A DNA stretch of 64,000 nucleotides from Psychroserpens ponticola (GTDB taxonomy: Bacteria > Bacteroidota > Bacteroidia > Flavobacteriales > Flavobacteriaceae), in the NCBI RefSeq assembly GCF_023556315.2, contig NZ_CP116221.1, positions 372,001 to 436,000 on the forward strand, given 5' to 3'. The position numbers and the translations under genes were made by a program. Under the pieces are notes generated by a model that saw only the letters and a program-made list of their open reading frames with translations, did not search any database and was not told the DNA's origin. Shown in pieces: positions 1-64,000 of this stretch (its first letter is position 1; every line of letters begins with the position of its first letter).

Positions 1-286
1 TGCAGGTTATGAATCTGAAATTGATTTGATTTTGCATCCAGCTTGGACAACCGATTGGATTACGCCAAGAGGACGAAAAGCACTAGAAAATTATGGTATA
101 GCAGCACCTTTAGAGGCTGAAGCAGATAAAGATGTATTGCTAAATGGAAAACGAATTGTAAAATGTCCACAATGTGGATCAACAAACACACGACTAGTAA
201 GTCAGTTTGGTTCAACAGCATGTAAAGCACAATTTCAGTGTGAGGATTGCCAAGAACCTTTTGATTATTTTAAGTGTTTAAAGTGA
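1..286 (+). CDS. paaD: PaaD, phenylacetyl-CoA epoxidase accessory subunit (3' end, partial)
   Basis: The open frame enters from the left edge (first full codon at base 2), so this is the C-terminal ~94 residues of a longer gene. It carries the C-terminal signature of PaaD: a HPAWTTDW segment, then CPQC and CEDC cysteine pairs around a STNTRLVSQFGSTAC stretch, ending in FDYFKC. PaaD belongs to the MIP18/DUF59 family. In the phenylacetate pathway it supports maturation of the di-iron epoxidase PaaABC(E), which makes ring-1,2-epoxyphenylacetyl-CoA. The missing N-terminus and presumably paaABC lie to the left. The next gene, paaG, uses the epoxidase product. The identification is firm; the maturation role is known for the family and not shown here. 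Confidence 0.93.
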   Translation, partial: AGYESEIDLILHPAWTTDWITPRGRKALENYGIAAPLEAEADKDVLLNGKRIVKCPQCGSTNTRLVSQFGSTACKAQFQCEDCQEPFDYFKCLK

Positions 287-288
287 AT

Positions 289-422
289 GGTATTCTGAGC
301 GTTAGTGAAGAATCTCATTAAGAATAAACAATTAACGTCAGTTCGAGTGAAATTGCTCTTTTTGCAATTTTGTATCGAGAACACACAAAGTTTTGTCATT
401 CCTGCGAAAGCAGGAATCGACT
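289..422. repeat. Intergenic repeat cluster F-A-B between paaD and paaG
   Basis: Three short repeats fill this gap. F (289-319) has GAGCGTTAGTGAAGAATCTCAT. A (334-382) starts CGTCAGTTCGAGTGA and ends TGTATCGAGAAC, with an inner AAATTGC/GCAATTT hairpin. B (394-422) is TTTGTCATTCCTGCGAAAGC closing as a hairpin with CAGGAAT. Related copies occur in the same order at 1221-1367. A GTG-initiated frame at 305 reads through A and B into paaG but encodes only repeat sequence. Confidence 0.85.
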
Positions 423-436
423 GTAAAAGAATAAAT

Positions 437-1219
437 ATGAATAAAAGTATTCAGCTAAAAATTGAAAACAAAATAGCGTACATCACGCTCAATAGACCAG
501 AAGTGTTTAATAGTTTCAATCGTGAAATGGCATTTTTGCTTCACGACACGTTAGACGCTTGCGAAAAAAACGATGATGTAAGAGCAATCGTACTTACAGG
601 AAACGGAAAAGCATTTTGTGCTGGTCAAGATTTAAAAGAAGTGACAGATCCTGACCTAAATCCTGGATTCAAAAAAATACTCGAAGAACATTACAATCCA
701 ATTATTACAAGAATTAGAGCTATAAAGAAACCAATTATTGCTGCTGTAAATGGAGTAGCAGCTGGAGCAGGAGCTAACATTGCTTTAGCATGTGATATTG
801 TGGTTGCTCATGAAAAAGTGAGTTTTATTCAAGCTTTTAGTTTAATTGGTTTGGTTCCTGATAGTGGCGGAACATTTTTTTTACCACGATTAATCGGATT
901 TCAAAAAGCACTAGCTTTAGCAATGTTAGGCGATAAAATTTCAGCAGGTGACGCTGAAAAAATGGGAATGATTTACAAAATACTTCCGCTAGAAAATTTT
1001 GAAAAGGAAGTAAATAAGCTAGCTTTAAAATTAGCCAATATGCCAACTAAAGCTCTAGGTTTTATTAAAGAATTATTTAATCAATCAATGACTAACGATT
1101 TAGATGCCCAATTGGTATTAGAATCTAAATTGCAAATTGAAGCAGCACAAAGCGAAGATTACGCAGAAGGTGTTGCAGCATTTATTGAAAAACGTAAACC
1201 AGAATTCAAAGGAAGATAG
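437..1219 (+). CDS. paaG: PaaG, 2-(1,2-epoxy-1,2-dihydrophenyl)acetyl-CoA isomerase
   Basis: This 260-residue crotonase-fold enzyme converts ring-1,2-epoxyphenylacetyl-CoA to oxepin-CoA in aerobic phenylacetate breakdown. The sequence shows AFCAGQDLKE (oxyanion hole), AAGAGANIALACDI, and GLVPDSGG with Asp142 at the place of the PaaG catalytic Asp. Length matches the family. I chose ATG 437 (MNKSIQLKIENK). The frame stays open back to a GTG at 305, but those 44 extra residues translate repeats A and B and lack homology to the family. It sits between paaD and paaH on the same strand, separated from each by repeat clusters. PaaG and PaaF paralogs can be confused, but the Asp site and the GAGANIALACD segment favour PaaG. 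Confidence 0.88.
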   Translation: MNKSIQLKIENKIAYITLNRPEVFNSFNREMAFLLHDTLDACEKNDDVRAIVLTGNGKAFCAGQDLKEVTDPDLNPGFKKILEEHYNPIITRIRAIKKPIIAAVNGVAAGAGANIALACDIVVAHEKVSFIQAFSLIGLVPDSGGTFFLPRLIGFQKALALAMLGDKISAGDAEKMGMIYKILPLENFEKEVNKLALKLANMPTKALGFIKELFNQSMTNDLDAQLVLESKLQIEAAQSEDYAEGVAAFIEKRKPEFKGR

Positions 1220-1220
1220 A

Positions 1221-1367
1221 TGTCATTAAGAGCAAAGCGAAGAATCTTATTAGGTCTTGATTACAAATAATACGTCAGTTCGAGTGAAATTGCTTTTTAG
1301 CAATTTTGTATCGAGAACAGATATAAAAAAGAAGAGTTTGTCATTCTGCATTTGATGCAGAATTCAC
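1221..1367. repeat. Intergenic repeat cluster F-A-B between paaG and paaH
   Basis: The gap holds F (1221-1251, GAGCAAAGCGAAGAATCTTAT), A (1271-1319, CGTCAGTTCGAGTGAAATTG through TGTATCGAGAAC) and B (1337-1367, a TTTGTCATTCTGC hairpin). The order and orientation match the cluster at 289-422. Confidence 0.85.
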
Positions 1368-1382
1368 AATAAAAGAAAAAAT

Positions 1383-2558
1383 ATGAACATAGGAATAATC
1401 GGTTCAGGAACAATGGGAAGCGGTATCGCACAAGTTGCTGCTACTGCTGGTTGTAAAGTGAAATTATACGATACTAACCAAGCCGCTCTAGATAAAGCAA
1501 AAGCAAGTCTTGAGAAAATCTTAGCGCGATTAATTGAAAAAGGACGAATAGATACTGCTGAAAAAAAAAGAATTCAATCGAACATTAGTTACGTCGATTC
1601 TTTAAAATATTTAGCAGATTCAAACCTAACCATTGAAGCCATTATAGAAAACCTAGATATCAAGCAAAAAGTCTTTTCAGAATTAGAAAGCTATGTTGCT
1701 GAGGATTGTATCATCGCATCAAACACGTCAAGTTTATCTATAGCTTCCATTGCAGCATCATTACAAAAACCAGAGCGCTGTGTCGGAATTCATTTTTTCA
1801 ATCCTGCGCCTTTAATGAAATTAGTTGAGGTAATTCCTGCTATTCAAACCTCAAAAGCAGTTCTTGAAAAATCGATACAAACCATTTCCGATTGGAAAAA
1901 AGTAGTTGCTGTGGCTAAAGATACTCCAGGTTTTATCGTAAATAGAGTCGCTAGACCATTTTACGGAGAATCACTTCGTATTTATGAAGAAGGACTTGCT
2001 GATTTTACAACTATAGATTACAGTTTAAAAACATTAGGTGGTTTTAGAATGGGACCTTTTGAGTTAATGGATTTTATAGGAAACGATGTCAATTACACAG
2101 TAACAGAAACGGTTTTTACAGCATTCTATTTCGATCCTAGATACAAACCAGCATTCACGCAAAAACGTTTTGCTGAAGCAGGTTATTTAGGACGTAAATC
2201 TGGAAAAGGCTATTATGATTATGATGAAAACGGAAAGATAATCGAAAATTCAGATGTCACACTGAGCGCAGTCGATGAGTCTTTAAAGGAACAAATTTTC
2301 GAACGTGTTCTAGTCATGCTAATCAACGAAGCGGCAGATGCCTTATTTTTAAATATCGCTTCAGCAAAAGATATTGATAATGCAATGACCAAAGGCGTTA
2401 ATTATCCAAAAGGGTTATTGGCTTGGGCAGACGAATATGGAATCGATTGGTGTGTGTCTAAATTAGATGAATTGTACAACGAATATCACGAAGATAGATA
2501 CCGTTGTAGTCCATTATTGCGTAAAATGAATAGAGAACATAAAACGTTTTTTAGTTAA
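1383..2558 (+). CDS. paaH: PaaH, 3-hydroxyadipyl-CoA dehydrogenase
   Basis: This 391-residue NAD-dependent 3-hydroxyacyl-CoA dehydrogenase oxidises 3-hydroxyadipyl-CoA to 3-oxoadipyl-CoA. The N-terminal Rossmann domain starts with GIIGSGTMGSG (residues 4-14). The catalytic His is in GIHFFNPAPLMKLVEV, and FIVNRVARPFY leads into the first C-terminal helical domain. A second C-terminal domain follows after about residue 305. Between them, residues 292-300 (VTLSAVDES) are encoded by a P-type palindromic repeat copy (2255-2283), apparently an in-frame insertion into a loop. Start ATG 1383 is the natural one. Neighbours paaG and paaI/paaJ agree with the assignment. Confidence 0.92.
   Translation: MNIGIIGSGTMGSGIAQVAATAGCKVKLYDTNQAALDKAKASLEKILARLIEKGRIDTAEKKRIQSNISYVDSLKYLADSNLTIEAIIENLDIKQKVFSELESYVAEDCIIASNTSSLSIASIAASLQKPERCVGIHFFNPAPLMKLVEVIPAIQTSKAVLEKSIQTISDWKKVVAVAKDTPGFIVNRVARPFYGESLRIYEEGLADFTTIDYSLKTLGGFRMGPFELMDFIGNDVNYTVTETVFTAFYFDPRYKPAFTQKRFAEAGYLGRKSGKGYYDYDENGKIIENSDVTLSAVDESLKEQIFERVLVMLINEAADALFLNIASAKDIDNAMTKGVNYPKGLLAWADEYGIDWCVSKLDELYNEYHEDRYRCSPLLRKMNREHKTFFS
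2255..2283 (+). repeat. P repeat copy inside paaH, translated in frame
   Basis: TGTCACACTGAGCGCAGTCG and the following GATGAGTCTT match the P family (core TCGAGCGCAGTCGAGA) with few differences. It reads V-T-L-S-A-V-D-E-S, the same frame as the copies in the E2 and E1 genes. Confidence 0.75.
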
Positions 2559-2559
2559 A

Positions 2560-2691
2560 ACGTCAGTTCGAGTGAAATTGCTTTTTAGCAATTTTGAATA
2601 GAGAACAAATTATAAAAAGGTCACCTTGAGCATTACTGAAATGAAAATATATTTTCATTGAAAGTACATAACGAAGTTAGCGAAAGGCCTT
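2560..2691. repeat. Intergenic repeats A and C between paaH and paaI
   Basis: A copy (2560-2608) begins CGTCAGTTCGAGTGAAATTG. It is followed by C (2618-2691), a ~75-bp long hairpin: GGTCACCTTGAGC at one end, TTAGCGAAAGGCCTT at the other, with TGAAAATATATTTTCA at its centre. A C copy in reverse orientation lies at about 46054-46127. Confidence 0.8.
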
Positions 2692-2710
2692 AAATTAATA
2701 AGATTATAAA

Positions 2711-3118
2711 TTGAAAGGAGAACAAATTCCATATAAAATGCTTTCCCAAGATGCTTATAGCAGTTGGCTAGGAATAGAAATTCTAGAATGTGAAATCGGA
2801 CGATGCAAAGTCGGAATGACCATTAGAAAGGAAATGCTAAATAGCATGAACAAAGCGCATGGTGGAATTAGTTATTCGTTAGCTGATACTGCGTTCGGTT
2901 TTGCTGCCAATACTCATGGTAAATATGCAGTGTCCATCGAAACAAGTATTAATCACATTGAAGCTTTAGATGAAGGTGATTATTTAACAGCAGAATCAGT
3001 CATAGAAAATGTGAAAAACAAATTAGGCTTCAATATTATTGAAGTCAAACGAAGAGAAGAATTAGTAGCCTTATTTAAAGGCGTTGTATATAGAACACAA
3101 AAAGATTGGGAACAATGA
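2711..3118 (+). CDS. paaI: PaaI, phenylacetate-pathway hotdog-fold acyl-CoA thioesterase
   Basis: This 135-residue hotdog thioesterase is thought to release CoA from stalled ring-hydroxylated phenylacetyl-CoA intermediates. It shows the PaaI pattern: a WLGIEILE N-terminus, NKAHGGISYSLADTAFGFA with the HGG turn and catalytic Asp, then VSIETSINH. Length is normal for PaaI. The start is probably TTG at 2711 (MKGEQIPYKM), because typical PaaI proteins have the IPYKML segment. An ATG at 2738 would give a protein nine residues shorter and is the alternative. Its TGA overlaps the ATG of paaJ (ATGA, 3115-3118), so the two are translationally coupled. Confidence 0.88.
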   Translation: MKGEQIPYKMLSQDAYSSWLGIEILECEIGRCKVGMTIRKEMLNSMNKAHGGISYSLADTAFGFAANTHGKYAVSIETSINHIEALDEGDYLTAESVIENVKNKLGFNIIEVKRREELVALFKGVVYRTQKDWEQ

Positions 3119-4329
3119 AAGAAGCATACATTATAGACGGAATTAGAACACCAATTGGAAACTACAAAGGTACATTGTCAGCTGTTCGAACAGATGATTT
3201 AGGTGCAATTGTAATTGAAGAAATCGTAAAACGAAATCCAAGTATCCCAAAAGAAGCTTATGATGATGTTATTATGGGTTGTGCAAACCAAGCAGGAGAA
3301 GACAATCGTAACGTCGCAAGAATGTCCTCTTTATTAGCAGGTTTACCATTTACGGTTCCTGGAGAAACGGTTAATAGGTTATGTAGTTCTGGATTATCAG
3401 CTATAATTCACGCAAATCGAGCTATCAAAGCTGGAGATGGAGATCTATTTATTTCAGGAGGTGTTGAAAATATGACACGTGGACCATACGTCATTGCAAA
3501 ACCTTCAACTGGATTTGGTGGTGATTCAAAAATGTATGATTCTACGTTCGGATGGCGTTTTATAAACCCTAAAATGCAAGAATTATATGGAACGGATGGT
3601 ATGGGGAATACTGCCGAAAACTTAGTAGCAAAGTATGCCATTTCAAGATTAGATCAAGATAAATTTGCATATTGGAGTCAAATGAAAGCCACTAAAGCTC
3701 AAGAAAGTGGCAGATTGGCTAAGGAAATTGTAACTGTGGAAATTCCTCAACGCAAAAAAGATCCAATTCGATTTTCAAAAGATGAATTTGTAAAACCAAC
3801 AACATCCTTAGAAGTCTTAGGGAAGTTAAGACCAGCCTTTAAAAAAGAAGGTGGAAGTGTAACCGCTGGAAATTCTTCAGGATTAAACGATGGAGCAGCG
3901 GCAACTATTATTGCTTCTCAAGATGCTGTTGAAAAATATAATCTAAAACCCTTAGCTAGAATTGTAAGTTCTGCAGTGGTTGGAGTAGAACCAAGAATTA
4001 TGGGTATTGGTCCAGTTCAAGCGTCTAATAAAGCTTTAGGAAAAGCTGGATTGACGATGAATGATATGGATGTGATCGAGTTAAACGAAGCTTTTGCAGC
4101 ACAAGCATTAGCTTGTACTAGAGCTTGGGGATTAGCAGATGACGATCCTAGATTAAATCCAAATGGAGGTGCAATCGCTATTGGTCACCCACTAGGAGTA
4201 ACAGGTGCGAGAGTAGCTTATTCAGCAGCTTTAGAATTACAAGTGCAAAATAAGCGTTATGCGTTAATTACGATGTGTATTGGTGTTGGTCAAGGGTATG
4301 CCGCAATTATTGAGAATGTGAATTTGTAA
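3115..4329 (+). CDS. paaJ: PaaJ, 3-oxoadipyl-CoA/3-oxo-5,6-dehydrosuberyl-CoA thiolase
   Basis: This 404-residue thiolase II family enzyme performs the final cleavages of the phenylacetate route, giving acetyl-CoA and succinyl-CoA. The acylated Cys is in VNRLCSSGLSAI (about residue 90). The His loop is NPNGGAIAIGHPLG, and the second catalytic Cys is in MCIGVGQG near the C-terminus. ATG 3115 overlaps the paaI stop by the ATGA arrangement; a TTG three codons earlier is possible but unneeded. The paa context makes PaaJ/PcaF specificity more likely than a general acetyl-CoA acetyltransferase. Confidence 0.9.
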   Translation: MKEAYIIDGIRTPIGNYKGTLSAVRTDDLGAIVIEEIVKRNPSIPKEAYDDVIMGCANQAGEDNRNVARMSSLLAGLPFTVPGETVNRLCSSGLSAIIHANRAIKAGDGDLFISGGVENMTRGPYVIAKPSTGFGGDSKMYDSTFGWRFINPKMQELYGTDGMGNTAENLVAKYAISRLDQDKFAYWSQMKATKAQESGRLAKEIVTVEIPQRKKDPIRFSKDEFVKPTTSLEVLGKLRPAFKKEGGSVTAGNSSGLNDGAAATIIASQDAVEKYNLKPLARIVSSAVVGVEPRIMGIGPVQASNKALGKAGLTMNDMDVIELNEAFAAQALACTRAWGLADDDPRLNPNGGAIAIGHPLGVTGARVAYSAALELQVQNKRYALITMCIGVGQGYAAIIENVNL

Positions 4330-4334
4330 AATAA

Positions 4335-4511
4335 TTTGGGCGTTACCACAAGGGTCGCGCTTTCCACTATATCTTTTTTACTTGTTCTCGATACAAAATT
4401 GCAAAAAAGCAATTTCACTCGAACTGACGTAAAAAAGGATGCCGTTACAATCGCTAACGCTTGCGTAGTCGGTTAAAATGTAATCCTGCAAGGTTTCAAA
4501 ACCTTGTAGTT
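4335..4511. repeat. Composite repeat D with nested reverse A, plus E palindrome
   Basis: D (4335-4460) begins TTTGGGCGTTAC, contains GGGTCGCGCTTTCCACTAT, resumes with AAAAAGGATGCCGTTACAAT and ends TCGCTAACGC, so its ends are inverted (GCGTTA). A full A repeat in reverse orientation (4381-4432) lies in the middle. Just outside is E (4485-4511), CCTGCAAGGTTTCAAAACCT and onwards, itself a palindrome. A second D with the same ends lies at 37322-37472. No gene is seen in the 225-bp gap. Confidence 0.75.
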
Positions 4512-4554
4512 ATTAAAATAGAAGCTTAAATAATAAGATAGCTGCTTACTAGCA

Positions 4555-4953
4555 ATGAATATGAAAATAGATAGAACAGGTTTAATTTTATACGTAAAAG
4601 CATACAAGGAATGCGTTGTTTTTTATGCTGAAAATCTAAACCTTACGATATTATTTCAGAATGAAGATTTAACTTGTTTTGATTTCTTTGGAACTTATCT
4701 AATGGTTGAAAAAGAAGATCGAAAAGATTATTTAGAAGATAATTCCGAATTGAAAAATTATAGTTGTTTAAGAATTAATATTGACAATGTAAAAACAATT
4801 TCAGAACAACTAAAACAACAAAATATTAAAGTCGATTACCAAGAGCATTCTTGGGGAAAAGTAGCAAAATTTAAAGATCCTGATGGGAATTTAATTGCGT
4901 TTAAAGACGAAGAAAGTTTTGCTAAACAAATTGAAGATTATAATATTTTGTAG
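4555..4953 (+). CDS. VOC-family (glyoxalase/bleomycin-resistance fold) protein
   Basis: This 132-residue single VOC domain protein has paired beta-alpha-beta-beta-beta units: LILYVKAYKECVVFYAENL opens the first and SCLRINIDNV the second, closing with FKDPDGNLIAFKDEE. Such proteins include dioxygenases, isomerases and metal-dependent lyases, and substrate cannot be inferred. The usual Glu ligand position near the end is in FKDEE. It lies inside the paa cluster between paaJ and paaZ, bounded by D/E repeats upstream and A/F/B repeats downstream, so it may be a passenger rather than a pathway gene. Confidence 0.8.
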   Translation: MNMKIDRTGLILYVKAYKECVVFYAENLNLTILFQNEDLTCFDFFGTYLMVEKEDRKDYLEDNSELKNYSCLRINIDNVKTISEQLKQQNIKVDYQEHSWGKVAKFKDPDGNLIAFKDEESFAKQIEDYNIL

Positions 4954-4971
4954 GTCAAATAAATAGTACAA

Positions 4972-5110
4972 AACGTCACTTCGAGTGATTCCGATTTTTT
5001 ATCGGAATTGTATCGAGAATAAGATAAAATAGAAACGTCATACTGAACTTGTTTCAGGATCTCATGAAAATTAATCCGTTTTGTCATTCCGCACTTGATG
5101 CGGAATCCAC
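4972..5110. repeat. Intergenic repeats A, F-like and B upstream of paaZ
   Basis: A variant (4972-5022) has CGTCACTTCGAGTGATTCCG with an inner CCGAT/ATCGG hairpin. An F-like copy (5034-5068) reads GTCATACTGAACTTGTTTCA and CAGGATCTCATG. B (5080-5110) is a TTTGTCATTCCGC hairpin closing GCGGAATCCAC. Confidence 0.8.
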
Positions 5111-5125
5111 TATAAAGTAAAAAGT

Positions 5126-7627
5126 ATGAATAAAATTCAACATTACGTTCAAGGTCATTGGACAACAGGAAAAGAAGAAGGAGCACCAATTCTAGATGCA
5201 GTTACTGGTGAGGCATTCACTAGTGTAGCCATTGAAGGATTAGATATTCCTGAAATTTTAAACTACGGAAGAACAAAAGGAGGTGAGCAACTTCGTAAAA
5301 TGACGTTTCAAGAACGTGGAAATATGCTCAAGAAATTAGCATTATATCTTACCAAAAGAAAAGATGCATTCTATGAATTGAGCTATAGAACAGGAGCAAC
5401 AAAAGTAGATAGTTGGATTGATATTGAAGGTGGTTTCGGAAATTTATTCGCCAATGCATCGTTAAGAAAACTGTTTCCAAATCAGCCTTATCATGTAGAA
5501 GGCGATGCTATCGACTTATCTCGTGGTGGACGCTTTATGGCGCATCATATTATGGTGCCTAAAAAAGGGGTTGCAGTTCATATTAATGCCTTTAATTTCC
5601 CTGTTTGGGGAATGTTGGAAAAATGTGCTGTTAATTGGATGGCTGGAGTTCCTGCTGTAGTTTTACCAGCACCTTCATCAGCGTATCTAGCAGAAGCAGT
5701 TGCTAGAGAAATAATCGCTTCAGGTATTTTACCTGAAGGCGCTTTGCAAATCATAAATGGCACTGTTAAAACCATTTTAGATACTGTAGAATCTCAAGAT
5801 GTGGTAACTTTTACTGGTTCTGCGCAAACAGGACGACTACTAAAAGCACATCCAAGATTAATTCAAGAATCTGTACCTTTTACTATGGAAGCAGATTCTT
5901 TAAATGCTTCAATTTTAGGCGAAGATGCAGTTCCTGGAACACCAGAGTTTGATTTATTCATTAAAGAAGTTCGAAAAGAAATGACGGTTAAAGCAGGACA
6001 AAAATGTACTGCTATTAGACGAATTATTGTTCCAGAGAGCTTAGTAGAAGATGTACAAGTTGCATTGGCTAGACAATTAGATAAAGTGACCATTGGTGAT
6101 CCAAGACTAAAAGAAGTCAGAATGGGATCACTAGTTAGTCATCAACAAGTACAAGCGGTTAGAGATTCCGTAAGTGATTTATCAAAAGAAGCTCAAATCG
6201 TTTATGGAAGTTTAGATGAAATAAATACTATTGGCGCAGATGCTAAAAAAGGTGCTTTCATTAGTCCAATTTTATTACGTGCAGACCATCCATTCCAAAA
6301 CACAGTCATTCATGAACGTGAAGCTTTCGGACCAGTAAGCACCATAATGCCTTATAAAAGCTTAGAAGAAGCGATTACTTTAGCTCAAATGGGTAAAGGG
6401 TCTTTAGTATCTTCAATTGCTACCAATGACGATAAAATTGCTAAAGATTATGTTGTCAATGCAGCAAGTCATCATGGAAGAATCATGGTCATTAATAGAG
6501 ATATGGCAAAAGAAAGTACAGGTCATGGTTCACCATTACCATACTTAGTGCATGGAGGTCCAGGACGAGCAGGTGGAGGAGAAGAAATGGGAGGAATGCG
6601 TGGCATAAAACATTATTTACAACGTACAGCTATTCAAGGTTCACCAACAACAATCACAGAAATTACTGGGATTTATCAGCAAAATGCGAAATATAAAGAA
6701 GCACCACAGCATCCATTTAAATACCATTGGGAAGACATCCAACCTGGAATGTCTATGAAGACTCATAACCGAACATTTACAGACACAGATATCATTAATT
6801 TTTCCAATATCACTTGGGATCATTTTTATGCACACACAGATATTACTTCTTTAGACGGAAGTATTTTTGAGAAGAGAACAGCACATGGTTATTTCATTAT
6901 TTCAGCAGCAGCCGGATTGTTCGTCTATCCAAATAAAGGACCAGTATCTGCAAATTATGGACTAGAAGAATGTAGATTCTTACGTCCATTATATCACAAC
7001 GATACTATTTATGTGCGTTTAACCTGTAAGCAAAAAGTAGATCGTGATGTCGCTTCTGCAGAACATCCTAGTGGAATTGTAAAATGGTATGCAGAAATTT
7101 TTGATGCTAACAACGATGAGAAAGTAGCTTTTGCAACGGTCTTAACAATGGTTCAGAAAAAGCAAGAGGTTTTTGTTGAAATGACAGACGAGAAGATTGA
7201 TGAATGTCTTTCCGCATTAATAGAAGATGCAAAGCCAAAATGGGGAATTATGACGCCTCAACACATGATTGAGCATTTAGAATACACTTATAAAATTACT
7301 TCAGGAGATATTCAAGATTTCGAAATAGCAACACCAGATAAGATTTTGGATAAAGTGCATAATAGTTTATGGAACTATGACAAGTTTCCACTTAAATCAC
7401 AGTTTCCGCATCTTGAAAAAAATACTTTAGATGAATTGAAACATGCGGATTTAAAAACAGCAATAGAAAAGTTTAAAGAGCAAAGAGAAAAGTATTTGAA
7501 GTATTTTAAAGAAAATCCTGAAGCTAAACTAAAGAATTTAGTTTTCGGTGAATTAAATAAATATGAATCGTATTTGTTAGAACGAAAACATTTAAACCAC
7601 CACTTCGAGCAATTCGAATTACTATAA
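5126..7627 (+). CDS. paaZ: PaaZ, bifunctional oxepin-CoA hydrolase / 3-oxo-5,6-dehydrosuberyl-CoA semialdehyde dehydrogenase with extra C-terminal domain
   Basis: This 833-residue enzyme opens the oxepin-CoA ring and oxidises the aldehyde. The N-terminal ALDH domain (about 1-510) has Glu255 in FTMEADSLN and catalytic Cys294 in GQKCTA. The MaoC-like hydratase domain (about 530-680) has Asp565 and His570 in WDHFYAHTD, matching the catalytic pair known for E. coli PaaZ. About 140 further residues (690-833) are absent from the ~680-residue E. coli enzyme. They include MTPQHMIEHLE, FGELNKYESYLLERKHLNHH and a terminal QFELL, which look like a DUF1569/DinB-type helical bundle. ATG 5126 follows the B repeat by 15 bp. 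Confidence 0.93.
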   Translation: MNKIQHYVQGHWTTGKEEGAPILDAVTGEAFTSVAIEGLDIPEILNYGRTKGGEQLRKMTFQERGNMLKKLALYLTKRKDAFYELSYRTGATKVDSWIDIEGGFGNLFANASLRKLFPNQPYHVEGDAIDLSRGGRFMAHHIMVPKKGVAVHINAFNFPVWGMLEKCAVNWMAGVPAVVLPAPSSAYLAEAVAREIIASGILPEGALQIINGTVKTILDTVESQDVVTFTGSAQTGRLLKAHPRLIQESVPFTMEADSLNASILGEDAVPGTPEFDLFIKEVRKEMTVKAGQKCTAIRRIIVPESLVEDVQVALARQLDKVTIGDPRLKEVRMGSLVSHQQVQAVRDSVSDLSKEAQIVYGSLDEINTIGADAKKGAFISPILLRADHPFQNTVIHEREAFGPVSTIMPYKSLEEAITLAQMGKGSLVSSIATNDDKIAKDYVVNAASHHGRIMVINRDMAKESTGHGSPLPYLVHGGPGRAGGGEEMGGMRGIKHYLQRTAIQGSPTTITEITGIYQQNAKYKEAPQHPFKYHWEDIQPGMSMKTHNRTFTDTDIINFSNITWDHFYAHTDITSLDGSIFEKRTAHGYFIISAAAGLFVYPNKGPVSANYGLEECRFLRPLYHNDTIYVRLTCKQKVDRDVASAEHPSGIVKWYAEIFDANNDEKVAFATVLTMVQKKQEVFVEMTDEKIDECLSALIEDAKPKWGIMTPQHMIEHLEYTYKITSGDIQDFEIATPDKILDKVHNSLWNYDKFPLKSQFPHLEKNTLDELKHADLKTAIEKFKEQREKYLKYFKENPEAKLKNLVFGELNKYESYLLERKHLNHHFEQFELL

Positions 7628-7708
7628 TTTGTCATTCCTGAGAAGGCAGGAATTCACAACAGAAGAATAAGTTTAAAATTAGACTCCTGCTTTCGCAGGA
7701 ATAACAAA
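7628..7708. repeat. Inverted pair of B repeats between paaZ and the paaF-like gene
   Basis: B forward (7628-7657) is TTTGTCATTCCTGAGAAGGC then CAGGAATTCAC. B reverse (7682-7708) is ACTCCTGCTTTCGCAGGAAT then AACAAA. Together they could form a larger stem or two adjacent hairpins. Confidence 0.75.
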
Positions 7709-7718
7709 AAATATAAAT

Positions 7719-8471
7719 ATGAGTGACCCTTATGTAAAGTTGGATATTCTTAACGAAGTAGGATACATAGAATTTTTCCATCCTGCGCACAATTCTTTAC
7801 CAGGAGATGTATTAGCTAAACTGGCACAAACCATAACCGAAGCTGGAGACAACGATGCTATTAAAGTCATCGTTCTTAAAAGTGGAGGAGACAGAACATT
7901 TTGTGCTGGAGCAAGCTTTAAAGAATTAATAAACATCAATGATGCTGCAACAGGGAAAGTATTCTTTTCTGGATTTGCTAATGTCATCAACGCGATGCGC
8001 AAATGTCCAAAATTCATTATTGGTCGCATTCAAGGAAAAACCGTTGGAGGAGGTGTTGGATTAGCAGCTTCAACCGACTATTGTATGGCAACAAAATTTG
8101 CAGCCATCAAATTAAGTGAATTGAATATTGGTATCGGACCATTTGTTGTTGGACCAGCAATTGAGCGTAAAATGGGACTAAGCGCAATGTCGCAAATAGC
8201 AATTGATGCCAATTCCTTTTATCCTGCTGAATGGGCAAAACAAAAAGGCTTATTTACACAAGTTTATGAGAGTACAGAAGACCTTGACAACGCTGTGAAA
8301 ACGACTGCAGAACATCTTTGTACTTACAATACTGAAGCCATGCTGGAAATGAAAAAAGTATTCTGGAAAGGAACAGATGATTGGGATGAGTTATTAGCAA
8401 TACGTGCCCAAACAAGCGGACGACTAGTGCTGTCTGACTTTACAAAAGAGAAATTAAAAGGATTTAAATAG
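7719..8471 (+). CDS. Enoyl-CoA hydratase/isomerase family protein (PaaF-like)
   Basis: This 250-residue crotonase-fold protein probably serves as the 2,3-dehydroadipyl-CoA hydratase (PaaF role) of the cluster. It has an oxyanion-hole segment TFCAGASFKEL and the second oxyanion strand GKTVGGGVGLAASTD. In hydratases the first catalytic Glu falls in GGGxELA; here that position is Gly (GGGVGLA). The second Glu is present in KLSELNIGIGP. It is therefore an atypical active site, and hydratase activity is inferred mainly from context. A HxxxxxFF-type or methylglutaconyl-CoA hydratase role is an alternative, given the branched-chain dehydrogenase genes downstream. Confidence 0.75.
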   Translation: MSDPYVKLDILNEVGYIEFFHPAHNSLPGDVLAKLAQTITEAGDNDAIKVIVLKSGGDRTFCAGASFKELININDAATGKVFFSGFANVINAMRKCPKFIIGRIQGKTVGGGVGLAASTDYCMATKFAAIKLSELNIGIGPFVVGPAIERKMGLSAMSQIAIDANSFYPAEWAKQKGLFTQVYESTEDLDNAVKTTAEHLCTYNTEAMLEMKKVFWKGTDDWDELLAIRAQTSGRLVLSDFTKEKLKGFK

Positions 8472-8473
8472 AA

Positions 8474-8545
8474 ATGTTATTCAGAGCAAAGCGAATAATC
8501 TCATGATGAGATTACCACATTCTTTGTTCTCGCAATGACAAATCA
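8474..8545. repeat. F repeat pair forming a large palindrome upstream of paaY
   Basis: Forward F (GTTATTCAGAGCAAAGCGAA...) abuts a reverse element ending CTCGCAATGACAAA. The junction is a perfect palindrome, TAATCTCAT-G-ATGAGATTA (8496-8514). The transcript between the paaF-like gene and paaY should fold into a hairpin here. Confidence 0.75.
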
Positions 8546-8551
8546 ATAATT

Positions 8552-9148
8552 ATGATTTATATATTCAAAGGCTATACACCAGTAGTACACGAGTCAAGTT
8601 TCGTGCATCCTTTGGCTGCAGTAACAGGAAATGTCATCATTGGTAAAAATTGTTACATTGGTCCAGGTGCTGCAATTCGTGGAGATTGGGGACAAATCAT
8701 TTTAGAAGATGGTGTAAATGTCCAAGAAAATTGCACAGTGCATATGTTTCCTGGCAAATCGATTACACTAAAAGAAAGTGCGCATGTTGGTCATGGAGCC
8801 ATAATTCATGGCGCTAATTTGGGTAGAAATTGCTTAATTGGGATGAATACAGTCATCATGGATGATGCCGAAATTGGAGATGAATCTATAGTTGGTGCAA
8901 TGGCATTTGTAAAAGCAGAAACCAAAATTCCGAAGAGAAGTTTAGTTGTAGGAAATCCTGCAAAAGTGATTAAACAAGTTAGTGATGAAATGATTGCTTG
9001 GAAAACAAAAGGCACAAAATTATATCAACAATTACCAACTGATTGTCATGAGAGTTTAAGAGAAGTTGAACCTTTAAGGGAAGTTCCTTCAATTATGAAA
9101 ATGCAAGAAGGAGCCTATGATACCCTTCGTGATTTTATGAAAAAATAA
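8552..9148 (+). CDS. paaY: PaaY, gamma-carbonic-anhydrase-like hexapeptide thioesterase
   Basis: This 198-residue left-handed beta-helix protein has repeated hexapeptide units (IIGKNCYIGPGAAIRGDWG, VGHGAIIHGANLGRNCLIGM). Metal-binding histidines of the gamma-CA fold are present in VHMFPG, HVGHG and IIHGA. PaaY acts as a thioesterase that relieves CoA sequestration by aberrant phenylacetate intermediates. Length matches PaaY. ATG 8552 (MIYIFKGYTPVVHESSFVHP) matches the family N-terminus. It is the last clear paa gene. Confidence 0.88.
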   Translation: MIYIFKGYTPVVHESSFVHPLAAVTGNVIIGKNCYIGPGAAIRGDWGQIILEDGVNVQENCTVHMFPGKSITLKESAHVGHGAIIHGANLGRNCLIGMNTVIMDDAEIGDESIVGAMAFVKAETKIPKRSLVVGNPAKVIKQVSDEMIAWKTKGTKLYQQLPTDCHESLREVEPLREVPSIMKMQEGAYDTLRDFMKK

Positions 9149-9151
9149 ATT

Positions 9152-9254
9152 AACGTTACTTCGAGTGATTCCGATATTTTATCGGAATTGTATCGAGAAG
9201 CATTCAAAAGTTCTCGATATAAAATTGTAAAAATAAGTTTTACGCTAACTGACG
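9152..9254. repeat. Head-to-head pair of A repeats between paaY and the E2 gene
   Basis: A forward (9152-9200: TTACTTCGAGTGATTCCGAT ... TGTATCGAGAAG) is followed by A reverse (9210-9254: TTCTCGATATAAAATTG ... CTAACTGACG). The two outer ends are complementary, so the pair could form a long stem just upstream of the E2 start. Confidence 0.8.
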
Positions 9255-9269
9255 AAATTGAAAATAAAA

Positions 9270-10598
9270 ATGTCAAAATTCGAATTCAAAATGCCCAAAT
9301 TGGGAGAAAGCATTACCGAAGCAGCCATTATTACCTGGTTCAAAAATATTGGTGATACCATAGAAGAAGATGAAATGTTTCTAGAAGTTGCTACAGATAA
9401 AGTAGATTCTGAAGTGCCTTCAACAGTTTCAGGAGTTATTGAAGCTATTTTATATAATGCCAATGATGTTATCAAAATAGGTGAAACTATCGCTATAATT
9501 AAGGTAAATAAAACATTATCTTCAAAATCTAAAACTAATACAAAGCAAGATATCACGTCGAGCACAGTTAAGGCGTCTCAAAAGAAAGATGAAAAAGCTA
9601 AAAAAACGCGTACTGTCACATCGAGCGCAGTCGAGATGTCTCATTCAAATTCGTTTTCAGTATCTAACAGTAATACTTTTTTTTCACCATTAGTAGTCAA
9701 AATCGCCAAAGAACATCATATTAGTTTTGAAGAATTAGCAAGAATTCCTGCAACTGGTCACGACAATCGCTTACGTAAAAGTGATGTCTTTCAATACATA
9801 GAAGATGGAAGACCATTTAAATTTGCGCAACCTGTTGCACAACAAGATCCAACAGCTTATCGTATTCCGCAATTGAATTTTGATAAAGGCAAAGGCAAAG
9901 TGATTGAAATGGATAGAATGCGACAAATGATTGCAGATCATATGGTGTATTCAAAGCATACTTCACCTCATGTTACAGCTTATGTTGAGGCAGATTTAAC
10001 CAATATGGTAAATTGGCGAAATGCGAATAAAGTGGCATTTCAAGAAAAACATGGCGAGCGTTTAACATTTACACCATTGTTCGTTGAAGCTGTTGCAAAA
10101 GCAATAAAAGATTTTCCAAATATTAATGCTTCAGTTGATGGTAAAAACATCATCGTTAAAGAGAATATCAATATTGGTATGGCAACGGCTTTGCCTAGTG
10201 GGAATTTGATTGTTCCAGTAGTTCGAAATGCTGATACGAAAGATTTAAAAACATTAGCAGTCAATGTAAATGAACTTGCAAATAAAGCTCGAGAGAATAA
10301 TTTAAAAGCTGACGACATTCAAGGAAGCACTTTCACAATTTCAAATGTAGGAACCTTTGGAAGTGTTATGGGCACACCAATTATTAATCAGCCAGAAGTC
10401 GCTATTCTTGCTTTAGGAATTATAAAAAAACGCCCTGAAGTAATTACCACAGAAAAAGGTGATGAAATCGCAATAAGAAGTATGATGTATTTATCCTTAT
10501 CATTTGACCATAGAGTTGTTGATGGATTTTTAGGCGGAAGCTTTGTGCGTTGTGTTGCAGATTACTTTGAGCAATTTGATAGCAATAGAGAAATTTAA
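9270..10598 (+). CDS. Dihydrolipoamide acyltransferase E2 of branched-chain 2-oxoacid dehydrogenase
   Basis: This 442-residue E2 transfers acyl groups from lipoyl-lysine to CoA. It has an N-terminal lipoyl domain with Lys44 in EVATDKVDSEVP, then a Ser/Thr/Lys-rich linker. The peripheral subunit-binding domain lies at about 135-170 (PLVVKIAKEHHISFEEL, DVFQYIED). The catalytic domain carries His414 and Asp418 in SFDHRVVDGF. The linker contains two copies of a repeat-encoded peptide: residues 95-103 (ITSSTVKAS) and 116-124 (VTSSAVEMS). ATG 9270 is chosen; a TTG at 9258 is in frame but unnecessary. The adjacent fused E1 points to the branched-chain (BkdB-like) complex. No E3 gene is present in the window. 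Confidence 0.85.
   Translation: MSKFEFKMPKLGESITEAAIITWFKNIGDTIEEDEMFLEVATDKVDSEVPSTVSGVIEAILYNANDVIKIGETIAIIKVNKTLSSKSKTNTKQDITSSTVKASQKKDEKAKKTRTVTSSAVEMSHSNSFSVSNSNTFFSPLVVKIAKEHHISFEELARIPATGHDNRLRKSDVFQYIEDGRPFKFAQPVAQQDPTAYRIPQLNFDKGKGKVIEMDRMRQMIADHMVYSKHTSPHVTAYVEADLTNMVNWRNANKVAFQEKHGERLTFTPLFVEAVAKAIKDFPNINASVDGKNIIVKENINIGMATALPSGNLIVPVVRNADTKDLKTLAVNVNELANKARENNLKADDIQGSTFTISNVGTFGSVMGTPIINQPEVAILALGIIKKRPEVITTEKGDEIAIRSMMYLSLSFDHRVVDGFLGGSFVRCVADYFEQFDSNREI
9552..9643 (+). repeat. Two P repeat copies inside the E2 linker, translated in frame
   Basis: Copy 1 (9552-9579) is the more diverged: ATCACGTCGAGCACAGTTAA. Copy 2 (9613-9643) is GTCACATCGAGCGCAGTCGA then GATGTCTCA. Both are read in the same frame and give I/V-T-S-S-T/A-V-K/E-x-S within the flexible linker, separated by a Lys-rich stretch. 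Confidence 0.78.
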
Positions 10599-10602
10599 AA
10601 GA

Positions 10603-10740
10603 GTTACGTCACTTCGAGTGATTTGTGAAGTATGAACAAATTGTATCGAGAAGCATTCAGTAGTTCTCGATACAAAATTTCAAAAAACAATTTCACTCGA
10701 ACTGCCGACAATAATAAAACACTCCTGTTTTAACAGGCAT
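10603..10740. repeat. Head-to-head A repeats and a B-like hairpin upstream of the E1 gene
   Basis: A forward (10603-10653, TTACGTCACTTCGAGTGATT ... TGTATCGAGAAG) faces A reverse (10664-10706, AGTTCTCGATACAAAATTT ... CACTCGAACTG). A short B-like hairpin, CTCCTGTTTTAACAGGCAT, follows at 10721-10740. Confidence 0.78.
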
Positions 10741-10745
10741 TAAAG

Positions 10746-12833
10746 ATGGACAAAGAGATACTAAAGAAAGGATTTTCAAATTTGTGTACAGCCAAAGCAA
10801 TGGCAGAATTATACGAAGCTAATTTTAAGCAAGTTTCAAAATATGTACACGCAACCTCAAGAGGTCATGAAGCCATTCAAGTGGCTTTAGGAATGCAATT
10901 ATTACCACAAGATTATGCGTTTCCATATTATAGAGATGATGCCATGTTGTTGTCATTCGGATTAGAACCATATGATTTAATGTTGCAATTATTAGCCAAA
11001 AAATCTGATCCGTTTTCTGGTGGAAGAACCTATTATTCACATCCAAGTTTGAAGGATGATGATAAACCTAAAATTCCGCATCAATCCTCTGCAACTGGTA
11101 TGCAAGCCATTCCTGCAACAGGTGTTGCTATGGGAATGCAATATAAAGAATTGCAAGGTTTAGATGATTTTAGTTTAGAATCAGACCCTGTGAGTTCGAG
11201 CGCAGTCGAGAACGCTCTCAAACCAATAACAGTGTGTTCTCTTGGAGACGCTTCGGTTACCGAAGGTGAAATAGCCGAAGCCTTTCAAATGGCTGCCTTA
11301 AAGCAAATGCCAATACTTTATTTGGTTCAAGATAACGGTTGGGATATTTCGGCTAATGCAGCCGAAACTAGAGCTCAAAATGCTCATGAATATGCGCAAG
11401 GATTCCATGGATTAGAAGCTATTACAATTGATGGTGCAAATTTTATAGAAAGCTATGAAGCTGTACAGAAGGTAATCAAAACCATTCGTGAAGAACGACG
11501 ACCATTTTTAATACATGCAAAAGTCCCGTTATTGAATCATCATACCTCAGGAGTAAGAATGGAATGGTATCGTGATGATTTGGAAGAAGCTAAATCTCGT
11601 GATCCTTATCCTGTTTTAAAACAACAATTATTAGATAATGGGTTTTCTTTAAAGGAAGTTGATGCTATCGAAAATTCCGCGAAAGCGAAAGTTGAAGGTG
11701 ATTTTAAGGAAGCTTTAAAAGCGGATGATCCAACACCTGAAGATCTATTTACTAACGATTTTGCGCCTACGCCTATTACTGAAGAAAAAGGAACACGTGC
11801 TCCTGAAGGTGCAGAGAAAGTGGTCATGGTCGATTGTGCCTTATTTGCCGTTGAAGAATTGATGAAAAAGCACCAAGAATGTTTGCTTTACGGTCAAGAT
11901 GTTGGTGGACGACTTGGAGGTGTGTTTAGAGAAGCTGCAACCTTAGCTCAGAAATTTGGTGATGATCGCGTGTTTAATACACCAATTCAGGAAGCATTTA
12001 TTGTTGGTTCTACGGTTGGCATGAGTGCTGTTGGATTAAAACCCATTGTTGAGGTTCAGTTTGCTGATTATATTTGGCCTGGATTAAATCAGTTGTTTAC
12101 TGAAGTAAGTCGAAGCTGTTACCTTTCAAACGGAAAATGGCCTGTAAGCATGATTCTTCGTGTGCCAATTGGCGCTTATGGAAGTGGAGGACCATATCAT
12201 TCGTCTTCTGTTGAAAGTGTAATTACTAACATTCGCGGCATTAAAATCGCGTATCCAAGTAATGGCGCAGATTTAAAAGGTTTGATGAAAGCGGCTTTTT
12301 ATGACCCGAATCCAGTTGTAATTTTAGAACACAAAGGCTTGTATTGGTCAAAAGTGCCTGGAACTTTAACTGCAACATCTGTAGAACCTTCTGAAGATTA
12401 TGTGTTGCCTTTTGGAAAAGCTTGGATATTACAAGAAATTTGGAAACAAGACGATGTTGAAACCTTAACTATTGTTACTTATGGAATGGGAGTGCATTGG
12501 GCTTATAATGCATCTGGAGAATTAGGAATGCGAGATCAAATTGAAATAATTGATTTACGAACCTTATTTCCGTTAGACGAAGACACGATTATGAAATCGG
12601 TTAAAAAGACAGGGAAGTGTTTAGTAGTTACAGAAGAACCTTCCAATAATAGTTTTGCCAGAGCATTGTCTGGTAAAATTCAAGAAGAATGCTTTAAATA
12701 TTTAGATGCTCCAGTGATGACTATTGGTAGTGAGAATATGCCAGCAATTCCATTAAATTCTACGTTAGAGGAAACCATGATTCCTTCAACTAAAAAAGTG
12801 AAAACTAAAATAGAAGTATTGTTAAGTTACTAG
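10746..12833 (+). CDS. Branched-chain 2-oxoacid dehydrogenase E1, fused alpha and beta subunits
   Basis: This 695-residue protein joins E1-alpha (about 1-330) and E1-beta (about 355-695) in one chain. It decarboxylates 2-oxo acids with thiamine diphosphate and loads the E2 lipoyl group. The alpha half shows the family start with TSRGHEAIQVALG and the ThDP segment CSLGDASVTEGEIAEAFQ ... QDNGWDIS. The beta half shows LYGQDVGGRLGGVFREA, FNTPIQEAFIVG and VEVQFADYIWPG. A P repeat copy encodes residues 149-157 (VSSSAVENA) directly before the ThDP-binding strand, which may lengthen a surface loop. ATG 10746 is the first in frame. The fused architecture is common in Bacteroidota. A 2-oxoisovalerate substrate is inferred from the family. 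Confidence 0.86.
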   Translation: MDKEILKKGFSNLCTAKAMAELYEANFKQVSKYVHATSRGHEAIQVALGMQLLPQDYAFPYYRDDAMLLSFGLEPYDLMLQLLAKKSDPFSGGRTYYSHPSLKDDDKPKIPHQSSATGMQAIPATGVAMGMQYKELQGLDDFSLESDPVSSSAVENALKPITVCSLGDASVTEGEIAEAFQMAALKQMPILYLVQDNGWDISANAAETRAQNAHEYAQGFHGLEAITIDGANFIESYEAVQKVIKTIREERRPFLIHAKVPLLNHHTSGVRMEWYRDDLEEAKSRDPYPVLKQQLLDNGFSLKEVDAIENSAKAKVEGDFKEALKADDPTPEDLFTNDFAPTPITEEKGTRAPEGAEKVVMVDCALFAVEELMKKHQECLLYGQDVGGRLGGVFREAATLAQKFGDDRVFNTPIQEAFIVGSTVGMSAVGLKPIVEVQFADYIWPGLNQLFTEVSRSCYLSNGKWPVSMILRVPIGAYGSGGPYHSSSVESVITNIRGIKIAYPSNGADLKGLMKAAFYDPNPVVILEHKGLYWSKVPGTLTATSVEPSEDYVLPFGKAWILQEIWKQDDVETLTIVTYGMGVHWAYNASGELGMRDQIEIIDLRTLFPLDEDTIMKSVKKTGKCLVVTEEPSNNSFARALSGKIQEECFKYLDAPVMTIGSENMPAIPLNSTLEETMIPSTKKVKTKIEVLLSY
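11190..11219 (+). repeat. P repeat copy inside the E1 gene, translated in frame
   Basis: GTGAGTTCGAGCGCAGTCGA then GAACGCTCTC contains the exact 16-bp P core TCGAGCGCAGTCGAGA. It is translated V-S-S-S-A-V-E-N-A, the same frame as in paaH and E2. Confidence 0.8.
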
Positions 12834-12901
12834 CTTTTTATTTTTTAATGTTAAGTAGCTCAAATTTTGTATATTGAACCTTTAATTTATTAAATGTTAT
12901 T

Positions 12902-13267
12902 ATGAAAAAACAATTATTTTTATTGGCTTTAGGATGTTGTGCTTTTATAGGTGCTCAATCTTTACACGCCCAAACCCCGTCAATGTCTTCTACTAATGCA
13001 ATCATTCAGCAAGATATGAGTGCAGAAACTCAAGCGAAAAAAGTAGTTGCACTTTTTACAAGAACTGATGCGCTTTCTAAATCTCAAGAGGGGAAAATTT
13101 ATAAACTTTATGAGAGTTTTGATAAGAAAATTACAAATGTAAATGGCATTTCAGATGCTAAAGAAAAAACTGCTAAACAGGCAAAAATAAAACATTATAT
13201 TGAGTATAAGATGAAAGAAATCTTAACGGAAGAACAGTATGCCAAGTTTTTAGAATTTAATAAATGA
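12902..13267 (+). CDS. Small secreted protein of unknown function (Spy-like helical)
   Basis: This 121-residue protein has a clear signal peptide (MKKQLFLLALGCCAFIGAQS ending HAQ) and a helical, Lys-rich mature part. It ends in ILTEEQYAKFLEF, a motif also seen at the end of the two small secreted proteins at 29928 and 30384. That ending recalls the LTxEQ signature of the Spy/CpxP family of periplasmic chaperones, but similarity is weak and no function is assigned. It is 68 bp downstream of the E1 gene and ends in a bidirectional terminator. Confidence 0.7.
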   Translation: MKKQLFLLALGCCAFIGAQSLHAQTPSMSSTNAIIQQDMSAETQAKKVVALFTRTDALSKSQEGKIYKLYESFDKKITNVNGISDAKEKTAKQAKIKHYIEYKMKEILTEEQYAKFLEFNK

Positions 13268-13282
13268 TCTTTAAATCTATAT

Positions 13283-13314
13283 AAAAAAAGCGACCAACTA
13301 TGGTCGCTTTTTTT
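13283..13314. terminator. Bidirectional intrinsic terminator
   Basis: An AAAAAAAGCGACCA-ACTA-TGGTCGCTTTTTTT hairpin lies between two convergent genes, the small secreted protein (+) and the SulP transporter (-). The A and T tracts allow it to work in both directions. It overlaps the SulP stop codon. Confidence 0.88.
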
Positions 13315-14989
13315 ATATATCATATTCAGATAATGGTTTGGTGAATTTTTCTGGATCAGCTGCCAAATGATATCTTGGGTCGTCAATATCTTCAACAATA
13401 ACTTCCTGAAATTTTGGATTTCCTTTATAAAGTAAAATTTTACAATCTTCACTTAAATGTCTTAATTTTATTGATTTACCTTCAGCTTCGTATTTGTTAA
13501 CTAAGTTAAAAATAGCCTCTAAAGCAGAATGGTCACTTACTCTAGATTCTATAAAGTCTATTTCAACATTCTTCGGGTCGTTTTTTACATCAAATTTTGA
13601 ATTAAAATTTTGGATAGATCCGAAGAAAAGAGGACCCCAAATTTCATATGTTTTTGTACCATCAGGTTGTAATCGCTTACGCGCTCTAATCATCGTTGCA
13701 TTTTTCCATGCAAATACTAGAGCCGAAATTATAACTCCAGCAATTACAGCAACAGCTAAATCTTTCCATACTGTGATTGCAGAAACTGCTATTAAAACAA
13801 TGGCATCAGATAATGGAATTTTTCTAATAATTCTAAAACTACTCCAAGCAAAGGTTCCAATAACAACCATAAACATAACGCCTACCAGTGCAGCAATAGG
13901 AATTTGCTCAATTAATGGAGCTCCAAAGAGTACAAAACATAATAATGCGACTGCTGCTACAGCACCAGATAGTCTGCCACGTCCACCAGAATCTACATTA
14001 ATAATAGATTGACCAATCATGGCACAGCCACCCATACCTCCAAATAATCCGTTAAGCATATTTGCACCACCTTGTGCAATACATTCTCTATTTCCATTTC
14101 CTCTAGTTTCAGTCATTTCATCAATGAGGTTAAGTGTCATTAAAGATTCAATTAAACCAACTGCAGCTAAAATAAATGCTGTAGAAAGTATTAAATCCCA
14201 ATGTCCAGCTAATGTGCTAAATAATCCAAATATTTGATCTTGAAATGTTGGTAATCCTCCTTCTAAACCTTTGCCACCTCCTTCTTGAATAAAAGATCCT
14301 ACAGTACTCATTTCGATACCACCAAAAATGGTAATACATGCAACAACTATTATAGCAATTAAAGCAGCTGGAATCTTTTTGGTAAGTTTAGGTAAACCAT
14401 ACATGATTCCCATTGTCAGCCCAATAAAACCCATCATTTTCCAGAAGGTAGCATTTGTAAATAATGCTGAAAACCATTCAGATGTATTTGATAAAATGGA
14501 TAAGTCTTTTGGAACCGCATTTGGGAATAAACCTAATTGTGAAAGGAAGATTACTATAGCAAGACCATTTACAAAACCCATCATTACAGGATGTGGTATA
14601 AGTCTAACGAACTTTCCTAATTTAAAAACACCTGCTAATATTTGAATTCCACCTACAAATAGTAAGGTGATAAACAGCCATTGAAGACCAAGGTTGTCTA
14701 TTGGTGTATCAAGGTTAATACCAACTTCATTTCCTTTTTGAATTAAATGAACCATAACTACTGCCATTGCTCCAGTAGCACCTGAAATCATTCCTGGTCG
14801 ACCACCAAATAGCGCAGTTACTATTCCCATCATAAATGCACCATAGAGTCCAACTAATGGGTCTATACCTGCAACAAATGCAAAGGCGACCGCTTCTGGT
14901 ACAAGTGCTAAAGCGACAGTAAGACCTGAGAGAATATCGTTTTTTGGGTTTTGAGTGAAGTTTTTTCTAGTGGTTTGACCTAATATCAT
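13313..14989 (-). CDS. SulP-family anion transporter with STAS domain
   Basis: This 558-residue inner-membrane permease has an N-terminal transporter domain (about residues 10-425) with the SulP signature NDILSGLTVALALVPEAVAF and many hydrophobic segments. A C-terminal cytoplasmic STAS domain spans about 440-545 (LFFGSIQNFNSKF, VEIDFIESRVSDHSALEA). SulP proteins carry sulfate, bicarbonate or carboxylates, and the substrate is not evident here. Start ATG at 14989 has a TATATTTG -7 box about 25 bp upstream. It is a single gene, with no carbonic anhydrase neighbour. Confidence 0.9.
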   Translation of the reverse strand: MILGQTTRKNFTQNPKNDILSGLTVALALVPEAVAFAFVAGIDPLVGLYGAFMMGIVTALFGGRPGMISGATGAMAVVMVHLIQKGNEVGINLDTPIDNLGLQWLFITLLFVGGIQILAGVFKLGKFVRLIPHPVMMGFVNGLAIVIFLSQLGLFPNAVPKDLSILSNTSEWFSALFTNATFWKMMGFIGLTMGIMYGLPKLTKKIPAALIAIIVVACITIFGGIEMSTVGSFIQEGGGKGLEGGLPTFQDQIFGLFSTLAGHWDLILSTAFILAAVGLIESLMTLNLIDEMTETRGNGNRECIAQGGANMLNGLFGGMGGCAMIGQSIINVDSGGRGRLSGAVAAVALLCFVLFGAPLIEQIPIAALVGVMFMVVIGTFAWSSFRIIRKIPLSDAIVLIAVSAITVWKDLAVAVIAGVIISALVFAWKNATMIRARKRLQPDGTKTYEIWGPLFFGSIQNFNSKFDVKNDPKNVEIDFIESRVSDHSALEAIFNLVNKYEAEGKSIKLRHLSEDCKILLYKGNPKFQEVIVEDIDDPRYHLAADPEKFTKPLSEYDI

Positions 14990-15011
14990 AATACATGCTC
15001 TTAAAAGTCGG

Positions 15012-15043
15012 CAAATATAGGCTTTTATAAATGAAGCTTAAAA
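15012..15043 (-). promoter_or_regulatory. Putative promoter of the SulP gene
   Basis: On the minus strand TATATTTG (15012-15019) matches the Bacteroidota -7 box TAnnTTTG. A weak GTTTT element lies about 19 bp upstream. Confidence 0.45.
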
Positions 15044-15061
15044 CTCATGTCATAAAACAAA

Positions 15062-15088
15062 CAAGCATCTATATTATATAGATGCTTG
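15062..15088 (-). terminator. Intrinsic terminator after the DUF4136 gene
   Basis: CAAGCATCTATAT/ATATAGATGCTTG stem, followed on the minus strand by TTTGTTTT, 20 bp beyond the DUF4136 stop codon. Confidence 0.8.
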
Positions 15089-15109
15089 TGAAATTGTAAT
15101 ATATATTAT

Positions 15110-15640
15110 TTATTGTTTCTCTCCTGGAGGATACTTTTCCATTATTTTCATTACAAACTCTTTGATTTGTTCTTCTTTTTTATCCATTTTTTTAGAAATA
15201 TAACCTGTTCCCATTCCTTGCCAAATTAATTCTTTCTTTTCCATATCAATAAGGTCAATATATAATGTGCCTTCTGGATTTGAGGAAACTATAGTTTGAT
15301 TATTGTAACCCCAACGAGGACCAAAATTTGCCCAACCCCAAGTGTTATTATAGACATTTATACGTTGTTGAGATTTGGTAAAGATGCTAACCAACATATC
15401 TGGGTTTTCAGATTTTGTAAAACCTTTGGCTAATAATTCTGATTCGATGGCACGTAAAATTCTACGTTTATCTAAATCACTTATTTCAGCTTTATCTATT
15501 CCTGTTTTAAAGAAAGCAAAAGTTTTATAAGAATTAAAATCGGCTTCTTTATCATAATCTGCGGCAACTTTTACTGAAGCGCATGACACAATTAAGAGTC
15601 CAAAGAGAACGAGTAATGATTTTGTAAGAAAGTTTTTCAT
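15110..15640 (-). CDS. DUF4136 lipoprotein
   Basis: This 176-residue lipoprotein has a signal peptide and lipobox (LLIVSCAS, Cys at about residue 20). The DUF4136 pattern follows: VKVAADYDKEADFNSYKTFAF, RILRAIESELLAKGF and TLYIDLIDMEKKELIWQGMG. It is probably an outer-membrane or periplasmic lipoprotein of unknown function. It starts 17 bp after the hutU stop on the same strand and ends at its own terminator, so it may be read from the hutU transcript. Confidence 0.85.
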   Translation of the reverse strand: MKNFLTKSLLVLFGLLIVSCASVKVAADYDKEADFNSYKTFAFFKTGIDKAEISDLDKRRILRAIESELLAKGFTKSENPDMLVSIFTKSQQRINVYNNTWGWANFGPRWGYNNQTIVSSNPEGTLYIDLIDMEKKELIWQGMGTGYISKKMDKKEEQIKEFVMKIMEKYPPGEKQ

Positions 15641-15657
15641 AGCAATGGTTTTTTAAG

Positions 15658-17658
15658 TTATAATGCGTCTAGTAGGTCTTCATCAACTATATTTGGAAGT
15701 GTTACTTTTAAATTAGGTTCACTTTCCATGGCACGTTTTATAGCAAATACAGCACCTTCATTTCTTGCCCAATTTCGTCTTGCAATTCCGTTATTTACAT
15801 CCCAGAATAGCATCGATTTTAAACGTTTTTCTGCTTCAATACTACCATCAAGAACCATACCAAATCCACCATTTATAACTTCTCCCCAACCAACGCCTCC
15901 ACCATTATGAATGCTAACCCAAGTTGCTCCTCTAAAACTATCTCCAATAACATTGTGAATCGCCATATCTGCTGTAAAACGTGAGCCATCGTAAATATTA
16001 CTGGTTTCACGATAAGGAGAATCTGTTCCTGAGACATCGTGATGATCTCGTCCAAGAATAACAGTGCCTATGCGTTTATTTTTAATTGCATTATTAAAGG
16101 CTTCAGCAATTTTTAGTCGTCCTTCAGCATCCGCATATAGAATTCTTGCTTGTGAGCCAACAACGAGTTTGTTGTCTTGTGCGCCTTTAATCCATTGGAT
16201 ATTATCAGCCATTTGCTGTTGAATTTCATTAGGAGCTTTTCTTTTTAGTGCTTCCAACACTTCACAAGCTATAGCATCTGTTATTGCTAAATCTTCAGAT
16301 TTTCCAGAAGCACAAACCCATCTAAATGGTCCAAAACCATAGTCAAAACACATAGGTCCCATGATGTCTTGTACATAACTAGGATATTTAAAATCTATAC
16401 CGTTTTCGGCCATGATATCTGCGCCAGCTCTGGAAGCTTCTAATAAGAACGCATTACCATAATCAAAGAAATAGGTGCCCTTTTCTGTGTGTTTATTTAT
16501 GGCAGTTGCATGACGACGTAAGGTTTCTTGTACTTTCTCTTTAAAAAGTTCTGGATTGTTTGCCATCATCTCATTCGCGTCTTCAAAAGTCATGTCTACA
16601 GGATAATAGCCACCAGCCCAAGGATTGTGTAGTGAGGTTTGATCGCTTCCTAAATCGATATGAAGATTTGCTTCATCAAATTTTTCCCATACATCTACAA
16701 TATTTCCTAAATATGCTATAGAAATGGTTTCCTTTTCAGCTTTTGCTTTATTAACTCTAGCTACAAGTTCATTTAAATCTGTGATTTTTTCATCGATCCA
16801 ACCTTGGTCTAATCGAACCTGAGTGATTTTCGGATTTACTTCAGCACAAACCGTAATACAACCAGCAATATTACCTGCTTTTGGTTGCGCTCCAGACATT
16901 CCGCCAAGTCCAGAAGTTACAAAAAGATTGCCTTTAGGATCTTTATTTATTTTTCTAAATCCGTTTAATACAGTAATTGTTGTTCCGTGTACGATGCCTT
17001 GTGGTCCAATATACATATAGCTTCCAGCTGTCATTTGTCCATACTGCGTAACACCTAAGGCATTAAATTTTTCCCAATCATCTGGTTTAGAGTAGTTAGG
17101 AATCATCATGCCATTGGTGACAACAACTCTTGGTGCATTATCATGACTAGGAAATAAGCCCATAGGATGTCCAGAATACATAACAAGTGTTTGCTCGTTA
17201 TTCATTTCTGAAAGGTATTTCATAGTTAAGCGATATTGAGCCCAATTAGAAAACACGCCTCCATTTCCACCATAGGTTATTAATTCATGAGGATGTTGTG
17301 CAACGGCATAATCTAGATTATTTTGAATCATTAGCATTATTGCAGCAGCTTGCTTAGATTTTGCTGGATAGTCTTCAATAGGCCTTGCATACATTTTGTA
17401 ATCTGGACGAAGACGATACATGTATATTCTTCCGTAGGTTTCTAATTCATTTTTGAATTCTGAAATTAATTCGGCATGTTGAGATTTATCAAAGTATCTA
17501 AGTGCATTTTTTAAGGCTAATTTCTTTTCTTCTGAAGCTAAAATAGCTTTACGTTTTGGCGCATGATTAATTGAAGTATCATAAGGTTTAGCTTGAGGTA
17601 AACTTTTTGGGATTCCTTCTTTAATTTGATTCTGAAACGATATATGTGTTGTTTGCAT
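15658..17658 (-). CDS. hutU: Urocanate hydratase
   Basis: This 666-residue enzyme converts urocanate to imidazolonepropionate in histidine breakdown, using NAD+ as prosthetic group. The sequence shows MYSGHPMGLFPS, TAGSYMYIGPQGIVHGT and SGLGGMSGAQPKA (NAD-binding). FDYGFGPFRWVCASG contains the active-site Cys equivalent, and WVSIHNGGGVGWGEVINGGF lies near the end. Length is slightly above the ~550-560 residues of the best-known bacterial enzymes, as in the longer Bacteroidota form. Its ATG overlaps the stop of the upstream DUF5522 gene by one base. hutH, hutI and hutG are not in the window. Confidence 0.93.
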   Translation of the reverse strand: MQTTHISFQNQIKEGIPKSLPQAKPYDTSINHAPKRKAILASEEKKLALKNALRYFDKSQHAELISEFKNELETYGRIYMYRLRPDYKMYARPIEDYPAKSKQAAAIMLMIQNNLDYAVAQHPHELITYGGNGGVFSNWAQYRLTMKYLSEMNNEQTLVMYSGHPMGLFPSHDNAPRVVVTNGMMIPNYSKPDDWEKFNALGVTQYGQMTAGSYMYIGPQGIVHGTTITVLNGFRKINKDPKGNLFVTSGLGGMSGAQPKAGNIAGCITVCAEVNPKITQVRLDQGWIDEKITDLNELVARVNKAKAEKETISIAYLGNIVDVWEKFDEANLHIDLGSDQTSLHNPWAGGYYPVDMTFEDANEMMANNPELFKEKVQETLRRHATAINKHTEKGTYFFDYGNAFLLEASRAGADIMAENGIDFKYPSYVQDIMGPMCFDYGFGPFRWVCASGKSEDLAITDAIACEVLEALKRKAPNEIQQQMADNIQWIKGAQDNKLVVGSQARILYADAEGRLKIAEAFNNAIKNKRIGTVILGRDHHDVSGTDSPYRETSNIYDGSRFTADMAIHNVIGDSFRGATWVSIHNGGGVGWGEVINGGFGMVLDGSIEAEKRLKSMLFWDVNNGIARRNWARNEGAVFAIKRAMESEPNLKVTLPNIVDEDLLDAL

Positions 17659-17819
17659 TACTTTTTTTTTAAAGAGTTTTTGTCAAAACCATAAGGACAA
17701 TGTCTACATCCACTTTCACAGCAATAACCTCTTTTTAAGAGATATTGCTCTGTGAAACAACGATAGCCTTCTGGTGTTAAATAATAATCGCCTTCTTCTA
17801 AAGGAATGATTTTCTTCAT
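17658..17819 (-). CDS. DUF5522 cysteine-rich small protein
   Basis: This 53-residue ORF begins MKKIIPLEEGDYYLTPEGYR and has five cysteines: one in RCFTEQ, then a cluster CCESGCRHCPYG. This matches the DUF5522 pattern of short proteins with a probable metal- or Fe-S-binding site. The TAA stop (17658-17660 on the minus strand) shares a base with the hutU ATG (TAATG), so the two genes are probably translationally coupled. A TATCTTTG -7 box lies immediately upstream, which would give a near-leaderless mRNA. Function is unknown. Confidence 0.82.
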   Translation of the reverse strand: MKKIIPLEEGDYYLTPEGYRCFTEQYLLKRGYCCESGCRHCPYGFDKNSLKKK

Positions 17820-17825
17820 ATATTA

Positions 17826-17833
17826 CAAAGATA
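17826..17833 (-). promoter_or_regulatory. Putative -7 box for DUF5522-hutU
   Basis: TATCTTTG on the minus strand fits TAnnTTTG and lies only 6 bp before the DUF5522 ATG. No good -33 TTTG is seen at the usual distance. Confidence 0.38.
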
Positions 17834-17868
17834 GTGCAAATTGGATTGATTTTTGAAAGCAATAAACT

Positions 17869-18198
17869 ATGATCTTAATCTCTAAATATTTGGTTCCTAA
17901 AGGTTATGTTGGGATTGCAATATTTCCATTTGTTTTTCTTAGATATAGGCATTTGAAAATGAATACTACTTTAATGAATCATGAAAAAATTCACCTAAGA
18001 CAACAATTAGAGCTTTTTGTACTTCCATTTTATTTCTTTTATGCTTTTGAGTTTTTAATCCGACTTTTAGCGTATAGAAGTTGGAATACAGCCTATCAAA
18101 ATATTTCATTTGAGAGGGAAGCTTATGCCAATGAAAAAGACCTTAATTATTTACAATCAAGGTCTTTTTGGAATTTTATAAATTATATTAAAATTTAA
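17869..18198 (+). CDS. Small membrane protein with HExxH motif, unknown function
   Basis: This 109-residue protein has an N-terminal hydrophobic stretch (GYVGIAIFPFVFL). The motif HEKIH (about residue 43) starts an amphipathic helix with Gln-rich continuation (HEKIHLRQQLEL). A second hydrophobic helix follows (FVLPFYFFYAFEFLIRLL), and FEREAYANEKD could give a third Glu ligand. This layout resembles a minimal zincin-like site next to a membrane segment, but no family is recognised with confidence. It is divergent from DUF5522/hutU, with only 49 bp between them, and its 3' end overlaps the stop region of the large T9SS gene at 18195. Confidence 0.72.
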   Translation: MILISKYLVPKGYVGIAIFPFVFLRYRHLKMNTTLMNHEKIHLRQQLELFVLPFYFFYAFEFLIRLLAYRSWNTAYQNISFEREAYANEKDLNYLQSRSFWNFINYIKI

Positions 18199-21100
18199 TC
18201 TTTTAAAACTATTTTTTGGGCTTTTGTTTGTCCATTAGTTAATGTTGCTTTTACGATATATGCACCAGAAGATAAGTTGTGATTATTTAAAATGAATGTC
18301 GTTTCATTAATCGAATTCACATCAAATAATATTCTTCCTAATAGGTCATATACAATCACAGATTCTATCATGCTTCGCTCAGAATACACTTTAATAAAAT
18401 CACCTTTTGGTGCGATTATAGTTAAATCAGTTTCATATTCTAATTCGTTAATACTAAGCGCTTCATTTGTATATCTTAATATAAAACGATGCTCATAATC
18501 GATAGCTTCACTTTCTGAAAACGTATAAGGTGCTGCTCTTAAATCGTGAATTATTCCAGTTAATGTGTCTTCTAAATAGATGGGTTGATTGTCGTTTAAA
18601 AACAAACCATCTACATTACTTATAGCAATGGTATATTCTCCAGCGGAAGGAATAACAGTTCCTAATGGGATTTGATCGTTTTCATTAAAAGGTAAGGCAC
18701 GACCTTGAATAATCATACGTTGATTTCCAATTTTTGAATAGATATTTAGTTCATTAACTTCTCTAGTAAAGGCATCAAATAATCTATCTTTTTCTTGGGT
18801 AGCGCCTTCAATATAACCGACCATAATACTCGATGTTGATTCGTTTTGATCTATTAAATTAAGCCAAATTCGATTGCGCTCTATAGAAGAAGTTGCTTCA
18901 TCTTCATTTGTGGTTCTATAAAAGACAGTATTACTATGTGATCTATCACGCATACTGTTATTAAAAGTTACAGTATTACTTCCATCTTCGTCATCATTTA
19001 GAGCCAGTACAAAAAAGCCTTGTCCTGATGCGATTTTTCCACCAAACGATTGATCGTTATAAACATTAGTACCAGAATGATTAAAAGTGGTATAATCATT
19101 AACACTATAGGTGTATGCAAAATCATCATAAAACGAATCTCCATTATTTCCAATTTGAATTCCGTGCGTCCAAATATGCACAGCACCTTCAATTAAAGCA
19201 TTGTCTGGATGTGTTAAAAATGATAACGCATCTAAAGCGGATGGATAAGGATTTCCGAGAAGGTTCCAGTTATCATCAAAACGCGTAACTTCTATCAAAT
19301 CAACACCATAAGGGTTATAGAAATATGACGTTAAACTCGTATTTTCTCCACTAAATATGGGCTCAGTAATTACACCATTATTTGGAACTCCTGTAAACAG
19401 AGACGTTGCAGGATTAAGTCCTGCAGGTTGATTTGTAGGAGCTCTTACAATGTATCCTTTACCTGCATTCATGGCACCACCTGAAGGTAATGGATTCCAA
19501 TATCCATAACAAATAGGAACAAAATCTGGTCCAGGACCATTGCCAACGGTTCCTGTAGTAGGAACCCATTCATAGATATAACTTGGTGTATTGGCTCCAT
19601 AAATGGTTGATACATCATGACTCTCTATTGGAGAGGACCAATACACATAATCTGTTGGTCTAATATCGGCTGTATTTCGATATAACTCTATGTTTCCAGT
19701 ATTTATTGCTGTTGGTAGTGTTGTTGGTGTTGAAATGTCAAAAACTTGAATTAAGCTCGCATCATCTTCCACAATTAAATTACCAGCATTTATGCCAACA
19801 CCTTGAATATCAATATAATCTTGAATGGTTAGTGACGACGCAAAGTTGTTTCCACTTGAATTGGTTTTTAACGTTAAAGTAGCATCTGCATAAATCGTTA
19901 AATTTAAACCGTCTCCATGCGTGTCATCGCTTATGATTGGATCATTAGCTGTAACAGGAATAATCACACAATCTGCTGCTGTTGGAAATCCAGATGGCGT
20001 CCAATTCGCATTTACAAACCAATCTGTATTTACTGATCCATTCCAAATTTTAGTACTTGATATTTGAACTAAAATTTCTTCAAATCTTGATAATGTTGTG
20101 CCATCACAAAACGTATAAATTATTTCTGCAGTATATGTTGTGTCTGACGTTGGAGCAACAGCAATAACATCTGTACTTCCAATTGAAGTTAATCCAGTTG
20201 TGGTATTTCCATTTGCAGTTGCAGAACCTTCATACCAGGTTAAATTTGAAATGGAACCTAATCCACCACCAGAAGGTGTGAATCGCCAAGCTTCTTGAGT
20301 TGCGTTCCAGTTATTGTTTAAACTATTTCTATTAGGAGCTGCCAAACCTGTAGAGGCATCATTTTGAATGGCTACAGTAGCATTACCATCATTCCATGGT
20401 AATACATCATTATCATCAATGTTTTTTTCTTCAATATAGACATCTATCACATTGCTATGTTCATATAAAACCATCATACCTGTATAAAGTATACTATTGT
20501 CTGAAAACATAGGAATGTCATGCCACGACATGATAAAAGCTCTCTCACCAGTATCTAAAGTAATGGTTTCATAACCAACTTCTCCGCCTTGACTTGGGTC
20601 AATATCGTGATGCACACCATAAATTGAACGACCATAAAATTCTGTTCCATAAATTCCATCAGAATTTATAGCGTTAGGTACATTCCAATCATTTATGTAG
20701 CCACAATTATCTCCAGGTGTAAAGCTATCAAAAGAGATAACACCGTTTGCAGTAACTTGTAATTGTGAAAAGGCATTTATTGCAGCATTGTCATAAAAAC
20801 AAAAATCGAAATTCATTGGGACTACTGGAGACCAAGTATCATCATTAAACGTAGAAAATTGATTTGCTAAACAATCAAACTGATATGGAGGATTGTACGG
20901 AATTGAAGCAACATTATAAGCACTAGGATCACCTAATTGTAAATAAGTAGCTTCAATATCTACAGTGGCTACTGCACCACACGAAGTCGTTGTAGGATTA
21001 TTACCATTGGTATCTAAAGCCATTAAATTTGGTAATCCAAGAGATGACGTTCCTGTTCCTGGTCCTACAGTACAGTTAGGAGGTGTACACGTTAAACTAA

Positions 21101-22793
21101 TGGTGAAGTCTCCAGTTGTCGTGCTTCCTGAACCATAATGTGCGACATATACATAGTAATCCGTTAAATTCGTTGTTGTAAATGTGTAAGAATCAGTTCC
21201 AAATGCATCATCACAATCAATATTTGTTAGTGATCCACAACTGCCTTGCATTACAGCTAATTCGGTATCATATCCACCACTTGGTGTTACATCTATGGTC
21301 GTTATATTTCCATCACCAACAAAGTGATACCATACACCATAATCACTCATTGTACATCCTGAACCATGAGCTGAACTTCCAGTAACTCCATTTGTTGTTG
21401 CAGATATTGATTGTCCGCACGTCATATCATCTGCAGAAGCACAATCTGTATTTGTTGGTGGTGGTGGTGGTTCTGACACGCAAATGCCAAAATTCCCTGA
21501 GATATTATTATTGCCATAGACCCAAACCCGAATAAATACAGTACTGCCTGGTGTTAAGCCAGATGCTGAAATTGAAGACATATTAGCATTTGCACTGCCA
21601 TCATCATCACATTCAATAAATGTAAGTGAATTACAAGGGCCTTGATAAAGTGCCATACCACTATCTGTAAAATCGATATCATTGGTATCTATAATGATTG
21701 AACCTCCTGCAGGAACTGTAGCACTAAACCAAACATCGCCACCATTGTAAGAGGCACAACCAGGATTTGGCACACCACCTGTTGCAGTGGCACTATCTGT
21801 AGTGAACGTTGAATATGAACAAGGTGTATTGACACTTAATACTTCTGCATTACAAGGATTATCATTAGATGGAGGTGGAGGAGGTGTACCAATACAAATG
21901 TCAAACGTTGTATCTTGACCTGTAGTTCCTGTCCATGTAAACACTTGAATAAAATAAGTTTCTCCTGATGTTAAACCTGTTAATATACTCGAATTAAAAT
22001 CTGAACAACCAAAATTATCTCCAACAGCAACTGAACAATCTGGAGCAATAAAACCTCCATAAAGTGCGTGGTATAAATCTATTGTACTACCAGCCACATT
22101 TATTAAGTCTACAGTGTGAGAGGTTCCTGTCGCTACAAAACTAAACCAAACATCATCATCTTCTGTGCCACCACAGGCAGCTGGACCTATGCCAGAATCT
22201 GTTGCATTTTCTACAGTTCCAGGACTTGTGTTAGTACAGGAGTAGTCTGGATTAACGGTTAGGCTTATTGCACCACAGGGATCATCATTGGCAATAGGTG
22301 ATGTGATTTCTAAAACGTACTCTGCGTAAGGATCTCCAATTGAAGCTGCATCAATAACGATATAATACGATCCAACTGGCAAGTTTACGACTAGCGGAGC
22401 ACCAGTAGCTGCTGTACCAGTATTTGATGCGTTTGTATAAAATGCACCTACACAATTTCCATTCGTAGGAGCACATGCTGAATGCACAGAGAGTGATTTC
22501 CAATTGTTTCCTGCATTGGTGAATTCAAAAGTATAATTTCCTGCAACGGTTACATTTATTAAATAGACGGCATCTTCTTGGGCACCATAAGCTGGAGAAC
22601 CTCCAATGCACATTATGGCATTAGAATAATCATTACCATGACCTAAGGTTGATTGAAGTCCTGTGCTATAAGTTCCTCCTGGTATCAGTGCCAATGGAAC
22701 GGTTGCTGCTCCACAATCATCATCAGGATCTTGCGCAAGAGCAGATATTGGTGTAATTATTAATAGCAGAATGAGGAGTAATTTTTTAATCAT
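18195..22793 (-). CDS. Large T9SS-secreted multidomain protein (C-terminal sorting domain)
   Basis: This 1532-residue exported protein has an N-terminal signal peptide (MIKKLLLILLLIITPISALA). Four ~130-residue beta-rich modules follow (about 20-165, 170-300, 310-440, 450-570), joined by Pro-rich linkers (PPPPPSND, EPPPPPTNT). Their cores share the pattern DVWFS or VWYHF ... LTSGETYFIQV ... GNFGICV, as in CUB/PPC-type domains. The middle holds a GEVGYETITL region with WHDIP. The C-terminal part carries DNWNLLGNPYPSALDA and ends in a type A sorting domain (IVYDLLGRILFD ... LSSGAYIVKATL ... QKIVLKD). It is probably a surface or secreted adhesin/binding protein. It is paralogous to the next gene upstream, especially in the last ~600 residues. 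Confidence 0.85.
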   Translation of the reverse strand: MIKKLLLILLLIITPISALAQDPDDDCGAATVPLALIPGGTYSTGLQSTLGHGNDYSNAIMCIGGSPAYGAQEDAVYLINVTVAGNYTFEFTNAGNNWKSLSVHSACAPTNGNCVGAFYTNASNTGTAATGAPLVVNLPVGSYYIVIDAASIGDPYAEYVLEITSPIANDDPCGAISLTVNPDYSCTNTSPGTVENATDSGIGPAACGGTEDDDVWFSFVATGTSHTVDLINVAGSTIDLYHALYGGFIAPDCSVAVGDNFGCSDFNSSILTGLTSGETYFIQVFTWTGTTGQDTTFDICIGTPPPPPSNDNPCNAEVLSVNTPCSYSTFTTDSATATGGVPNPGCASYNGGDVWFSATVPAGGSIIIDTNDIDFTDSGMALYQGPCNSLTFIECDDDGSANANMSSISASGLTPGSTVFIRVWVYGNNNISGNFGICVSEPPPPPTNTDCASADDMTCGQSISATTNGVTGSSAHGSGCTMSDYGVWYHFVGDGNITTIDVTPSGGYDTELAVMQGSCGSLTNIDCDDAFGTDSYTFTTTNLTDYYVYVAHYGSGSTTTGDFTISLTCTPPNCTVGPGTGTSSLGLPNLMALDTNGNNPTTTSCGAVATVDIEATYLQLGDPSAYNVASIPYNPPYQFDCLANQFSTFNDDTWSPVVPMNFDFCFYDNAAINAFSQLQVTANGVISFDSFTPGDNCGYINDWNVPNAINSDGIYGTEFYGRSIYGVHHDIDPSQGGEVGYETITLDTGERAFIMSWHDIPMFSDNSILYTGMMVLYEHSNVIDVYIEEKNIDDNDVLPWNDGNATVAIQNDASTGLAAPNRNSLNNNWNATQEAWRFTPSGGGLGSISNLTWYEGSATANGNTTTGLTSIGSTDVIAVAPTSDTTYTAEIIYTFCDGTTLSRFEEILVQISSTKIWNGSVNTDWFVNANWTPSGFPTAADCVIIPVTANDPIISDDTHGDGLNLTIYADATLTLKTNSSGNNFASSLTIQDYIDIQGVGINAGNLIVEDDASLIQVFDISTPTTLPTAINTGNIELYRNTADIRPTDYVYWSSPIESHDVSTIYGANTPSYIYEWVPTTGTVGNGPGPDFVPICYGYWNPLPSGGAMNAGKGYIVRAPTNQPAGLNPATSLFTGVPNNGVITEPIFSGENTSLTSYFYNPYGVDLIEVTRFDDNWNLLGNPYPSALDALSFLTHPDNALIEGAVHIWTHGIQIGNNGDSFYDDFAYTYSVNDYTTFNHSGTNVYNDQSFGGKIASGQGFFVLALNDDEDGSNTVTFNNSMRDRSHSNTVFYRTTNEDEATSSIERNRIWLNLIDQNESTSSIMVGYIEGATQEKDRLFDAFTREVNELNIYSKIGNQRMIIQGRALPFNENDQIPLGTVIPSAGEYTIAISNVDGLFLNDNQPIYLEDTLTGIIHDLRAAPYTFSESEAIDYEHRFILRYTNEALSINELEYETDLTIIAPKGDFIKVYSERSMIESVIVYDLLGRILFDVNSINETTFILNNHNLSSGAYIVKATLTNGQTKAQKIVLKD

Positions 22794-23172
22794 AATCTAA
22801 ATTTTTTACAATAACTGATGCTAGCTATTATTAGCTAGCAGGTAAGATTAAGTGATTTTGGGTAGGTGAGGGCGTAATATGTATTAACAATGTAGTTAAA
22901 AATTATATAATTTTAACAAAATATTTAGAATTTCTTTGCTTTTTTGTTAAAGTGTTTTGTTTTATAGATAAAAACAAGATATCCTTTGATAATCATAGGA
23001 TTGTGTGGCTTAAAATTCCTACAAAAAGTGTTTTTTCTTAGGTCCTATGTCGCAGTAACTTGTACTATCGTTTGACTAGAAATCGAATTTTAAATTTTAA
23101 TGTGTTGCCATAAAAAAAGAGCCTTGATTTTTTAAATCAAGGCTCTTTTATGTTTTTGAAATGTATTAAAAA
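22794..23172. other. 379-bp gene-free region between the two T9SS genes
   Basis: No ORF is supported. An 8-bp inverted repeat GCTAGCTA-TTAT-TAGCTAGC (22820-22839) lies 27 bp upstream of the downstream T9SS gene and could be an operator or leader hairpin. The far end holds the terminator of the upstream T9SS gene (23112-23149). The rest is AT-rich with T-runs. No clear TAnnTTTG promoter was found. Confidence 0.55.
23112..23149 (-). terminator. Intrinsic terminator after the 1152-residue T9SS protein gene
   Basis: AAAAGAGCCTTGATTT and AAATCAAGGCTCTTTT form a long stem about 24 bp beyond the stop codon, with a T-run on the minus strand. Confidence 0.88.
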
Positions 23173-26100
23173 TTAATCTTTTAAGACTACTTTTTGTGTT
23201 TTTGAAAGTCCATTACTTAAAGTGACATTAACAATGTAAGCTCCACTTGTAAGGTTGTGATTGTGTATCACAAATTCTGAAGTATTAATAGCAGTTGCGT
23301 TAATTAATGTTCTTCCTAGAAGGTCGTACACAATTACTGCATCAATAGGACTCGTATCAGAATTGATTTTTATATAGTCTCCTTTTGGAGCAACGATACT
23401 TACAGTGTTTAAATCAAAATCAGTTATGCTTAAAGCGCTATTTTTATATTGTAATATAAATCTATCGTCATAGTTAGTCGATTCTGTTGCAGTAAACGTA
23501 TATGGAGCAGCTCTCAAATCATGAATGATACCAGCTACAGTATCTTCTAAATAGATGTCTTGACTTTCATCTAAAAATAAACCATCTACTTTATTGATAG
23601 CTATGGTATATTCTCCAGCTTGAGGAAGTACTGTTCCTAAAGGAATTTGGTCGTTTACATTAAATGGTAAAGCACGTCCTTGAATAAGCATGCGTTCATT
23701 ACCAATTTTTGAATACAAACTTAAGCTGTTAGCTTCTCTAGCGTAAGCATCATAAAGTCTGTCTTTTTCTTGAGTTGCGCCTTCAATATAACCAACTAAT
23801 ATGTTTGATGATGCGTTGTTTGGATCAATTAAATCTAACCAAATTCGGTGACGCTCTATAGCATTAGAATCTGTAATGTTTGGATTTTCGCCAGACATTC
23901 TATAAAAATCAGTATTGCTTTGCGTTCTACTTCGCATGCTGTTATTAAAAGTCACATTTCCAGATTCATCATCATTTAATGCCATGACAAAAAAGCCTTG
24001 TCCTGAAGCGATATCTCCTGAAAATGAGGTGTCTGGATAACTAGGTCCAGAAAAGTTGAACGAAATGTAATCACTAGCATCATAAGACGATCCAAATTGC
24101 GTATAAAATGATTGTCCATTATTACCAATTTGAGTTGAATGTGTCCAAATGTGAACAGAGCCTTCCAAAATTGCATTATCAGGATGAGATAAGAATGCAG
24201 TTGCATCTAAAGCAGAAGGATAAGGATTTCCTATAAGGTTCCAGTTATCATCAGAAGATGTCACTGTTAAGCCATAATTATTTGTAATCGTATTTAAATA
24301 AGGACTATTAGCAGAAGGATTTGAACCACTAAGTATAGGCATTTTAATAACACCATTATTTGGCACACCATTAAATGTAACGGTTTCATTTTGAGAAGCG
24401 ACATTATCGTGGTCATTTGGTCCTCTAACAGCATACCCTTTACCAGGACTCATTGTTAAATTACTATTGTTATTCCATTCTCCGAAGCAAATAGGTGCAC
24501 TATCAGTAGGAGGTCCAAAAAAGCCTGTATCAATAGTTGGAATCCATTCAAAAATATAACTTAAAGGCGTGTTCGCACCATAAACATCAGCGACATCAAA
24601 ACCTTGTACAGGGCTAGACCAGTATACATAATCTGTTCGACTCACATCAGCTATTCTACGAAGTGATATATTACCAGTATTTGATCCTTTTGGTTGCAAG
24701 GCATACGTTGGTTGATCTGTATCAAATACTTGTATTAGACTAGCACCATCTTGAACCGTTAAAACACCTGTACCTTGAACATCAATATTATCTTGAATGG
24801 TTAAAGAAGATGCTAAGCCAAGTCCGTCAGTATCAGAAGTTAAGGTTAAAGAAGCACCTGTTTTTACAGTTAAGCTTAAACCATCTCCATTATCGTTATC
24901 TAATAAAACGGGATCATTAGGTGTGCCTGCTGCAATGCATACACATTCAGAATCTGTTGGTACATTACCTTTAGACCAGTTAGACGCATTGGTCCAATTA
25001 CTAGATGTAGAGCCATTCCAAACATTACCAATAACATAATCTATTTGATCTCTAGTTCCAGGATAAGTAGGACATTCAACCCAAAAAGAATACACGCCTG
25101 GAGTATCTGTATCTGGAAGACCAGAGCCAGCCACACCAACAGGATTAAAGCCATCTCCAGATCCTAATAATGTACCACCAATTGCTGAATCATACCAATC
25201 AGGTTCAGGCGTTGAAATAGGAAAACTAACAGACCAACTGTAAGGTCCAGTATGTGTTGTAGCACCAAGGCCATATAGAGTTGTAATTAAAGTATAATTT
25301 GTGCCAGCAACAAGATCTACAGTCATTAATGGGTAAAGACCAGCTAGAGAACTATCATCATCTCCATCAACATAAGTTGAGGTACAAGAGCCAGGATTGT
25401 AATTTACATCGTTAACAAGAATATAGCCTTGAGCATCAAAATACGGTGTTGGCACATCAAATTCAAAAATATAAGTACCAGTTTGGGTCACTGTGAAATT
25501 AATAGCTTGGTAATTCGCTGTATCTGGAGCAATTTCAAATCCACAAGGATCACCACTATCTAATGAAGCTTCAAGTTGAAACGTTACAGGATCTGTTGCT
25601 GAGTTGAGATTTCCAGAAATGGTATTTCCTAAACTTGTAGTACCAGCAACAGCGCCACATGTTAGTCCTATATCAGAAGACATTTCCAAAGAATCATCAC
25701 CAGCACAATCTAATACGACACCATGAGTACCTACAGGAACAGGAGTTGTAATACAAATATCAAATGTGCCTTCACCATCGTAAAAGTCCCAAACTCTAAT
25801 GTATAAAATCTCTCCAATTGTTCTTCCAGAAAGGGTTATTAAAGCATTATTTCCTGGTCCACCATCATCATTACAGCTTTCTAATACCAATGCACCACAA
25901 GTTCCAGAATAGACAGCTGCAGCGCTATCAGTCATGGTTCCAGATGTTGTTTCTATTGTAAATTCACCAGTAGAATTCACTTCATAATAAAACCAAACAT
26001 CTCCAGTAGTTCCTCCTACTGTATCATAACTTCCACAAGTAGGATCTCCAACTCCAGAATCTGACGATCCGTTATTAGAAAATGTTTTAAAATCGCAATT

Positions 26101-26631
26101 AATATTAGAGTTTAATTCTAACGCATTTATACAATCGCTGTTTGCTACAGGAGCTGTTACTTGTAATTCAAAATCTGCATAATTAACAATATTAAATGGT
26201 GCTGCATCAATACGAATATAGTATGTTCCAGCAGCTAAATATGTGCTAAATGTTGCCGCAACAACGGTTCCAGTAACATTAATTCCACCTAAACAATTTC
26301 CAGCTGTAATGGAAGGATCCGAATGTACCGTTAATGCTTTCCAGTTATTTCCTTGATTCGTAAATGTGAAATCGTGATTTCCAGGGAATATTACATTTAT
26401 AGAATAGATACCATCTTCACCAATACCATAAAATGGTGCAATTCCACCACATAATGTTGTACCATCATAATTTGTGCCTAAACCAGAAGTGGATTGTAAG
26501 CCAGTTCCGACAGTTCCACCTGGTATAAGTGTTAAAGGCGTTGCTGATGCAGCAACAGGTCCAGGTGCTTGCGCTAAAGATAATTGAGTGGTGATTGTTA
26601 AGAGGCAAAAGAAAAGTATTTTTCTTATCAT
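23173..26631 (-). CDS. Large T9SS-secreted protein, paralog of the 1532-residue gene
   Basis: This 1152-residue exported protein has signal peptide MIRKILFFCLLTITTQLSLA. N-terminal beta modules are like those of the neighbour (GDVWFYYEVNSTGEFTIET, GTFDICITTP), followed by a DUF-like beta region and a NVWNGSTSSNWTNASNWS segment. The C-terminal ~500 residues are near-parallel to the paralog: DNWNLIGNPYPSALDA, MLIQGRALPFN, and a type A sorting domain ending QKVVLKD. I start at ATG 26631; an upstream ATG at 26661 would place ten residues before the signal peptide. Tandem duplication followed by module gain or loss explains the pair. Ligand unknown. Confidence 0.85.
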   Translation of the reverse strand: MIRKILFFCLLTITTQLSLAQAPGPVAASATPLTLIPGGTVGTGLQSTSGLGTNYDGTTLCGGIAPFYGIGEDGIYSINVIFPGNHDFTFTNQGNNWKALTVHSDPSITAGNCLGGINVTGTVVAATFSTYLAAGTYYIRIDAAPFNIVNYADFELQVTAPVANSDCINALELNSNINCDFKTFSNNGSSDSGVGDPTCGSYDTVGGTTGDVWFYYEVNSTGEFTIETTSGTMTDSAAAVYSGTCGALVLESCNDDGGPGNNALITLSGRTIGEILYIRVWDFYDGEGTFDICITTPVPVGTHGVVLDCAGDDSLEMSSDIGLTCGAVAGTTSLGNTISGNLNSATDPVTFQLEASLDSGDPCGFEIAPDTANYQAINFTVTQTGTYIFEFDVPTPYFDAQGYILVNDVNYNPGSCTSTYVDGDDDSSLAGLYPLMTVDLVAGTNYTLITTLYGLGATTHTGPYSWSVSFPISTPEPDWYDSAIGGTLLGSGDGFNPVGVAGSGLPDTDTPGVYSFWVECPTYPGTRDQIDYVIGNVWNGSTSSNWTNASNWSKGNVPTDSECVCIAAGTPNDPVLLDNDNGDGLSLTVKTGASLTLTSDTDGLGLASSLTIQDNIDVQGTGVLTVQDGASLIQVFDTDQPTYALQPKGSNTGNISLRRIADVSRTDYVYWSSPVQGFDVADVYGANTPLSYIFEWIPTIDTGFFGPPTDSAPICFGEWNNNSNLTMSPGKGYAVRGPNDHDNVASQNETVTFNGVPNNGVIKMPILSGSNPSANSPYLNTITNNYGLTVTSSDDNWNLIGNPYPSALDATAFLSHPDNAILEGSVHIWTHSTQIGNNGQSFYTQFGSSYDASDYISFNFSGPSYPDTSFSGDIASGQGFFVMALNDDESGNVTFNNSMRSRTQSNTDFYRMSGENPNITDSNAIERHRIWLDLIDPNNASSNILVGYIEGATQEKDRLYDAYAREANSLSLYSKIGNERMLIQGRALPFNVNDQIPLGTVLPQAGEYTIAINKVDGLFLDESQDIYLEDTVAGIIHDLRAAPYTFTATESTNYDDRFILQYKNSALSITDFDLNTVSIVAPKGDYIKINSDTSPIDAVIVYDLLGRTLINATAINTSEFVIHNHNLTSGAYIVNVTLSNGLSKTQKVVLKD

Positions 26632-26802
26632 AATCTTTAAATTTTTAAAACAAAATAGCATCGACTAAAAAAGTCAATGTTTGTAGGATTTATAAGGTCT
26701 GGACAATACTTTCGAGAAGTGGCATCCAAATTTACTCAAAAATAAATAATATTTCGTGATATTTATTGATTATTTTGTTTTTTTGATAAAGTGTTTCTTT
26801 TT

Positions 26803-27681
26803 ATGGATAAAAATCTTATTTTAACTGATAATCATGTTTTTATAAAGCCTGAATATCTAAGCCATCCTTATGTTTCTGGCAATAAATTGAGAAAGCTCAA
26901 GTATAACCTCCTTGATGCCAAAAAACAAGGTGAAAAGACGCTATTAACTTTTGGTGGCGCATTTTCAAATCATATTGCTGCAGTGGCTCATGCAGGACAA
27001 GAAAATGGGTTTCAAACGATAGGTGTGATTAGAGGTGAAGAGCTTAAAAATTTTAAAACTTTAAATCCCACGTTATCATTTTCTAAGACTTGTGGAATGC
27101 GGTTTAAGTTTGTGTCTAGAGCACAATTTCGCACTAAAACATCGCTCAGTTTTATTGAGGAACTTGAACAAGAATTTGGTGATTTTTTTCTCATCCCAGA
27201 AGGCGGAACTAATAATTTAGCAGTTAAAGGTTGTGAAGAAATTTTAACTGAAGTCCATGAGGAATTTGATTATGTCTGTTGCCCAGTAGGAACTGGAGGT
27301 ACGATTTCTGGTTTAATAAACTCGAGTCATCCGTCTCAAAAAATTATTGGTTTTCCAGCATTAAAAGGTGATTTTTTAAGAGAAGAAATTGCTAAATTTG
27401 TAACGAAAACAAATTGGGATCTTATTACAGATTATCACTTTGGTGGTTATGCTAAAATAAATGAAGATTTAATTCATTTTATAAATGAATTTAAAAAGAC
27501 GTATGATGTACCATTAGATCCGATTTATACTGGTAAAATGATGTATGGTATTTATGATTTGATTTCTAAAGGTTATTTTGAAAAAGATGCAAAGATTTTA
27601 GCAATTCATACAGGAGGTTTACAAGGAATTGAGGGAATGAATGCAAAGTTAAAACAACAAAATAAGCCCTTAATCGTTTAA
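26803..27681 (+). CDS. PLP-dependent D-cysteine desulfhydrase / ACC deaminase family protein
   Basis: This 292-residue fold-type II PLP enzyme has the PLP lysine in SGNKLRKLKYNLL, LTFGGAFSNHIAAVAHAG, the PLP-phosphate glycine loop VCCPVGTGGTISGL and the terminal LAIHTGGLQG. Such proteins act as D-cysteine desulfhydrases or ACC deaminases; the substrate cannot be told from sequence. ATG 26803 (MDKNLILTDN) is preferred over an in-frame GTG at 26791. It leads a tight three-gene operon, with the next gene starting 6 bp after its stop. Confidence 0.85.
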   Translation: MDKNLILTDNHVFIKPEYLSHPYVSGNKLRKLKYNLLDAKKQGEKTLLTFGGAFSNHIAAVAHAGQENGFQTIGVIRGEELKNFKTLNPTLSFSKTCGMRFKFVSRAQFRTKTSLSFIEELEQEFGDFFLIPEGGTNNLAVKGCEEILTEVHEEFDYVCCPVGTGGTISGLINSSHPSQKIIGFPALKGDFLREEIAKFVTKTNWDLITDYHFGGYAKINEDLIHFINEFKKTYDVPLDPIYTGKMMYGIYDLISKGYFEKDAKILAIHTGGLQGIEGMNAKLKQQNKPLIV

Positions 27682-27687
27682 GAATTT

Positions 27688-28485
27688 ATGAAGAGAATTA
27701 GTATTATTTTTTTAATGTCGCTTGTCGTTGTTAGTTGTAGCTCTAAGCGTAAAATTGTCACCAAAAAGAAAGACAATAGGCAAAAAACAGAAAAGGTGTC
27801 AAAACCAACGAGTACAGTAGAGCCTAGCACTCCAAATGTGCCTGCGAAACCTACAACTTATGCCAATGCTATTGAAGCTTATATTGCTAATTTTAGTGCC
27901 ATTGCAAAAGAAGAAATGCGAAAATATAAAATACCAGCAAGCATTACGTTAGCTCAAGGGATTTTAGAATCGGGTTCAGGAAAAGGGCGTTTGGCTGTTA
28001 AAGCAAACAATCATTTTGGAATTAAATGCCATGGATGGACAGGTCAAAAAATTTATCATGATGATGATGCGTCTCAAGAGTGTTTTAGGAAATACGAACA
28101 CGCAGAATCTTCCTTTGAAGACCATTCTGCATTTTTAACCACTCGTGGTCGTTATTCAAAATTATTCCAATTAAATGAAGGCGATTATAAAAGATGGGCT
28201 AAAGGCTTAAGAGCTGCTGGTTATGCTACAGACCGAAAGTATCCTGAAAAATTGATTAGTTTAATAGAACGCTATCAGCTTTATAAGTTTGATAATGAGG
28301 TTTTAGGAAGAGCAGAAGTGATTAGAACTAATGACAAAAAAAGTGAATTCAATCATACAGTAGTTAAAGGCGATACCTTGTATTCATTGTCTAGAACCTA
28401 TAATACAAGTGTTGATAAACTTAAATTATTGAACAATCTTTCTGATAATGAATTATCAATCGGTCAGGTTTTGATTATAAAATAA
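27688..28485 (+). CDS. GH73 N-acetylglucosaminidase lipoprotein with LysM domain
   Basis: This 265-residue lipoprotein has lipobox LVVVSCSS (Cys about residue 17) and a basic, Pro/Thr-rich linker. The glucosaminidase domain (about 70-205) has ASITLAQGILESGSG with the catalytic Glu, NNHFGIKCHGW, and AAGYATDRKYPEKLI. A C-terminal LysM domain (about 220-265: HTVVKGDTLYSLSRTYNTS ... GQVLIIK) follows. It cleaves peptidoglycan, probably in growth or division. It is spaced 6 bp from both neighbours in the operon. Confidence 0.9.
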   Translation: MKRISIIFLMSLVVVSCSSKRKIVTKKKDNRQKTEKVSKPTSTVEPSTPNVPAKPTTYANAIEAYIANFSAIAKEEMRKYKIPASITLAQGILESGSGKGRLAVKANNHFGIKCHGWTGQKIYHDDDASQECFRKYEHAESSFEDHSAFLTTRGRYSKLFQLNEGDYKRWAKGLRAAGYATDRKYPEKLISLIERYQLYKFDNEVLGRAEVIRTNDKKSEFNHTVVKGDTLYSLSRTYNTSVDKLKLLNNLSDNELSIGQVLIIK

Positions 28486-28491
28486 AGACCT

Positions 28492-29778
28492 ATGTTATAT
28501 AAAAGAAGTAGTGCGCTTTTTAAAGCTGCAGAACAGGTAATTCCTGGTGGTGTTAATTCTCCTGTAAGGGCTTTTAAAGCTGTTGGAGGAACTCCAATTT
28601 TTGCAAAATCTGCCAAAGGAGCTTATGTTTATGATGAAGATGATAATCGTTATATTGATTACATTAATTCTTGGGGACCAATGTTATTAGGTCATGCTTT
28701 TCAACCTGTGGTAGATGCCGTTATTGAAAAAACAAAGCAAGGTACATCGTTTGGAATGCCAACCGAAATTGAAACTAAAATTGCGGAGTTGGCAGTGTCA
28801 ATGGTTCCAAATATTGACAAAATTCGTTTTGTGAATTCTGGAACTGAAGCTTGTATGAGTGCTGTTCGATTGGCTAGAGGTTATACTAAAAAAGATAAAA
28901 TTATAAAATTTGCAGGCTGTTACCATGGTCATAGTGATGCCTTTTTAATTCAAGCTGGTAGTGGAGCTGTTACTTTTGGTAGTCCAAACAGTCCAGGAGT
29001 GACAGAAGGAACTGCAAAAGATACATTGTTGGCAAGGTATAATGACATTGATAATGTGAAATCACTTATTGAGGCCAATCCTAATGAAATTTCGTGTATA
29101 ATTTTAGAGCCTGTTGCAGGTAATATGGGTTGTATTCCGCCAAAAGCTAATTTTTTACAAGAGCTAAGAAGTCTTTGCGATGCGAATGCTATTCTATTAA
29201 TTTTTGATGAGGTAATGACAGGTTTCAGACTTGCCAAAGGTGGTTGTCAAGAATTGTTTGGAGTTGATGCCGATATTGTCTGCTTTGGTAAAGTTATTGG
29301 AGGCGGACTTCCAGTTGGTGCTTTTGCAGCTCGTGAAGAAATTATGAATCATTTAGCACCTATAGGAAATGTGTATCAGGCAGGAACATTAAGTGGTAAT
29401 CCACTTGCAATGGCTGCAGGTTTAGCGATGTTAGAATCTGTAAATAATGATGCTGAGTTATTTCAACGTTTAGAAGAAAAAACAGCTTATTTGCATAAGG
29501 GCTGTTCAAGAGTTTTAACAGCATCTGGAATTACACATACTATAAATAGAATAGGTTCAATGATTTCAATACATTTTGCGGAAGGTGAAGTTGTCGATTT
29601 TGAGAGTTCTGCAAAGGGAAATAATGAGACATTTAAAAGCTTCTTTCATGGCATGCTAAATGAAGGAATTTATATAGCTCCAAGCGCTTTTGAAACTTGG
29701 TTTATAACAGATGCTCTTAGTTATAAGGATTTAGATGAAACGATAGCTGCTGTAGCAAAAATTGCAAAAACCTTATAA
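28492..29778 (+). CDS. hemL: Glutamate-1-semialdehyde 2,1-aminomutase
   Basis: This 428-residue PLP enzyme makes 5-aminolevulinate in the C5 tetrapyrrole pathway. The start [40 protein letters not shown]-type region, [22 protein letters not shown] and the PLP lysine in [16 protein letters not shown] are all typical. Length matches. It is last in a three-gene operon and is closed by a strong terminator. Confidence 0.95.
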
Positions 29779-29870
29779 AAAAACAAGACACTGTATATTA
29801 GATATCATCTACAGTTAAGCGAAGCATCTCAATACACAACATAAAAAGTTTATAGTGTTCTTAACGGCTA

Positions 29871-29914
29871 ACAACAAAAAAGCCTGCTTAAATTTAAGCA
29901 GGCTTTTTTGTTGT
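29871..29914. terminator. Bidirectional intrinsic terminator
   Basis: ACAACAAAAAAGCCTGCTTA and TAAGCAGGCTTTTTTGTTGT form a 20-bp perfect stem with an AATT loop between the convergent hemL (+) and a small secreted protein gene (-). Upstream of it, 29801-29836 (AAGCGAAGCATCTCAATAC) resembles a degenerate dispersed repeat. Confidence 0.92.
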
Positions 29915-29927
29915 TACTAATAATAGA

Positions 29928-30263
29928 TTACTCATCTGTTCTGTAAATAGCAATATATTTTTCAAATTGCGCTTCGGTTAAGATGCTTTTTAATTTAGTA
30001 TCTAAAATTGTATTGATTTTTTCAAGTTTTTGCTGATTGCTTTCTAAATCACTACTTATTTTTTGATATGTAGTCTCATATGTTTTATAAGCTTGGTAAA
30101 CTTCTTCTAATTGATTCTTGTCAATTTTAATAGTTTTTCGAATTTCTTTTGCTTTTTCTGAAGCTGCTGCATTAATTTCTAATTTGTTTTGAGCATCCAA
30201 TCCTTGTGTGCTAAATAAAAGTGCAAAAGAAAAAAAGCAAAGTGTTATTAGTTTTTTCATCAT
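29928..30263 (-). CDS. Small secreted helical protein (Spy-like), unknown function
   Basis: This 111-residue protein has signal peptide MMKKLITLCFFSFALLFS to about residue 25 (GLDAQ). A wholly helical mature part has heptad character (QLEEVYQAYKTYETTY) and an ILTEAQFEKYIAIY ending. The ending resembles those of the genes at 12902 and 30384, and loosely the LTxEQ repeats of Spy/CpxP. No function can be assigned. It is downstream of the next Spy-like gene, with a terminator between, so probably a separate unit. Confidence 0.72.
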   Translation of the reverse strand: MMKKLITLCFFSFALLFSTQGLDAQNKLEINAAASEKAKEIRKTIKIDKNQLEEVYQAYKTYETTYQKISSDLESNQQKLEKINTILDTKLKSILTEAQFEKYIAIYRTDE

Positions 30264-30328
30264 TATGAATTTTGTAAATGAAATTAGGCTACTAAATTAA
30301 TGATTTTTAATTTAAAACGGCAAATAAA

Positions 30329-30360
30329 AAAAGCATTGATTAAAAAAAAACAATGCTTTT
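30329..30360 (-). terminator. Intrinsic terminator after the 147-residue Spy-like gene
   Basis: AAAAGCATTG and CAATGCTTTT stem with an A-rich 12-nt loop, 24 bp beyond the stop codon at 30384. Confidence 0.75.
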
Positions 30361-30383
30361 AAAACTAAACCAATCAATCTGTA

Positions 30384-30827
30384 TTACTGTTTTTTATCAG
30401 ATTTATTTTTCTGATGTCTTATTTGTTTCTTTCTCCCGTTTTTAGAAAGTGACGCTTCCCATTTTTTGTATTGTTCGTCGTTTAAGATGATTTTCATCTG
30501 TTTCTTCATTTCGATTTGTTTGTCTAATCGATTATTAGCCATTGCATAACGTTCCTCTTTAGTCGGCTTTTTAGAATCTTCACTTTCTTTTTTTGCTTTA
30601 CGTTTAGCTCTAATGCCTTCTTTTTGTTTGGCATCTTCAAGCATTAATACCTTTACTTTTTGTTGTTGAGAATCATTAAGATCTAATTGTAAGGTCATCT
30701 TTTTTGTTTTCAAAGTAGCTGCTTCTTCCGCAGATAAATCATTAAGAAATCCTTTTCTGTTTTTCTTGTCTTGAGCTGTTGCATTTAAGGTTAATAAAGC
30801 TATAGCTATTATCATTAATTTTTTCAT
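30384..30827 (-). CDS. Small secreted basic protein (Spy/CpxP-like), unknown function
   Basis: This 147-residue protein has signal peptide MKKLMIIAIALLTLNATAQ. A Lys-rich helical part follows, with two related segments: MTLQLDLNDSQQQKVKVLML and MKIILNDEQYKKWEASL. The L-N-D-x-Q spacing matches the duplicated LTxxQ signature of Spy/CpxP periplasmic proteins. The very basic tail (KNGRKKQIRHQKNK) is unusual. It may be an envelope stress or chaperone-like protein, but this is inference from motif layout only. Confidence 0.75.
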   Translation of the reverse strand: MKKLMIIAIALLTLNATAQDKKNRKGFLNDLSAEEAATLKTKKMTLQLDLNDSQQQKVKVLMLEDAKQKEGIRAKRKAKKESEDSKKPTKEERYAMANNRLDKQIEMKKQMKIILNDEQYKKWEASLSKNGRKKQIRHQKNKSDKKQ

Positions 30828-31037
30828 AATTTATAAATATTTGTTTTTACTAGATGTAAGTAAGACTGTAATAATTTATTAAGGTTTAACGTGTTATCGG
30901 TTTTAACCTCAATTTAACTTTTTTGAGTTTTTTCAATATGTTGTAACATTATATTGAATATTGGTTTGTTATATAAATTGCGCGATAATCAAAAGAATGA
31001 TTATTTATTATTTAAAAAATATAATGGAAACGGAAGT

Positions 31038-31067
31038 TTTGCAATCCTCTGAATTTAATTAACTTTG
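31038..31067 (+). promoter_or_regulatory. Bacteroidota-type promoter of the M49-like lipoprotein gene
   Basis: TTTG (31038-31041) and TAACTTTG (31060-31067) are separated by 18 bp and match the -33 TTTG / -7 TAnnTTTG consensus. They lie 26 bp before the ATG at 31094. This is the clearest promoter in the window. Confidence 0.6.
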
Positions 31068-31093
31068 AAAAACAAATAAACGAATCAAAATTT

Positions 31094-32734
31094 ATGAAAA
31101 AAATAATAGCCTTATTGTCACTTTTAGTGATAGTTATGTCATGTAAAGAAGATAAAAAAGAGGAGGTCGTTACACCAGAAAAAGAAATGACTAAAATGGA
31201 AAAGAATCTTAGCAAATATGTGAGTTTTAAACTCACAGCAGATCTTAGTGGATTAACTGAAAATGAACGTCAAATGCTTCCGTTGCTTATTCAAGCGGCT
31301 GATAAAATGAACGAATTATTTTGGTACGAATCTTATGGTGATAAGAATGCCCTTTTGAATTCTATTTCAGATGAGAATACTAAAAAATATGTAACGATAA
31401 ATTATGGACCTTGGGATCGTTTAGATGGAAACAGCTCGTTTGTTGAAGGTATAGGTGAAAAACCAGCTGGAGCAAACTTCTATCCAAAAGATATGACTAA
31501 GGAAGAATTTGATGCTGCAGATATAGAAAACAAATCAAGCATTTATAATTTTGTACGTCGCAATGAAAATGGAACGTTGTTTTCTATTCCTTATCACAAG
31601 CAATTTGAAAAAGAAGTTAAGGTTGTTTCAGATTTATTAAAACAAGCCTCAGAACTTGCTGAAGATGCTGGACTTAAAACATACTTGGAGTTAAGGTCTC
31701 AAGCTTTATTAGATGATGATTACCAAAAAAGTGATTTGGCTTGGATGGATATGAAAACAAATACACTTGATATTGTTATTGGCCCAATTGAAACTTACGA
31801 AGACCAAATGTTTGGTAATAAAGCGGCTCACGAAGGTTATGTGTTGATTAAAGATCAAGAATGGAGTAAGCGATTAGCAAAATTTAGTGCGTATTTGCCA
31901 GAACTTCAAGTTGGTTTACCTGTTGATGAAAAATATAAACAAGAAACACCAGGAACAGATAGTGATTTAAATGCTTATGATGTTGTGTATTACGCTGGAG
32001 ATTGTAATTCAGGAAGTAAAACCATCGCTATAAATCTTCCTAATGATGAAGAAGTACAACTGCAAAAAGGAACACGTCGCTTACAATTAAAAAATGCAAT
32101 GCGTGCAAAGTTTGATAAAATTTTAATGCCAATTGCAGATGAATTGATTGAAGAAAGTCAGCGTCAACACATCACATTTGATGCCTTTTTTGCTAATACT
32201 ATGTTTCATGAAGTCGCTCATGGTTTAGGGATTAAGAATACCATTAATGGCAAAGGAACTGTTAGAACTTCTTTAAAAGAACATGCTAGCGCTTTAGAAG
32301 AAGGTAAAGCCGATATTTTAGGATTATATATGATTCAGCAATTACATGCTAAAGGAGAATTGGAAGAAGATTTAAAAGATAATATGGTCACGTTTATGGC
32401 TGGTATTTTTAGGTCTGTGCGTTTTGGAGCTTCATCTGCACATGGAAAAGCCAATATGATACGTTTTAATTTCTTTAAAGAAAAGGGCGCATTTTCTCGA
32501 AATGAAAATGGAACTTATAAAGTGAATTTTGATAAAATGGAAACAGCGATGGAAGATTTGTCAAACCTTATCTTAACACTTCAAGGAAATGGAGATTATG
32601 AAGGTGTTGCAAATTTAGTTGCTGAAAAAGGAATTATTTCTCCTGAACTTCAAGCTGATTTAGATCGATTGACTGAAGCTAATATTCCAGTTGATGTAAT
32701 TTTTGAACAAGGAACAAAAGCATTAGGCTTGTAA
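31094..32734 (+). CDS. M49-like (dipeptidyl-peptidase III-related) zinc metallopeptidase lipoprotein
   Basis: This 546-residue lipoprotein has lipobox LVIVMSCKE (Cys about residue 17). The zinc site is FHEVAHGLG (about residue 374), with the third ligand region in EEGKADILGLYM about 50 residues later, and a conserved SSAHGKAN segment. This two-motif layout is like peptidase family M49, whose Bacteroidota members carry HExxH forms. It probably sits on the periplasmic face and trims short peptides, in keeping with the POT transporter gene that converges on it. Exact substrate and family boundary are uncertain. Confidence 0.78.
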   Translation: MKKIIALLSLLVIVMSCKEDKKEEVVTPEKEMTKMEKNLSKYVSFKLTADLSGLTENERQMLPLLIQAADKMNELFWYESYGDKNALLNSISDENTKKYVTINYGPWDRLDGNSSFVEGIGEKPAGANFYPKDMTKEEFDAADIENKSSIYNFVRRNENGTLFSIPYHKQFEKEVKVVSDLLKQASELAEDAGLKTYLELRSQALLDDDYQKSDLAWMDMKTNTLDIVIGPIETYEDQMFGNKAAHEGYVLIKDQEWSKRLAKFSAYLPELQVGLPVDEKYKQETPGTDSDLNAYDVVYYAGDCNSGSKTIAINLPNDEEVQLQKGTRRLQLKNAMRAKFDKILMPIADELIEESQRQHITFDAFFANTMFHEVAHGLGIKNTINGKGTVRTSLKEHASALEEGKADILGLYMIQQLHAKGELEEDLKDNMVTFMAGIFRSVRFGASSAHGKANMIRFNFFKEKGAFSRNENGTYKVNFDKMETAMEDLSNLILTLQGNGDYEGVANLVAEKGIISPELQADLDRLTEANIPVDVIFEQGTKALGL

Positions 32735-32765
32735 TAGACACCATTGTTTTACAGAAAATTTTATT

Positions 32766-32803
32766 AGACCTGTCATGTTTTAAAAAATGACAGGTCTTTT
32801 TTT
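32766..32803. terminator. Bidirectional intrinsic terminator
   Basis: AGACCTGTCAT and ATGACAGGTCT stem followed by a T-run, between the convergent peptidase (+) and POT transporter (-) genes. Confidence 0.85.
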
Positions 32804-34346
32804 AATGTATATCAATCATCATTTTTTTAATTATTGGAGCTATTAAAATGGCTAATAATCCAACACCAATACTAATAACTCCAAAGCTAGCATATACTGA
32901 TACATAAGAAAATAATTGCTGGAAATTATCTCCATTTTTCATTGCAATTTCTGGTGTTATTCCTGTAATAAACTCTGTGATATCTCCAAAAAAACCTTTG
33001 GTAAATACATTGGTTTCACCTTGAGTCACTGTTGTTAATTTTGCGATTTTTCCAGCAAAAAAATGACCATAAAAATTTGCCGAAAACCAAACTCCCATAA
33101 TAAAAGAAACATATTTTAGAGGAGATAATTCTGTCATTTTAGATAAACCGATTGGAGATAAAAATAACTCACCAATAGTTAAAACCAAGTACCCTAAAAC
33201 TAAGTACATCATTGAGGTTCTTGCAAATTCATCAATGCTTTGTGCAGACAAGGCAAAGATTAAAAAACCTAAGCCTAAGAACATTAATCCTAATCCGAAT
33301 TTAATTGGAGAGTTTGGGTTCTTTTTTCGCTTACTTAAAAAAGTCCATAACATTGAAAATGGAATCGCAAACAAAATAATAAAACCTGCATTTATACTGT
33401 TTGTTCCAGCAGCATCCATACCTACAAGGTTTACGTTTCTATCGGCAAATAATGTTAATGAACTTCCTGCTTGTTCAAATATAGCTGAAAACAACGTATA
33501 TAATACTGTGAAATATACGGCAACAATTAATCGCTTTTTCTCATCAGCATTTACAGTAGATAAAATGTAAAAAATATAGCCAATTAAAAACATAGATATG
33601 ATCCAAACCAGATAATGTTCAAACTCATGAAATTTAATAACCAATGCAAATGCTGGAACAGATAAAAATGCTAGAATAGTTATGAGTTTTCCTCTATTTA
33701 AACCAAGCCATTTAGAATCGTATATTTCTTGATTTGGTACCAATCCTTTATCTTCAAAAACATTGTTTTTTAAGCCTTTATTAAATACCAATAATCCAGC
33801 AACCATTCCAATTCCTGCTAAAACAAAGCCATAGTGCCAGCCATAGGTTTCAGCAAACCAAGCACAAGCTAGAGGTGCAATGGCTGCGCCAAGGTTTATG
33901 CCTAAATAGAAAATTGTAAAGCCAGAATCACGCCTTGTGTCACCTTTTTGGTATAAATCACCAACAAATGTCGAAATGTTTGGTTTGAAAAATCCATTTC
34001 CTACGATTATTAATCCTAAGGAGCCATAAAAGAAAATAGGATGCTCAAAGGTTAAAAAGAAATGCCCTAAGGCCATTAAAACACCTCCAAGTAAAATGGC
34101 TTTCCTAAAGCCTAAAATTTTGTCGGCTAGAATTCCTCCTATCATTGGTGTTACATAAACTAGTGACATATAAGCTGCATATACACCAAAAGCCATGTCG
34201 TCTGTAAATAATAATTGTTTGGTCATATAGAGCACCAAAAGTGCTCGCATTCCATAGAAGGAAAAACGTTCCCATAATTCAGCAAAAAATAAGTAGATTA
34301 ATCCTTTTGGATGCCCAAAAGCTTCATTGGAATTAGTTGTAGTCAT
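32802..34346 (-). CDS. POT/PTR-family proton-coupled peptide transporter
   Basis: This 514-residue inner-membrane MFS permease imports di- and tripeptides with protons. POT signatures are visible: FAELWERFSFYGMRALLVLYM in helix 1, GGILADKILGFRKAILLGG, and FTIFYLGINLGAAIAPLACA (helix 4-5 signature). The ExxERFxYYG-type motif is present as ELWERFSFYG. The gene is the last in the long minus-strand run that includes the kynurenine genes, starting 107 bp after the stop of the unknown membrane protein. Confidence 0.92.
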   Translation of the reverse strand: MTTTNSNEAFGHPKGLIYLFFAELWERFSFYGMRALLVLYMTKQLLFTDDMAFGVYAAYMSLVYVTPMIGGILADKILGFRKAILLGGVLMALGHFFLTFEHPIFFYGSLGLIIVGNGFFKPNISTFVGDLYQKGDTRRDSGFTIFYLGINLGAAIAPLACAWFAETYGWHYGFVLAGIGMVAGLLVFNKGLKNNVFEDKGLVPNQEIYDSKWLGLNRGKLITILAFLSVPAFALVIKFHEFEHYLVWIISMFLIGYIFYILSTVNADEKKRLIVAVYFTVLYTLFSAIFEQAGSSLTLFADRNVNLVGMDAAGTNSINAGFIILFAIPFSMLWTFLSKRKKNPNSPIKFGLGLMFLGLGFLIFALSAQSIDEFARTSMMYLVLGYLVLTIGELFLSPIGLSKMTELSPLKYVSFIMGVWFSANFYGHFFAGKIAKLTTVTQGETNVFTKGFFGDITEFITGITPEIAMKNGDNFQQLFSYVSVYASFGVISIGVGLLAILIAPIIKKMMIDIH

Positions 34347-34453
34347 CTGTTCGTGTTTTGATGTTTGGCAATGTATTAACCAAGCATTTTTATTTCGAAC
34401 ATTGTTTCTAATTATAGTAATTTATAATCAATTGTGCTTATTTGTAACTGAAG

Positions 34454-35599
34454 TTAGTTTACTGTAATAAGTGAGTTATAGTCTTTGTTTTCAGTGGTTT
34501 TTAAGAATTCTTCTAGGAGTGTCGAATCTATTGTGATGTGATTAGGAATCATACGTAATCTGTAGCGACCTTCACCAATAAATGTAAAAAGATCTCGTCT
34601 TTCTAACTGTTGCATGCTGTCTAAGTCTAAAATTGTATTCGTATTATCGATAATTCTTGTAAGATACGTTTGATTCTTTATTTCTCCAGCTAATCCAACA
34701 ATTAAACTTTGCGTATCGCCTTCTCCATATTTACGTCTAATAGCAAATTTTAATAGATTCTTATATTGCGTCGTTTTAGAACCAAAATCTATCGTTTGTT
34801 CAAACACACCTTTTGTAGGAATACTGATTTTAACCAAACTCCAATCCCTGAAACTGATGGTCATTTCGTTAGGCTTAGGCATATTTGCTAAGCGAATAAC
34901 CCAAGTTGTAGAGAGTACTAAAAAAATAGAAATCAACGATGTTTTAGCAATTATTTTAATAAGATTATTGCTGAAGTCATTGCCGTAATTTACGAAAACT
35001 TCTGAAAGTTGAGAGGAAAACATGAGCAATACAACAAGTGTAGAAATGATACCAACGATTTTTAAACCTCTGTGTGCAAACGTTCTGTAAAGGGAAATGC
35101 CTAATAAAGAGCATAATAATCCTGATAAGATTAAATCCGGAATTCCACTAAAATTAATATCATTTCTAATCGTATTTGTTTCTGAAAAGTTGGACAATAA
35201 AAACGTGGAAATTGAAGTGATTACAATCACAACTAGAATTTTATTAATGTTTTTAGTGTTGTTGTAAATAAAACGTGGCGCATAATAAAAGTAGAATAGA
35301 GCCAATAATAAAAACATGTTATTGACGATAGACAACAAATGAATTCCGAATTGAAAAGGGATTGTTTTTTCAAATGAAAGTAAGTGTCCAAAATAAGACC
35401 AACATCCAGAAATAACCCAAATAAACATGGCCAGACTTAAATATAACAACCCTTTATCAACACGCTTTTTGGTCTCGTCTTCCTCTAAAATTATTTTAAA
35501 TCGTTTTCTGATATTAAACCAAAGCGCTAATAGTAAGATAGCACCAATTAGTGAAATAAAAATATGTGATAAAAAATAAAATTCAGAAACGTAGGTCAT
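34454..35599 (-). CDS. Polytopic membrane protein of unknown function in the kynurenine cluster
   Basis: This 381-residue protein is not recognised. About seven hydrophobic segments occupy residues 8-240 (IFISLIGAILLLALWF, LLYLSLAMFIWVIS, MFLLLALFYFYYA, KILVVIVITSISTFLL, LILSGLLCSLLGISL, VGIISTLVVLLMF, TSLISIFLVLSTTWVI). A soluble C-terminal ~140 residues follow (KYGEGDTQSLIVGLAGEIKN, RDLFTFIGEGRYRLRM), possibly a cytosolic ligand or DNA-binding-like domain. The layout suggests a membrane sensor. Only 5 bp separate it from the ACMS decarboxylase gene, so it is probably co-expressed with kynurenine breakdown. Confidence 0.75.
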   Translation of the reverse strand: MTYVSEFYFLSHIFISLIGAILLLALWFNIRKRFKIILEEDETKKRVDKGLLYLSLAMFIWVISGCWSYFGHLLSFEKTIPFQFGIHLLSIVNNMFLLLALFYFYYAPRFIYNNTKNINKILVVIVITSISTFLLSNFSETNTIRNDINFSGIPDLILSGLLCSLLGISLYRTFAHRGLKIVGIISTLVVLLMFSSQLSEVFVNYGNDFSNNLIKIIAKTSLISIFLVLSTTWVIRLANMPKPNEMTISFRDWSLVKISIPTKGVFEQTIDFGSKTTQYKNLLKFAIRRKYGEGDTQSLIVGLAGEIKNQTYLTRIIDNTNTILDLDSMQQLERRDLFTFIGEGRYRLRMIPNHITIDSTLLEEFLKTTENKDYNSLITVN

Positions 35600-35604
35600 T
35601 GTAA

Positions 35605-36741
35605 TTATCCTAAAATTCTGTTGACCAATTTTTGTTTAGCCTTTTCATCATCACCACATAACCATTGTATGACATTATCTTCCCAAATAGCATCACGTTG
35701 AGCTTCATTGATAATATTTTGATTCACGGCGAGGTCTAATATTTTTCCTGGATAAGAACTTTGTTTTTCGCTTTCCATTTCTCCTAAAGGATAAGGATCA
35801 TCTAATCCCATTAACACCTGTTTTGAACCTTGGTTTTTCATAAGTAAATCTAGACCACCTGTGTCGTGAACTAAGGTGTCAAAGAAAATATTTTTATGTC
35901 CAACAGCTTTTCTAGGATGGGTTTTGCCTTCAAATAAATCGGGTCTGCCATCAAACCCTTGAATACGTCTTCCTAAATTGATTTGTGCTAGTTGTCCACC
36001 ATGAGCAAAGCAGATTCGCATGTTCTTATACTTTTCATAATAACCATTTAAGGTTAAAAAGTGATACGCATCAGCACATTGAGCAAGCATCCAAATCAAA
36101 TGAAAACGCCAAGATGTATTTTCTAGTTTAATGAATTTCTCACCATCATAAGGGTGAACTTCAACCGCTAAATTATATTTATCAGCAAGCTCAAAAATAG
36201 GCTCGTTCTCTTCATCAAAAATGCAGCGCCAAGTACCAATAGTATCCATGTAATGTGTTGGTAAACACAACAATTGCATGCCTAATTCTTCAACACAACG
36301 CTCAATTTCCCAACAAGCACCTCTAACAAAACCAGGATGTACTACAAAACCAGTCGTAAATTTACTCGGATTCTCTTTTTGGACTTTAGCATTAAAATCA
36401 TTCTGAAAACGTAAAGCTTGCTTCATTTCTTCAAGTCTAAGGCCATTTCCGTAGAGTTGAGATAAGTTTAAAACCACAGCATGATCAATTTTAAAATGCT
36501 CCATCCAAGCCAGCTTCTCGTCTAAAAAGAAACTAGAATCTGTAATGGGACGATTCCAATCCTTTTGAAGCATAAATTTTCGGTCTTTATCGACCCAAAA
36601 AATTCCTTTATTTTTCATGAATTCAGGAATCTCTTCAGGATAAGGAAGCAGATGTGAGTGACCGTTTATTCTTAGTTTGCGTTTTTCTTTCATAAGTTCT
36701 ACTGAGCGGAATTGAAGCGTTTCATTAACGTTATTTGTCAT
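35605..36741 (-). CDS. 2-amino-3-carboxymuconate-6-semialdehyde decarboxylase (ACMSD, amidohydrolase family)
   Basis: This 378-residue amidohydrolase-fold enzyme decarboxylates ACMS to 2-aminomuconate semialdehyde, committing carbon to breakdown rather than quinolinate/NAD. Metal ligands are visible: GHSHLLP near the N-terminus (HxH), AVEVHPYDG, FAHGG and the late Asp in GLDDPYPLGE, the place of the ACMSD GSDYPFPLGE loop. The N-terminus is about 30 residues longer than in the human enzyme. It is flanked by 3-hydroxyanthranilate dioxygenase upstream (33-bp gap) and the unknown membrane protein downstream. Context and the PLGE loop support ACMSD over other amidohydrolase-2 decarboxylases. Confidence 0.88.
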   Translation of the reverse strand: MTNNVNETLQFRSVELMKEKRKLRINGHSHLLPYPEEIPEFMKNKGIFWVDKDRKFMLQKDWNRPITDSSFFLDEKLAWMEHFKIDHAVVLNLSQLYGNGLRLEEMKQALRFQNDFNAKVQKENPSKFTTGFVVHPGFVRGACWEIERCVEELGMQLLCLPTHYMDTIGTWRCIFDEENEPIFELADKYNLAVEVHPYDGEKFIKLENTSWRFHLIWMLAQCADAYHFLTLNGYYEKYKNMRICFAHGGQLAQINLGRRIQGFDGRPDLFEGKTHPRKAVGHKNIFFDTLVHDTGGLDLLMKNQGSKQVLMGLDDPYPLGEMESEKQSSYPGKILDLAVNQNIINEAQRDAIWEDNVIQWLCGDDEKAKQKLVNRILG

Positions 36742-36774
36742 TACTGCAAAAACAGAAATCTATTGTAATTAAAA

Positions 36775-37311
36775 TTAGTCTTCTAATTGTACTTTTTTTG
36801 GTGGTTGCATGACTTCGCCACAATTCGGGCAACTACGCTTGTCTGTATCACCATAATATTTGTCAAAAATGGCAGGCATATCGGTTTCAATATTATCTAA
36901 AGTAAAGTCTTCTTCATACAATTTGGTCGTGCAGTTTTCACAAAACCATAATAAAGCATCTTGTACGCCTTCATCACGTGGATATTCAATAACTAAACCT
37001 ACAGTATTAGCACCTCTTTGCGGAGAATGCGGCACTTTTGGAGGTAATAAAAAGATCTCTCCTTCTCTAATATGAATGTCTTTTGGTGTGCCTTTATCAA
37101 TCACTTTTAAAACGATATCACCTTCCACTTGATAGAAAAATTCTGGCGTTTCATTGTAGTGATAATCTTTTCTACTGTTTGGTCCTCCAACAACCATAAC
37201 GATAAAATCACCATCTTTCCAAACCACTTTATTACCAACTGGAGGCTTTAAAAGGTGTCGGTTTTCTTCAATCCAAGCTTTAAAATTTATTGGTGGAAAT
37301 AATTTACTCAT
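36775..37311 (-). CDS. 3-hydroxyanthranilate 3,4-dioxygenase
   Basis: This 178-residue cupin opens the ring of 3-hydroxyanthranilate to ACMS. The substrate arginines and iron ligands of the family are in GGPNSRKDYHYNETPEFFYQ (His and Glu) and PPKVPHSPQRG (His). A C-terminal rubredoxin-like metal site has CENC and CPNC pairs (about residues 125-128 and 160-163), as in bacterial type II enzymes. ATG 37311 (MSKLFPPINFKAWIEENRHL) matches the family start. A D-type composite repeat lies directly upstream. Confidence 0.93.
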   Translation of the reverse strand: MSKLFPPINFKAWIEENRHLLKPPVGNKVVWKDGDFIVMVVGGPNSRKDYHYNETPEFFYQVEGDIVLKVIDKGTPKDIHIREGEIFLLPPKVPHSPQRGANTVGLVIEYPRDEGVQDALLWFCENCTTKLYEEDFTLDNIETDMPAIFDKYYGDTDKRSCPNCGEVMQPPKKVQLED

Positions 37312-37321
37312 CGTGTTTTAT

Positions 37322-37472
37322 TTTGGGCGTTACAATTTACTTATACCTACAAGGTTTTTAAAACCTCGCAGGATGCAAATTGTCAGGCTTTTCACTGTAT
37401 CTTTTTATTTGTCTCTTCGAGCGCAGTCGAGAAGTCGTCAAATAAAAAGGATGCCGTTTCAATCCTTAACGC
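37322..37472. repeat. Composite repeat D with nested E and P repeats
   Basis: D begins TTTGGGCGTTAC (37322) and ends AATCCTTAACGC (37472), as at 4335-4460. Shared inner parts are CTTTTCACTGTATCTTTTT and AAAAAGGATGCCGTTTCAAT. E (37346-37372, CCTACAAGGTTTTTAAAACC...) and P (37411-37434, CTTCGAGCGCAGTCGAGAAG) are nested inside. The first D copy has A nested instead. Confidence 0.75.
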
Positions 37473-37521
37473 AAATTCATCAATCCTATAAAATTAGTAA
37501 TAAAAAACGGAATTTTTTAGT

Positions 37522-38304
37522 CTATAAACTTTTTGTTCGTCCACCATCCACAGGAAGATTAATTCCATTGATATAAGCAGCAGGTTCACTAGCTAAAAAA
37601 GTTATGGCTGCAGCTAATTCTTCTGGTTTGGCAAAACGTTTTGCAGGCACAGCACTTTTCATAGCATTGGCAGATTCGTCTTCGGTTTTTCCTGTTTTAG
37701 CCGATTTGTTTTTAATGATTTCAGCTAAACGATCTGTTCCTGTAGCGCCAGGAAGTACATTATTGACAGTAATTCCAAATTGACCTAATTCATTAGCTAA
37801 GGTTTTGCTCCAATTGGCAACAGCACCACGAATGGTATTGCTAACACCTAAACCATCAAGAGGTTGTTTTACAGACGTTGAAATCACATTAATAATCCGA
37901 CCATAATTTTCGCTTTTCATATAAGGAACAACCGCTTGTGCTAACACATGATTGCATTTTAAATGTTGCGTAAACGCACTTTCGAATTCTGAGACTTCAG
38001 CAGAAAATACGGGTCCACCTTTTGGTCCTCCAGTATTATTCACTAAAATGTGAAATCCGTGATGTTGAGAAATATAGGCTTCTACTTTTGTTTTCAATGC
38101 TGCTGGATTAGAAAAATCGGCTACGATGTAATCATGAGCTCTGTGTTGAGGTAATTCAGCTAAAGTTGTTTTAAGTTTATCTTCATTTCTAGCAATAAGA
38201 GTGACTTGAACCCCTTCTTCAGCTAAAGCGATTGCTGTTGCTTTTCCTATTCCTGCTGTGCTTCCACAGACTAATGCGTATTTATTATTTAAGTTTAAAT
38301 TCAT
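37522..38304 (-). CDS. SDR-family protein lacking the YxxxK motif
   Basis: This 260-residue Rossmann protein has the SDR cofactor motif VCGSTAGIGKA, NNTGG (NNAG place) and VLPGATGTD, and a family-typical end (YINGINLPVDGG). In the active-site region the sequence is ISTSVKQPLDGLGVSNTIRG: the catalytic Tyr and Lys positions appear as Ser and Arg. The gene may therefore be a divergent SDR without normal reductase chemistry. Such SNTxR-type SDRs occur in other bacteria. It is embedded in the kynurenine cluster between the ALDH and the dioxygenase, with repeats on both sides. Role in the pathway is unclear. Confidence 0.82.
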   Translation of the reverse strand: MNLNLNNKYALVCGSTAGIGKATAIALAEEGVQVTLIARNEDKLKTTLAELPQHRAHDYIVADFSNPAALKTKVEAYISQHHGFHILVNNTGGPKGGPVFSAEVSEFESAFTQHLKCNHVLAQAVVPYMKSENYGRIINVISTSVKQPLDGLGVSNTIRGAVANWSKTLANELGQFGITVNNVLPGATGTDRLAEIIKNKSAKTGKTEDESANAMKSAVPAKRFAKPEELAAAITFLASEPAAYINGINLPVDGGRTKSL

Positions 38305-38316
38305 AATATGGTTTTG

Positions 38317-38411
38317 GCGTCAGTTCGAGTGAAAATTCTTTTTTAGAATTTTTATATCGAGAACAAATTACATCTTGATACAATTTTTTTCAAAAATCAC
38401 TCGATGTGACG
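38317..38411. repeat. Head-to-head pair of A repeats
   Basis: A forward (38317-38364: CGTCAGTTCGAGTGAAAATT ... TATATCGAGAAC) faces A reverse (38371-38411: TCTTGATACAATT ... CACTCGATGTGACG). The arrangement is like 9152-9254 and 10603-10706. It occupies the whole gap between the SDR and ALDH genes. Confidence 0.78.
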
Positions 38412-38412
38412 A

Positions 38413-40203
38413 TTAATATTTTATACATACATTCTTAGCTTCAGTAAAAAAGCGTAAGGCTTCAAAACCACCTTCACGCCCAACACCTGATGCTTTAACT
38501 CCTCCAAATGGTGTTCGTAAATCTCGCATCATCCAGGTATTTACCCAAACGATACCAGCTTGTAATTGGTTGCTCATTCGCATGGTGCGTTTTAAATCGT
38601 TTGTCCAAAGTGTTGCTGATAATCCGTATTTAACTTTGTTTGCCATTTTTAATACATGGTCTTCAGTATTAAAAGGTATAATAGTCACTACTGGACCAAA
38701 AATTTCTTCCTGATTCACACGACACTCATCATTAGGTACTTCAATAACGGTTGGTTCTAAGTAATATCCATTTTCATAACCTTTGACTAAGACTTCCTTT
38801 CCACCACATAACACCGTTCCATTTTCGTCTTTAGCAATTTGGATGTATTCTTTTACTTTCTCTAAATGTGGTTTTGATACTAAAGCACCAATATTCGTGT
38901 CAGCTTCAGATGGATGACCTACTTTGAGTTGTTTTATTTTTTCAACAAAATCAGTTTTGAACTTGTCATAAATAGAAGCTTCCACAAAAATCCTACTTCC
39001 GCAAAGGCAAATCTGACCTTGATTAGCAAAAGAGGAACGGACTGTTGTATTTAACATATCGTCATAATCGCAATCTGCAAAAATGATGTTTGGGTTTTTT
39101 CCACCTAATTCCAACGATAGTTTTTTAAACATTGGTGCTGCCACTTTTGCAATGTGAGCTCCAGTTGCTGTTCCACCAGTAAAACTAATGGCTTTAATAT
39201 CTAGATGTTCAATAATGGCTTGTCCAGTTGAACCACCAAGACCATGAACAATATTTAAAACACCTTTTGGGAGTCCAGCTTCATTACAAATTTCACCTAA
39301 AAGGTAAGCAGTCATTGGTGTAACTTCACTCGGTTTTGCTACGACGCAATTTCCAGCAGCTAGAGCAGGAGCGATTTTCCAAGTAAAGAGATAGAGTGGA
39401 AGGTTCCAAGGTGAAATGCAACCCACAACTCCAATAGGTTGACGTAAAGTATAATTGATGGCTTGCTGTCCGACACTTTCATGGCTTTCACTAGCAAATT
39501 GAGTAATGGCATTTCCGAAGAACCGAAAATTACTTGCTGCTCTTGGAATGTCAACACTTTTAGCTAATGAAACAGGTTTGCCATTGTCTTTAGATTCTGC
39601 TTCTGCAAAGCGTTGTACGTTAGCTTCGAGTAATTCTGAGATTTTGATGAGAATGCGACTGCGTTCTTCTAAAGTGGTTTGTGACCACACAGGAAAAGCA
39701 GATTTTGCAGCTATATATGCGTTTTCAACGTCTTCTTTTGACGAGTTTGGTATTTGTCCGTAAACTTCACCGTTTGAAGGGTTATAATTATCAATCCATT
39801 GGTCTTGAATTGGATTGTGGAAGTTTCCGTTGATATAGTTTTTTATGTTCATTTTATTGTCTGGTCGAGCGCAGTCGAGACCTACTTTATTGTTAGGATT
39901 ATAATTAGAATGTGTTGCATTTCTACATTCAGATAAAATATGCAACAAATCAAACTCTCCGTTGGCTAAAGCTAGTTTCTTTTTTGCACTCCAATTTTTA
40001 ATTTTCTTCTCAAAAAGTATTGCTTGCTCAATATCGTTAAATTCTTGATGAAATATTAATTTTAAAGGTCTTCTTTTGTATGTAAAACAATTTTTATTCC
40101 TTCCTTTTTGATGTTCTTCTAATCTTCTAGATAAATCGTTTGTAACTCCTGTGTAAGTTAAATTGTCTGAACATTGTAATATGTAAACAAAATATGATTT
40201 CAA
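38413..40203 (-). CDS. 2-aminomuconate-semialdehyde dehydrogenase fused in frame to an N-terminal GIY-YIG nuclease
   Basis: The frame encodes 596 residues. Residues 1-95 are a GIY-YIG endonuclease domain of the small UPF0213-like type (YFVYILQC, YTGVTNDLSRRLEEH, EQAILFEKKIKNWS). Residues 96-117 are repeat-derived (LSECRNATHSNY, KVGLDCARPDNK). From residue 118 an entire aldehyde dehydrogenase follows, starting MNIKNYINGNFHNP, with LELGGKNPN (Glu), NQGQICLCGSR (catalytic Cys) and RTPFGGVKASGVGREGG. The ALDH alone (ATG at 39852, 479 residues) is of family length and resembles ALDH8/NbaE enzymes that oxidise 2-aminomuconate semialdehyde. No stop codon separates the parts. The nuclease frame starts with TTG at 40203. 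I infer that an element inserted 5 bp upstream of the ALDH start. Whether a fused protein is made is unknown. Confidence 0.85.
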   Translation of the reverse strand: MKSYFVYILQCSDNLTYTGVTNDLSRRLEEHQKGRNKNCFTYKRRPLKLIFHQEFNDIEQAILFEKKIKNWSAKKKLALANGEFDLLHILSECRNATHSNYNPNNKVGLDCARPDNKMNIKNYINGNFHNPIQDQWIDNYNPSNGEVYGQIPNSSKEDVENAYIAAKSAFPVWSQTTLEERSRILIKISELLEANVQRFAEAESKDNGKPVSLAKSVDIPRAASNFRFFGNAITQFASESHESVGQQAINYTLRQPIGVVGCISPWNLPLYLFTWKIAPALAAGNCVVAKPSEVTPMTAYLLGEICNEAGLPKGVLNIVHGLGGSTGQAIIEHLDIKAISFTGGTATGAHIAKVAAPMFKKLSLELGGKNPNIIFADCDYDDMLNTTVRSSFANQGQICLCGSRIFVEASIYDKFKTDFVEKIKQLKVGHPSEADTNIGALVSKPHLEKVKEYIQIAKDENGTVLCGGKEVLVKGYENGYYLEPTVIEVPNDECRVNQEEIFGPVVTIIPFNTEDHVLKMANKVKYGLSATLWTNDLKRTMRMSNQLQAGIVWVNTWMMRDLRTPFGGVKASGVGREGGFEALRFFTEAKNVCIKY

Positions 40204-40249
40204 TTTAAATTATTATTTAAAGTAGGTCTCGACTGCGCTCGACCTGACA
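39858..40249 (-). mobile_element. Candidate GIY-YIG/P-repeat element with 28-bp terminal inverted repeats
   Basis: The left end (39858-39885, TGTCTGGTCGAGCGCAGTCG...) and right end (40222-40249, GTAGGTCTCGACTGCGCTCG...) are inverted copies matching at 27 of 28 bases. Both contain the P core. Between them lies only the GIY-YIG nuclease reading frame (start 40203, 18 bp inside the right end), which reads out through the left end into the ALDH gene. Total length is 392 bp. No transposase is present. By analogy with REP-associated tyrosine transposases, the nuclease may act on, or spread with, the P palindromes. This is inference. Confidence 0.55.
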
Positions 40250-40280
40250 AACCTTAAGTACAAGAAGTGACAAGTTAACA

Positions 40281-41021
40281 TTATTTTATATAATTTTCTA
40301 TAGCTTCTTTTAATTTTTCTGCTTCAATATTGACTTTATTTAAGGTTTCTAAGTAAGCAATATTAACGCCTAAAAAAGCATTTAATGATTGTTGATATTC
40401 GCGATCACTTTTTAGCCCTTCAAAATCATTGGGTACCATTTTGTCAATAGAATCATTAACAATGACTGTTGTGAAATACGTTCTGTAATAATCTAACATA
40501 TAACTGTAGAAATCTAAATGCACTTCTTGAAAACTTCCTTTTGTATCATTTATAGATGAGGTATGGAATTTTCCAATTTCAGAACGCAACTGTGGATCTT
40601 CAATAAGATCTGTTCCTATAGAAACCAGAGATTGATAACCACTAGTTTTAAAATCAATTTCATCATATGCATTAACAGCTCTAAAATGATAAGCAAGAGA
40701 ATCGTGATAGGTGTTGTCTGTTTCTAGGACATCAATTATTGTTTTAATAGAATTAATTGTTCTGTTTAAATTATTGGTTCTAGTATTAAGAACTCTGTCT
40801 AAATCAAAAAGTGTGTAGTCTAAATCTGAAATAATCTCAGTGAGTACTTGTCGCTCTTTTTCTTTCTGTTTTTTGTGTTCATTCCAGTTGTTGATCTGAA
40901 GCGCAATTAAAATCCCAATAACTACAAGAATAATTTCACCAATGGCATATTTGAAATATTTGCCTGTTTTGTTTTCCATAATTTGGTTTTGACGAATCTT
41001 TCTGAAGAATTTAATCATCAT
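40281..41021 (-). CDS. DUF6090 family membrane protein (array copy 1, last in order of transcription)
   Basis: This 246-residue protein has the DUF6090 N-terminus: basic FFRKIRQNQIMENKTGKYFK, then one hydrophobic segment IGEIILVVIGILIALQINNW (about residues 30-50). A variable, mainly helical soluble part of ~190 residues follows, with FKTSGYQSLVSIG, the GFEALKNSG-type motif of the family. Function is unknown. Its first ATG (41021) overlaps the stop of copy 2 (ATGA), and it ends 32 bp before the P repeat that bounds the GIY-YIG element. Confidence 0.85.
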   Translation of the reverse strand: MMIKFFRKIRQNQIMENKTGKYFKYAIGEIILVVIGILIALQINNWNEHKKQKEKERQVLTEIISDLDYTLFDLDRVLNTRTNNLNRTINSIKTIIDVLETDNTYHDSLAYHFRAVNAYDEIDFKTSGYQSLVSIGTDLIEDPQLRSEIGKFHTSSINDTKGSFQEVHLDFYSYMLDYYRTYFTTVIVNDSIDKMVPNDFEGLKSDREYQQSLNAFLGVNIAYLETLNKVNIEAEKLKEAIENYIK

Positions 41022-41788
41022 TTTATATTAAATCTAACTTCTAACTCTTTATTAATGTTTTCTAAATGCTTTTTAATATCCTCAACTATATAATAAAGCC
41101 TTAAGCGATAGTCTTCTTTTTTATTAGCTTGTAAAAGCAAATATTCTTTATATATTGGATGGTGGATTTGCTCAACATTGTATCTGCGGCTTTTGTAAAA
41201 ACCTGTAGTGTCTTTATTGGGCTTAAAATAATCTTCGTAAAGATTGATGTCTTTCAATTGTTTGTTCTTTTCAATGATCTCATTTTCATACCTAACATAT
41301 ATATTATCCATAAAGTACTTCGTACGTGGTAAAGAAACTTCATAAAAACGTATAAGGCTGTTACGCAGAGAATCTGTTTTAATTTTTTCAACACCACTAG
41401 ATTTTAATGCTTCATACGCACCTTTGTCATATGAAAACACTAAACCCCAATTTGCTTTTTGAATAAGTTTAGTAATTGTTTTGTCATTAAGTTGTAATCG
41501 ATTTTGCCTAACGAGTAAAAGGCTATCTATGGCTTGATCTTTAACAATGTTTCGATCACCTAATCGTTGAAAAAGTGAAAAGTCGTTTTGAAGTGATTTT
41601 TGAATTTCAACTAAAATTTGTTTTTCATATTGGCGTTCTTGTCGGTTGTTATTCCAATTATTAATCTGAAGTGCAATGAGAATCCCAATCACGACGAGGA
41701 TAATTTCACCAATAGCATATTTGAAATATCTACTTGTTTTATTTTCCCTGAGGAGGTTTTGACGGATTTTTGTAAAGAATTTTATCAT
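41018..41788 (-). CDS. DUF6090 family membrane protein (array copy 2)
   Basis: This 256-residue paralog has the N-terminal module MIKFFTKIRQNLLRENKTSR and TM segment GEIILVVIGILIALQINNW. A soluble helical part contains YDKGAYEALKSSGVEKI, the shared central motif, followed by LRNSLIRFYE. The last ~100 residues differ strongly from the other copies. It overlaps copy 3 by 4 bp (ATGA), so the pair is translationally coupled. Membrane topology is one TM helix with a short basic cytosolic N-terminus by the positive-inside rule. Confidence 0.85.
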   Translation of the reverse strand: MIKFFTKIRQNLLRENKTSRYFKYAIGEIILVVIGILIALQINNWNNNRQERQYEKQILVEIQKSLQNDFSLFQRLGDRNIVKDQAIDSLLLVRQNRLQLNDKTITKLIQKANWGLVFSYDKGAYEALKSSGVEKIKTDSLRNSLIRFYEVSLPRTKYFMDNIYVRYENEIIEKNKQLKDINLYEDYFKPNKDTTGFYKSRRYNVEQIHHPIYKEYLLLQANKKEDYRLRLYYIVEDIKKHLENINKELEVRFNIK

Positions 41789-42540
41789 TTTGTATTTTCA
41801 ATTAATGACATGACTTTTTTTGCAGCACTATCCATAGTTTCATAGCTTTTAAGAATGGTTCTTAACCTTGACACCCTAAAATTAGCGCCTTTAAAAGCTG
41901 GAAAATTCATTAGTTGATGTGCCTTTTTTAAATTGTCTTCAGTTGGATCGCTTCTGATGTCTTTTATAGCAGTAATAAATTGAAGTACAACATTAGATTT
42001 AAACATGTCATATTCCATTTCTTCTATAAAGTTATTCAAGCTCTGTTCTTCTTGTTCAATATCTGTAACTAAATTATAATACTTATAGAGTTCTGTTTCT
42101 ATAACAGTGCCTTGAATTTTACTTAAGTAACCTGAGTTTTTTAAGGCTTCAAATCCGCTTTTGTCAGATTTAAAATAGACATCAAAAAGGCTATTGTATT
42201 TATATAAATACGTTGATGTATATTCACTAAATTCATCAATTGTTATTGTGTTTTGATTTGCAAGTTTTATAAACTGTTGCGCACCCAATTTCGAACTGTC
42301 TCGAAAGCTCTTAATAACATTTAGATCTATGACATCTGATTGTATATTCTTAGAAATATTATTAAGATAGCCTTTTAGTTCGGCTTTTTGTTTGTTGTTC
42401 TCATTCCAATTATTAATCTGAAGTGCAATGAGAATCCCAATCACGACGAGCACTATTTCTCCAATGGCATATTTGAAGTATTTGGATGTTTTGTTTTCCA
42501 TGAGTAAGTTTTTGCGAATATGTCTAAAGAATTTAATCAT
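41785..42540 (-). CDS. DUF6090 family membrane protein (array copy 3)
   Basis: This 251-residue paralog has MIKFFRHIRKNLLMENKTSK and TM segment GEIVLVVIGILIALQINNW. The central motif SDKSGFEALKNSGYLSKI and ELYKYYNLVTDIEQEEQ follow, then a divergent C-terminal half. Gap to copy 4 is 6 bp. Base-level similarity among copies is strongest in the first ~160 bp (membrane module) and fades beyond, which fits duplication with divergence, or gene conversion limited to the 5' part. Confidence 0.85.
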   Translation of the reverse strand: MIKFFRHIRKNLLMENKTSKYFKYAIGEIVLVVIGILIALQINNWNENNKQKAELKGYLNNISKNIQSDVIDLNVIKSFRDSSKLGAQQFIKLANQNTITIDEFSEYTSTYLYKYNSLFDVYFKSDKSGFEALKNSGYLSKIQGTVIETELYKYYNLVTDIEQEEQSLNNFIEEMEYDMFKSNVVLQFITAIKDIRSDPTEDNLKKAHQLMNFPAFKGANFRVSRLRTILKSYETMDSAAKKVMSLIENTK

Positions 42541-42546
42541 ATTACT

Positions 42547-43278
42547 TTAATTGTTTTTTGGTTTAGAAAGTGCAATGATGTCATCTAAAGTCTCTAATAC
42601 TTTTTGTAATTCTCCACTAGAATTTAAAATTTGATCTAATAAATCTGATCTATTCTTAATTAAGTATTCAAATTCTAATGTTTGCAAAGCATCAAAATTA
42701 TTTCGAGGATCGTTAAAGTTAATATCCCAATCAAAATGTTTTGCAAAATAAGGGTCGAATTGTTCCCATACATAAGCTCTAGACCTTAATTCTTCTTCTT
42801 GATAGTCTTCAATTAAATCATTCCAAGAAATCAATAAATCGCGTAGATTTTCATTAGAAATAATATCAAAAGAAGAGGTGTTGGTCAGTGCATTGATGCT
42901 TGATTGTGAAGGGTTAAATGTCATACCTCCATAAGAATCCCACATATAACGCGATAAAGAGTCTAATTCTATTGGTTTAGGTTTAGAGGTGATTGGGAAA
43001 AAGTTTATGATTTTTTTACAAGCGTTATGAGCTAAATTATGTTGGTATAGGACTGAGTCTAATTGTTTTTTGTTGCCTTTAAACTCTTTGTGAATATTAG
43101 CTAAAATGGCAGATTCTTTGTTTAATTTTAATCGGTTTTCATTCCAATTATTTATTTGAAGCGCAATCAGAATCCCAATAACCACAAGTACAATCTCACC
43201 AATAGCGTATTTAAAGTATTTGCCTGTTTTGTTTTCCATAAGAAGGTTTTGACGAATTTTTCGGAAGAATTTAATCAT
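42547..43278 (-). CDS. DUF6090 family membrane protein (array copy 4)
   Basis: This 243-residue paralog has MIKFFRKIRQNLLMENKTGK and TM segment GEIVLVVIGILIALQINNW. Its central motif is SQSSINALTNTSSFDIISN, where the usual A-L-K-S-G is modified, followed by LRDLLISWNDLIEDYQEEE. Copies 4 and 5 share the ISWNDL/YQWNSL segment and so form a sub-branch. Its ATG lies 8 bp inside the end of copy 5, so translation is coupled. Confidence 0.85.
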   Translation of the reverse strand: MIKFFRKIRQNLLMENKTGKYFKYAIGEIVLVVIGILIALQINNWNENRLKLNKESAILANIHKEFKGNKKQLDSVLYQHNLAHNACKKIINFFPITSKPKPIELDSLSRYMWDSYGGMTFNPSQSSINALTNTSSFDIISNENLRDLLISWNDLIEDYQEEELRSRAYVWEQFDPYFAKHFDWDINFNDPRNNFDALQTLEFEYLIKNRSDLLDQILNSSGELQKVLETLDDIIALSKPKNN

Positions 43279-44023
43279 TAGCTTGAGGTTCTGTTGCTTG
43301 AAGAATGTCTTCTATTAGTAGATCAGTTTCATCAAGTCTAAAAATGACCTGTTGATGTAACCATAATGAATTATCTATTAAGTTTTCAAATTCCACTTTT
43401 TGAAATAATGGATAATAATTAGGCTTTACTTTAGAAGTTCCAGCCCATTTAAAGTTGGCATTACTGTCCATTTCCTTGAAAGAAATATGTGGTAACAAAA
43501 AGGGTAAAAAATGATCGTTACTCCATGAATCTAGTTTTTCATAACGTGTTTTACTAATTTCAGAGAGCGAATTCCATTGGTATAAAAGCGAAGAAATCGA
43601 ATCGTTTTCAAAAAGATTAAGACGTCCATTTTGTACGATGCTATGAACTGCATTGTTAGCAAATGCAATTTCGTTAGAAGGGAATGATTTAAAAAATAAG
43701 CTGTCTAAATTATGATTTAAAAGTTCTTCTTCAGAAGCACCAACAAAACTCATTAACTTAATTAAGGCATTAATGGCTTTTTTCTCTTCGATCCTAAAGT
43801 TCGCAACAACTTTTTTATTCGATTTAAATTCTAAATGTAGTTTAGATATTAAATCTTTTTTTTCTAATTGGTTCAATCGGTCTTGATTCCAATTGTTAAT
43901 TTGTAAAGCTATAAGAATACCAATTACCACAAGAATTATTTCACCAACAGCGTATTTAAAATATTTGGGAGTTTTTCCTTCTGATAGCAATTGTTGACGT
44001 ATACCTCTGAAAAATTTAATCAC
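43271..44023 (-). CDS. DUF6090 family membrane protein (array copy 5, first transcribed)
   Basis: This 250-residue paralog begins MIKFFRGIRQQLLSEGKTPK and has TM segment GEIILVVIGILIALQINNW. The variable part has AFANNAVHSIVQNGRLNLF and SSLLYQWNSLSEI. The start appears to be GTG (44021-44023), because no in-frame ATG gives the conserved IKFF N-terminus. It heads the five-gene array. Upstream, 88 bp carry no clear promoter, then a P repeat at 44111-44139. Confidence 0.83.
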   Translation of the reverse strand: MIKFFRGIRQQLLSEGKTPKYFKYAVGEIILVVIGILIALQINNWNQDRLNQLEKKDLISKLHLEFKSNKKVVANFRIEEKKAINALIKLMSFVGASEEELLNHNLDSLFFKSFPSNEIAFANNAVHSIVQNGRLNLFENDSISSLLYQWNSLSEISKTRYEKLDSWSNDHFLPFLLPHISFKEMDSNANFKWAGTSKVKPNYYPLFQKVEFENLIDNSLWLHQQVIFRLDETDLLIEDILQATEPQAND

Positions 44024-44110
44024 ATTTTTTATTTAAAAAGTGATTAAGCGATGGTTGGTTTGAGGTAAGTATGTTTAAAAATAAGGAATTCTATTCACTA
44101 ATCTTATGTT

Positions 44111-44139
44111 GAAATGTTTCGACTACGCTCAACATTACA
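44111..44139. repeat. P-like repeat between ridA and the DUF6090 array
   Basis: GAAATGTTTCGACTACGCTC then AACATTACA is a diverged P copy in the same orientation as the copy at 40222-40249. The two bracket the DUF6090 array as direct repeats. Confidence 0.7.
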
Positions 44140-44150
44140 AAACAGGCTTG

Positions 44151-44555
44151 TTATTTTGGCATATAAGCCATGACTTTAATTTCTACTACTAAATCTGGAT
44201 GTGGTAATTGATGCACAGCTACTGTGGTTCGTGTTGGTCCAGTTTCTTTTTCAAAAAACTCTGCATAGGCCTTGTTGTAATCTGCAAAGTCATTCATATT
44301 GACTAAAAATGACGTGACATCGACCACATCTTTTAAACTTGCGCCTACTTTTTGTAAATTCTTATCAATATTTTTTAAGACTTCTTGGGTTTGCGTGTAG
44401 GCGTTTAAACGTTTGGTTCCCATCTCGTCAATGATGTCAACACCAGCAATGGTATTGTCTGGTCGCCTTGAACTCGTTCCAGAAACAAAAATAAAATCGC
44501 CAACTTGTTTGATGTGTGGATAGGCTCCTCTTGGTGTTACTATGTTTTTGCTCAT
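44151..44555 (-). CDS. RidA-family 2-aminomuconate deaminase
   Basis: This 134-residue YjgF/YER057c/UK114-fold protein has [20 protein letters not shown] near the N-terminus, the [20 protein letters not shown] helix and the terminal [20 protein letters not shown]. In kynurenine-degrading bacteria a member of this family (AmnD/NbaF) hydrolyses 2-aminomuconate to 4-oxalocrotonate. The cluster context supports that role over general enamine deaminase activity. P repeats lie on both sides. Confidence 0.85.
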
Positions 44556-44568
44556 AATTTTGTTTATT

Positions 44569-44617
44569 TGTCTGGTCGAGTGCAGTCGAGACCTCTCGAC
44601 TGCGCTCGAGGTGACAT
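44569..44617. repeat. Back-to-back inverted P repeats between KMO and ridA genes
   Basis: TTGTCTGGTCGAGTGCAGTC...GAGACC is followed at once by CTCTCGACTGCGCTCGAGGT...GACAT. Each half is a palindrome and the two are also inverted relative to each other. They fill almost the entire 61-bp gap. Confidence 0.8.
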
Positions 44618-46014
44618 TATCTCAATCTTGCAATTCTATCGTCTTGAAGAATGGCATCGGTTTCTGTTATTACTTTGTCTAAAATATCTTTTAAATCATC
44701 TTCAGTGGATATAATTCCATCAGTTAACAGATTTAAGATGGCTTTGTCTTGCGCTCTTCCTTTTAACATGGCTTCTCTGTAACCAATATCTTCGTTAAAA
44801 GTGACTAAGCTGTATTTTGAGGAATAATCTTCAGGGAATTCTTTCTCTAAAGCCATTTCTATTTTTCGCTTTTCTTGAAATATGGCTTGACCAACATGAC
44901 CTTTCATTTCATGGAAATTATCAATCGCCAAATCTGCTATGGCATCTGTGTCTTTCTTTCTTGTTTTTTCATATTCAGAAAAAATAGTGTCCCAGTTGCC
45001 TTCATGTTCATCTAGAACCTTATCAAATTCTACTACATCTTCAAAAGACGCATTCATTCCTTGTCCGTAAAAAGGTACAATAGCATGTGCAGAGTCTCCC
45101 ATTAATAGTGTGTTTCCTTTATAATGCCAAGGCGAACATTTTACGGTTCCTAAGGGAGCTGTTGGGTTTCCGAAGAAGTCTTCAATCAAGTTAGGCATCA
45201 ATTCTAAAGCATCAGGGAATTCTTTTTGGAAGAATTCTGTTACGATTTCTGGTGTTGTTAAATTATTGAAATTGTATGCTCCTTCATCATAACTCAAGAA
45301 TAAAGTTACTGTAAAGCTTCCGTCTAAATTGGGTAAAGCGATGACCATAAAATCACCTCTTGGCCAAATATGCAAAGCGTTTTTATAGGTTTTATAATCT
45401 CCAGTTTCGGTTGGAAGAATTGATAATTCCTTATAACCATGTGTTAAATAATCTTGAGAAAAACTGAATAGAAATTTACGTTCTAAATAGTAACTTCTTC
45501 TTAAGGCAGAACCTGCTCCATCAGTGGCTATGATTATATCAGCATCTTCGACAAATTCATCTTTTGTTTGATAGTCTCTAAATCTTGCAGTCGTGTGTTC
45601 AAAATCTACCGATTTACATTTCTTATTAAAATGAATGGTAACATTGTCGTGTTTTTCGGCTTCAGTAAGTAGAAGTCCGTTGAGTTCACCTCGAGAAATA
45701 GAGTTGATGTATTCGTGATCTCTTCCGCTATAGTTTGATAAAAACGTATTGCCTTCAGTATCGTGAATCATACGACCATTCATAGGAATACAAAGCGCTT
45801 TGACTTTGTCTTCAATACCAACCAATTTCATGGCTTTATTGCCTCGATCTGAAAATGCTAAGTTGATAGAGCGACCAGCAGAAATATCTGTTTTACGTAA
45901 ATCTGGACGCATTTCGTAGACCGTAACGTTGTAACCTCTTTGACCAAGGCGCAATGCGAGAAGACTTCCGCAGAGTCCTGCACCAATGATTAATATATTT
46001 TGTTGTTGTTTCAT
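44617..46014 (-). CDS. kmo: Kynurenine 3-monooxygenase
   Basis: This 465-residue FAD-dependent aromatic hydroxylase makes 3-hydroxykynurenine. The N-terminal dinucleotide fold is [20 protein letters not shown], the second FAD motif is [20 protein letters not shown], and the substrate-side residues [11 protein letters not shown] follow KMO patterns. The DG motif appears as [10 protein letters not shown]. Length is usual for bacterial KMO. ATG 46014 starts directly before the Rossmann strand. It is positioned between kynureninase and RidA in the same direction, with P/C repeats at both ends. Confidence 0.94.
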
Positions 46015-46022
46015 ATGATTTT

Positions 46023-46127
46023 TTGTCTGGTCGAGTACAGTCGAGACCTTTTTGAGACCTCTCGCTAACTGCGTTGTGTACTTTCAATGAAAACATATTT
46101 TCACTTCAGTAGTGCTCGAGGTGACAC
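46023..46127. repeat. P repeat joined to a reverse C repeat between kynureninase and KMO
   Basis: P (46023-46050, TTGTCTGGTCGAGTACAGTC...GAGACC) is followed by C in reverse (about 46054-46127): GAGACCTCTCGCTAACTGCG ... GAAAACATATTTTC ... GCTCGAGGTGACAC. The C copy matches 2618-2691 along its whole length with few differences. Confidence 0.78.
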
Positions 46128-46132
46128 TATCT

Positions 46133-47437
46133 TTAATTCAATATTGTTTTTAAACGTTCCACAAATCCATACACATCCATATACGAATTATATAGAGGAA
46201 CAGGAGCACATCTAATCACATCAGGTTCTCTCCAGTCGGTTATGATTCCAGCATCAGTGAGTTTATCATGCAAAGCTTTATCTGCATTTTTTACTTGAAT
46301 TGAGAGCTGACAACCACGTTCCTTAGGATTGCTAGGTGTGATTATTTTTATATCTGAGTTATTTAGTTCATTTAATAGAAATTCAAAATAACCTGTTAAA
46401 TGCTCTGATTTCTTACATAATTTTTCAAATCCAGCCGTTTTAAATACATCTAATGATGCTCGAATTGCAGCCATTGATAGAATAGGAGGATTGCTTAATT
46501 GCCAACCTTCAGCGCCAGGTAATTGATCAAAGTCATCACGCATTCTAAAACGTGTTTTCTTATTGTGTGACCACCAACCTGTAAAACGATTCAGGTCTTT
46601 ATTGTTTGCATGACGTTCGTGTACAAAAGCACCAGATAAACTTCCTGGTCCAGAGTTTAAATATTTGTAGCTACACCATACAGCAAAATCTGCTCCAGAA
46701 TCATGAAGATTTAGTTGTACGTTTCCTGCTCCATGAGCACAATCGAAACCTACAACACATCCATGATGATGTGCTAAAGCAGCAATACGTTTTAAATCGA
46801 AAAATTGCCCTGTGTAATAGTTGACACCACCAATCATAACCATAGCAATCTCGTCTCCATGTTGTTTTAAAATGGTTTCTAAATCATCGTAATTGGCTAG
46901 TTCTTCACCTTCGCGAGCTTTCCAGAGAATTAAACCGTCTTTATCATCATAACCATGGTGACGCAATTGCGATTCAACAGCATATTTATCACTAGGAAAT
47001 GCATCTGCTTCAATCAATATTTTATAACGTTTTGAAGTTGGTTTGTAAAAGCTTACCATCATAAAATGAAGATTTGCTGTTAGCGAATTCATAACAACAA
47101 CCTCTAAAGGTTTTGCACCTACAATGTTAGCCATAGTTTCTGTTAAGAACTCGTGGTAATGTAACCAAGGATTTTTGCCTTCAGTATGACCTTCAACTCC
47201 TAGATTTGCCCAATCTTCAAGTTCCTGATTAATATAATTTTTTGTGATTTTAGGTTGTAAGCCTAAAGAGTTTCCTGTCATATAAATGACCTCATTTCCT
47301 TTGTTGTCTTTCGGGATATGAAACTGCTGTCGATAGCCTGATAATTCGTCTAATGTGTCTTGTTGCTTTGCATAATCAAGACCAAGTTTATAGTTGGACA
47401 AAATGTGTTTATTTTCGGTTGCTAACAAAAATAGCAT
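46133..47437 (-). CDS. kynU: Kynureninase
   Basis: This 434-residue PLP fold-type I enzyme cleaves 3-hydroxykynurenine to 3-hydroxyanthranilate and alanine. YMTGNSLGLQPK, MNSLTANLHFMMVSFYKPT, GFDCAHGAGNVQLNLHD and the PLP-lysine segment VWCSYKYLNSGPGS are all typical. It ends with RCAPVPLYNSYMDVYGFVERL. The start is taken at ATG 47437; the family often begins a few residues later at SNYKLGLDYAK. It heads the minus-strand kynurenine run. Tryptophan dioxygenase and formamidase are not in the window. Confidence 0.94.
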   Translation of the reverse strand: MLFLLATENKHILSNYKLGLDYAKQQDTLDELSGYRQQFHIPKDNKGNEVIYMTGNSLGLQPKITKNYINQELEDWANLGVEGHTEGKNPWLHYHEFLTETMANIVGAKPLEVVVMNSLTANLHFMMVSFYKPTSKRYKILIEADAFPSDKYAVESQLRHHGYDDKDGLILWKAREGEELANYDDLETILKQHGDEIAMVMIGGVNYYTGQFFDLKRIAALAHHHGCVVGFDCAHGAGNVQLNLHDSGADFAVWCSYKYLNSGPGSLSGAFVHERHANNKDLNRFTGWWSHNKKTRFRMRDDFDQLPGAEGWQLSNPPILSMAAIRASLDVFKTAGFEKLCKKSEHLTGYFEFLLNELNNSDIKIITPSNPKERGCQLSIQVKNADKALHDKLTDAGIITDWREPDVIRCAPVPLYNSYMDVYGFVERLKTILN

Positions 47438-47501
47438 AATTATATGATATTTCTGTTAATCGAATAAAGTAGAAAGAAACATGAAATTAAAAGGAATTAG
47501 A

Positions 47502-47509
47502 TAATTTTG
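47502..47509 (+). promoter_or_regulatory. Putative -7 box of the histidine kinase gene
   Basis: TAATTTTG fits TAnnTTTG, 44 bp upstream of the ATG at 47554. A -33 TTTG is not evident. Confidence 0.35.
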
Positions 47510-47553
47510 TGCTTATATTTCTAACAAAATTTATCAGATACAATTATTTTTAT

Positions 47554-48945
47554 ATGTTAAAAAGACTTTGGTCCTTATACCACCAATGGTATGTGAATTA
47601 TAGTAGTTTTTCAAGTGAAAACGAAAAAGAAGACTTGACTTATTTTAGAGACAAATTGTTTATTTCTATTTTAATGTTAACGGTTGTACTAGGCCTTGTC
47701 TCTTACTTTCCTAGTGCAGGAATGGCTATTTTATTAGACAAATGGTTTGTGTTTTATGTTGATACCATTGCTGTTTTTGTATTATTGATTTTGTTTTTTA
47801 ATAAACAAATGAGTTTGAAAACAAAGAAAATTGTGTTTTCTGTCAATTTTTTTGCTTTGTCATTTGCGCTTATTATTGATTTAGGATTTAATGGAAATGG
47901 TACGATTTTGCTTTTTTTACTTAGTGTTTTAATGACGCTTTACAGTGGAAGAAAAGCAGGAATAATATCTGTGTTAGTGACTACTATTTTTTATGTGGTT
48001 ATTTTAACTATATATAATTTTAAATGGATTGATTTGCCATTTTATAAAATATCTCCTATTGAGATTGTCCTAATCGTTTGTGTTAATAATGTACTTTTTA
48101 CTCTACTTACTGTTTTCTCGGTTTCATTTTTAATAGACCAATTGCACAATGCTTTATTAAAGGAAAGTCTATTGCAGGAAGAGCTTATTAAAAAACATGA
48201 AAATGTCATAATAGCTAAGGAGAGAGCTGAGCAATCAGATAAGTTAAAGTCTGCTTTTTTAGCCAATATGAGTCATGAAATTCGAACACCAATGTATGGT
48301 ATTTTAGGATGTGCTGAACTTTTAAAATCATACAATTCAGAAGATGAGGATTTTAAGGAATACGTGAATGTTATTGAAAATAACGGAAAAGAATTGTTAG
48401 GGATTATTACAGATATTTTAAGTATTTCTAAAATAGAAACAGGATTGATGAAAGTTAACACATCTAAATTTGATGTTAATGAGAGTATTGCAGCTGTTTA
48501 TAAATTGTTGTTGCCAGAAGCTGAAACAAAAAAGGTTCATTTTACTTTAAATAGTTTTATTTCTAAAAGAGATAGTATTATAAAATCAGATCAAGATAAG
48601 TTTACAGCTATTTTAAAACATTTGATTGAAAATGCTATTAAATATACTTCAGAAGGCGATAGCATTGTTCTTAGTTGTAGTTTGGATGGTAGTAGTGCTT
48701 CACAATTAAAATTTTATCTAAACGATACTGGTATTGGAATTCCTGCAGATAAAGTAGAAACTATTTTTAATTCTTTTTATCAAGTTGATGTGGCTAATAA
48801 AAATACGCTCAATGGTTCAGGTGTTGGTCTCTCAATAGCAAAAGCTTATGTGGAAATGTTAGGAGGAGATTTGGAATTAGAAAGTAAAGTAGGTGAAGGA
48901 ACTTCTTTTTGGTTTAGTATAGATATGGATTTAAAAACCGATTAA
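47554..48945 (+). CDS. Membrane sensor histidine kinase
   Basis: This 463-residue protein has about six TM helices in residues 35-195 (FISILMLTVVLGLVSYF, FYVDTIAVFVLLILFF, TILLFLLSVLMTLYS, VTTIFYVVILTIYNF and others). A short coiled coil (LLQEELIKKHENVIIAKERA) leads to HisKA with phospho-acceptor His241 in NMSHEIRTP, then HATPase with N-box HLIENAIKYTSEGD, DTGIGIP and GSGVGLSIAKAYVEML. No receiver domain is attached, and no response regulator lies next to it. ATG 47554 is chosen over an in-frame GTG at 47509, which overlaps the -7 box. It is divergent from the kynureninase gene. Confidence 0.88.
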   Translation: MLKRLWSLYHQWYVNYSSFSSENEKEDLTYFRDKLFISILMLTVVLGLVSYFPSAGMAILLDKWFVFYVDTIAVFVLLILFFNKQMSLKTKKIVFSVNFFALSFALIIDLGFNGNGTILLFLLSVLMTLYSGRKAGIISVLVTTIFYVVILTIYNFKWIDLPFYKISPIEIVLIVCVNNVLFTLLTVFSVSFLIDQLHNALLKESLLQEELIKKHENVIIAKERAEQSDKLKSAFLANMSHEIRTPMYGILGCAELLKSYNSEDEDFKEYVNVIENNGKELLGIITDILSISKIETGLMKVNTSKFDVNESIAAVYKLLLPEAETKKVHFTLNSFISKRDSIIKSDQDKFTAILKHLIENAIKYTSEGDSIVLSCSLDGSSASQLKFYLNDTGIGIPADKVETIFNSFYQVDVANKNTLNGSGVGLSIAKAYVEMLGGDLELESKVGEGTSFWFSIDMDLKTD

Positions 48946-48977
48946 ATCAATCGAATTATAGACTTTTAGAAAAAAAT

Positions 48978-49009
48978 AAAGCGCTTCAACTAAATAATTG
49001 AAGCGCTTT
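48978..49009 (+). terminator. Intrinsic terminator after the histidine kinase
   Basis: AAAGCGCTTCAA and TTGAAGCGCTTT stem with an 8-nt loop, 32 bp beyond the stop. A second inverted pair, TATAGACG/CGTCTATG (49018-49066), follows in the AT-rich gap. Confidence 0.75.
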
Positions 49010-49115
49010 GAATATATATAGACGCAATATGCGGAATATTTTTATATATACTTTATATACGTCTATGAGTCGTAAATTGGATGTTATAATTACAGGCGAT
49101 TTTCAATTTTAATAT

Positions 49116-49808
49116 TTATTTAACTTTAATGTTTGAAAAGTACAAGTTAAAATTACCTTCAGTCATTTTATGGTCTTTTGCGATTTTCATACCGTTGAAT
49201 TCTTCATAGTTTTCAAAAGTATTGGTCATTGAAGGTGTTTCAGAATTACCTTTTCTGAACACCCATTCTCTAATGAGATAATCTTCATCAAAATAAATAT
49301 CATAAGCGTCACCAGGAGTATAGCCTCCTTTGTTTCCGTAAGTTAAAGTGATTTTGTTTTGTTTTATTTTTGAAATTGGAGCGACTTCTTTTATAGATTC
49401 TGAAATTGTTGTGCCTTCATCCCAAACCAATTGAAAAGGTAATAATAGCCAGAATTTATCGTTAATAAAACCTTGGTCAACTTTAACAAAACTAGGTTCG
49501 AGTTTATCATGTCTTGTATACATGATGATAGAGTCTTTACTGACAATAGAAACCACATAATTATTTTTTGGTTGCCATTTCCAAGTCCGTTCAGAATGGT
49601 TTTCATCTCGATCAACATTAAATGTGAATTGAATTTCATTCACATTTTTCCAATTATCAATGCCATGAGCTTGTGCGATTTTTTCGGCAGAACTAAGCTC
49701 TTTTTTTACTTCAGATATAGTTTCAGGTTTTGAGCTTTGTTCTTTTGTTTCAGCTTTGCAAGCTGCCAGAATTGAGAGTATACAAATAATAGTTAGTAGT
49801 CGTGTCAT
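49116..49808 (-). CDS. Lipoprotein of unknown function (possible LolA/DUF6503-like fold)
   Basis: This 230-residue lipoprotein has lipobox LSILAACKA (Cys about residue 17) and a Lys/Glu-rich spacer. The beta-rich domain has IQFTFNVDRDENHSERTWKW, GFINDKFWLLLPFQLVWDEG and the terminal YFSNIKVK. The alternation of strand pairs and the FWLLLPFQLVW loop recall DUF6503/outer-membrane lipoprotein-sorting-like proteins common in Flavobacteriia, but the match is by eye only. It stands alone, divergent from the methyltransferase gene. Confidence 0.7.
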   Translation of the reverse strand: MTRLLTIICILSILAACKAETKEQSSKPETISEVKKELSSAEKIAQAHGIDNWKNVNEIQFTFNVDRDENHSERTWKWQPKNNYVVSIVSKDSIIMYTRHDKLEPSFVKVDQGFINDKFWLLLPFQLVWDEGTTISESIKEVAPISKIKQNKITLTYGNKGGYTPGDAYDIYFDEDYLIREWVFRKGNSETPSMTNTFENYEEFNGMKIAKDHKMTEGNFNLYFSNIKVK

Positions 49809-49819
49809 TAGTTTTTTAA

Positions 49820-49848
49820 CAAAGATAATCTAATCAAGTAGTAGAAAC
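49820..49848 (-). promoter_or_regulatory. Putative promoter of the 49116-49808 lipoprotein gene
   Basis: TATCTTTG on the minus strand (49820-49827) fits TAnnTTTG, with GGTTTC about 18 bp upstream as a weak -33 element. Confidence 0.4.
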
Positions 49849-49868
49849 CTAGCAGATGATGTTTGGTG

Positions 49869-49898
49869 TTTGCATTTCCATAGTTATTATTACTTTAG
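49869..49898 (+). promoter_or_regulatory. Putative promoter of the methyltransferase gene
   Basis: TTTG (49869-49872), 18 bp, then TACTTTAG (49891-49898), one mismatch from TAnnTTTG. It lies 18 bp before the ATG. Confidence 0.42.
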
Positions 49899-49916
49899 CA
49901 CTTTATTAATGAAGCA

Positions 49917-50711
49917 ATGAGAGAAGATTATTTTGAAGTAAACAGACAAACATGGAATGAAAAAGTGAAAATACATTCTAAAAGTGATATGTATGATTTA
50001 GAAGCTTTTAAAAACGGTAAGTCTTCATTAATGACTTATGAATTAAATGCTTTAGGTGATGTAAGAGGAAAATCCTTATTGCATTTACAGTGTCATTTCG
50101 GACAAGATACTTTAAGTTGGAGTCGAGCAGGTGCCAAATGTGTTGGTATTGATTTAAGTGATGAAGGGATTACTTTAGCGAAATCTTTAAATGAAGAACT
50201 TCAACTTGATGCTGACTTTGTGCGATGTAATGTTTTAGATACGTCTAAGAATATAAAAGAAGTGTTTGATATTGTATTTACGTCTTACGGTGTTATTGGA
50301 TGGTTACCAGATTTGAAACCTTGGGGAAAAATGATTGCTGAGCGCTTAAAAAAAGGAGGTGCGTTTTATATGGTTGAATTTCATCCTATTGTTTGGATGT
50401 TTGATTATTTAGAAGGTAAACCAATGATGACATATGGCTATATGCAAGACGAGGCTATTTACGAAGAATACGAAGGTACTTATGCGAATCAAAAATCAAA
50501 AATGATAAGTAAGGAATATGGCTGGAATCATGGTTTAAGCGAAGTTATTAATGCTCTTGTTGAGGCAGGTTTGAAAATTGATTACTTAAACGAATGTGAT
50601 GAAAGTCCGTATAATGTTTTACCAAACTTAGTAGAAACTAAATCTGGAAATTATGCAACTAATGATAAATTGTATCCTCTTATTTTTGAAATTAAGGCAA
50701 CTAAAATTTAA
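49917..50711 (+). CDS. Class I SAM-dependent methyltransferase
   Basis: This 264-residue protein has SAM motif I as LLHLQCHFGQDTLSWSRAGA (about residues 57-76), the acidic residue at the end of strand 2 in GIDLSDEGI, and VLDTSKNIKEVFDIVFTSYG for motifs II-III. The C-terminal half has FYMVEFHPIVWMFDYLEG and EYGWNHGLSEVINALVEAGL, typical of small-molecule methyltransferases of the Methyltransf_11/25 type. Substrate unknown. It converges with msrA, the two coding regions overlapping by 4 bp, with no terminator between them. Confidence 0.85.
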   Translation: MREDYFEVNRQTWNEKVKIHSKSDMYDLEAFKNGKSSLMTYELNALGDVRGKSLLHLQCHFGQDTLSWSRAGAKCVGIDLSDEGITLAKSLNEELQLDADFVRCNVLDTSKNIKEVFDIVFTSYGVIGWLPDLKPWGKMIAERLKKGGAFYMVEFHPIVWMFDYLEGKPMMTYGYMQDEAIYEEYEGTYANQKSKMISKEYGWNHGLSEVINALVEAGLKIDYLNECDESPYNVLPNLVETKSGNYATNDKLYPLIFEIKATKI

Positions 50712-51364
50712 TGATTCGCTTTTAAAATAGTTGGCATTTTAGCTTGAAAACTTCTTAATCTTGGAATTGATACATTCCTAATATAACTATTATTTGGATG
50801 AAGCCTTTCGTAATTTTGATGATAGTCTTCTCCTATCCAGAATTTTAAAAACGGATAAACTTCCGCAGCAATTTTTGCATTGAGTTCTTTAGCTAAAGTA
50901 GTTTTCTTCTTTTCAATGATTTTTTTCTGTGTATCATTTTGATAAAAAATAATAGAACGATATTGAGATCCATAATCTGGTCCTTGACCATTAACCTGTG
51001 TTGGATTTTGAGACGCAAAAAAGACATCCACTAAAGTTGCAAAGCTTACTATATTTGGATTATAAATAACTTCTACAGCTTCTGCGTGTCCTGTTCTTCC
51101 GGTATTGCTCAATTGATAAGTTGGTTTATCTGTAAAACCACCAGAATAGCCATTAATGACTTCATCTACACCTTTAACGCTTTCGTAAACAGCTTCTACA
51201 CACCAAAAACAACCACTAGCAAAATAAGCGCGTGCTTTTCCGTTATCTAAAGGGACTTCAATTGGACTTGCATTAATAATGGCCTGTTGTTCATTACTAA
51301 CTTGCGCAATGTTTTTGCAACTGAAGAGTAATGTGATGATTAATGTTATAAATAATGTTTTCAT
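50708..51364 (-). CDS. msrA: Peptide-methionine (S)-S-oxide reductase MsrA, exported lipoprotein form
   Basis: This 218-residue enzyme reduces methionine sulfoxide in proteins. The catalytic Cys is in YFASGCFWCVEAVYESVKGV. GYSGGFTDKPTYQLSNTGRTG, HAEAVEVIYNP and DYGSQYRSIIFY are all MsrA hallmarks. The N-terminus is a lipoprotein signal (ITLLFSCKN, Cys about residue 16), so this copy should act in the periplasm or at the outer membrane to repair envelope proteins. An 18-bp perfect palindrome lies 116 bp upstream of the start. Confidence 0.93.
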   Translation of the reverse strand: MKTLFITLIITLLFSCKNIAQVSNEQQAIINASPIEVPLDNGKARAYFASGCFWCVEAVYESVKGVDEVINGYSGGFTDKPTYQLSNTGRTGHAEAVEVIYNPNIVSFATLVDVFFASQNPTQVNGQGPDYGSQYRSIIFYQNDTQKKIIEKKKTTLAKELNAKIAAEVYPFLKFWIGEDYHQNYERLHPNNSYIRNVSIPRLRSFQAKMPTILKANH

Positions 51365-51479
51365 TTTTATGAATAGTTTTTCAATTAGTCGATAAAAGGG
51401 AAGATACCTTAATATGAAATTTGTGAAAATTATATTAAAGTTTAGTTTTGAGATTATTAAGTTCTATAATATTGAAATT

Positions 51480-51497
51480 GTAATATTGCAATATTAC
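51480..51497. promoter_or_regulatory. Perfect 18-bp palindrome upstream of msrA
   Basis: GTAATATTGCAATATTAC is perfectly self-complementary and lies between the coiled-coil gene terminator and msrA. It could be an operator for a dimeric regulator. A hairpin role is less likely because it has no loop. Confidence 0.4.
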
Positions 51498-51512
51498 GAT
51501 TATAAAAACAAT

Positions 51513-51545
51513 AAAAAAGCCTTCAATAAGAAGTGAAGGCTTTTT
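51513..51545 (-). terminator. Intrinsic terminator after the coiled-coil gene
   Basis: AAAAAGCCTTC and GAAGGCTTTTT stem with a 10-nt loop, 22 bp past the stop codon at 51568. Confidence 0.85.
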
Positions 51546-51567
51546 AAAATTTATAATGGATAGTTCA

Positions 51568-52347
51568 CTAAAGTTTTGCAAACATTTTTTCCATTTTTTC
51601 TTTCTCTTCTTCAGCTAATTCAGCATCAACTAAAATACGTCCACTATGCTCATCAGTAATTACTTTTTTACGAGAAGCAATTTCAACTTGAATTTGTGGT
51701 GGAATTGTAAAGAATGATCCTCCAGAAGCACCTCTTTCAATTGGTACAACCGCTAATCCATTTTTTACATTATTTCTAATACGTAAGTAAGCGTTTACTA
51801 AACGATCGTCTAACTTCTTTTGGAAATCTTCAGATTTTTTAAGTAATGCATCCTCTTCTTTTTGAGTTTCAGCTAAAATTTCGTTTAACTCACCACGCTT
51901 ATGCTTAAGGTGTGTTGTGCGATCTTTAAGTTTGCTTTTAGTTTCAGAAATCACTTCTTTTTTCTGATCGATCTGAACTTTAAATTCTTTGATGTGCTTT
52001 TCAGCTAATTGAATTTCTAATTCTTGAAACTCAACTTCTTTCGTTAAAGAATTGTATTCTCTGTTATTTCTAACATTCTTTTGCTGTTCGCTATATTTTT
52101 TGATTAGCGCTTTCGCTTCTTCAATAAGATTTTTCTTTCCTTTGATTTGGTCGTCAATAAGATCTAAGTTCGTACCTAACTTTTCAAGTCTTGTATTTAA
52201 ACCTTCAACTTCATCTTCTAAATCTTGAACCTCTAGAGGTAATTCTCCTCTTAGGTTTCTAATTTCATCTACTCTAGAGTCGATTAATTGTAAATCATAC
52301 AATGCTCTTAATCGTACTTCAACAGATGTTTCAGCTTTTTTTGCCAT
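51568..52347 (-). CDS. CdsZ/C4-zinc-ribbon family coiled-coil protein without cysteines
   Basis: This 259-residue protein has a long coiled-coil (about residues 15-180, e.g. VQDLEDEVEGLNTRLEKLG, KKEVISETKSKLKDRTTHLK) and a C-terminal segment where relatives carry a C4 zinc ribbon. Here GGSFFTIPPQIQVEIASRKK and DEHSGRILVDAELAEEE keep the ribbon frame (the GRIL turn), but the whole protein has no cysteine, so it cannot bind zinc by the usual ligands. It starts 2 bp after the Nif3-like gene; this pairing is common across bacteria. Function of the family is poorly known. Confidence 0.85.
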   Translation of the reverse strand: MAKKAETSVEVRLRALYDLQLIDSRVDEIRNLRGELPLEVQDLEDEVEGLNTRLEKLGTNLDLIDDQIKGKKNLIEEAKALIKKYSEQQKNVRNNREYNSLTKEVEFQELEIQLAEKHIKEFKVQIDQKKEVISETKSKLKDRTTHLKHKRGELNEILAETQKEEDALLKKSEDFQKKLDDRLVNAYLRIRNNVKNGLAVVPIERGASGGSFFTIPPQIQVEIASRKKVITDEHSGRILVDAELAEEEKEKMEKMFAKL

Positions 52348-52349
52348 AA

Positions 52350-53444
52350 TTATAAATACTTTACCGGATTTGTATTCGTCGTTGATAAAACGACTGCAAA
52401 ATTAGTAATTTTTTTCGAGAGATAGTCTACTAAAAAGCTTTTTGTGAACTGTTCGCTTTCGTAATGTCCAATATCAGCCAATATAATGTCGTTTCCTGCA
52501 GAAAAGAAATCGTGATATTTTAAATCTGAAGTTACTAATACATCAGCTCCAGCTGCTTTAGCTGCAGAGATTGCGAAACTTCCTGATCCTCCTAAGACTG
52601 CGATTTTAGCGATATTATTTTTTGAGAGATTTGAATGTCTAATACAAGAGACATTCATTTTTTCTTTTACAAACTGAAGAAATGTTTCTGTTTTTTGACT
52701 GTTTTTTAATTCGCCAACCATTCCTATTCCAATATTTTGGTTGTAATTATCAAGCGTTGTAACTTCAAATGCAACTTCTTCATATGGATGATGTTTAAAA
52801 AGTGTATTTAAAAGCTGTGACTCGACATGTTTATTAAATGTAACAGAAATTTGAGTTTCTGGTTCTTCATGTAATTCACCTTTTGTTCCAACTTTCGGAT
52901 TTGATGATTCATTTCCTTTAAATGTACCTTTTCCTTCAGTATTAAAACTGCAATTATCGTAATTTCCAATATTTCCAGCTCCTGCTTTAAATAATTCAGT
53001 TCTTAAAGCTTCTGCATTCTTTGTTGGAACATAAGTGGTTAATTTTTTTATGGTTCCTTTTTGTGGAATTAAAATCTTTTTATTTATTAAGCCTAAAGTG
53101 TTACAAATAATATCATTTACACCTTTAAGTGCATTGTCTAGAGCTGTGTGAATTGCATAAATAGCAATATCATTTTTAATGGCTTTTAAAACAGTTCTTT
53201 CAACATATGATTTTCCTGTTATCTTTTTTAAACCTTTAAAAATAATAGGATGGAAGCTCACAATAAGATTACAATTCTTTTCAATGGCTTCATCAACAAC
53301 AGTTTCTAAAGTATCTAATGTTACTAGTATTCCTGTGATTTTTGATTGTTTGTCTCCAACTAGAAGTCCGACATTATCAAAGTCTTCAGCATATTGAAGA
53401 GGAGCCAATTCTTCTAGATAATTGATAACATCTTTTACAATCAT
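52350..53444 (-). CDS. Nif3/YbgI-like dinuclear metal-centre protein
   Basis: This 364-residue Nif3-like protein (GTP cyclohydrolase I type 2/NIF3 family) forms hexameric toroids with a dimetal site. Metal-ligand segments are visible: SFHPIIFKGLKKITG (His), YAIHTALDNALKGVND (His, Asp) and the late ADIGHYESEQF (His, Glu). The central insertion (about residues 130-240), which includes HHPYEEVAFEV, is the PII-like domain typical of the longer family form. Reaction in vivo is unsettled. It is in an operon with the downstream coiled-coil gene. A TATATTTG -7 box lies 17 bp upstream. Confidence 0.9.
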   Translation of the reverse strand: MIVKDVINYLEELAPLQYAEDFDNVGLLVGDKQSKITGILVTLDTLETVVDEAIEKNCNLIVSFHPIIFKGLKKITGKSYVERTVLKAIKNDIAIYAIHTALDNALKGVNDIICNTLGLINKKILIPQKGTIKKLTTYVPTKNAEALRTELFKAGAGNIGNYDNCSFNTEGKGTFKGNESSNPKVGTKGELHEEPETQISVTFNKHVESQLLNTLFKHHPYEEVAFEVTTLDNYNQNIGIGMVGELKNSQKTETFLQFVKEKMNVSCIRHSNLSKNNIAKIAVLGGSGSFAISAAKAAGADVLVTSDLKYHDFFSAGNDIILADIGHYESEQFTKSFLVDYLSKKITNFAVVLSTTNTNPVKYL

Positions 53445-53460
53445 AATTATAAATTTGTTT

Positions 53461-53468
53461 CAAATATA
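53461..53468 (-). promoter_or_regulatory. Putative -7 box of the Nif3-coiled-coil operon
   Basis: TATATTTG on the minus strand fits TAnnTTTG, 16 bp before the Nif3 ATG. The -33 element is not clear. Confidence 0.4.
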
Positions 53469-53518
53469 AAATTTTATAGTCATTTGATATGATTATCTTA
53501 GCAATTGATTTCGTCAAG

Positions 53519-54520
53519 ATGAAACTAATTAGAAACATACTTTTTCCAGTTGTTCCCGTTTACTATTCAGTAACATGGTTGCGAAATAGATTGTATGATT
53601 TAGGTTGGAAGTCTTCTACAGTCTATCAAATTCCAATAATATGTGTTGGCAATTTGAGTGTAGGAGGCACAGGGAAAACACCAACAATAGAATATCTTAT
53701 TCGGTTTTTAAGTCAGAATTATAAAGTAGCGACTTTAAGTCGAGGTTATAAGCGTGACTCTTCAGGATTTATTATTGCAGATGAAAATGCAACTGTAACT
53801 TCAATTGGTGATGAACCCTTTCAGTTTTATAAAAAATTTCAAGATGTAACCGTAGCTGTAGATGCAGATAGAAGGCATGGGATTTCAGAATTACTGAAAC
53901 AAAAGCAACTCGATCTTATTTTGTTAGATGATGCATTTCAGCATAGAAAGGTGAAAGCTGGATTTAATATTTTATTGACATCTTATGATAATTTGTATTG
54001 TGATGATATTGTTTTGCCAACAGGGAATTTAAGAGAACCAAGGTCTGGAGCAAAACGTGCTGATCTAATTGTGGTAACTAAATGTCCAGGAACGATCTCT
54101 GAGGAAGAAAAATTTACTGTTATTAATCGACTAAAACCATTGCCTAATCAAGATGTGTTTTTTAGTTCGATTGTATATTCTGAAACTGTTTTGAATGAGA
54201 CTGGAAATATAGCATTATCAGATTTAAAAGATGAATTTACCTTAGTTACTGGAATTGCCAATCCGCAACCATTAGAAGATTACTTAAAGCATAAAGGGTT
54301 GAAATTTGAGCACTTGAAATTTAAAGATCATCATAACTTTAGTGATGAAGAGATTTCTAGTTTAAAAAGGAAGAAAAGAATACTAACTACCGAAAAGGAT
54401 TATGTAAGATTGCAACCTTATTTTCAAGATAATGATACCTTGTTTTATTTACCGATTGAATTTAAGATAGATCAATCTGAAGTATTTAAAAATACAATTA
54501 ATAATTATCTAAAAACTTAA
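53519..54520 (+). CDS. lpxK: Tetraacyldisaccharide 4'-kinase LpxK
   Basis: This 333-residue inner-membrane kinase phosphorylates the lipid A disaccharide precursor. The N-terminal membrane-associated helix (ILFPVVPVYYSVTWLRNRLYD) is followed by the Walker A loop GNLSVGGTGKTPT, then LSRGYKR, GDEPFQFYKKF, LDDAFQHRKV and FKDHHNFSDEEI, all LpxK signatures. ATG 53519 is preferred; an upstream in-frame ATG at 53489 would add ten residues. Its stop abuts the stop of the convergent hybrid kinase gene (54520/54521), with no terminator visible between. Confidence 0.94.
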   Translation: MKLIRNILFPVVPVYYSVTWLRNRLYDLGWKSSTVYQIPIICVGNLSVGGTGKTPTIEYLIRFLSQNYKVATLSRGYKRDSSGFIIADENATVTSIGDEPFQFYKKFQDVTVAVDADRRHGISELLKQKQLDLILLDDAFQHRKVKAGFNILLTSYDNLYCDDIVLPTGNLREPRSGAKRADLIVVTKCPGTISEEEKFTVINRLKPLPNQDVFFSSIVYSETVLNETGNIALSDLKDEFTLVTGIANPQPLEDYLKHKGLKFEHLKFKDHHNFSDEEISSLKRKKRILTTEKDYVRLQPYFQDNDTLFYLPIEFKIDQSEVFKNTINNYLKT

Positions 54521-56752
54521 TTATACAGACGGAGTTGTCTTTTCGTTTTCTGCAAGTACTTCGTATAACTTCTTCTCAAAATCTTCTTGTTTGAAAGGCT
54601 TAGAAATGATGTCATCAAATCCAGCTTCATCAAACTCATGCATTTTGTCTTCTAGAGTTACCGCTGTAAGTGCAAAAATAGTAAGTTCTTTGTCGAATGT
54701 TCTAATGATTTTAGTGGCTTCTAGTCCGCTAATTCCTGGCATGTGAATGTCCATGAGTACAACGTCGTAAGTATTTTCTCTTACTTTTTCTACTGCAGCT
54801 TCACCATTGTCTACGATTTCACACTCAAGACCCATCTTATTCAAGATTTTCTTGGTAATCATTTGATTAATCTTGTTGTCTTCAACAATCAAAATCTTAA
54901 TGTTGCTAATGTCCAATTTGCTAATGTTTTTAGAGTAATCCTCTTTAATAATTTTAACTTCTTCTGGAGCGTAGGTTAATGGGATTTCAAAAAAGAAAGT
55001 AGTTCCTTTTCCGAGTTCACTTTTTAGGTAGATTTTTCCTTTTAATATTTCAATTAATCCTTTTACAATGGATAGACCTAGACCTGTTCCACCATATTTT
55101 CTATTAATTTGTATAGAGCCTTGGGAGAAGCTCTCAAACATATTGTCTTGTTTTTCTTTAGAGATTCCAATACCATTATCTTCAATTTCAAATCGAAGCA
55201 TGTGGTCGTTTCCGTTTTTAGAAATACTATATACTCTTACCCAAATATCTCCATCTTTAGTAAACTTGATGGAGTTACCAATGAGGTTGATTAATATTTG
55301 TGATATTTTTAAATTATCTCCAACAAACGTATGTGGTAAATCTTTTTGATATTCGAAGTGCATTATGGTATTGTTGTCTAATGCCGAATTATTAAGTGCA
55401 GAAACTACGTTTTCTACTTTCATTTGCAAGTTAAACTGAACAGGATCAAGTTCGACTTTATTAGCTTCAATTTTGTTAATTTGAAGAATATCATTAATAA
55501 AGGTCAATAAGTAATCACCTGAAAACTTTAAAGACTTTAAATGTGGTATTTGGTGTTCTTTAGGTTCTTCATCTAATAACATGTTTGTTAAACCAGTTAC
55601 AGCATATAAAGGTGTTCTAAGCTCGTGAGTAACTGTAGATAAAAAGTTTGCTTTAGTTTTTGAAGCTTGCTCTGCTTTACGCATCGCTTCTATAAGATCA
55701 TCATTTTTTTCATGAAGCATATTATTAGATTTCAATCTAATATTGTTGTTTTTATAAAGAGCTAAGGTTAACAATGATAAAATTGTAATTAAGGCAATGC
55801 TTAATATGGTTGTTATTTTTGCTAAACTACTTTCAGATTCTTGTTTTTCTATTATATTTTTTAGCTTTTCATAATCTGCAGCATTGTATGCATCAATATA
55901 TTGTACTCTTTTTTCAGGCGTTAAATTTTCTCTTCTGACATTAAGAATAGAATCCGAAAGCTGAACATGTTTAGCAAGATATTCATGTGCTAGTTCAAAA
56001 TCAGTTTCATTTTCATAGATATTACTTAATGTTAAATAGGCTTCATTAGTATTCTCAATAAATCCGTTAGTATTTGCAATGTCAAGACCTTCTTTTGTTA
56101 TCGAAATCGCCAATTGATTATTTCCAAGTTTGTCAACTGTTTTTCCACTATAGATTAAGGCGTTTGATAAAATATTATTTTGATTATATTTTTTGGCAAG
56201 TACGATTGTACGTTCAAGCAGTGCTTTTGCTGTTTTATAATCTTTAAGTTTTAAATTAACTTTTGCTTCATTTAATGTCACTTCAGGTATAAAATGCTCA
56301 AGGTTTTCTTCCTCGAATTTGGTTTTTGCTGAATTGTAGTAATCTAAAGCTGTTTGGTATTCTTTTTTACTTGCGTGAAGTGAGCCTCTAATATTATAGG
56401 TCATGGCTAAATTACCATAATCATTAATTTCACGTTGTATTTCTGCTGCTTTAGTCAATGAAACTAAAGCATTTTCATACTCGTTAACTGTGTATTGTAG
56501 TTTAGCTATTTTGGTGTGAATTTCGCCTTCGCTCTTTCTGTCGCTTATTTTTACAGCGATAACAAGCGCTTTTTCAAGGTTGTCTTTTGCATTAAAATAT
56601 TCACCTCTCTCATTATCAAAAGTTGATTGAGTGATTAGGTTTTCAATGCGCATTTTTAATATATCAACATCTTCTTCTGTATCAATTTGAGCAAAAGCAA
56701 ATGTCGATAAAGTGATTAAAAAAGCTAATATGTAATATTTAATTTGGGACAT
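54521..56752 (-). CDS. Hybrid histidine kinase with periplasmic TPR repeats and receiver domain
   Basis: This 743-residue sensor has a signal peptide (ILAFLITLSTFAFA). TPR-like repeats (about 30-300) include ENALVSLTKAAEIQREINDY and YQTALDYYNSAKTKFEEEN. One TM helix lies at about 315-335 (ITTILSIALITILSLLTLAL). HisKA has His376 in STVTHELRTPLYAV, and HATPase shows NLIGNSIKFTKDG, DNGIGIS and GGTGLGLSIVKGLIEIL. A C-terminal REC domain has Asp668 in VLMDIHMPGISG. This TPR-hybrid layout is common in Flavobacteriia. The partner and signal are unknown. The promoter overlaps the end of the GAPDH gene. Confidence 0.92.
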   Translation of the reverse strand: MSQIKYYILAFLITLSTFAFAQIDTEEDVDILKMRIENLITQSTFDNERGEYFNAKDNLEKALVIAVKISDRKSEGEIHTKIAKLQYTVNEYENALVSLTKAAEIQREINDYGNLAMTYNIRGSLHASKKEYQTALDYYNSAKTKFEEENLEHFIPEVTLNEAKVNLKLKDYKTAKALLERTIVLAKKYNQNNILSNALIYSGKTVDKLGNNQLAISITKEGLDIANTNGFIENTNEAYLTLSNIYENETDFELAHEYLAKHVQLSDSILNVRRENLTPEKRVQYIDAYNAADYEKLKNIIEKQESESSLAKITTILSIALITILSLLTLALYKNNNIRLKSNNMLHEKNDDLIEAMRKAEQASKTKANFLSTVTHELRTPLYAVTGLTNMLLDEEPKEHQIPHLKSLKFSGDYLLTFINDILQINKIEANKVELDPVQFNLQMKVENVVSALNNSALDNNTIMHFEYQKDLPHTFVGDNLKISQILINLIGNSIKFTKDGDIWVRVYSISKNGNDHMLRFEIEDNGIGISKEKQDNMFESFSQGSIQINRKYGGTGLGLSIVKGLIEILKGKIYLKSELGKGTTFFFEIPLTYAPEEVKIIKEDYSKNISKLDISNIKILIVEDNKINQMITKKILNKMGLECEIVDNGEAAVEKVRENTYDVVLMDIHMPGISGLEATKIIRTFDKELTIFALTAVTLEDKMHEFDEAGFDDIISKPFKQEDFEKKLYEVLAENEKTTPSV

Positions 56753-56773
56753 ATTTTGGCCACTTTATTTGGA

Positions 56774-56781
56774 CAAATATA
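56774..56781 (-). promoter_or_regulatory. Putative -7 box of the hybrid kinase gene
   Basis: TATATTTG on the minus strand fits TAnnTTTG, 21 bp before the start codon. A weak GTTTA lies at the -33 distance inside the GAPDH 3' end. Confidence 0.4.
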
Positions 56782-56782
56782 A

Positions 56783-57799
56783 TTATTTATTCGATAAACG
56801 TACTAATTTCATCGATAAATTGCAAATTAAATCTAAAATTCTTGAAGAATATCCGGTTTCATTATCATACCAGCCAACGATTTTTATCATGTTTCCAATC
56901 ACAGAAGTCATTTGAGAATCAAAAATGCAAGAATGAGGATTGCCAACGATATCTATTGATACAATAGGATCTTCGGTATATTCAAGTATATTCTTTAAGT
57001 GAGATTGAGAAGCATGCTTAAATGCGGTATTAATTTCTTCAATAGTTACTGTTCTATCAACATTAAAAGTGATATCTGTTAATGAACCATTTGCTACAGG
57101 AACTCTAATGCCACAACCACCAATGACGTCAGATAAATCAGGGAAAATTTTTGTTAAAGCCTTTGCAGCACCTGTTGTTGTTGGTACAATAGATTGTCCA
57201 GCAGCTCTTGCTCTTCTTAAATCTTTATGAGGTTGATCGTGTAGACTTTGATCTGTAGTATAAGAATGAACAGTTGTTATGTAGGCTTGTTTAACACCAC
57301 AAAGTTTGTCAATGACAGAAATCATTGGTGCAGCATTGTTGGTAGTACACGATGCATTTGAAATAATTAATTCGTTTCCTTGAATCTCGTGGTCATTGAT
57401 ACCAAGAACAACAGTTTTTATGTCATCGTCAATTGGAGGAACAGATAAAATAACTTGTTTTGCTCCATTCTTAATATGGTATTCTAAATCTGAAGATATT
57501 TTAAATTTCCCAGATGACTCAATGACAAAATCAACATTAAATGGACTCCAATCAATTTCTTTTGGGTGCTTCTTGTTTAAAAGTGGAATGTGTCTACCAT
57601 TAATGCTAATTATTGCTTCTGCAGATGAAATGTCATGTTTTGAAACACCATGAATACTATCATATTTAAGTAAATGACTAAGCGTTTTTGCGTCTGCAAG
57701 GTCATTTATTGCAACAACTTGAATGTCTTCACGATCTTGAATTAGTCTAAAAACGCGTCTTCCAATTCTTCCAAAACCATTAATAGCAACGTTAATCAT
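56783..57799 (-). CDS. Type I glyceraldehyde-3-phosphate dehydrogenase
   Basis: This 338-residue enzyme has the NAD fold INGFGRIGRRVFRLI, catalytic Cys151 in ISNASCTTNNAAP, the following VHSYTTDQSLHDQPHKD and RRARAAGQSIVPTTTGAA, and the end GWYDNETGYSSR. The usual second cysteine of the CTTNC motif is Asn here, as in some paralogs. It could be a glycolytic or gluconeogenic form; a second GAPDH elsewhere is likely but not visible. Its ATG directly abuts the lipA stop (57799/57800), so the two are cotranscribed, an uncommon pairing. Confidence 0.9.
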   Translation of the reverse strand: MINVAINGFGRIGRRVFRLIQDREDIQVVAINDLADAKTLSHLLKYDSIHGVSKHDISSAEAIISINGRHIPLLNKKHPKEIDWSPFNVDFVIESSGKFKISSDLEYHIKNGAKQVILSVPPIDDDIKTVVLGINDHEIQGNELIISNASCTTNNAAPMISVIDKLCGVKQAYITTVHSYTTDQSLHDQPHKDLRRARAAGQSIVPTTTGAAKALTKIFPDLSDVIGGCGIRVPVANGSLTDITFNVDRTVTIEEINTAFKHASQSHLKNILEYTEDPIVSIDIVGNPHSCIFDSQMTSVIGNMIKIVGWYDNETGYSSRILDLICNLSMKLVRLSNK

Positions 57800-58678
57800 C
57801 TAGTTGATATGTTTTTGCGCTTTGTATGAAGATCTAACTAAAGCACTGCTTTCTACATGACGGAAACCTAAATCTAATCCAATGTCTCTATATTCATCAA
57901 ATTGTTCTGGAGTAACAAATTGTTTGACAGGTAAATGCTTTTTACTTGGTTGTAAATATTGTCCAATAGTGACGACATCAACATCATTTGCTTTTAAATC
58001 GTGAAGTGTTTCAATGACTTCTTCACGTGTTTCACCCAAACCTAGCATAATTCCAGATTTTGTACGACGTTGTCCTTGTTGTTTTAAATAGTTAAGAACA
58101 TACATACTACGATCGTATTTAGCTTGAATGCGAACCTCTCTAGTTAAACGTCTTACTGTTTCTATATTATGAGATACGACTTCTGGAGCAACATCAATAA
58201 TTCGGTCAATATGTTGTTCTAAACCTTGAAAATCAGGAATGAGTGTTTCTAAAGTTGTTTCAGGGTTCATTCGTCTTACTGCTTTCACAGTTTCGCTCCA
58301 CATGATACTTCCCATATCTTTTAGGTCATCTCTATCAACACTTGTTAAGACAGCATGTTTGATTCCCATTATTTTTATAGAACGTGCTACTTTTTCTGGT
58401 TCATCCCAATCTACAGTTTCAGGTCGTCCTGTTTTTACTCCACAGAAACCACAAGAACGTGTACATACATTGCCTAAAATCATAAATGTTGCTGTTCCTT
58501 CTCCCCAACATTCACCCATATTTGGACAACTCCCAGATGTACAAATCGTATTTAATTTGTACTTGTCAACTAGACCTCTTAGTTCCGTGTATTTTTTTCC
58601 TGTAGGTAGCTTTACGCGAAGCCATTTAGGTTTCGGTTGACGTTTAGTGATTGTATTTGAAGCTGATTCTGTACTCAT
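57800..58678 (-). CDS. lipA: Lipoyl synthase
   Basis: This 292-residue radical SAM enzyme inserts sulfur into octanoyl chains on lipoyl domains, including E2 proteins such as the one encoded at 9270. The auxiliary cluster cysteines are in [12 protein letters not shown], the radical SAM CxxxCxxC is CTRSCGFC, and the C-terminal RSSYKA supplies the serine ligand. Length matches. A TATCTTTG -7 box lies 20 bp upstream. Confidence 0.96.
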
Positions 58679-58697
58679 TCTAAAAAAATTTCAAATA

Positions 58698-58705
58698 CAA
58701 AGATA
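58698..58705 (-). promoter_or_regulatory. Putative -7 box of lipA-GAPDH
   Basis: TATCTTTG on the minus strand fits TAnnTTTG, 19 bp before the lipA ATG. The -33 region is AT-rich without a clear TTTG. Confidence 0.4.
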
Positions 58706-58728
58706 CGAAGTATTCTTTTAAATTAATC

Positions 58729-59940
58729 TTAATAAATAAGATACCAAATCCCGAATCCTATTAGGAATACAATTCCAAGAATGCTTAGTAGGTGTAACCC
58801 TTTAGATGGTCTCCATTCTTTAGGTGTATGCTTGCTAGAAATCAAAATATAGTTAATTATTGCATAAAAAGGAGCTGTTAAAAATGAAAGAATAGTTGCG
58901 ACCTTGATAAGTAATCCCATTTCTGAAGCAAATATGAAGAAAATAATAATAGTACCACAGGTTAAAATTAGTATCCAAAATACATATCCTTTATTAAAAA
59001 TTTTCCCAGTGAGTAATTGTGAGGTCTTCGCCATAGCTCTTGGAGATGCATCTAGAGTGGTTAAAGTGGTGCTAAACATAGTTGTAAATGCTGCAATGCC
59101 AATAAAAACATAAGCCCAGTTCCCAATGTGTTTTGTGTACATATCTAATAATTGATTGGCAAATTGTCCTGCTGAACTGCTAAATGTCGTACCACTCTGA
59201 AACATGACTAATGCTCCTAATGCTACAAATGCAATACCTAATAAGATAGTACTGATGTAGCCTACGTTAAAATCGAATAATGCCGATTTTGGTGAAAATT
59301 CACCTGAAGTTTTTTTCTTTTCAATCGTCCAAAGTGAATGCCATACCGAAATATCTAAAGGTGCAGGCATCCAGCCCATAAAAGCAATTAAAAAGGCAAT
59401 TTCTATTCCGTTTGATGGGAATATTTGATTGATTGATATGGCTTTTGTTTCATTAAATAAAGCAAAACAAACAGCCGTTATAGTGCTAATCGTAAGTGTT
59501 ATGATTATGATTTTAATAAGCTTGTCAAGAAGTTTGTACTTTCCAATGAGTAATATTAGTAGACAAACTATTAATACAATAATTGTCCAAATTTCAATAC
59601 TGAAAACATCTCCAAATAATGATGCAGCAATACCAGCAGTTACAATTGTTACTGCAGTTTGAATGGTAAACATTGTTGCAAATGTGAGTAAGAAATAGAC
59701 AATTAAAACAGGTTTGCCAAGTTTTTTATAACCATCTAAAAGTGATTCTCCAGTTGCTGAAGCATAACGAGGCCCATACTGAAAAAAGGGATATTTAAAA
59801 AGGTTGACTAAAAGTAATGCCCATATTAATCCAAAACCAAAATCGGCTCCAGCTCTTGTAGATTGGACTAAATGAGAAACACCAATAGCAGCACCAGCAA
59901 AAAGTAATCCTGGACCTATTTTTTTGAGACTGAAATTCAC
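58729..59940 (-). CDS. Nramp-like transporter with altered metal-site motif
   Basis: This 403-residue inner-membrane protein of the Nramp superfamily has about eleven TM helices. Helix 1 reads GPGLLFAGAAIGVSHLVQST; where Mn/Fe transporters have DPGN, this has GVSH. Helix 6 reads MGWMPAPLDISVWHS, keeping the Met-Pro but with Ala-Pro after it in place of His-Asn. The loss of the helix 1 Asp and Asn makes ordinary divalent metal transport doubtful; Nramp-related clades with other substrates are known. It is last in a four-gene set (61808 to 58729) with gaps of 6 bp or overlaps. Confidence 0.85.
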   Translation of the reverse strand: MNFSLKKIGPGLLFAGAAIGVSHLVQSTRAGADFGFGLIWALLLVNLFKYPFFQYGPRYASATGESLLDGYKKLGKPVLIVYFLLTFATMFTIQTAVTIVTAGIAASLFGDVFSIEIWTIIVLIVCLLILLIGKYKLLDKLIKIIIITLTISTITAVCFALFNETKAISINQIFPSNGIEIAFLIAFMGWMPAPLDISVWHSLWTIEKKKTSGEFSPKSALFDFNVGYISTILLGIAFVALGALVMFQSGTTFSSSAGQFANQLLDMYTKHIGNWAYVFIGIAAFTTMFSTTLTTLDASPRAMAKTSQLLTGKIFNKGYVFWILILTCGTIIIFFIFASEMGLLIKVATILSFLTAPFYAIINYILISSKHTPKEWRPSKGLHLLSILGIVFLIGFGIWYLIY

Positions 59941-59946
59941 TTGTAA

Positions 59947-60495
59947 TTATTTCTTTTTAATAATCTCAGCCAAAAGTTTTTTAGCTCTTAGAAGTTTAAC
60001 TTTTACATTATTCATAGGCTCATCAAGTTGTTCAGATATTTCCTTATAACTAAATTCTTGAAAGTATCTTAAATGAATAACTTCTTGATAATGTGGTTTT
60101 AGTTTTTTTATATCACGAAGCAATTTTGCAAGGTTTTGTTCAGTAATGAGCTTGTCTTCAGGAGAAGGTGATTCATCAATTATTGTATGAAAACTATCAT
60201 CTTTATCACTATTGGATGTGTGCGGAATAGATGATTTTCGTTTCCGTATTAAATCAATATGAATGTTTTTTGAGATTGTTATTAACCAAGTTTTGAATTC
60301 ATACTTGTCATCATAGGTCTCAATTTTATCAAAGGCTTTAGAAAAGGTTTGAATGGTTATGTCTTCAGCATCGTTTTCATTTTCCGTACGTTTTAGTTGA
60401 AATCCGTAAACACTATTCCAAAAGGTGTCCAACAAAAAATTAAATGCAATTTGATCGTTAGTTTTTGCTTTTTCAATTGCTTTTTTTACTTCCAA
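59947..60495 (-). CDS. ECF-type RNA polymerase sigma factor
   Basis: This 182-residue protein has sigma region 2 (DTFWNSVYGFQLKRTENEND, AEDITIQTFSKAFDKIETYD, FKTWLITISKNIHIDLIRKR), a linker rich in Ser/Asp, and region 4 (HYQEVIHLRYFQEFSYKEIS and EPMNNVKVKLLRAKKLL helix-turn-helix). Its ATG lies 10 bp inside the end of the glycosyltransferase gene, so the two are translationally coupled. No anti-sigma gene is adjacent. Target unknown. Confidence 0.9.
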   Translation of the reverse strand: MEVKKAIEKAKTNDQIAFNFLLDTFWNSVYGFQLKRTENENDAEDITIQTFSKAFDKIETYDDKYEFKTWLITISKNIHIDLIRKRKSSIPHTSNSDKDDSFHTIIDESPSPEDKLITEQNLAKLLRDIKKLKPHYQEVIHLRYFQEFSYKEISEQLDEPMNNVKVKLLRAKKLLAEIIKKK

Positions 60496-61598
60496 TATTT
60501 AGGTTTTGAGATCATATTTTTTATAAATATAAAGAATTGAAAGACAATTAAAAACAACTCAAGTAATGGACTAAGAAGAGGAAGGTCTTTTTCGTTAAGT
60601 TTTTTTGAAGCCAAAAAGAGATTAATAAATTGAACTAAAAATCTTAAAATAATTAATCCTACTACGATTTTCCAATTAAACATGACAATTAATAATGTAA
60701 TAGCTAATATCCAAAATAATAATTGCGAGCAGTAAAAGGTCGCTAGAAAAAATTGATGTTTTAATTTATAATGATTTGCAGTGGTTATATGTCTGCGTTT
60801 TTGTATTGTCCAATCTTTTAAAGATTGTTTAGGAATTGATTCAGTAAAACTTTCTTTTGTGATACAAATAGTGGTGTTTGATGCCTTTGCTACCTGATTG
60901 ATGAATAAATCATCATCACCAGATTTTATGTGCATATGTTGCATAAAACCATTTGTTTCAAAAAATTGTTCTTTTCTATAGGCTAAATTTCTGCCTACTG
61001 CCATATAAGGTTGACCTAGTGCAGCATAAGATAAATATTGAATAGCAGTTAAGAAGGTTTCATAACGAATGAGCTTATTAATGAATGAGCCTTTAATTTT
61101 TTTATGAGCTCCATAGCCTAAAACTATCGTTTTGTCATTTGAAAAATGAGAGGTCATTTCTTTGATCCAATATGTTGATAAAGGTTTGCAATCTGCATCA
61201 GTAAATAACAGGAAATTATGAGTAGCAGCTTTTATTCCTAAAGTAAGTGCGTACTTTTTATTACCCCAAAATTTTTCAACTGATTTTACATTTACAATTT
61301 TAATATTATTGTGCTTTTCTTGAAATTCTTCTAATACCTTTAAAGTGTCATCTGTTGAATCATCATTAATTAATATGACTTCAAAATCAGAATAATCTTG
61401 AGTCATGATCAATGGTAAATTTTTTTTTAAGTTTTCAGCTTCATTTTTAGCACAAATAATAACTGAAACTGAAATGTTTTTTTGTTTTGGTTTTATGACT
61501 TTGTGTCGAGTAAGACTATTAAAAATAATTCCGTAAAAGAAAACTTGAATACCTACAACAGCTATAAATATGTAGAATGCTATTTCAAGAATTACCAT
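60486..61598 (-). CDS. Membrane family 2 glycosyltransferase
   Basis: This 370-residue GT2 enzyme has an N-terminal TM helix (EIAFYIFIAVVGIQVFFYGII), a GT-A fold with VSVIICAKNEAENL, INDDSTDDT, the metal DxD as FTDADCKPL, and SGDDDLFINQV with the acidic catalytic region, followed by QKRRHITTANHYKLK (QxxRW-like place). Two or three C-terminal TM helices follow. It probably builds a cell-envelope glycan or glycolipid. It is 6 bp from the 67-residue membrane protein gene and overlaps the sigma factor gene. Confidence 0.9.
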   Translation of the reverse strand: MVILEIAFYIFIAVVGIQVFFYGIIFNSLTRHKVIKPKQKNISVSVIICAKNEAENLKKNLPLIMTQDYSDFEVILINDDSTDDTLKVLEEFQEKHNNIKIVNVKSVEKFWGNKKYALTLGIKAATHNFLLFTDADCKPLSTYWIKEMTSHFSNDKTIVLGYGAHKKIKGSFINKLIRYETFLTAIQYLSYAALGQPYMAVGRNLAYRKEQFFETNGFMQHMHIKSGDDDLFINQVAKASNTTICITKESFTESIPKQSLKDWTIQKRRHITTANHYKLKHQFFLATFYCSQLLFWILAITLLIVMFNWKIVVGLIILRFLVQFINLFLASKKLNEKDLPLLSPLLELFLIVFQFFIFIKNMISKPKYWK

Positions 61599-61604
61599 TA
61601 ATAA

Positions 61605-61808
61605 TTAAGAGTGTTGAGGTTCGTTGCAATCTTCGAATTGATCTGGTGATTTTCCGCAAAAACCACAGGCTTCACCTTCAGTATTGAGCATAGGGTTTTG
61701 ACTTGCGCAAGTGCCAGCAAACTTACCATCTTTTTTTGCCCAAATTTTTATGGCAATACCTGCAACGCCTAAACCTAAAAGTACTAATGTAATTAGAACA
61801 AGTTTCAT
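61605..61808 (-). CDS. Small membrane-anchored cysteine-rich protein, unknown function
   Basis: This 67-residue protein has an N-terminal TM helix (LVLITLVLLGLGVAGIAIKI) and a short soluble tail with four cysteines (FAGTCASQNP, EACGFCGKSP, DCNEPQ), which could form disulfides or bind a metal. Related short membrane or secreted proteins are widespread in Flavobacteriaceae, but no function is known. It leads the gene set that runs through the glycosyltransferase, sigma factor and Nramp-like transporter. Confidence 0.8.
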   Translation of the reverse strand: MKLVLITLVLLGLGVAGIAIKIWAKKDGKFAGTCASQNPMLNTEGEACGFCGKSPDQFEDCNEPQHS

Positions 61809-61824
61809 TGAATTCTATTTTGTG

Positions 61825-61858
61825 TAAAGATACATGTTTTGGATGCTTTTATACAAAA
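61825..61858 (-). promoter_or_regulatory. Putative promoter of the 61808-58729 gene set
   Basis: On the minus strand TTTTG (61854-61858), 21 bp, then TATCTTTA (61825-61832), one mismatch from TAnnTTTG. Confidence 0.45.
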
Positions 61859-61874
61859 TTTAGTCGTCAGTTTA

Positions 61875-61903
61875 TTGGTGTTTAAATAAAGATTGTGACT
61901 TTG
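61875..61903 (+). promoter_or_regulatory. Putative promoter of aqpZ
   Basis: TTG (61875-61877), 18 bp, then TGACTTTG (61896-61903), one mismatch from TAnnTTTG. It lies 61 bp before the ATG. Confidence 0.35.
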
Positions 61904-61964
61904 AAGTTTGTTTAAGTGTCTAAAAGTTAATAAATTAAATTTTTAACTAACTAAATTAAGTATT

Positions 61965-62651
61965 ATGAAAAAATTATTTGCAGAATTTTTTGGAACATTT
62001 TGGCTTGTTTTTGGAGGTTGTGGTAGTGCTATTTTTGCAGCTGCATTTCCAGAATTAGGTATCGGTTTTGCTGGTGTTGCACTAGCTTTTGGTCTTACCG
62101 TTTTAACAATGGCTTTTGCTGTTGGTCATATTTCTGGAGGGCATTTTAATCCAGCAGTTTCACTGGGTTTATGGGCAGGAGGAAAGTTTCCTGCTAAAGA
62201 TATTTTAGGTTACATCATTGCGCAACTTGTTGGAGCCATTGCTGCTGCAGGTGTTTTGTATGTTATTGTTTCTGGAAAATCTGATTTTGTTGATATAGGA
62301 GGATTTGCTTCCAATGGTTATGGTGATTTATCTCCAGGTGGTTTTAGTATGATGTCTGTATTAATTGCTGAATTTGTACTAACATTATTTTTCTTGCTTA
62401 TCATTTTAGGAAGTACTAATGTAAGAGCACCTAAAGGATTTGCTCCTATTGCTATTGGACTTGGATTAACTTTAATACATTTAATTAGTATTCCAATTTC
62501 TAATACGTCTGTTAATCCAGCACGTTCTACAAGTCAAGCTTTATTTGCTGGAGGCGATTTTACTGCTCAATTATGGCTGTTTTGGTTAGCTCCAATAGCA
62601 GGTGCAATTGTTGCAGGATTTATTCATAAAGCACTATTTGATAAGGAATAG
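61965..62651 (+). CDS. aqpZ: Aquaporin Z-type water channel
   Basis: This 228-residue MIP-family channel has six TM helices and two half-helices with NPA motifs: [13 protein letters not shown] (about residue 63) and [13 protein letters not shown] (about residue 185). The N-terminus [20 protein letters not shown] is the classic AqpZ start. The selectivity Arg follows the second NPA and His is in the helix 5 region ([10 protein letters not shown]), supporting water rather than glycerol flow. It converges with the anti-sigma gene at a shared terminator. Confidence 0.95.
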
Positions 62652-62677
62652 GTAAAACTTGTTTCTATCTAAATAAA

Positions 62678-62712
62678 GAAAGCCACTTTTGACGTGTTCA
62701 AAAGTGGCTTTC
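62678..62712. terminator. Bidirectional intrinsic terminator
   Basis: GAAAGCCACTTTTGA and TCAAAAGTGGCTTTC form a long stem between the convergent aqpZ (+) and anti-sigma factor (-) genes. Confidence 0.88.
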
Positions 62713-62731
62713 ATTATTAAAAAAATTGCTA

Positions 62732-63535
62732 TTAATTATGTTTTTTATTGTTTAGGTCTATTTCTGCTACTGCACTATCAGTGGCAATGGTGTTTAATCG
62801 ATCAGATGGCTCTATAGTGATGCTTAAAGCTAATGCATCTTTTACATAAGGAACAGATTGTAGATTCTTCTGAGAAGCATCTAAAATTCCTAGATTTACC
62901 ATTCTGTCCTGCATTTCTGCCCAGAGTTGATATGTTTGATCTTCAGGTAATTGAGGCAAAGATACAACATCTATCATAGATGTTTCATCTACAGGGTTAA
63001 TGTAAGCTACAGTCTTTAAGTCTTTAGCACGATCATTTCCTCTAAATACGTATTTCTCAGTTTCTGGATTATTGAGTTTCAAAAACTCATGCATTAAATT
63101 ATCGAGTCTTTTGTTATTTTCATCAATGTCACTTCTTAAATCAAAAATTTCTTCAACAACAACTTGATTTTCTTTTAATAAATCTAGGTTTTGTTGTGTC
63201 TTCATATAATATCCACCAGCAAAAAGTAAAGCAATAATACTTGCTGCGATGCTATACCAAGGAGTTCGGCGTTGCATTTTTTCTAACTTAATAACGGGAA
63301 TAGAGTCTTCTTCAATTTCATTTAAGATGTTTTCTAAAACAAATTTTGGAACTTCTACAGCATTAGCTTTGGCGATGATTTCGAGGTTGTCTTGTAACCT
63401 TTTATATTCGCTTTCCGCTTCAGGATAGGTGTCAATATAATGTTCTACTTTCAGACTTTCTGAAGCAGAGGTTTCATCTAGTATGTACTTGTCAAGTAAA
63501 CCAGATTGAAAAAAAGTATGTAGTTTTTTTTCCAT
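62732..63535 (-). CDS. Anti-sigma factor (RskA-type C-terminal domain)
   Basis: This 267-residue membrane protein has an N-terminal cytosolic anti-sigma region (LDKYILDETSASESLKVEHY). One TM helix follows (WYSIAASIIALLFAGGYYM, about residues 92-110), then a coiled-coil (VVVEEIFDLRSDIDENNKRL). A periplasmic RskA-like domain has LPQLPEDQTYQLWAEMQDRM, the family signature, and LALSITIEPSDRL. It starts 11 bp after the upstream sigma factor gene and should hold that sigma factor inactive. Confidence 0.88.
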   Translation of the reverse strand: MEKKLHTFFQSGLLDKYILDETSASESLKVEHYIDTYPEAESEYKRLQDNLEIIAKANAVEVPKFVLENILNEIEEDSIPVIKLEKMQRRTPWYSIAASIIALLFAGGYYMKTQQNLDLLKENQVVVEEIFDLRSDIDENNKRLDNLMHEFLKLNNPETEKYVFRGNDRAKDLKTVAYINPVDETSMIDVVSLPQLPEDQTYQLWAEMQDRMVNLGILDASQKNLQSVPYVKDALALSITIEPSDRLNTIATDSAVAEIDLNNKKHN

Positions 63536-63546
63536 ATATAACTTAT

Positions 63547-64000
63547 TTAAGGATTGTAAACTTTTTTGAGTTCTCGTAATCCTATTTTTAATCTAGACTT
63601 AATTGTACCTAATGGAATCTCTAATTCATCACTTGCTTCTTGCTGTGTCATGCCTTCAAAAAACAAAGCTTTTAAAACAATTTGGTATTTCTCGTCTAAT
63701 CTTGCCACATGCTCTTTTAAATCTAAGACATCTTGATTTAAATTCGCTGTTGGTAAGATATATACGTTTGATTTATCAATTTGGACTTCCTTTTCAAATC
63801 TCTTATTAAAACTTCTTAATTTATCGATAGCAGTATTTTTGGCTATTCGATAGAGCCATGTAAAAAGTTTTGCTTTTTTGGAGTCGTACTTTTTGGCGTT
63901 TTTCCAGACCTTTACAAAGGTTTCTTGTAATGCATCTTGGGCAATTTCTTCATTTATTGTAACCTTGAGAATGATACCATACAAACTATCTGAATAATTT
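63547..64000 (-). CDS. ECF sigma factor (5' end beyond the window, partial)
   Basis: At least 151 residues are encoded; the frame stays open to the right edge, and the first in-window start-like codon (TTG at 63984) is internal. Region 2 shows EEIAQDALQETFVKVWKNAK and FTWLYRIAKNTAIDKLR. Region 4 shows FEGMTQQEASDELEIPLGTI and KSRLKIGLREL. This is the SigK-like ECF pattern that pairs with RskA anti-sigma proteins, and the anti-sigma gene follows it directly. Confidence 0.92.
   Translation of the reverse strand, partial: NYSDSLYGIILKVTINEEIAQDALQETFVKVWKNAKKYDSKKAKLFTWLYRIAKNTAIDKLRSFNKRFEKEVQIDKSNVYILPTANLNQDVLDLKEHVARLDEKYQIVLKALFFEGMTQQEASDELEIPLGTIKSRLKIGLRELKKVYNP

Follow-up and report, generated by a model that had tools for sequence, protein, structure and literature searches.

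A small GIY-YIG nuclease gene bracketed by inverted TGTC-tagged palindromes in Psychroserpens ponticola, a candidate REP-like mobile unit

A 64,000-nucleotide stretch of the Psychroserpens ponticola genome (contig NZ_CP116221.1, positions 372,001 to 436,000; hereafter the window) carries at 39857-40250 a locus that is best explained as a compact mobile unit of about 0.38-0.39 kb, which consists of a TGTC-tagged hairpin (P), a small GIY-YIG nuclease gene, and an inverted P ending in GACA. We consider it probable that this is one of a widespread class of units, each linking a small GIY-YIG nuclease to a TGTC/CGTC-tagged REP family of its own, and that the P copies found elsewhere, namely solo copies and tag-outward pairs, are non-autonomous relatives and relics of the present unit. 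By analogy with REP-RAYT, the whole would probably represent a REP/nuclease mobile system built on a GIY-YIG nuclease. An earlier note on this DNA had read the locus as a GIY-YIG/REP-like mobile system; the flanking repeats, the moved and empty sites, and the pairing of nuclease clade with palindrome type speak for that reading, while the single flanked gene among the four GIY-YIG matches of the genome and the 16 of 299 genomes rich in P but lacking the nuclease speak against it.

Anatomy of the unit and its palindrome

The ends of the unit at 39858-39885 (TGTCTGGTCGAGCGCAGTCGAGACCTAC) and at 40222-40249, read as the reverse complement (TGTCAGGTCGAGCGCAGTCGAGACCTAC), match at 27 of 28 bases, as had been claimed earlier, and the match can be extended to 33 bp with one mismatch (39857-39889 on the forward strand, 40218-40250 on the reverse strand). 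Both ends are composed of a TGTC tag and a hairpin, the left one (P) lying downstream of the nuclease frame and the right one (P') upstream of the nuclease start. The one small GIY-YIG frame that was said to lie between them was recovered as a nuclease domain of 106 aa on the reverse strand (39886-40203), which belongs to the GIY-YIG superfamily according to its PF01541 score (65.5 bits against a cut-off of 22.6, E 5e-18); however, its start codon is TTG, and no stop precedes the palindrome. Because of the missing stop, the frame continues across the palindrome and into the aldehyde dehydrogenase gene downstream (38413-39852, reverse strand; identified from frame, Pfam, and operon comparison), forming a 596-aa open frame at 38413-40203 on the reverse strand, with Pfam matches to GIY-YIG at residues 4-76 and to Aldedh at 135-592. 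Site A of the unit lies before the aldehyde dehydrogenase gene, and site B lies between this gene and a short-chain dehydrogenase-like (SDR) gene at 37522-38304 (reverse strand; open frame, family name by eye).

The residues Y7, Y17, G19, R27, H31, and E65 are conserved in 100-104 of the 104 relatives that have no internal stop, and 12 of 118 nuclease copies carry internal stops. Against seven relatives, the P. ponticola nuclease gave a pN/pS of 0.16-0.24 at high synonymous divergence, a pattern of substitution that marks purifying selection on the protein. Among nine named relatives, the stop is located just before the palindrome in four and just after it in three, and early stops were found in two. 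Despite its low pN/pS, the P. ponticola copy itself may be heading for decay or fusion. Sequence relatives with solved structures are the UPF0213 GIY-YIG proteins (PDB 1zg2 and 1ywl; E 7e-12 and 8e-8), which are annotated as hypothetical proteins. GIY-YIG homing endonucleases of the I-TevI type share the same Pfam domain, and the intron endonuclease 1mk0 gave a weak match (E 0.52), but at the present locus no intron was seen, the 106 aa contain no separate DNA-binding domain, and the gene is bracketed by repeats.

The P. ponticola genome has four GIY-YIG matches, one of which is flanked by the palindrome. The idea that the other GIY-YIG genes also carry P was ruled out, as all three are located more than 10 kb from any P site (up to two mismatches); their frame lengths suggest that two of them are UvrC and a polymerase-exonuclease fusion.

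The P core, TCGAGCGCAGTCGAGA, occurs at nine sites in the window with up to three mismatches (0.05 expected) and the 4.03-Mb genome has 88 sites with up to two mismatches, including 38 exact ones, while the backward-read control gave none. Solo cores had been placed at 9621, 11196, and 37418; they are present, except that the third starts at 37417. The first (9621-9636) lies in a 449-codon open frame that resembles dihydrolipoamide acyltransferase by eye, the second (11196-11211) in a 659-codon open frame that resembles a dehydrogenase E1 by eye, and the third (37417-37432) in a stop-free stretch of 136 codons that is probably not a gene; all three cores are on the forward strand. Diverged solo cores are found at 44117-44132 (reverse strand, three mismatches) and 46031-46046 (forward strand, two mismatches), and a pair of P with tags outward, 18 bp apart from start to start, is located at 44576-44609.

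The structure of P was derived from the 96 sites of the P. ponticola genome with up to three mismatches, which comprise 90 different 29-mers. Each base of the one-sided TGTC tag is kept in 84-94 of the 96 sites and all four in 73, and the tag is followed by a hairpin whose stem has four to five pairs plus two more, with a 2-nt bulge, and whose loop measures 6 nt. Over the 90 different sites, pairs 5-24, 6-23, and 8-21 are formed in 79, 84, and 85 (shuffled means 40.7, 36.1, and 73.0; maxima 53, 51, and 78) and use three, four, and two Watson-Crick types, respectively. The outermost A-T pair of the stem found no support (51 of 90 formed, shuffled mean 55.6), and the remaining stem pairs hardly vary at all. 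Since single P copies do not have a better predicted folding energy than shuffles, the case for the hairpin rests on covariation.

Most of the 25 close P pairs in the genome have their tags outward as in the nuclease unit (19), six have them inward, and none is in tandem. Long open frames (at least 130 codons) contain 22 of the 96 P sites, including two in LeuRS, the unit's own end, and the doubtful 136-codon frame, and the other 74 lie outside such frames. The 38 exact cores and the 19 outward pairs have the same ends as the nuclease unit, as MITE-like elements would have in relation to a presumably autonomous unit.

Presence, absence, and relocation of the unit

The comparison with relatives that the earlier note had proposed led to moved or empty sites, both in the operon of the aldehyde dehydrogenase and SDR-like genes and between sufB and sufC of Azospirillum. 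In the former, a kynurenine-type operon (named from its gene content), the unit is located before the aldehyde dehydrogenase gene in ten distinct loci and between this gene and the SDR-like gene in nine distinct loci. For instance, genomes G309 and G251 carry 379-bp units that are 84% identical, one of which stands before the dehydrogenase and the other several genes further down, and in their alignment both units start at TGTCTCC and end in CCAGACAAAC. Under looser scoring, this alignment runs about 34 bp beyond the left tag, and in ten pairwise comparisons only few alignment ends fell on the tag, with no recent jump with base-exact ends among them. G089, which belongs to the same genus as G309, gave a long match to only one side of the operon region and no empty site. 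Moreover, in G207 the stretch between the dehydrogenase and SDR-like genes holds a solo P with one mismatch, at a place where relatives carry the whole unit, and the corresponding gaps of L075 and G251 contain no P.

Two positions within the gene of LeuRS were compared in 21 congeners. The first is empty in G005, G007, G011, G016, G017, and G020, is filled by P or one-mismatch P in G000, G015, and G019, by other palindromes in G004, G008, G009, G013, and G014, and by a DUF559 frame in G002 and G012, and gave no readable result in the remaining five; exact 13-bp inverted repeats were not found around the DUF559 inserts. The second position is filled in six congeners (P in one, other types in five), empty in twelve, and unread in three. 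At this same codon, P is present in G000, a CTGAGCGG-type palindrome in G010, an AGAGC-type in G008 and G016, a CGTC-REP-like one in G012, and several in G013.

In Azospirillum lipoferum 4B, a nuclease gene with a palindrome pair on each side, the palindromes being CGTC-REPs, is located between sufB and sufC (617 bp). The same gap measures 91 bp in A. ramasamyi and 87 bp in A. oryzae, with no tag and no inverted repeat of 7 bp or longer, and 129 bp with an untagged inverted repeat in A. sp. B510, while the pieces of the region that match A. lipoferum 4B are 97.4, 96.0, and 95.6% identical in A. ramasamyi, A. oryzae, and A. sp. B510, respectively. These alignments point to an empty site in Azospirillum, loss in the other species being the less simple explanation. 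Both the LeuRS and the sufB-sufC comparisons thus include empty and filled sites, with flanks too diverged for base-exact ends, and no target duplication was found at the compared sites. For the Sinorhizobium meliloti, Rhizobium CIAT894, and Sphingobium loci, no orthologous empty site was found in the best 15 of 146, 9 of 9, and 20 of 253 records, respectively. As far as genome comparison goes, presence, absence, or relocation between related genomes shows mobility of the unit over evolutionary time.

Some of these sites could also be explained by a homing-like conversion, in which palindromes at other places are cut by the nuclease and then receive, through repair, the nuclease-bearing version or the resident type, so that REP sites persist while their sequence is overwritten. 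The differing palindrome types at one codon of the second LeuRS position across species are consistent with such overwriting, as is the solo P of G207 at a site where relatives have the whole unit. However, the sufB-sufC gaps of A. ramasamyi and A. oryzae, free of tag and longer inverted repeat, indicate that the unit needed no resident palindrome there, and the gaps of L075 and G251 without P also count against conversion. We regard conversion as a possible but secondary account, which overlaps with a mobile unit and does not exclude it.

Association and pairing of nuclease genes and palindromes

The flanking of nuclease genes by inverted repeats, which had been proposed as a check against chance, lies far above that of their neighbours. 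Inverted repeats with a score of at least 12 are present at both ends in 66 of the 97 relatives with at least 50% identity, the other 31 scoring below 12, and in 7 of the 21 with lower identity (73 of 118 in all), compared with 2 of 149 further ORFs in these loci, both located where two nuclease copies are present (L158 and L216). The 118 nuclease matches with flanks come mostly from Flavobacteriaceae and partly from other families of the order, and weaker listed matches were left out. When the upstream flank of one gene was combined with the downstream flank of another, 279 of 1000 combinations were still bracketed, because members of a clade share their flank type. The whole gene region is available for nine named flavobacterial loci, a tenth (L087) being truncated at a contig end. 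Of these nine, seven have the exact P core on both sides, and degenerate copies were found on one side in L079 and on both sides in L082.

Across 299 genomes of the family, 44 possess both a nuclease (E 1e-30 or better) and at least three exact P, 16 the nuclease only, 39 P only, and 200 neither (odds ratio 14, Fisher p 7e-17, uncorrected for ancestry). Sixteen of the 299 genomes have at least five P copies and no nuclease match at E 1e-15, which counts against the proposed system.

On the tree of the 118 proteins, which is built from few columns and has many open forks, the flank types P, C, Q, S, E, and B were assigned to 45, 24, 14, 3, 2, and 2 rows, respectively, a one-sided palindrome being accepted where none was present on both sides, and 28 rows that carried none or several of these labels were left uncounted. 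The flank type changes six times on this tree, close to the least possible number of five, while shuffling gave a mean of 39.9 changes and none of 200 shuffles was as low. Six genomes carry both P-clade and C-clade nucleases, and each of these twelve copies has the flank type of its own clade, on two sides in ten of them and on a single side in the two others, the C copies of G132 and G309. As paralogues of one genome with their own palindrome types, they separate the pairing from host ancestry.

Genome-wide counts of the two palindrome types also lean toward the clade pairing. The P-clade and C-clade genomes (40 and 20, with six in both) were defined by clades drawn by hand from the tree, leaving out the rows L165, L175, L179, L185, L189, and L200, so that G150 was counted as P only despite its C-flanked nuclease L185, which lies outside the drawn clades. 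Median copies are 6.5 P and 0 C in the P-clade-only genomes (n=34) and 3 P and 8.5 C in the C-clade-only genomes (n=14; Mann-Whitney p 1.3e-4), with P exceeding C in 26 of the 34 and C exceeding P in 11 of the 14. Of 245 genomes outside both drawn clades, some of which hold nucleases not placed on the tree, 34 have at least five P and 16 at least five C.

Among the genomes that depart from this trend, G106, G150, G152, and G310 have nucleases flanked by a loop variant, TCGAGCGGAGTCGAGA, which occurs there in 3, 17, 3, and 11 copies next to 0, 0, 0, and 1 exact P; all three copies in G106 and two of the three in G152 are located at the nuclease unit itself. The variant is absent from G164, G223, and G207 and present in G000 (4), G016 (5), G255 (7), and G192 (20). 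G129 is a misfit, since it has 26 copies of TCGAGCGGAGTCGAGA and 13 exact P although its nuclease is flanked by exact P. Taken at the level of sequence, nuclease clade and palindrome type are strongly paired.

Of 33 plasmid records with a homologue, 17 were chosen for organism spread, eleven at first and six after those had been seen. Inverted CGTC-tagged palindromes with a score of at least 22 bracket the gene in 10 of the 17 loci (Azospirillum, Novosphingobium, Rhizobium CIAT894, Neorhizobium, Aeromonas, three Shinella, and two Sphingobium). The others include two Sinorhizobium loci with another palindrome (score 16), Planktothrix (12), Spirosoma (11), and two orthologous Rhizobium loci and Photobacterium (7-8); flanking repeats are weak or missing in 5 of the 17, which counts against the proposed system. 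In a mostly more distant sample of 16 loci, one of which (L107) is also among the 118 matches of the flavobacterial order, TGTC-tagged inverted repeats with a score of at least 16 are present in four (L083, L107, L094, and L095), those of Syntrophales L094 and Moraniibacteriota L095 containing TGTCATTCCCGCGCAGGCGGGAATCCAG. Five others (L090, L091, L093, L096, and L099) score at least 14 with no tag in the aligned part, and seven score lower. A Neisseria homologue from the plasmid-record search is 61% identical to the L095 nuclease.

A 2025 study in Nature Communications is said to describe Ssn as small, site-specific, single-strand GIY-YIG nucleases, which are widely distributed and each have a cognate repeat; the Neisseria repeat reportedly occurs in hundreds of copies, and the role assigned to the enzymes is the control of natural transformation. 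Similarly, the nuclease might be kept by the host to control DNA uptake or recombination by cutting single-stranded repeats, which would be its targets and spread by other means. The low pN/pS of the protein, the retention of the unit in a single operon in many genera, and the reported Neisseria work would all fit a host role. However, the gene itself is a flanked, relocating unit, several units with different palindromes are present per genome, and the internal stops in 12 of 118 copies indicate a turnover more typical of selfish genes, so that we find a host role with independent spread of the repeats unlikely as the main explanation.

The palindromes might instead be moved by a RAYT or another IS200-like transposase, with the GIY-YIG gene as a passenger, given that P shares the tag-plus-hairpin plan of REPs and that the P. 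ponticola genome has one Y1 match (E 1.9e-6). We rejected this very improbable explanation, since 10 of 20 P-bearing genomes, including G223, G175, and G212 with 79, 42, and 26 exact copies, have no Y1 (RAYT-type) match, and a passenger would not be expected to follow the palindrome type from clade to clade. A chance arrangement, or accidental bracketing by a terminator-like repeat, agrees with the location of 74 of the 96 P copies outside long open frames but has next to no probability and was ruled out as the cause of bracketing by the 66 of 97 against 2 of 149, besides the 22 copies inside open frames (one the unit's end, one doubtful) and the tag at one end only.

Proposed mechanism and relation to known systems

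In the mobile REP/nuclease system favoured here, the nuclease is the candidate driver of palindrome spread. It would bind the folded palindrome as single strand, as may be exposed on the lagging-strand template or during repair or DNA uptake, and cut at or near the TGTC tag. Cuts at two inverted copies would free or open the TGTC...GACA segment, which host repair or replication might then copy elsewhere. Partial products might account for the small insertions of single palindromes, of which some lie in frame within essential genes. GIY-YIG enzymes hydrolyse DNA with no covalent protein-DNA link, and therefore the joining step would be performed by the host rather than by a transposase.

We give roughly even chances to a broader proposal, namely that this tiny GIY-YIG nuclease family is the dedicated mobilising enzyme of the TGTC/CGTC palindromes of Bacteroidota, Pseudomonadota, and several candidate phyla, and thereby a second great REP system in bacteria, which would be transposase-free and act via hydrolytic cutting of folded single strands, with each clade co-evolving with its own palindrome. 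If true, common short repeats of Bacteroidota and other phyla would be explained, in-frame palindromes in essential proteins such as LeuRS would be accounted for, and a set of nucleases whose specificity is readable from their own flanks would become available. The candidate can be tested with one protein and a few oligonucleotides.

The Ssn study would make the pairing of enzyme and repeat partly known, which lowers the novelty; to our knowledge, it reports no mobility of the gene-repeat unit, no clade pairing in Bacteroidota, and no link to CGTC-REPs. The earlier note knew of no described system of this kind, which no longer holds for the enzyme-repeat pairing if the reported Ssn work is counted. 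Nor does it hold for the repeats, since CGTC/TGTC-tagged palindromes are known from five phyla, apparently with no dedicated transposase, according to a survey by Di Nocera et al. (2013; PMC3733652). It does stand for the link between the two: by title or abstract, none of the matches listed connects a GIY-YIG nuclease with REPs, in a literature that leaves most subscription papers and bioRxiv outside its scope, and in the same literature neither the palindrome sequences as literal words nor 'GIY-YIG' together with 'repetitive extragenic palindromic' gave a match. The survey did not settle which enzyme, if any, is responsible for the spread of the CGTC class (PMC3733652), for which the GIY-YIG pairing names a candidate.

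With the CGTC-REPs, as characterised in that survey, P shares the CGTC/TGTC tag next to a hairpin, copies inside genes, and the presence in Bacteroidetes, as well as one prevalent kind of inverted pair (19 of 25 outward for P), although equating the latter with the head-to-head class of the paper is our own reading (PMC3733652). However, families 1-4 are described there with a stem of 8-9 bp, a loop of 4-5 nt, AT in the first two stem pairs, and a CCA-like tail (PMC3733652), while the stem of P is bulged and has four to five plus two pairs, its loop measures 6 nt, its supported outer pairs are mostly G-C, and it has no conserved tail, so that P falls outside these families. The REP/RAYT (TnpA-REP) system of proteobacteria resembles the present one in its tetranucleotide-tagged imperfect hairpins, which occur in many copies and often in inverted pairs, in one small nuclease gene bracketed by inverted copies, and in insertions that also reach coding genes (in part after PMC3733652). 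Unlike in REP/RAYT, the bracketed gene here encodes a GIY-YIG nuclease and not an HUH tyrosine transposase, and the tag is TGTC and not GTAG. Finally, the Rickettsia palindromic elements (RPE), as they appear in the survey, offer a further likeness, being in-frame palindromes in conserved protein genes (PMC3733652).

Further nuclease or nuclease-like genes with nearby repeats

Two congeners carry a DUF559 endonuclease-like frame in-frame within the leucyl-tRNA synthetase gene (nt 1015-1539 of L236 in G002, with a PF04480 match at E 2e-33, and nt 1027-1545 of L238 in G012), and both inserts occupy the position that holds palindromes in other species. A search for exact inverted repeats of 13 bp on either side of the G002 and G012 inserts detected none. 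A CCCTTAGGGAAGGATT-like sequence follows the frame in both genomes, and the two together may represent a second nuclease/repeat pair. As well, a GIY-YIG gene in L096 (around 4001-4306) has the 17-bp inverted repeat TATACCCCACACCTTTT, which is devoid of the TGTC tag, on both sides, and is perhaps another such pair. The palindrome CCTGTGACAGGCACAGGAATGAGGG is present at the Sinorhizobium nuclease locus L262, of which a 1.5-kb stretch matched a plasmid collection in at least 912 places, across 146 plasmid records; these matches are probably due to repeats like CCTGTGACAGGCACAGGAATGAGGG.

Gene neighborhood of the P unit

The intergene between the aldehyde dehydrogenase and SDR-like genes (window 38305-38412) is filled by a different palindrome pair (CGTCACATCGAGTG... 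/ ...CACTCGAACTGACG), which is similar to the Q type, a palindrome flanking its own nuclease clade in relatives. The corresponding intergene of relatives holds the P unit.

The nuclease and aldehyde dehydrogenase lie in a single open frame of 596 aa (window 38413-40203), which also spans the palindrome, and a natural fusion or translational coupling is possible. Moreover, three tandem paralogues with the N-termini MIKFF(R/T)(K/H)IR(Q/K)N are located at window 40281-42540. Several other genomes likewise have relatives of these paralogues next to the nuclease unit.
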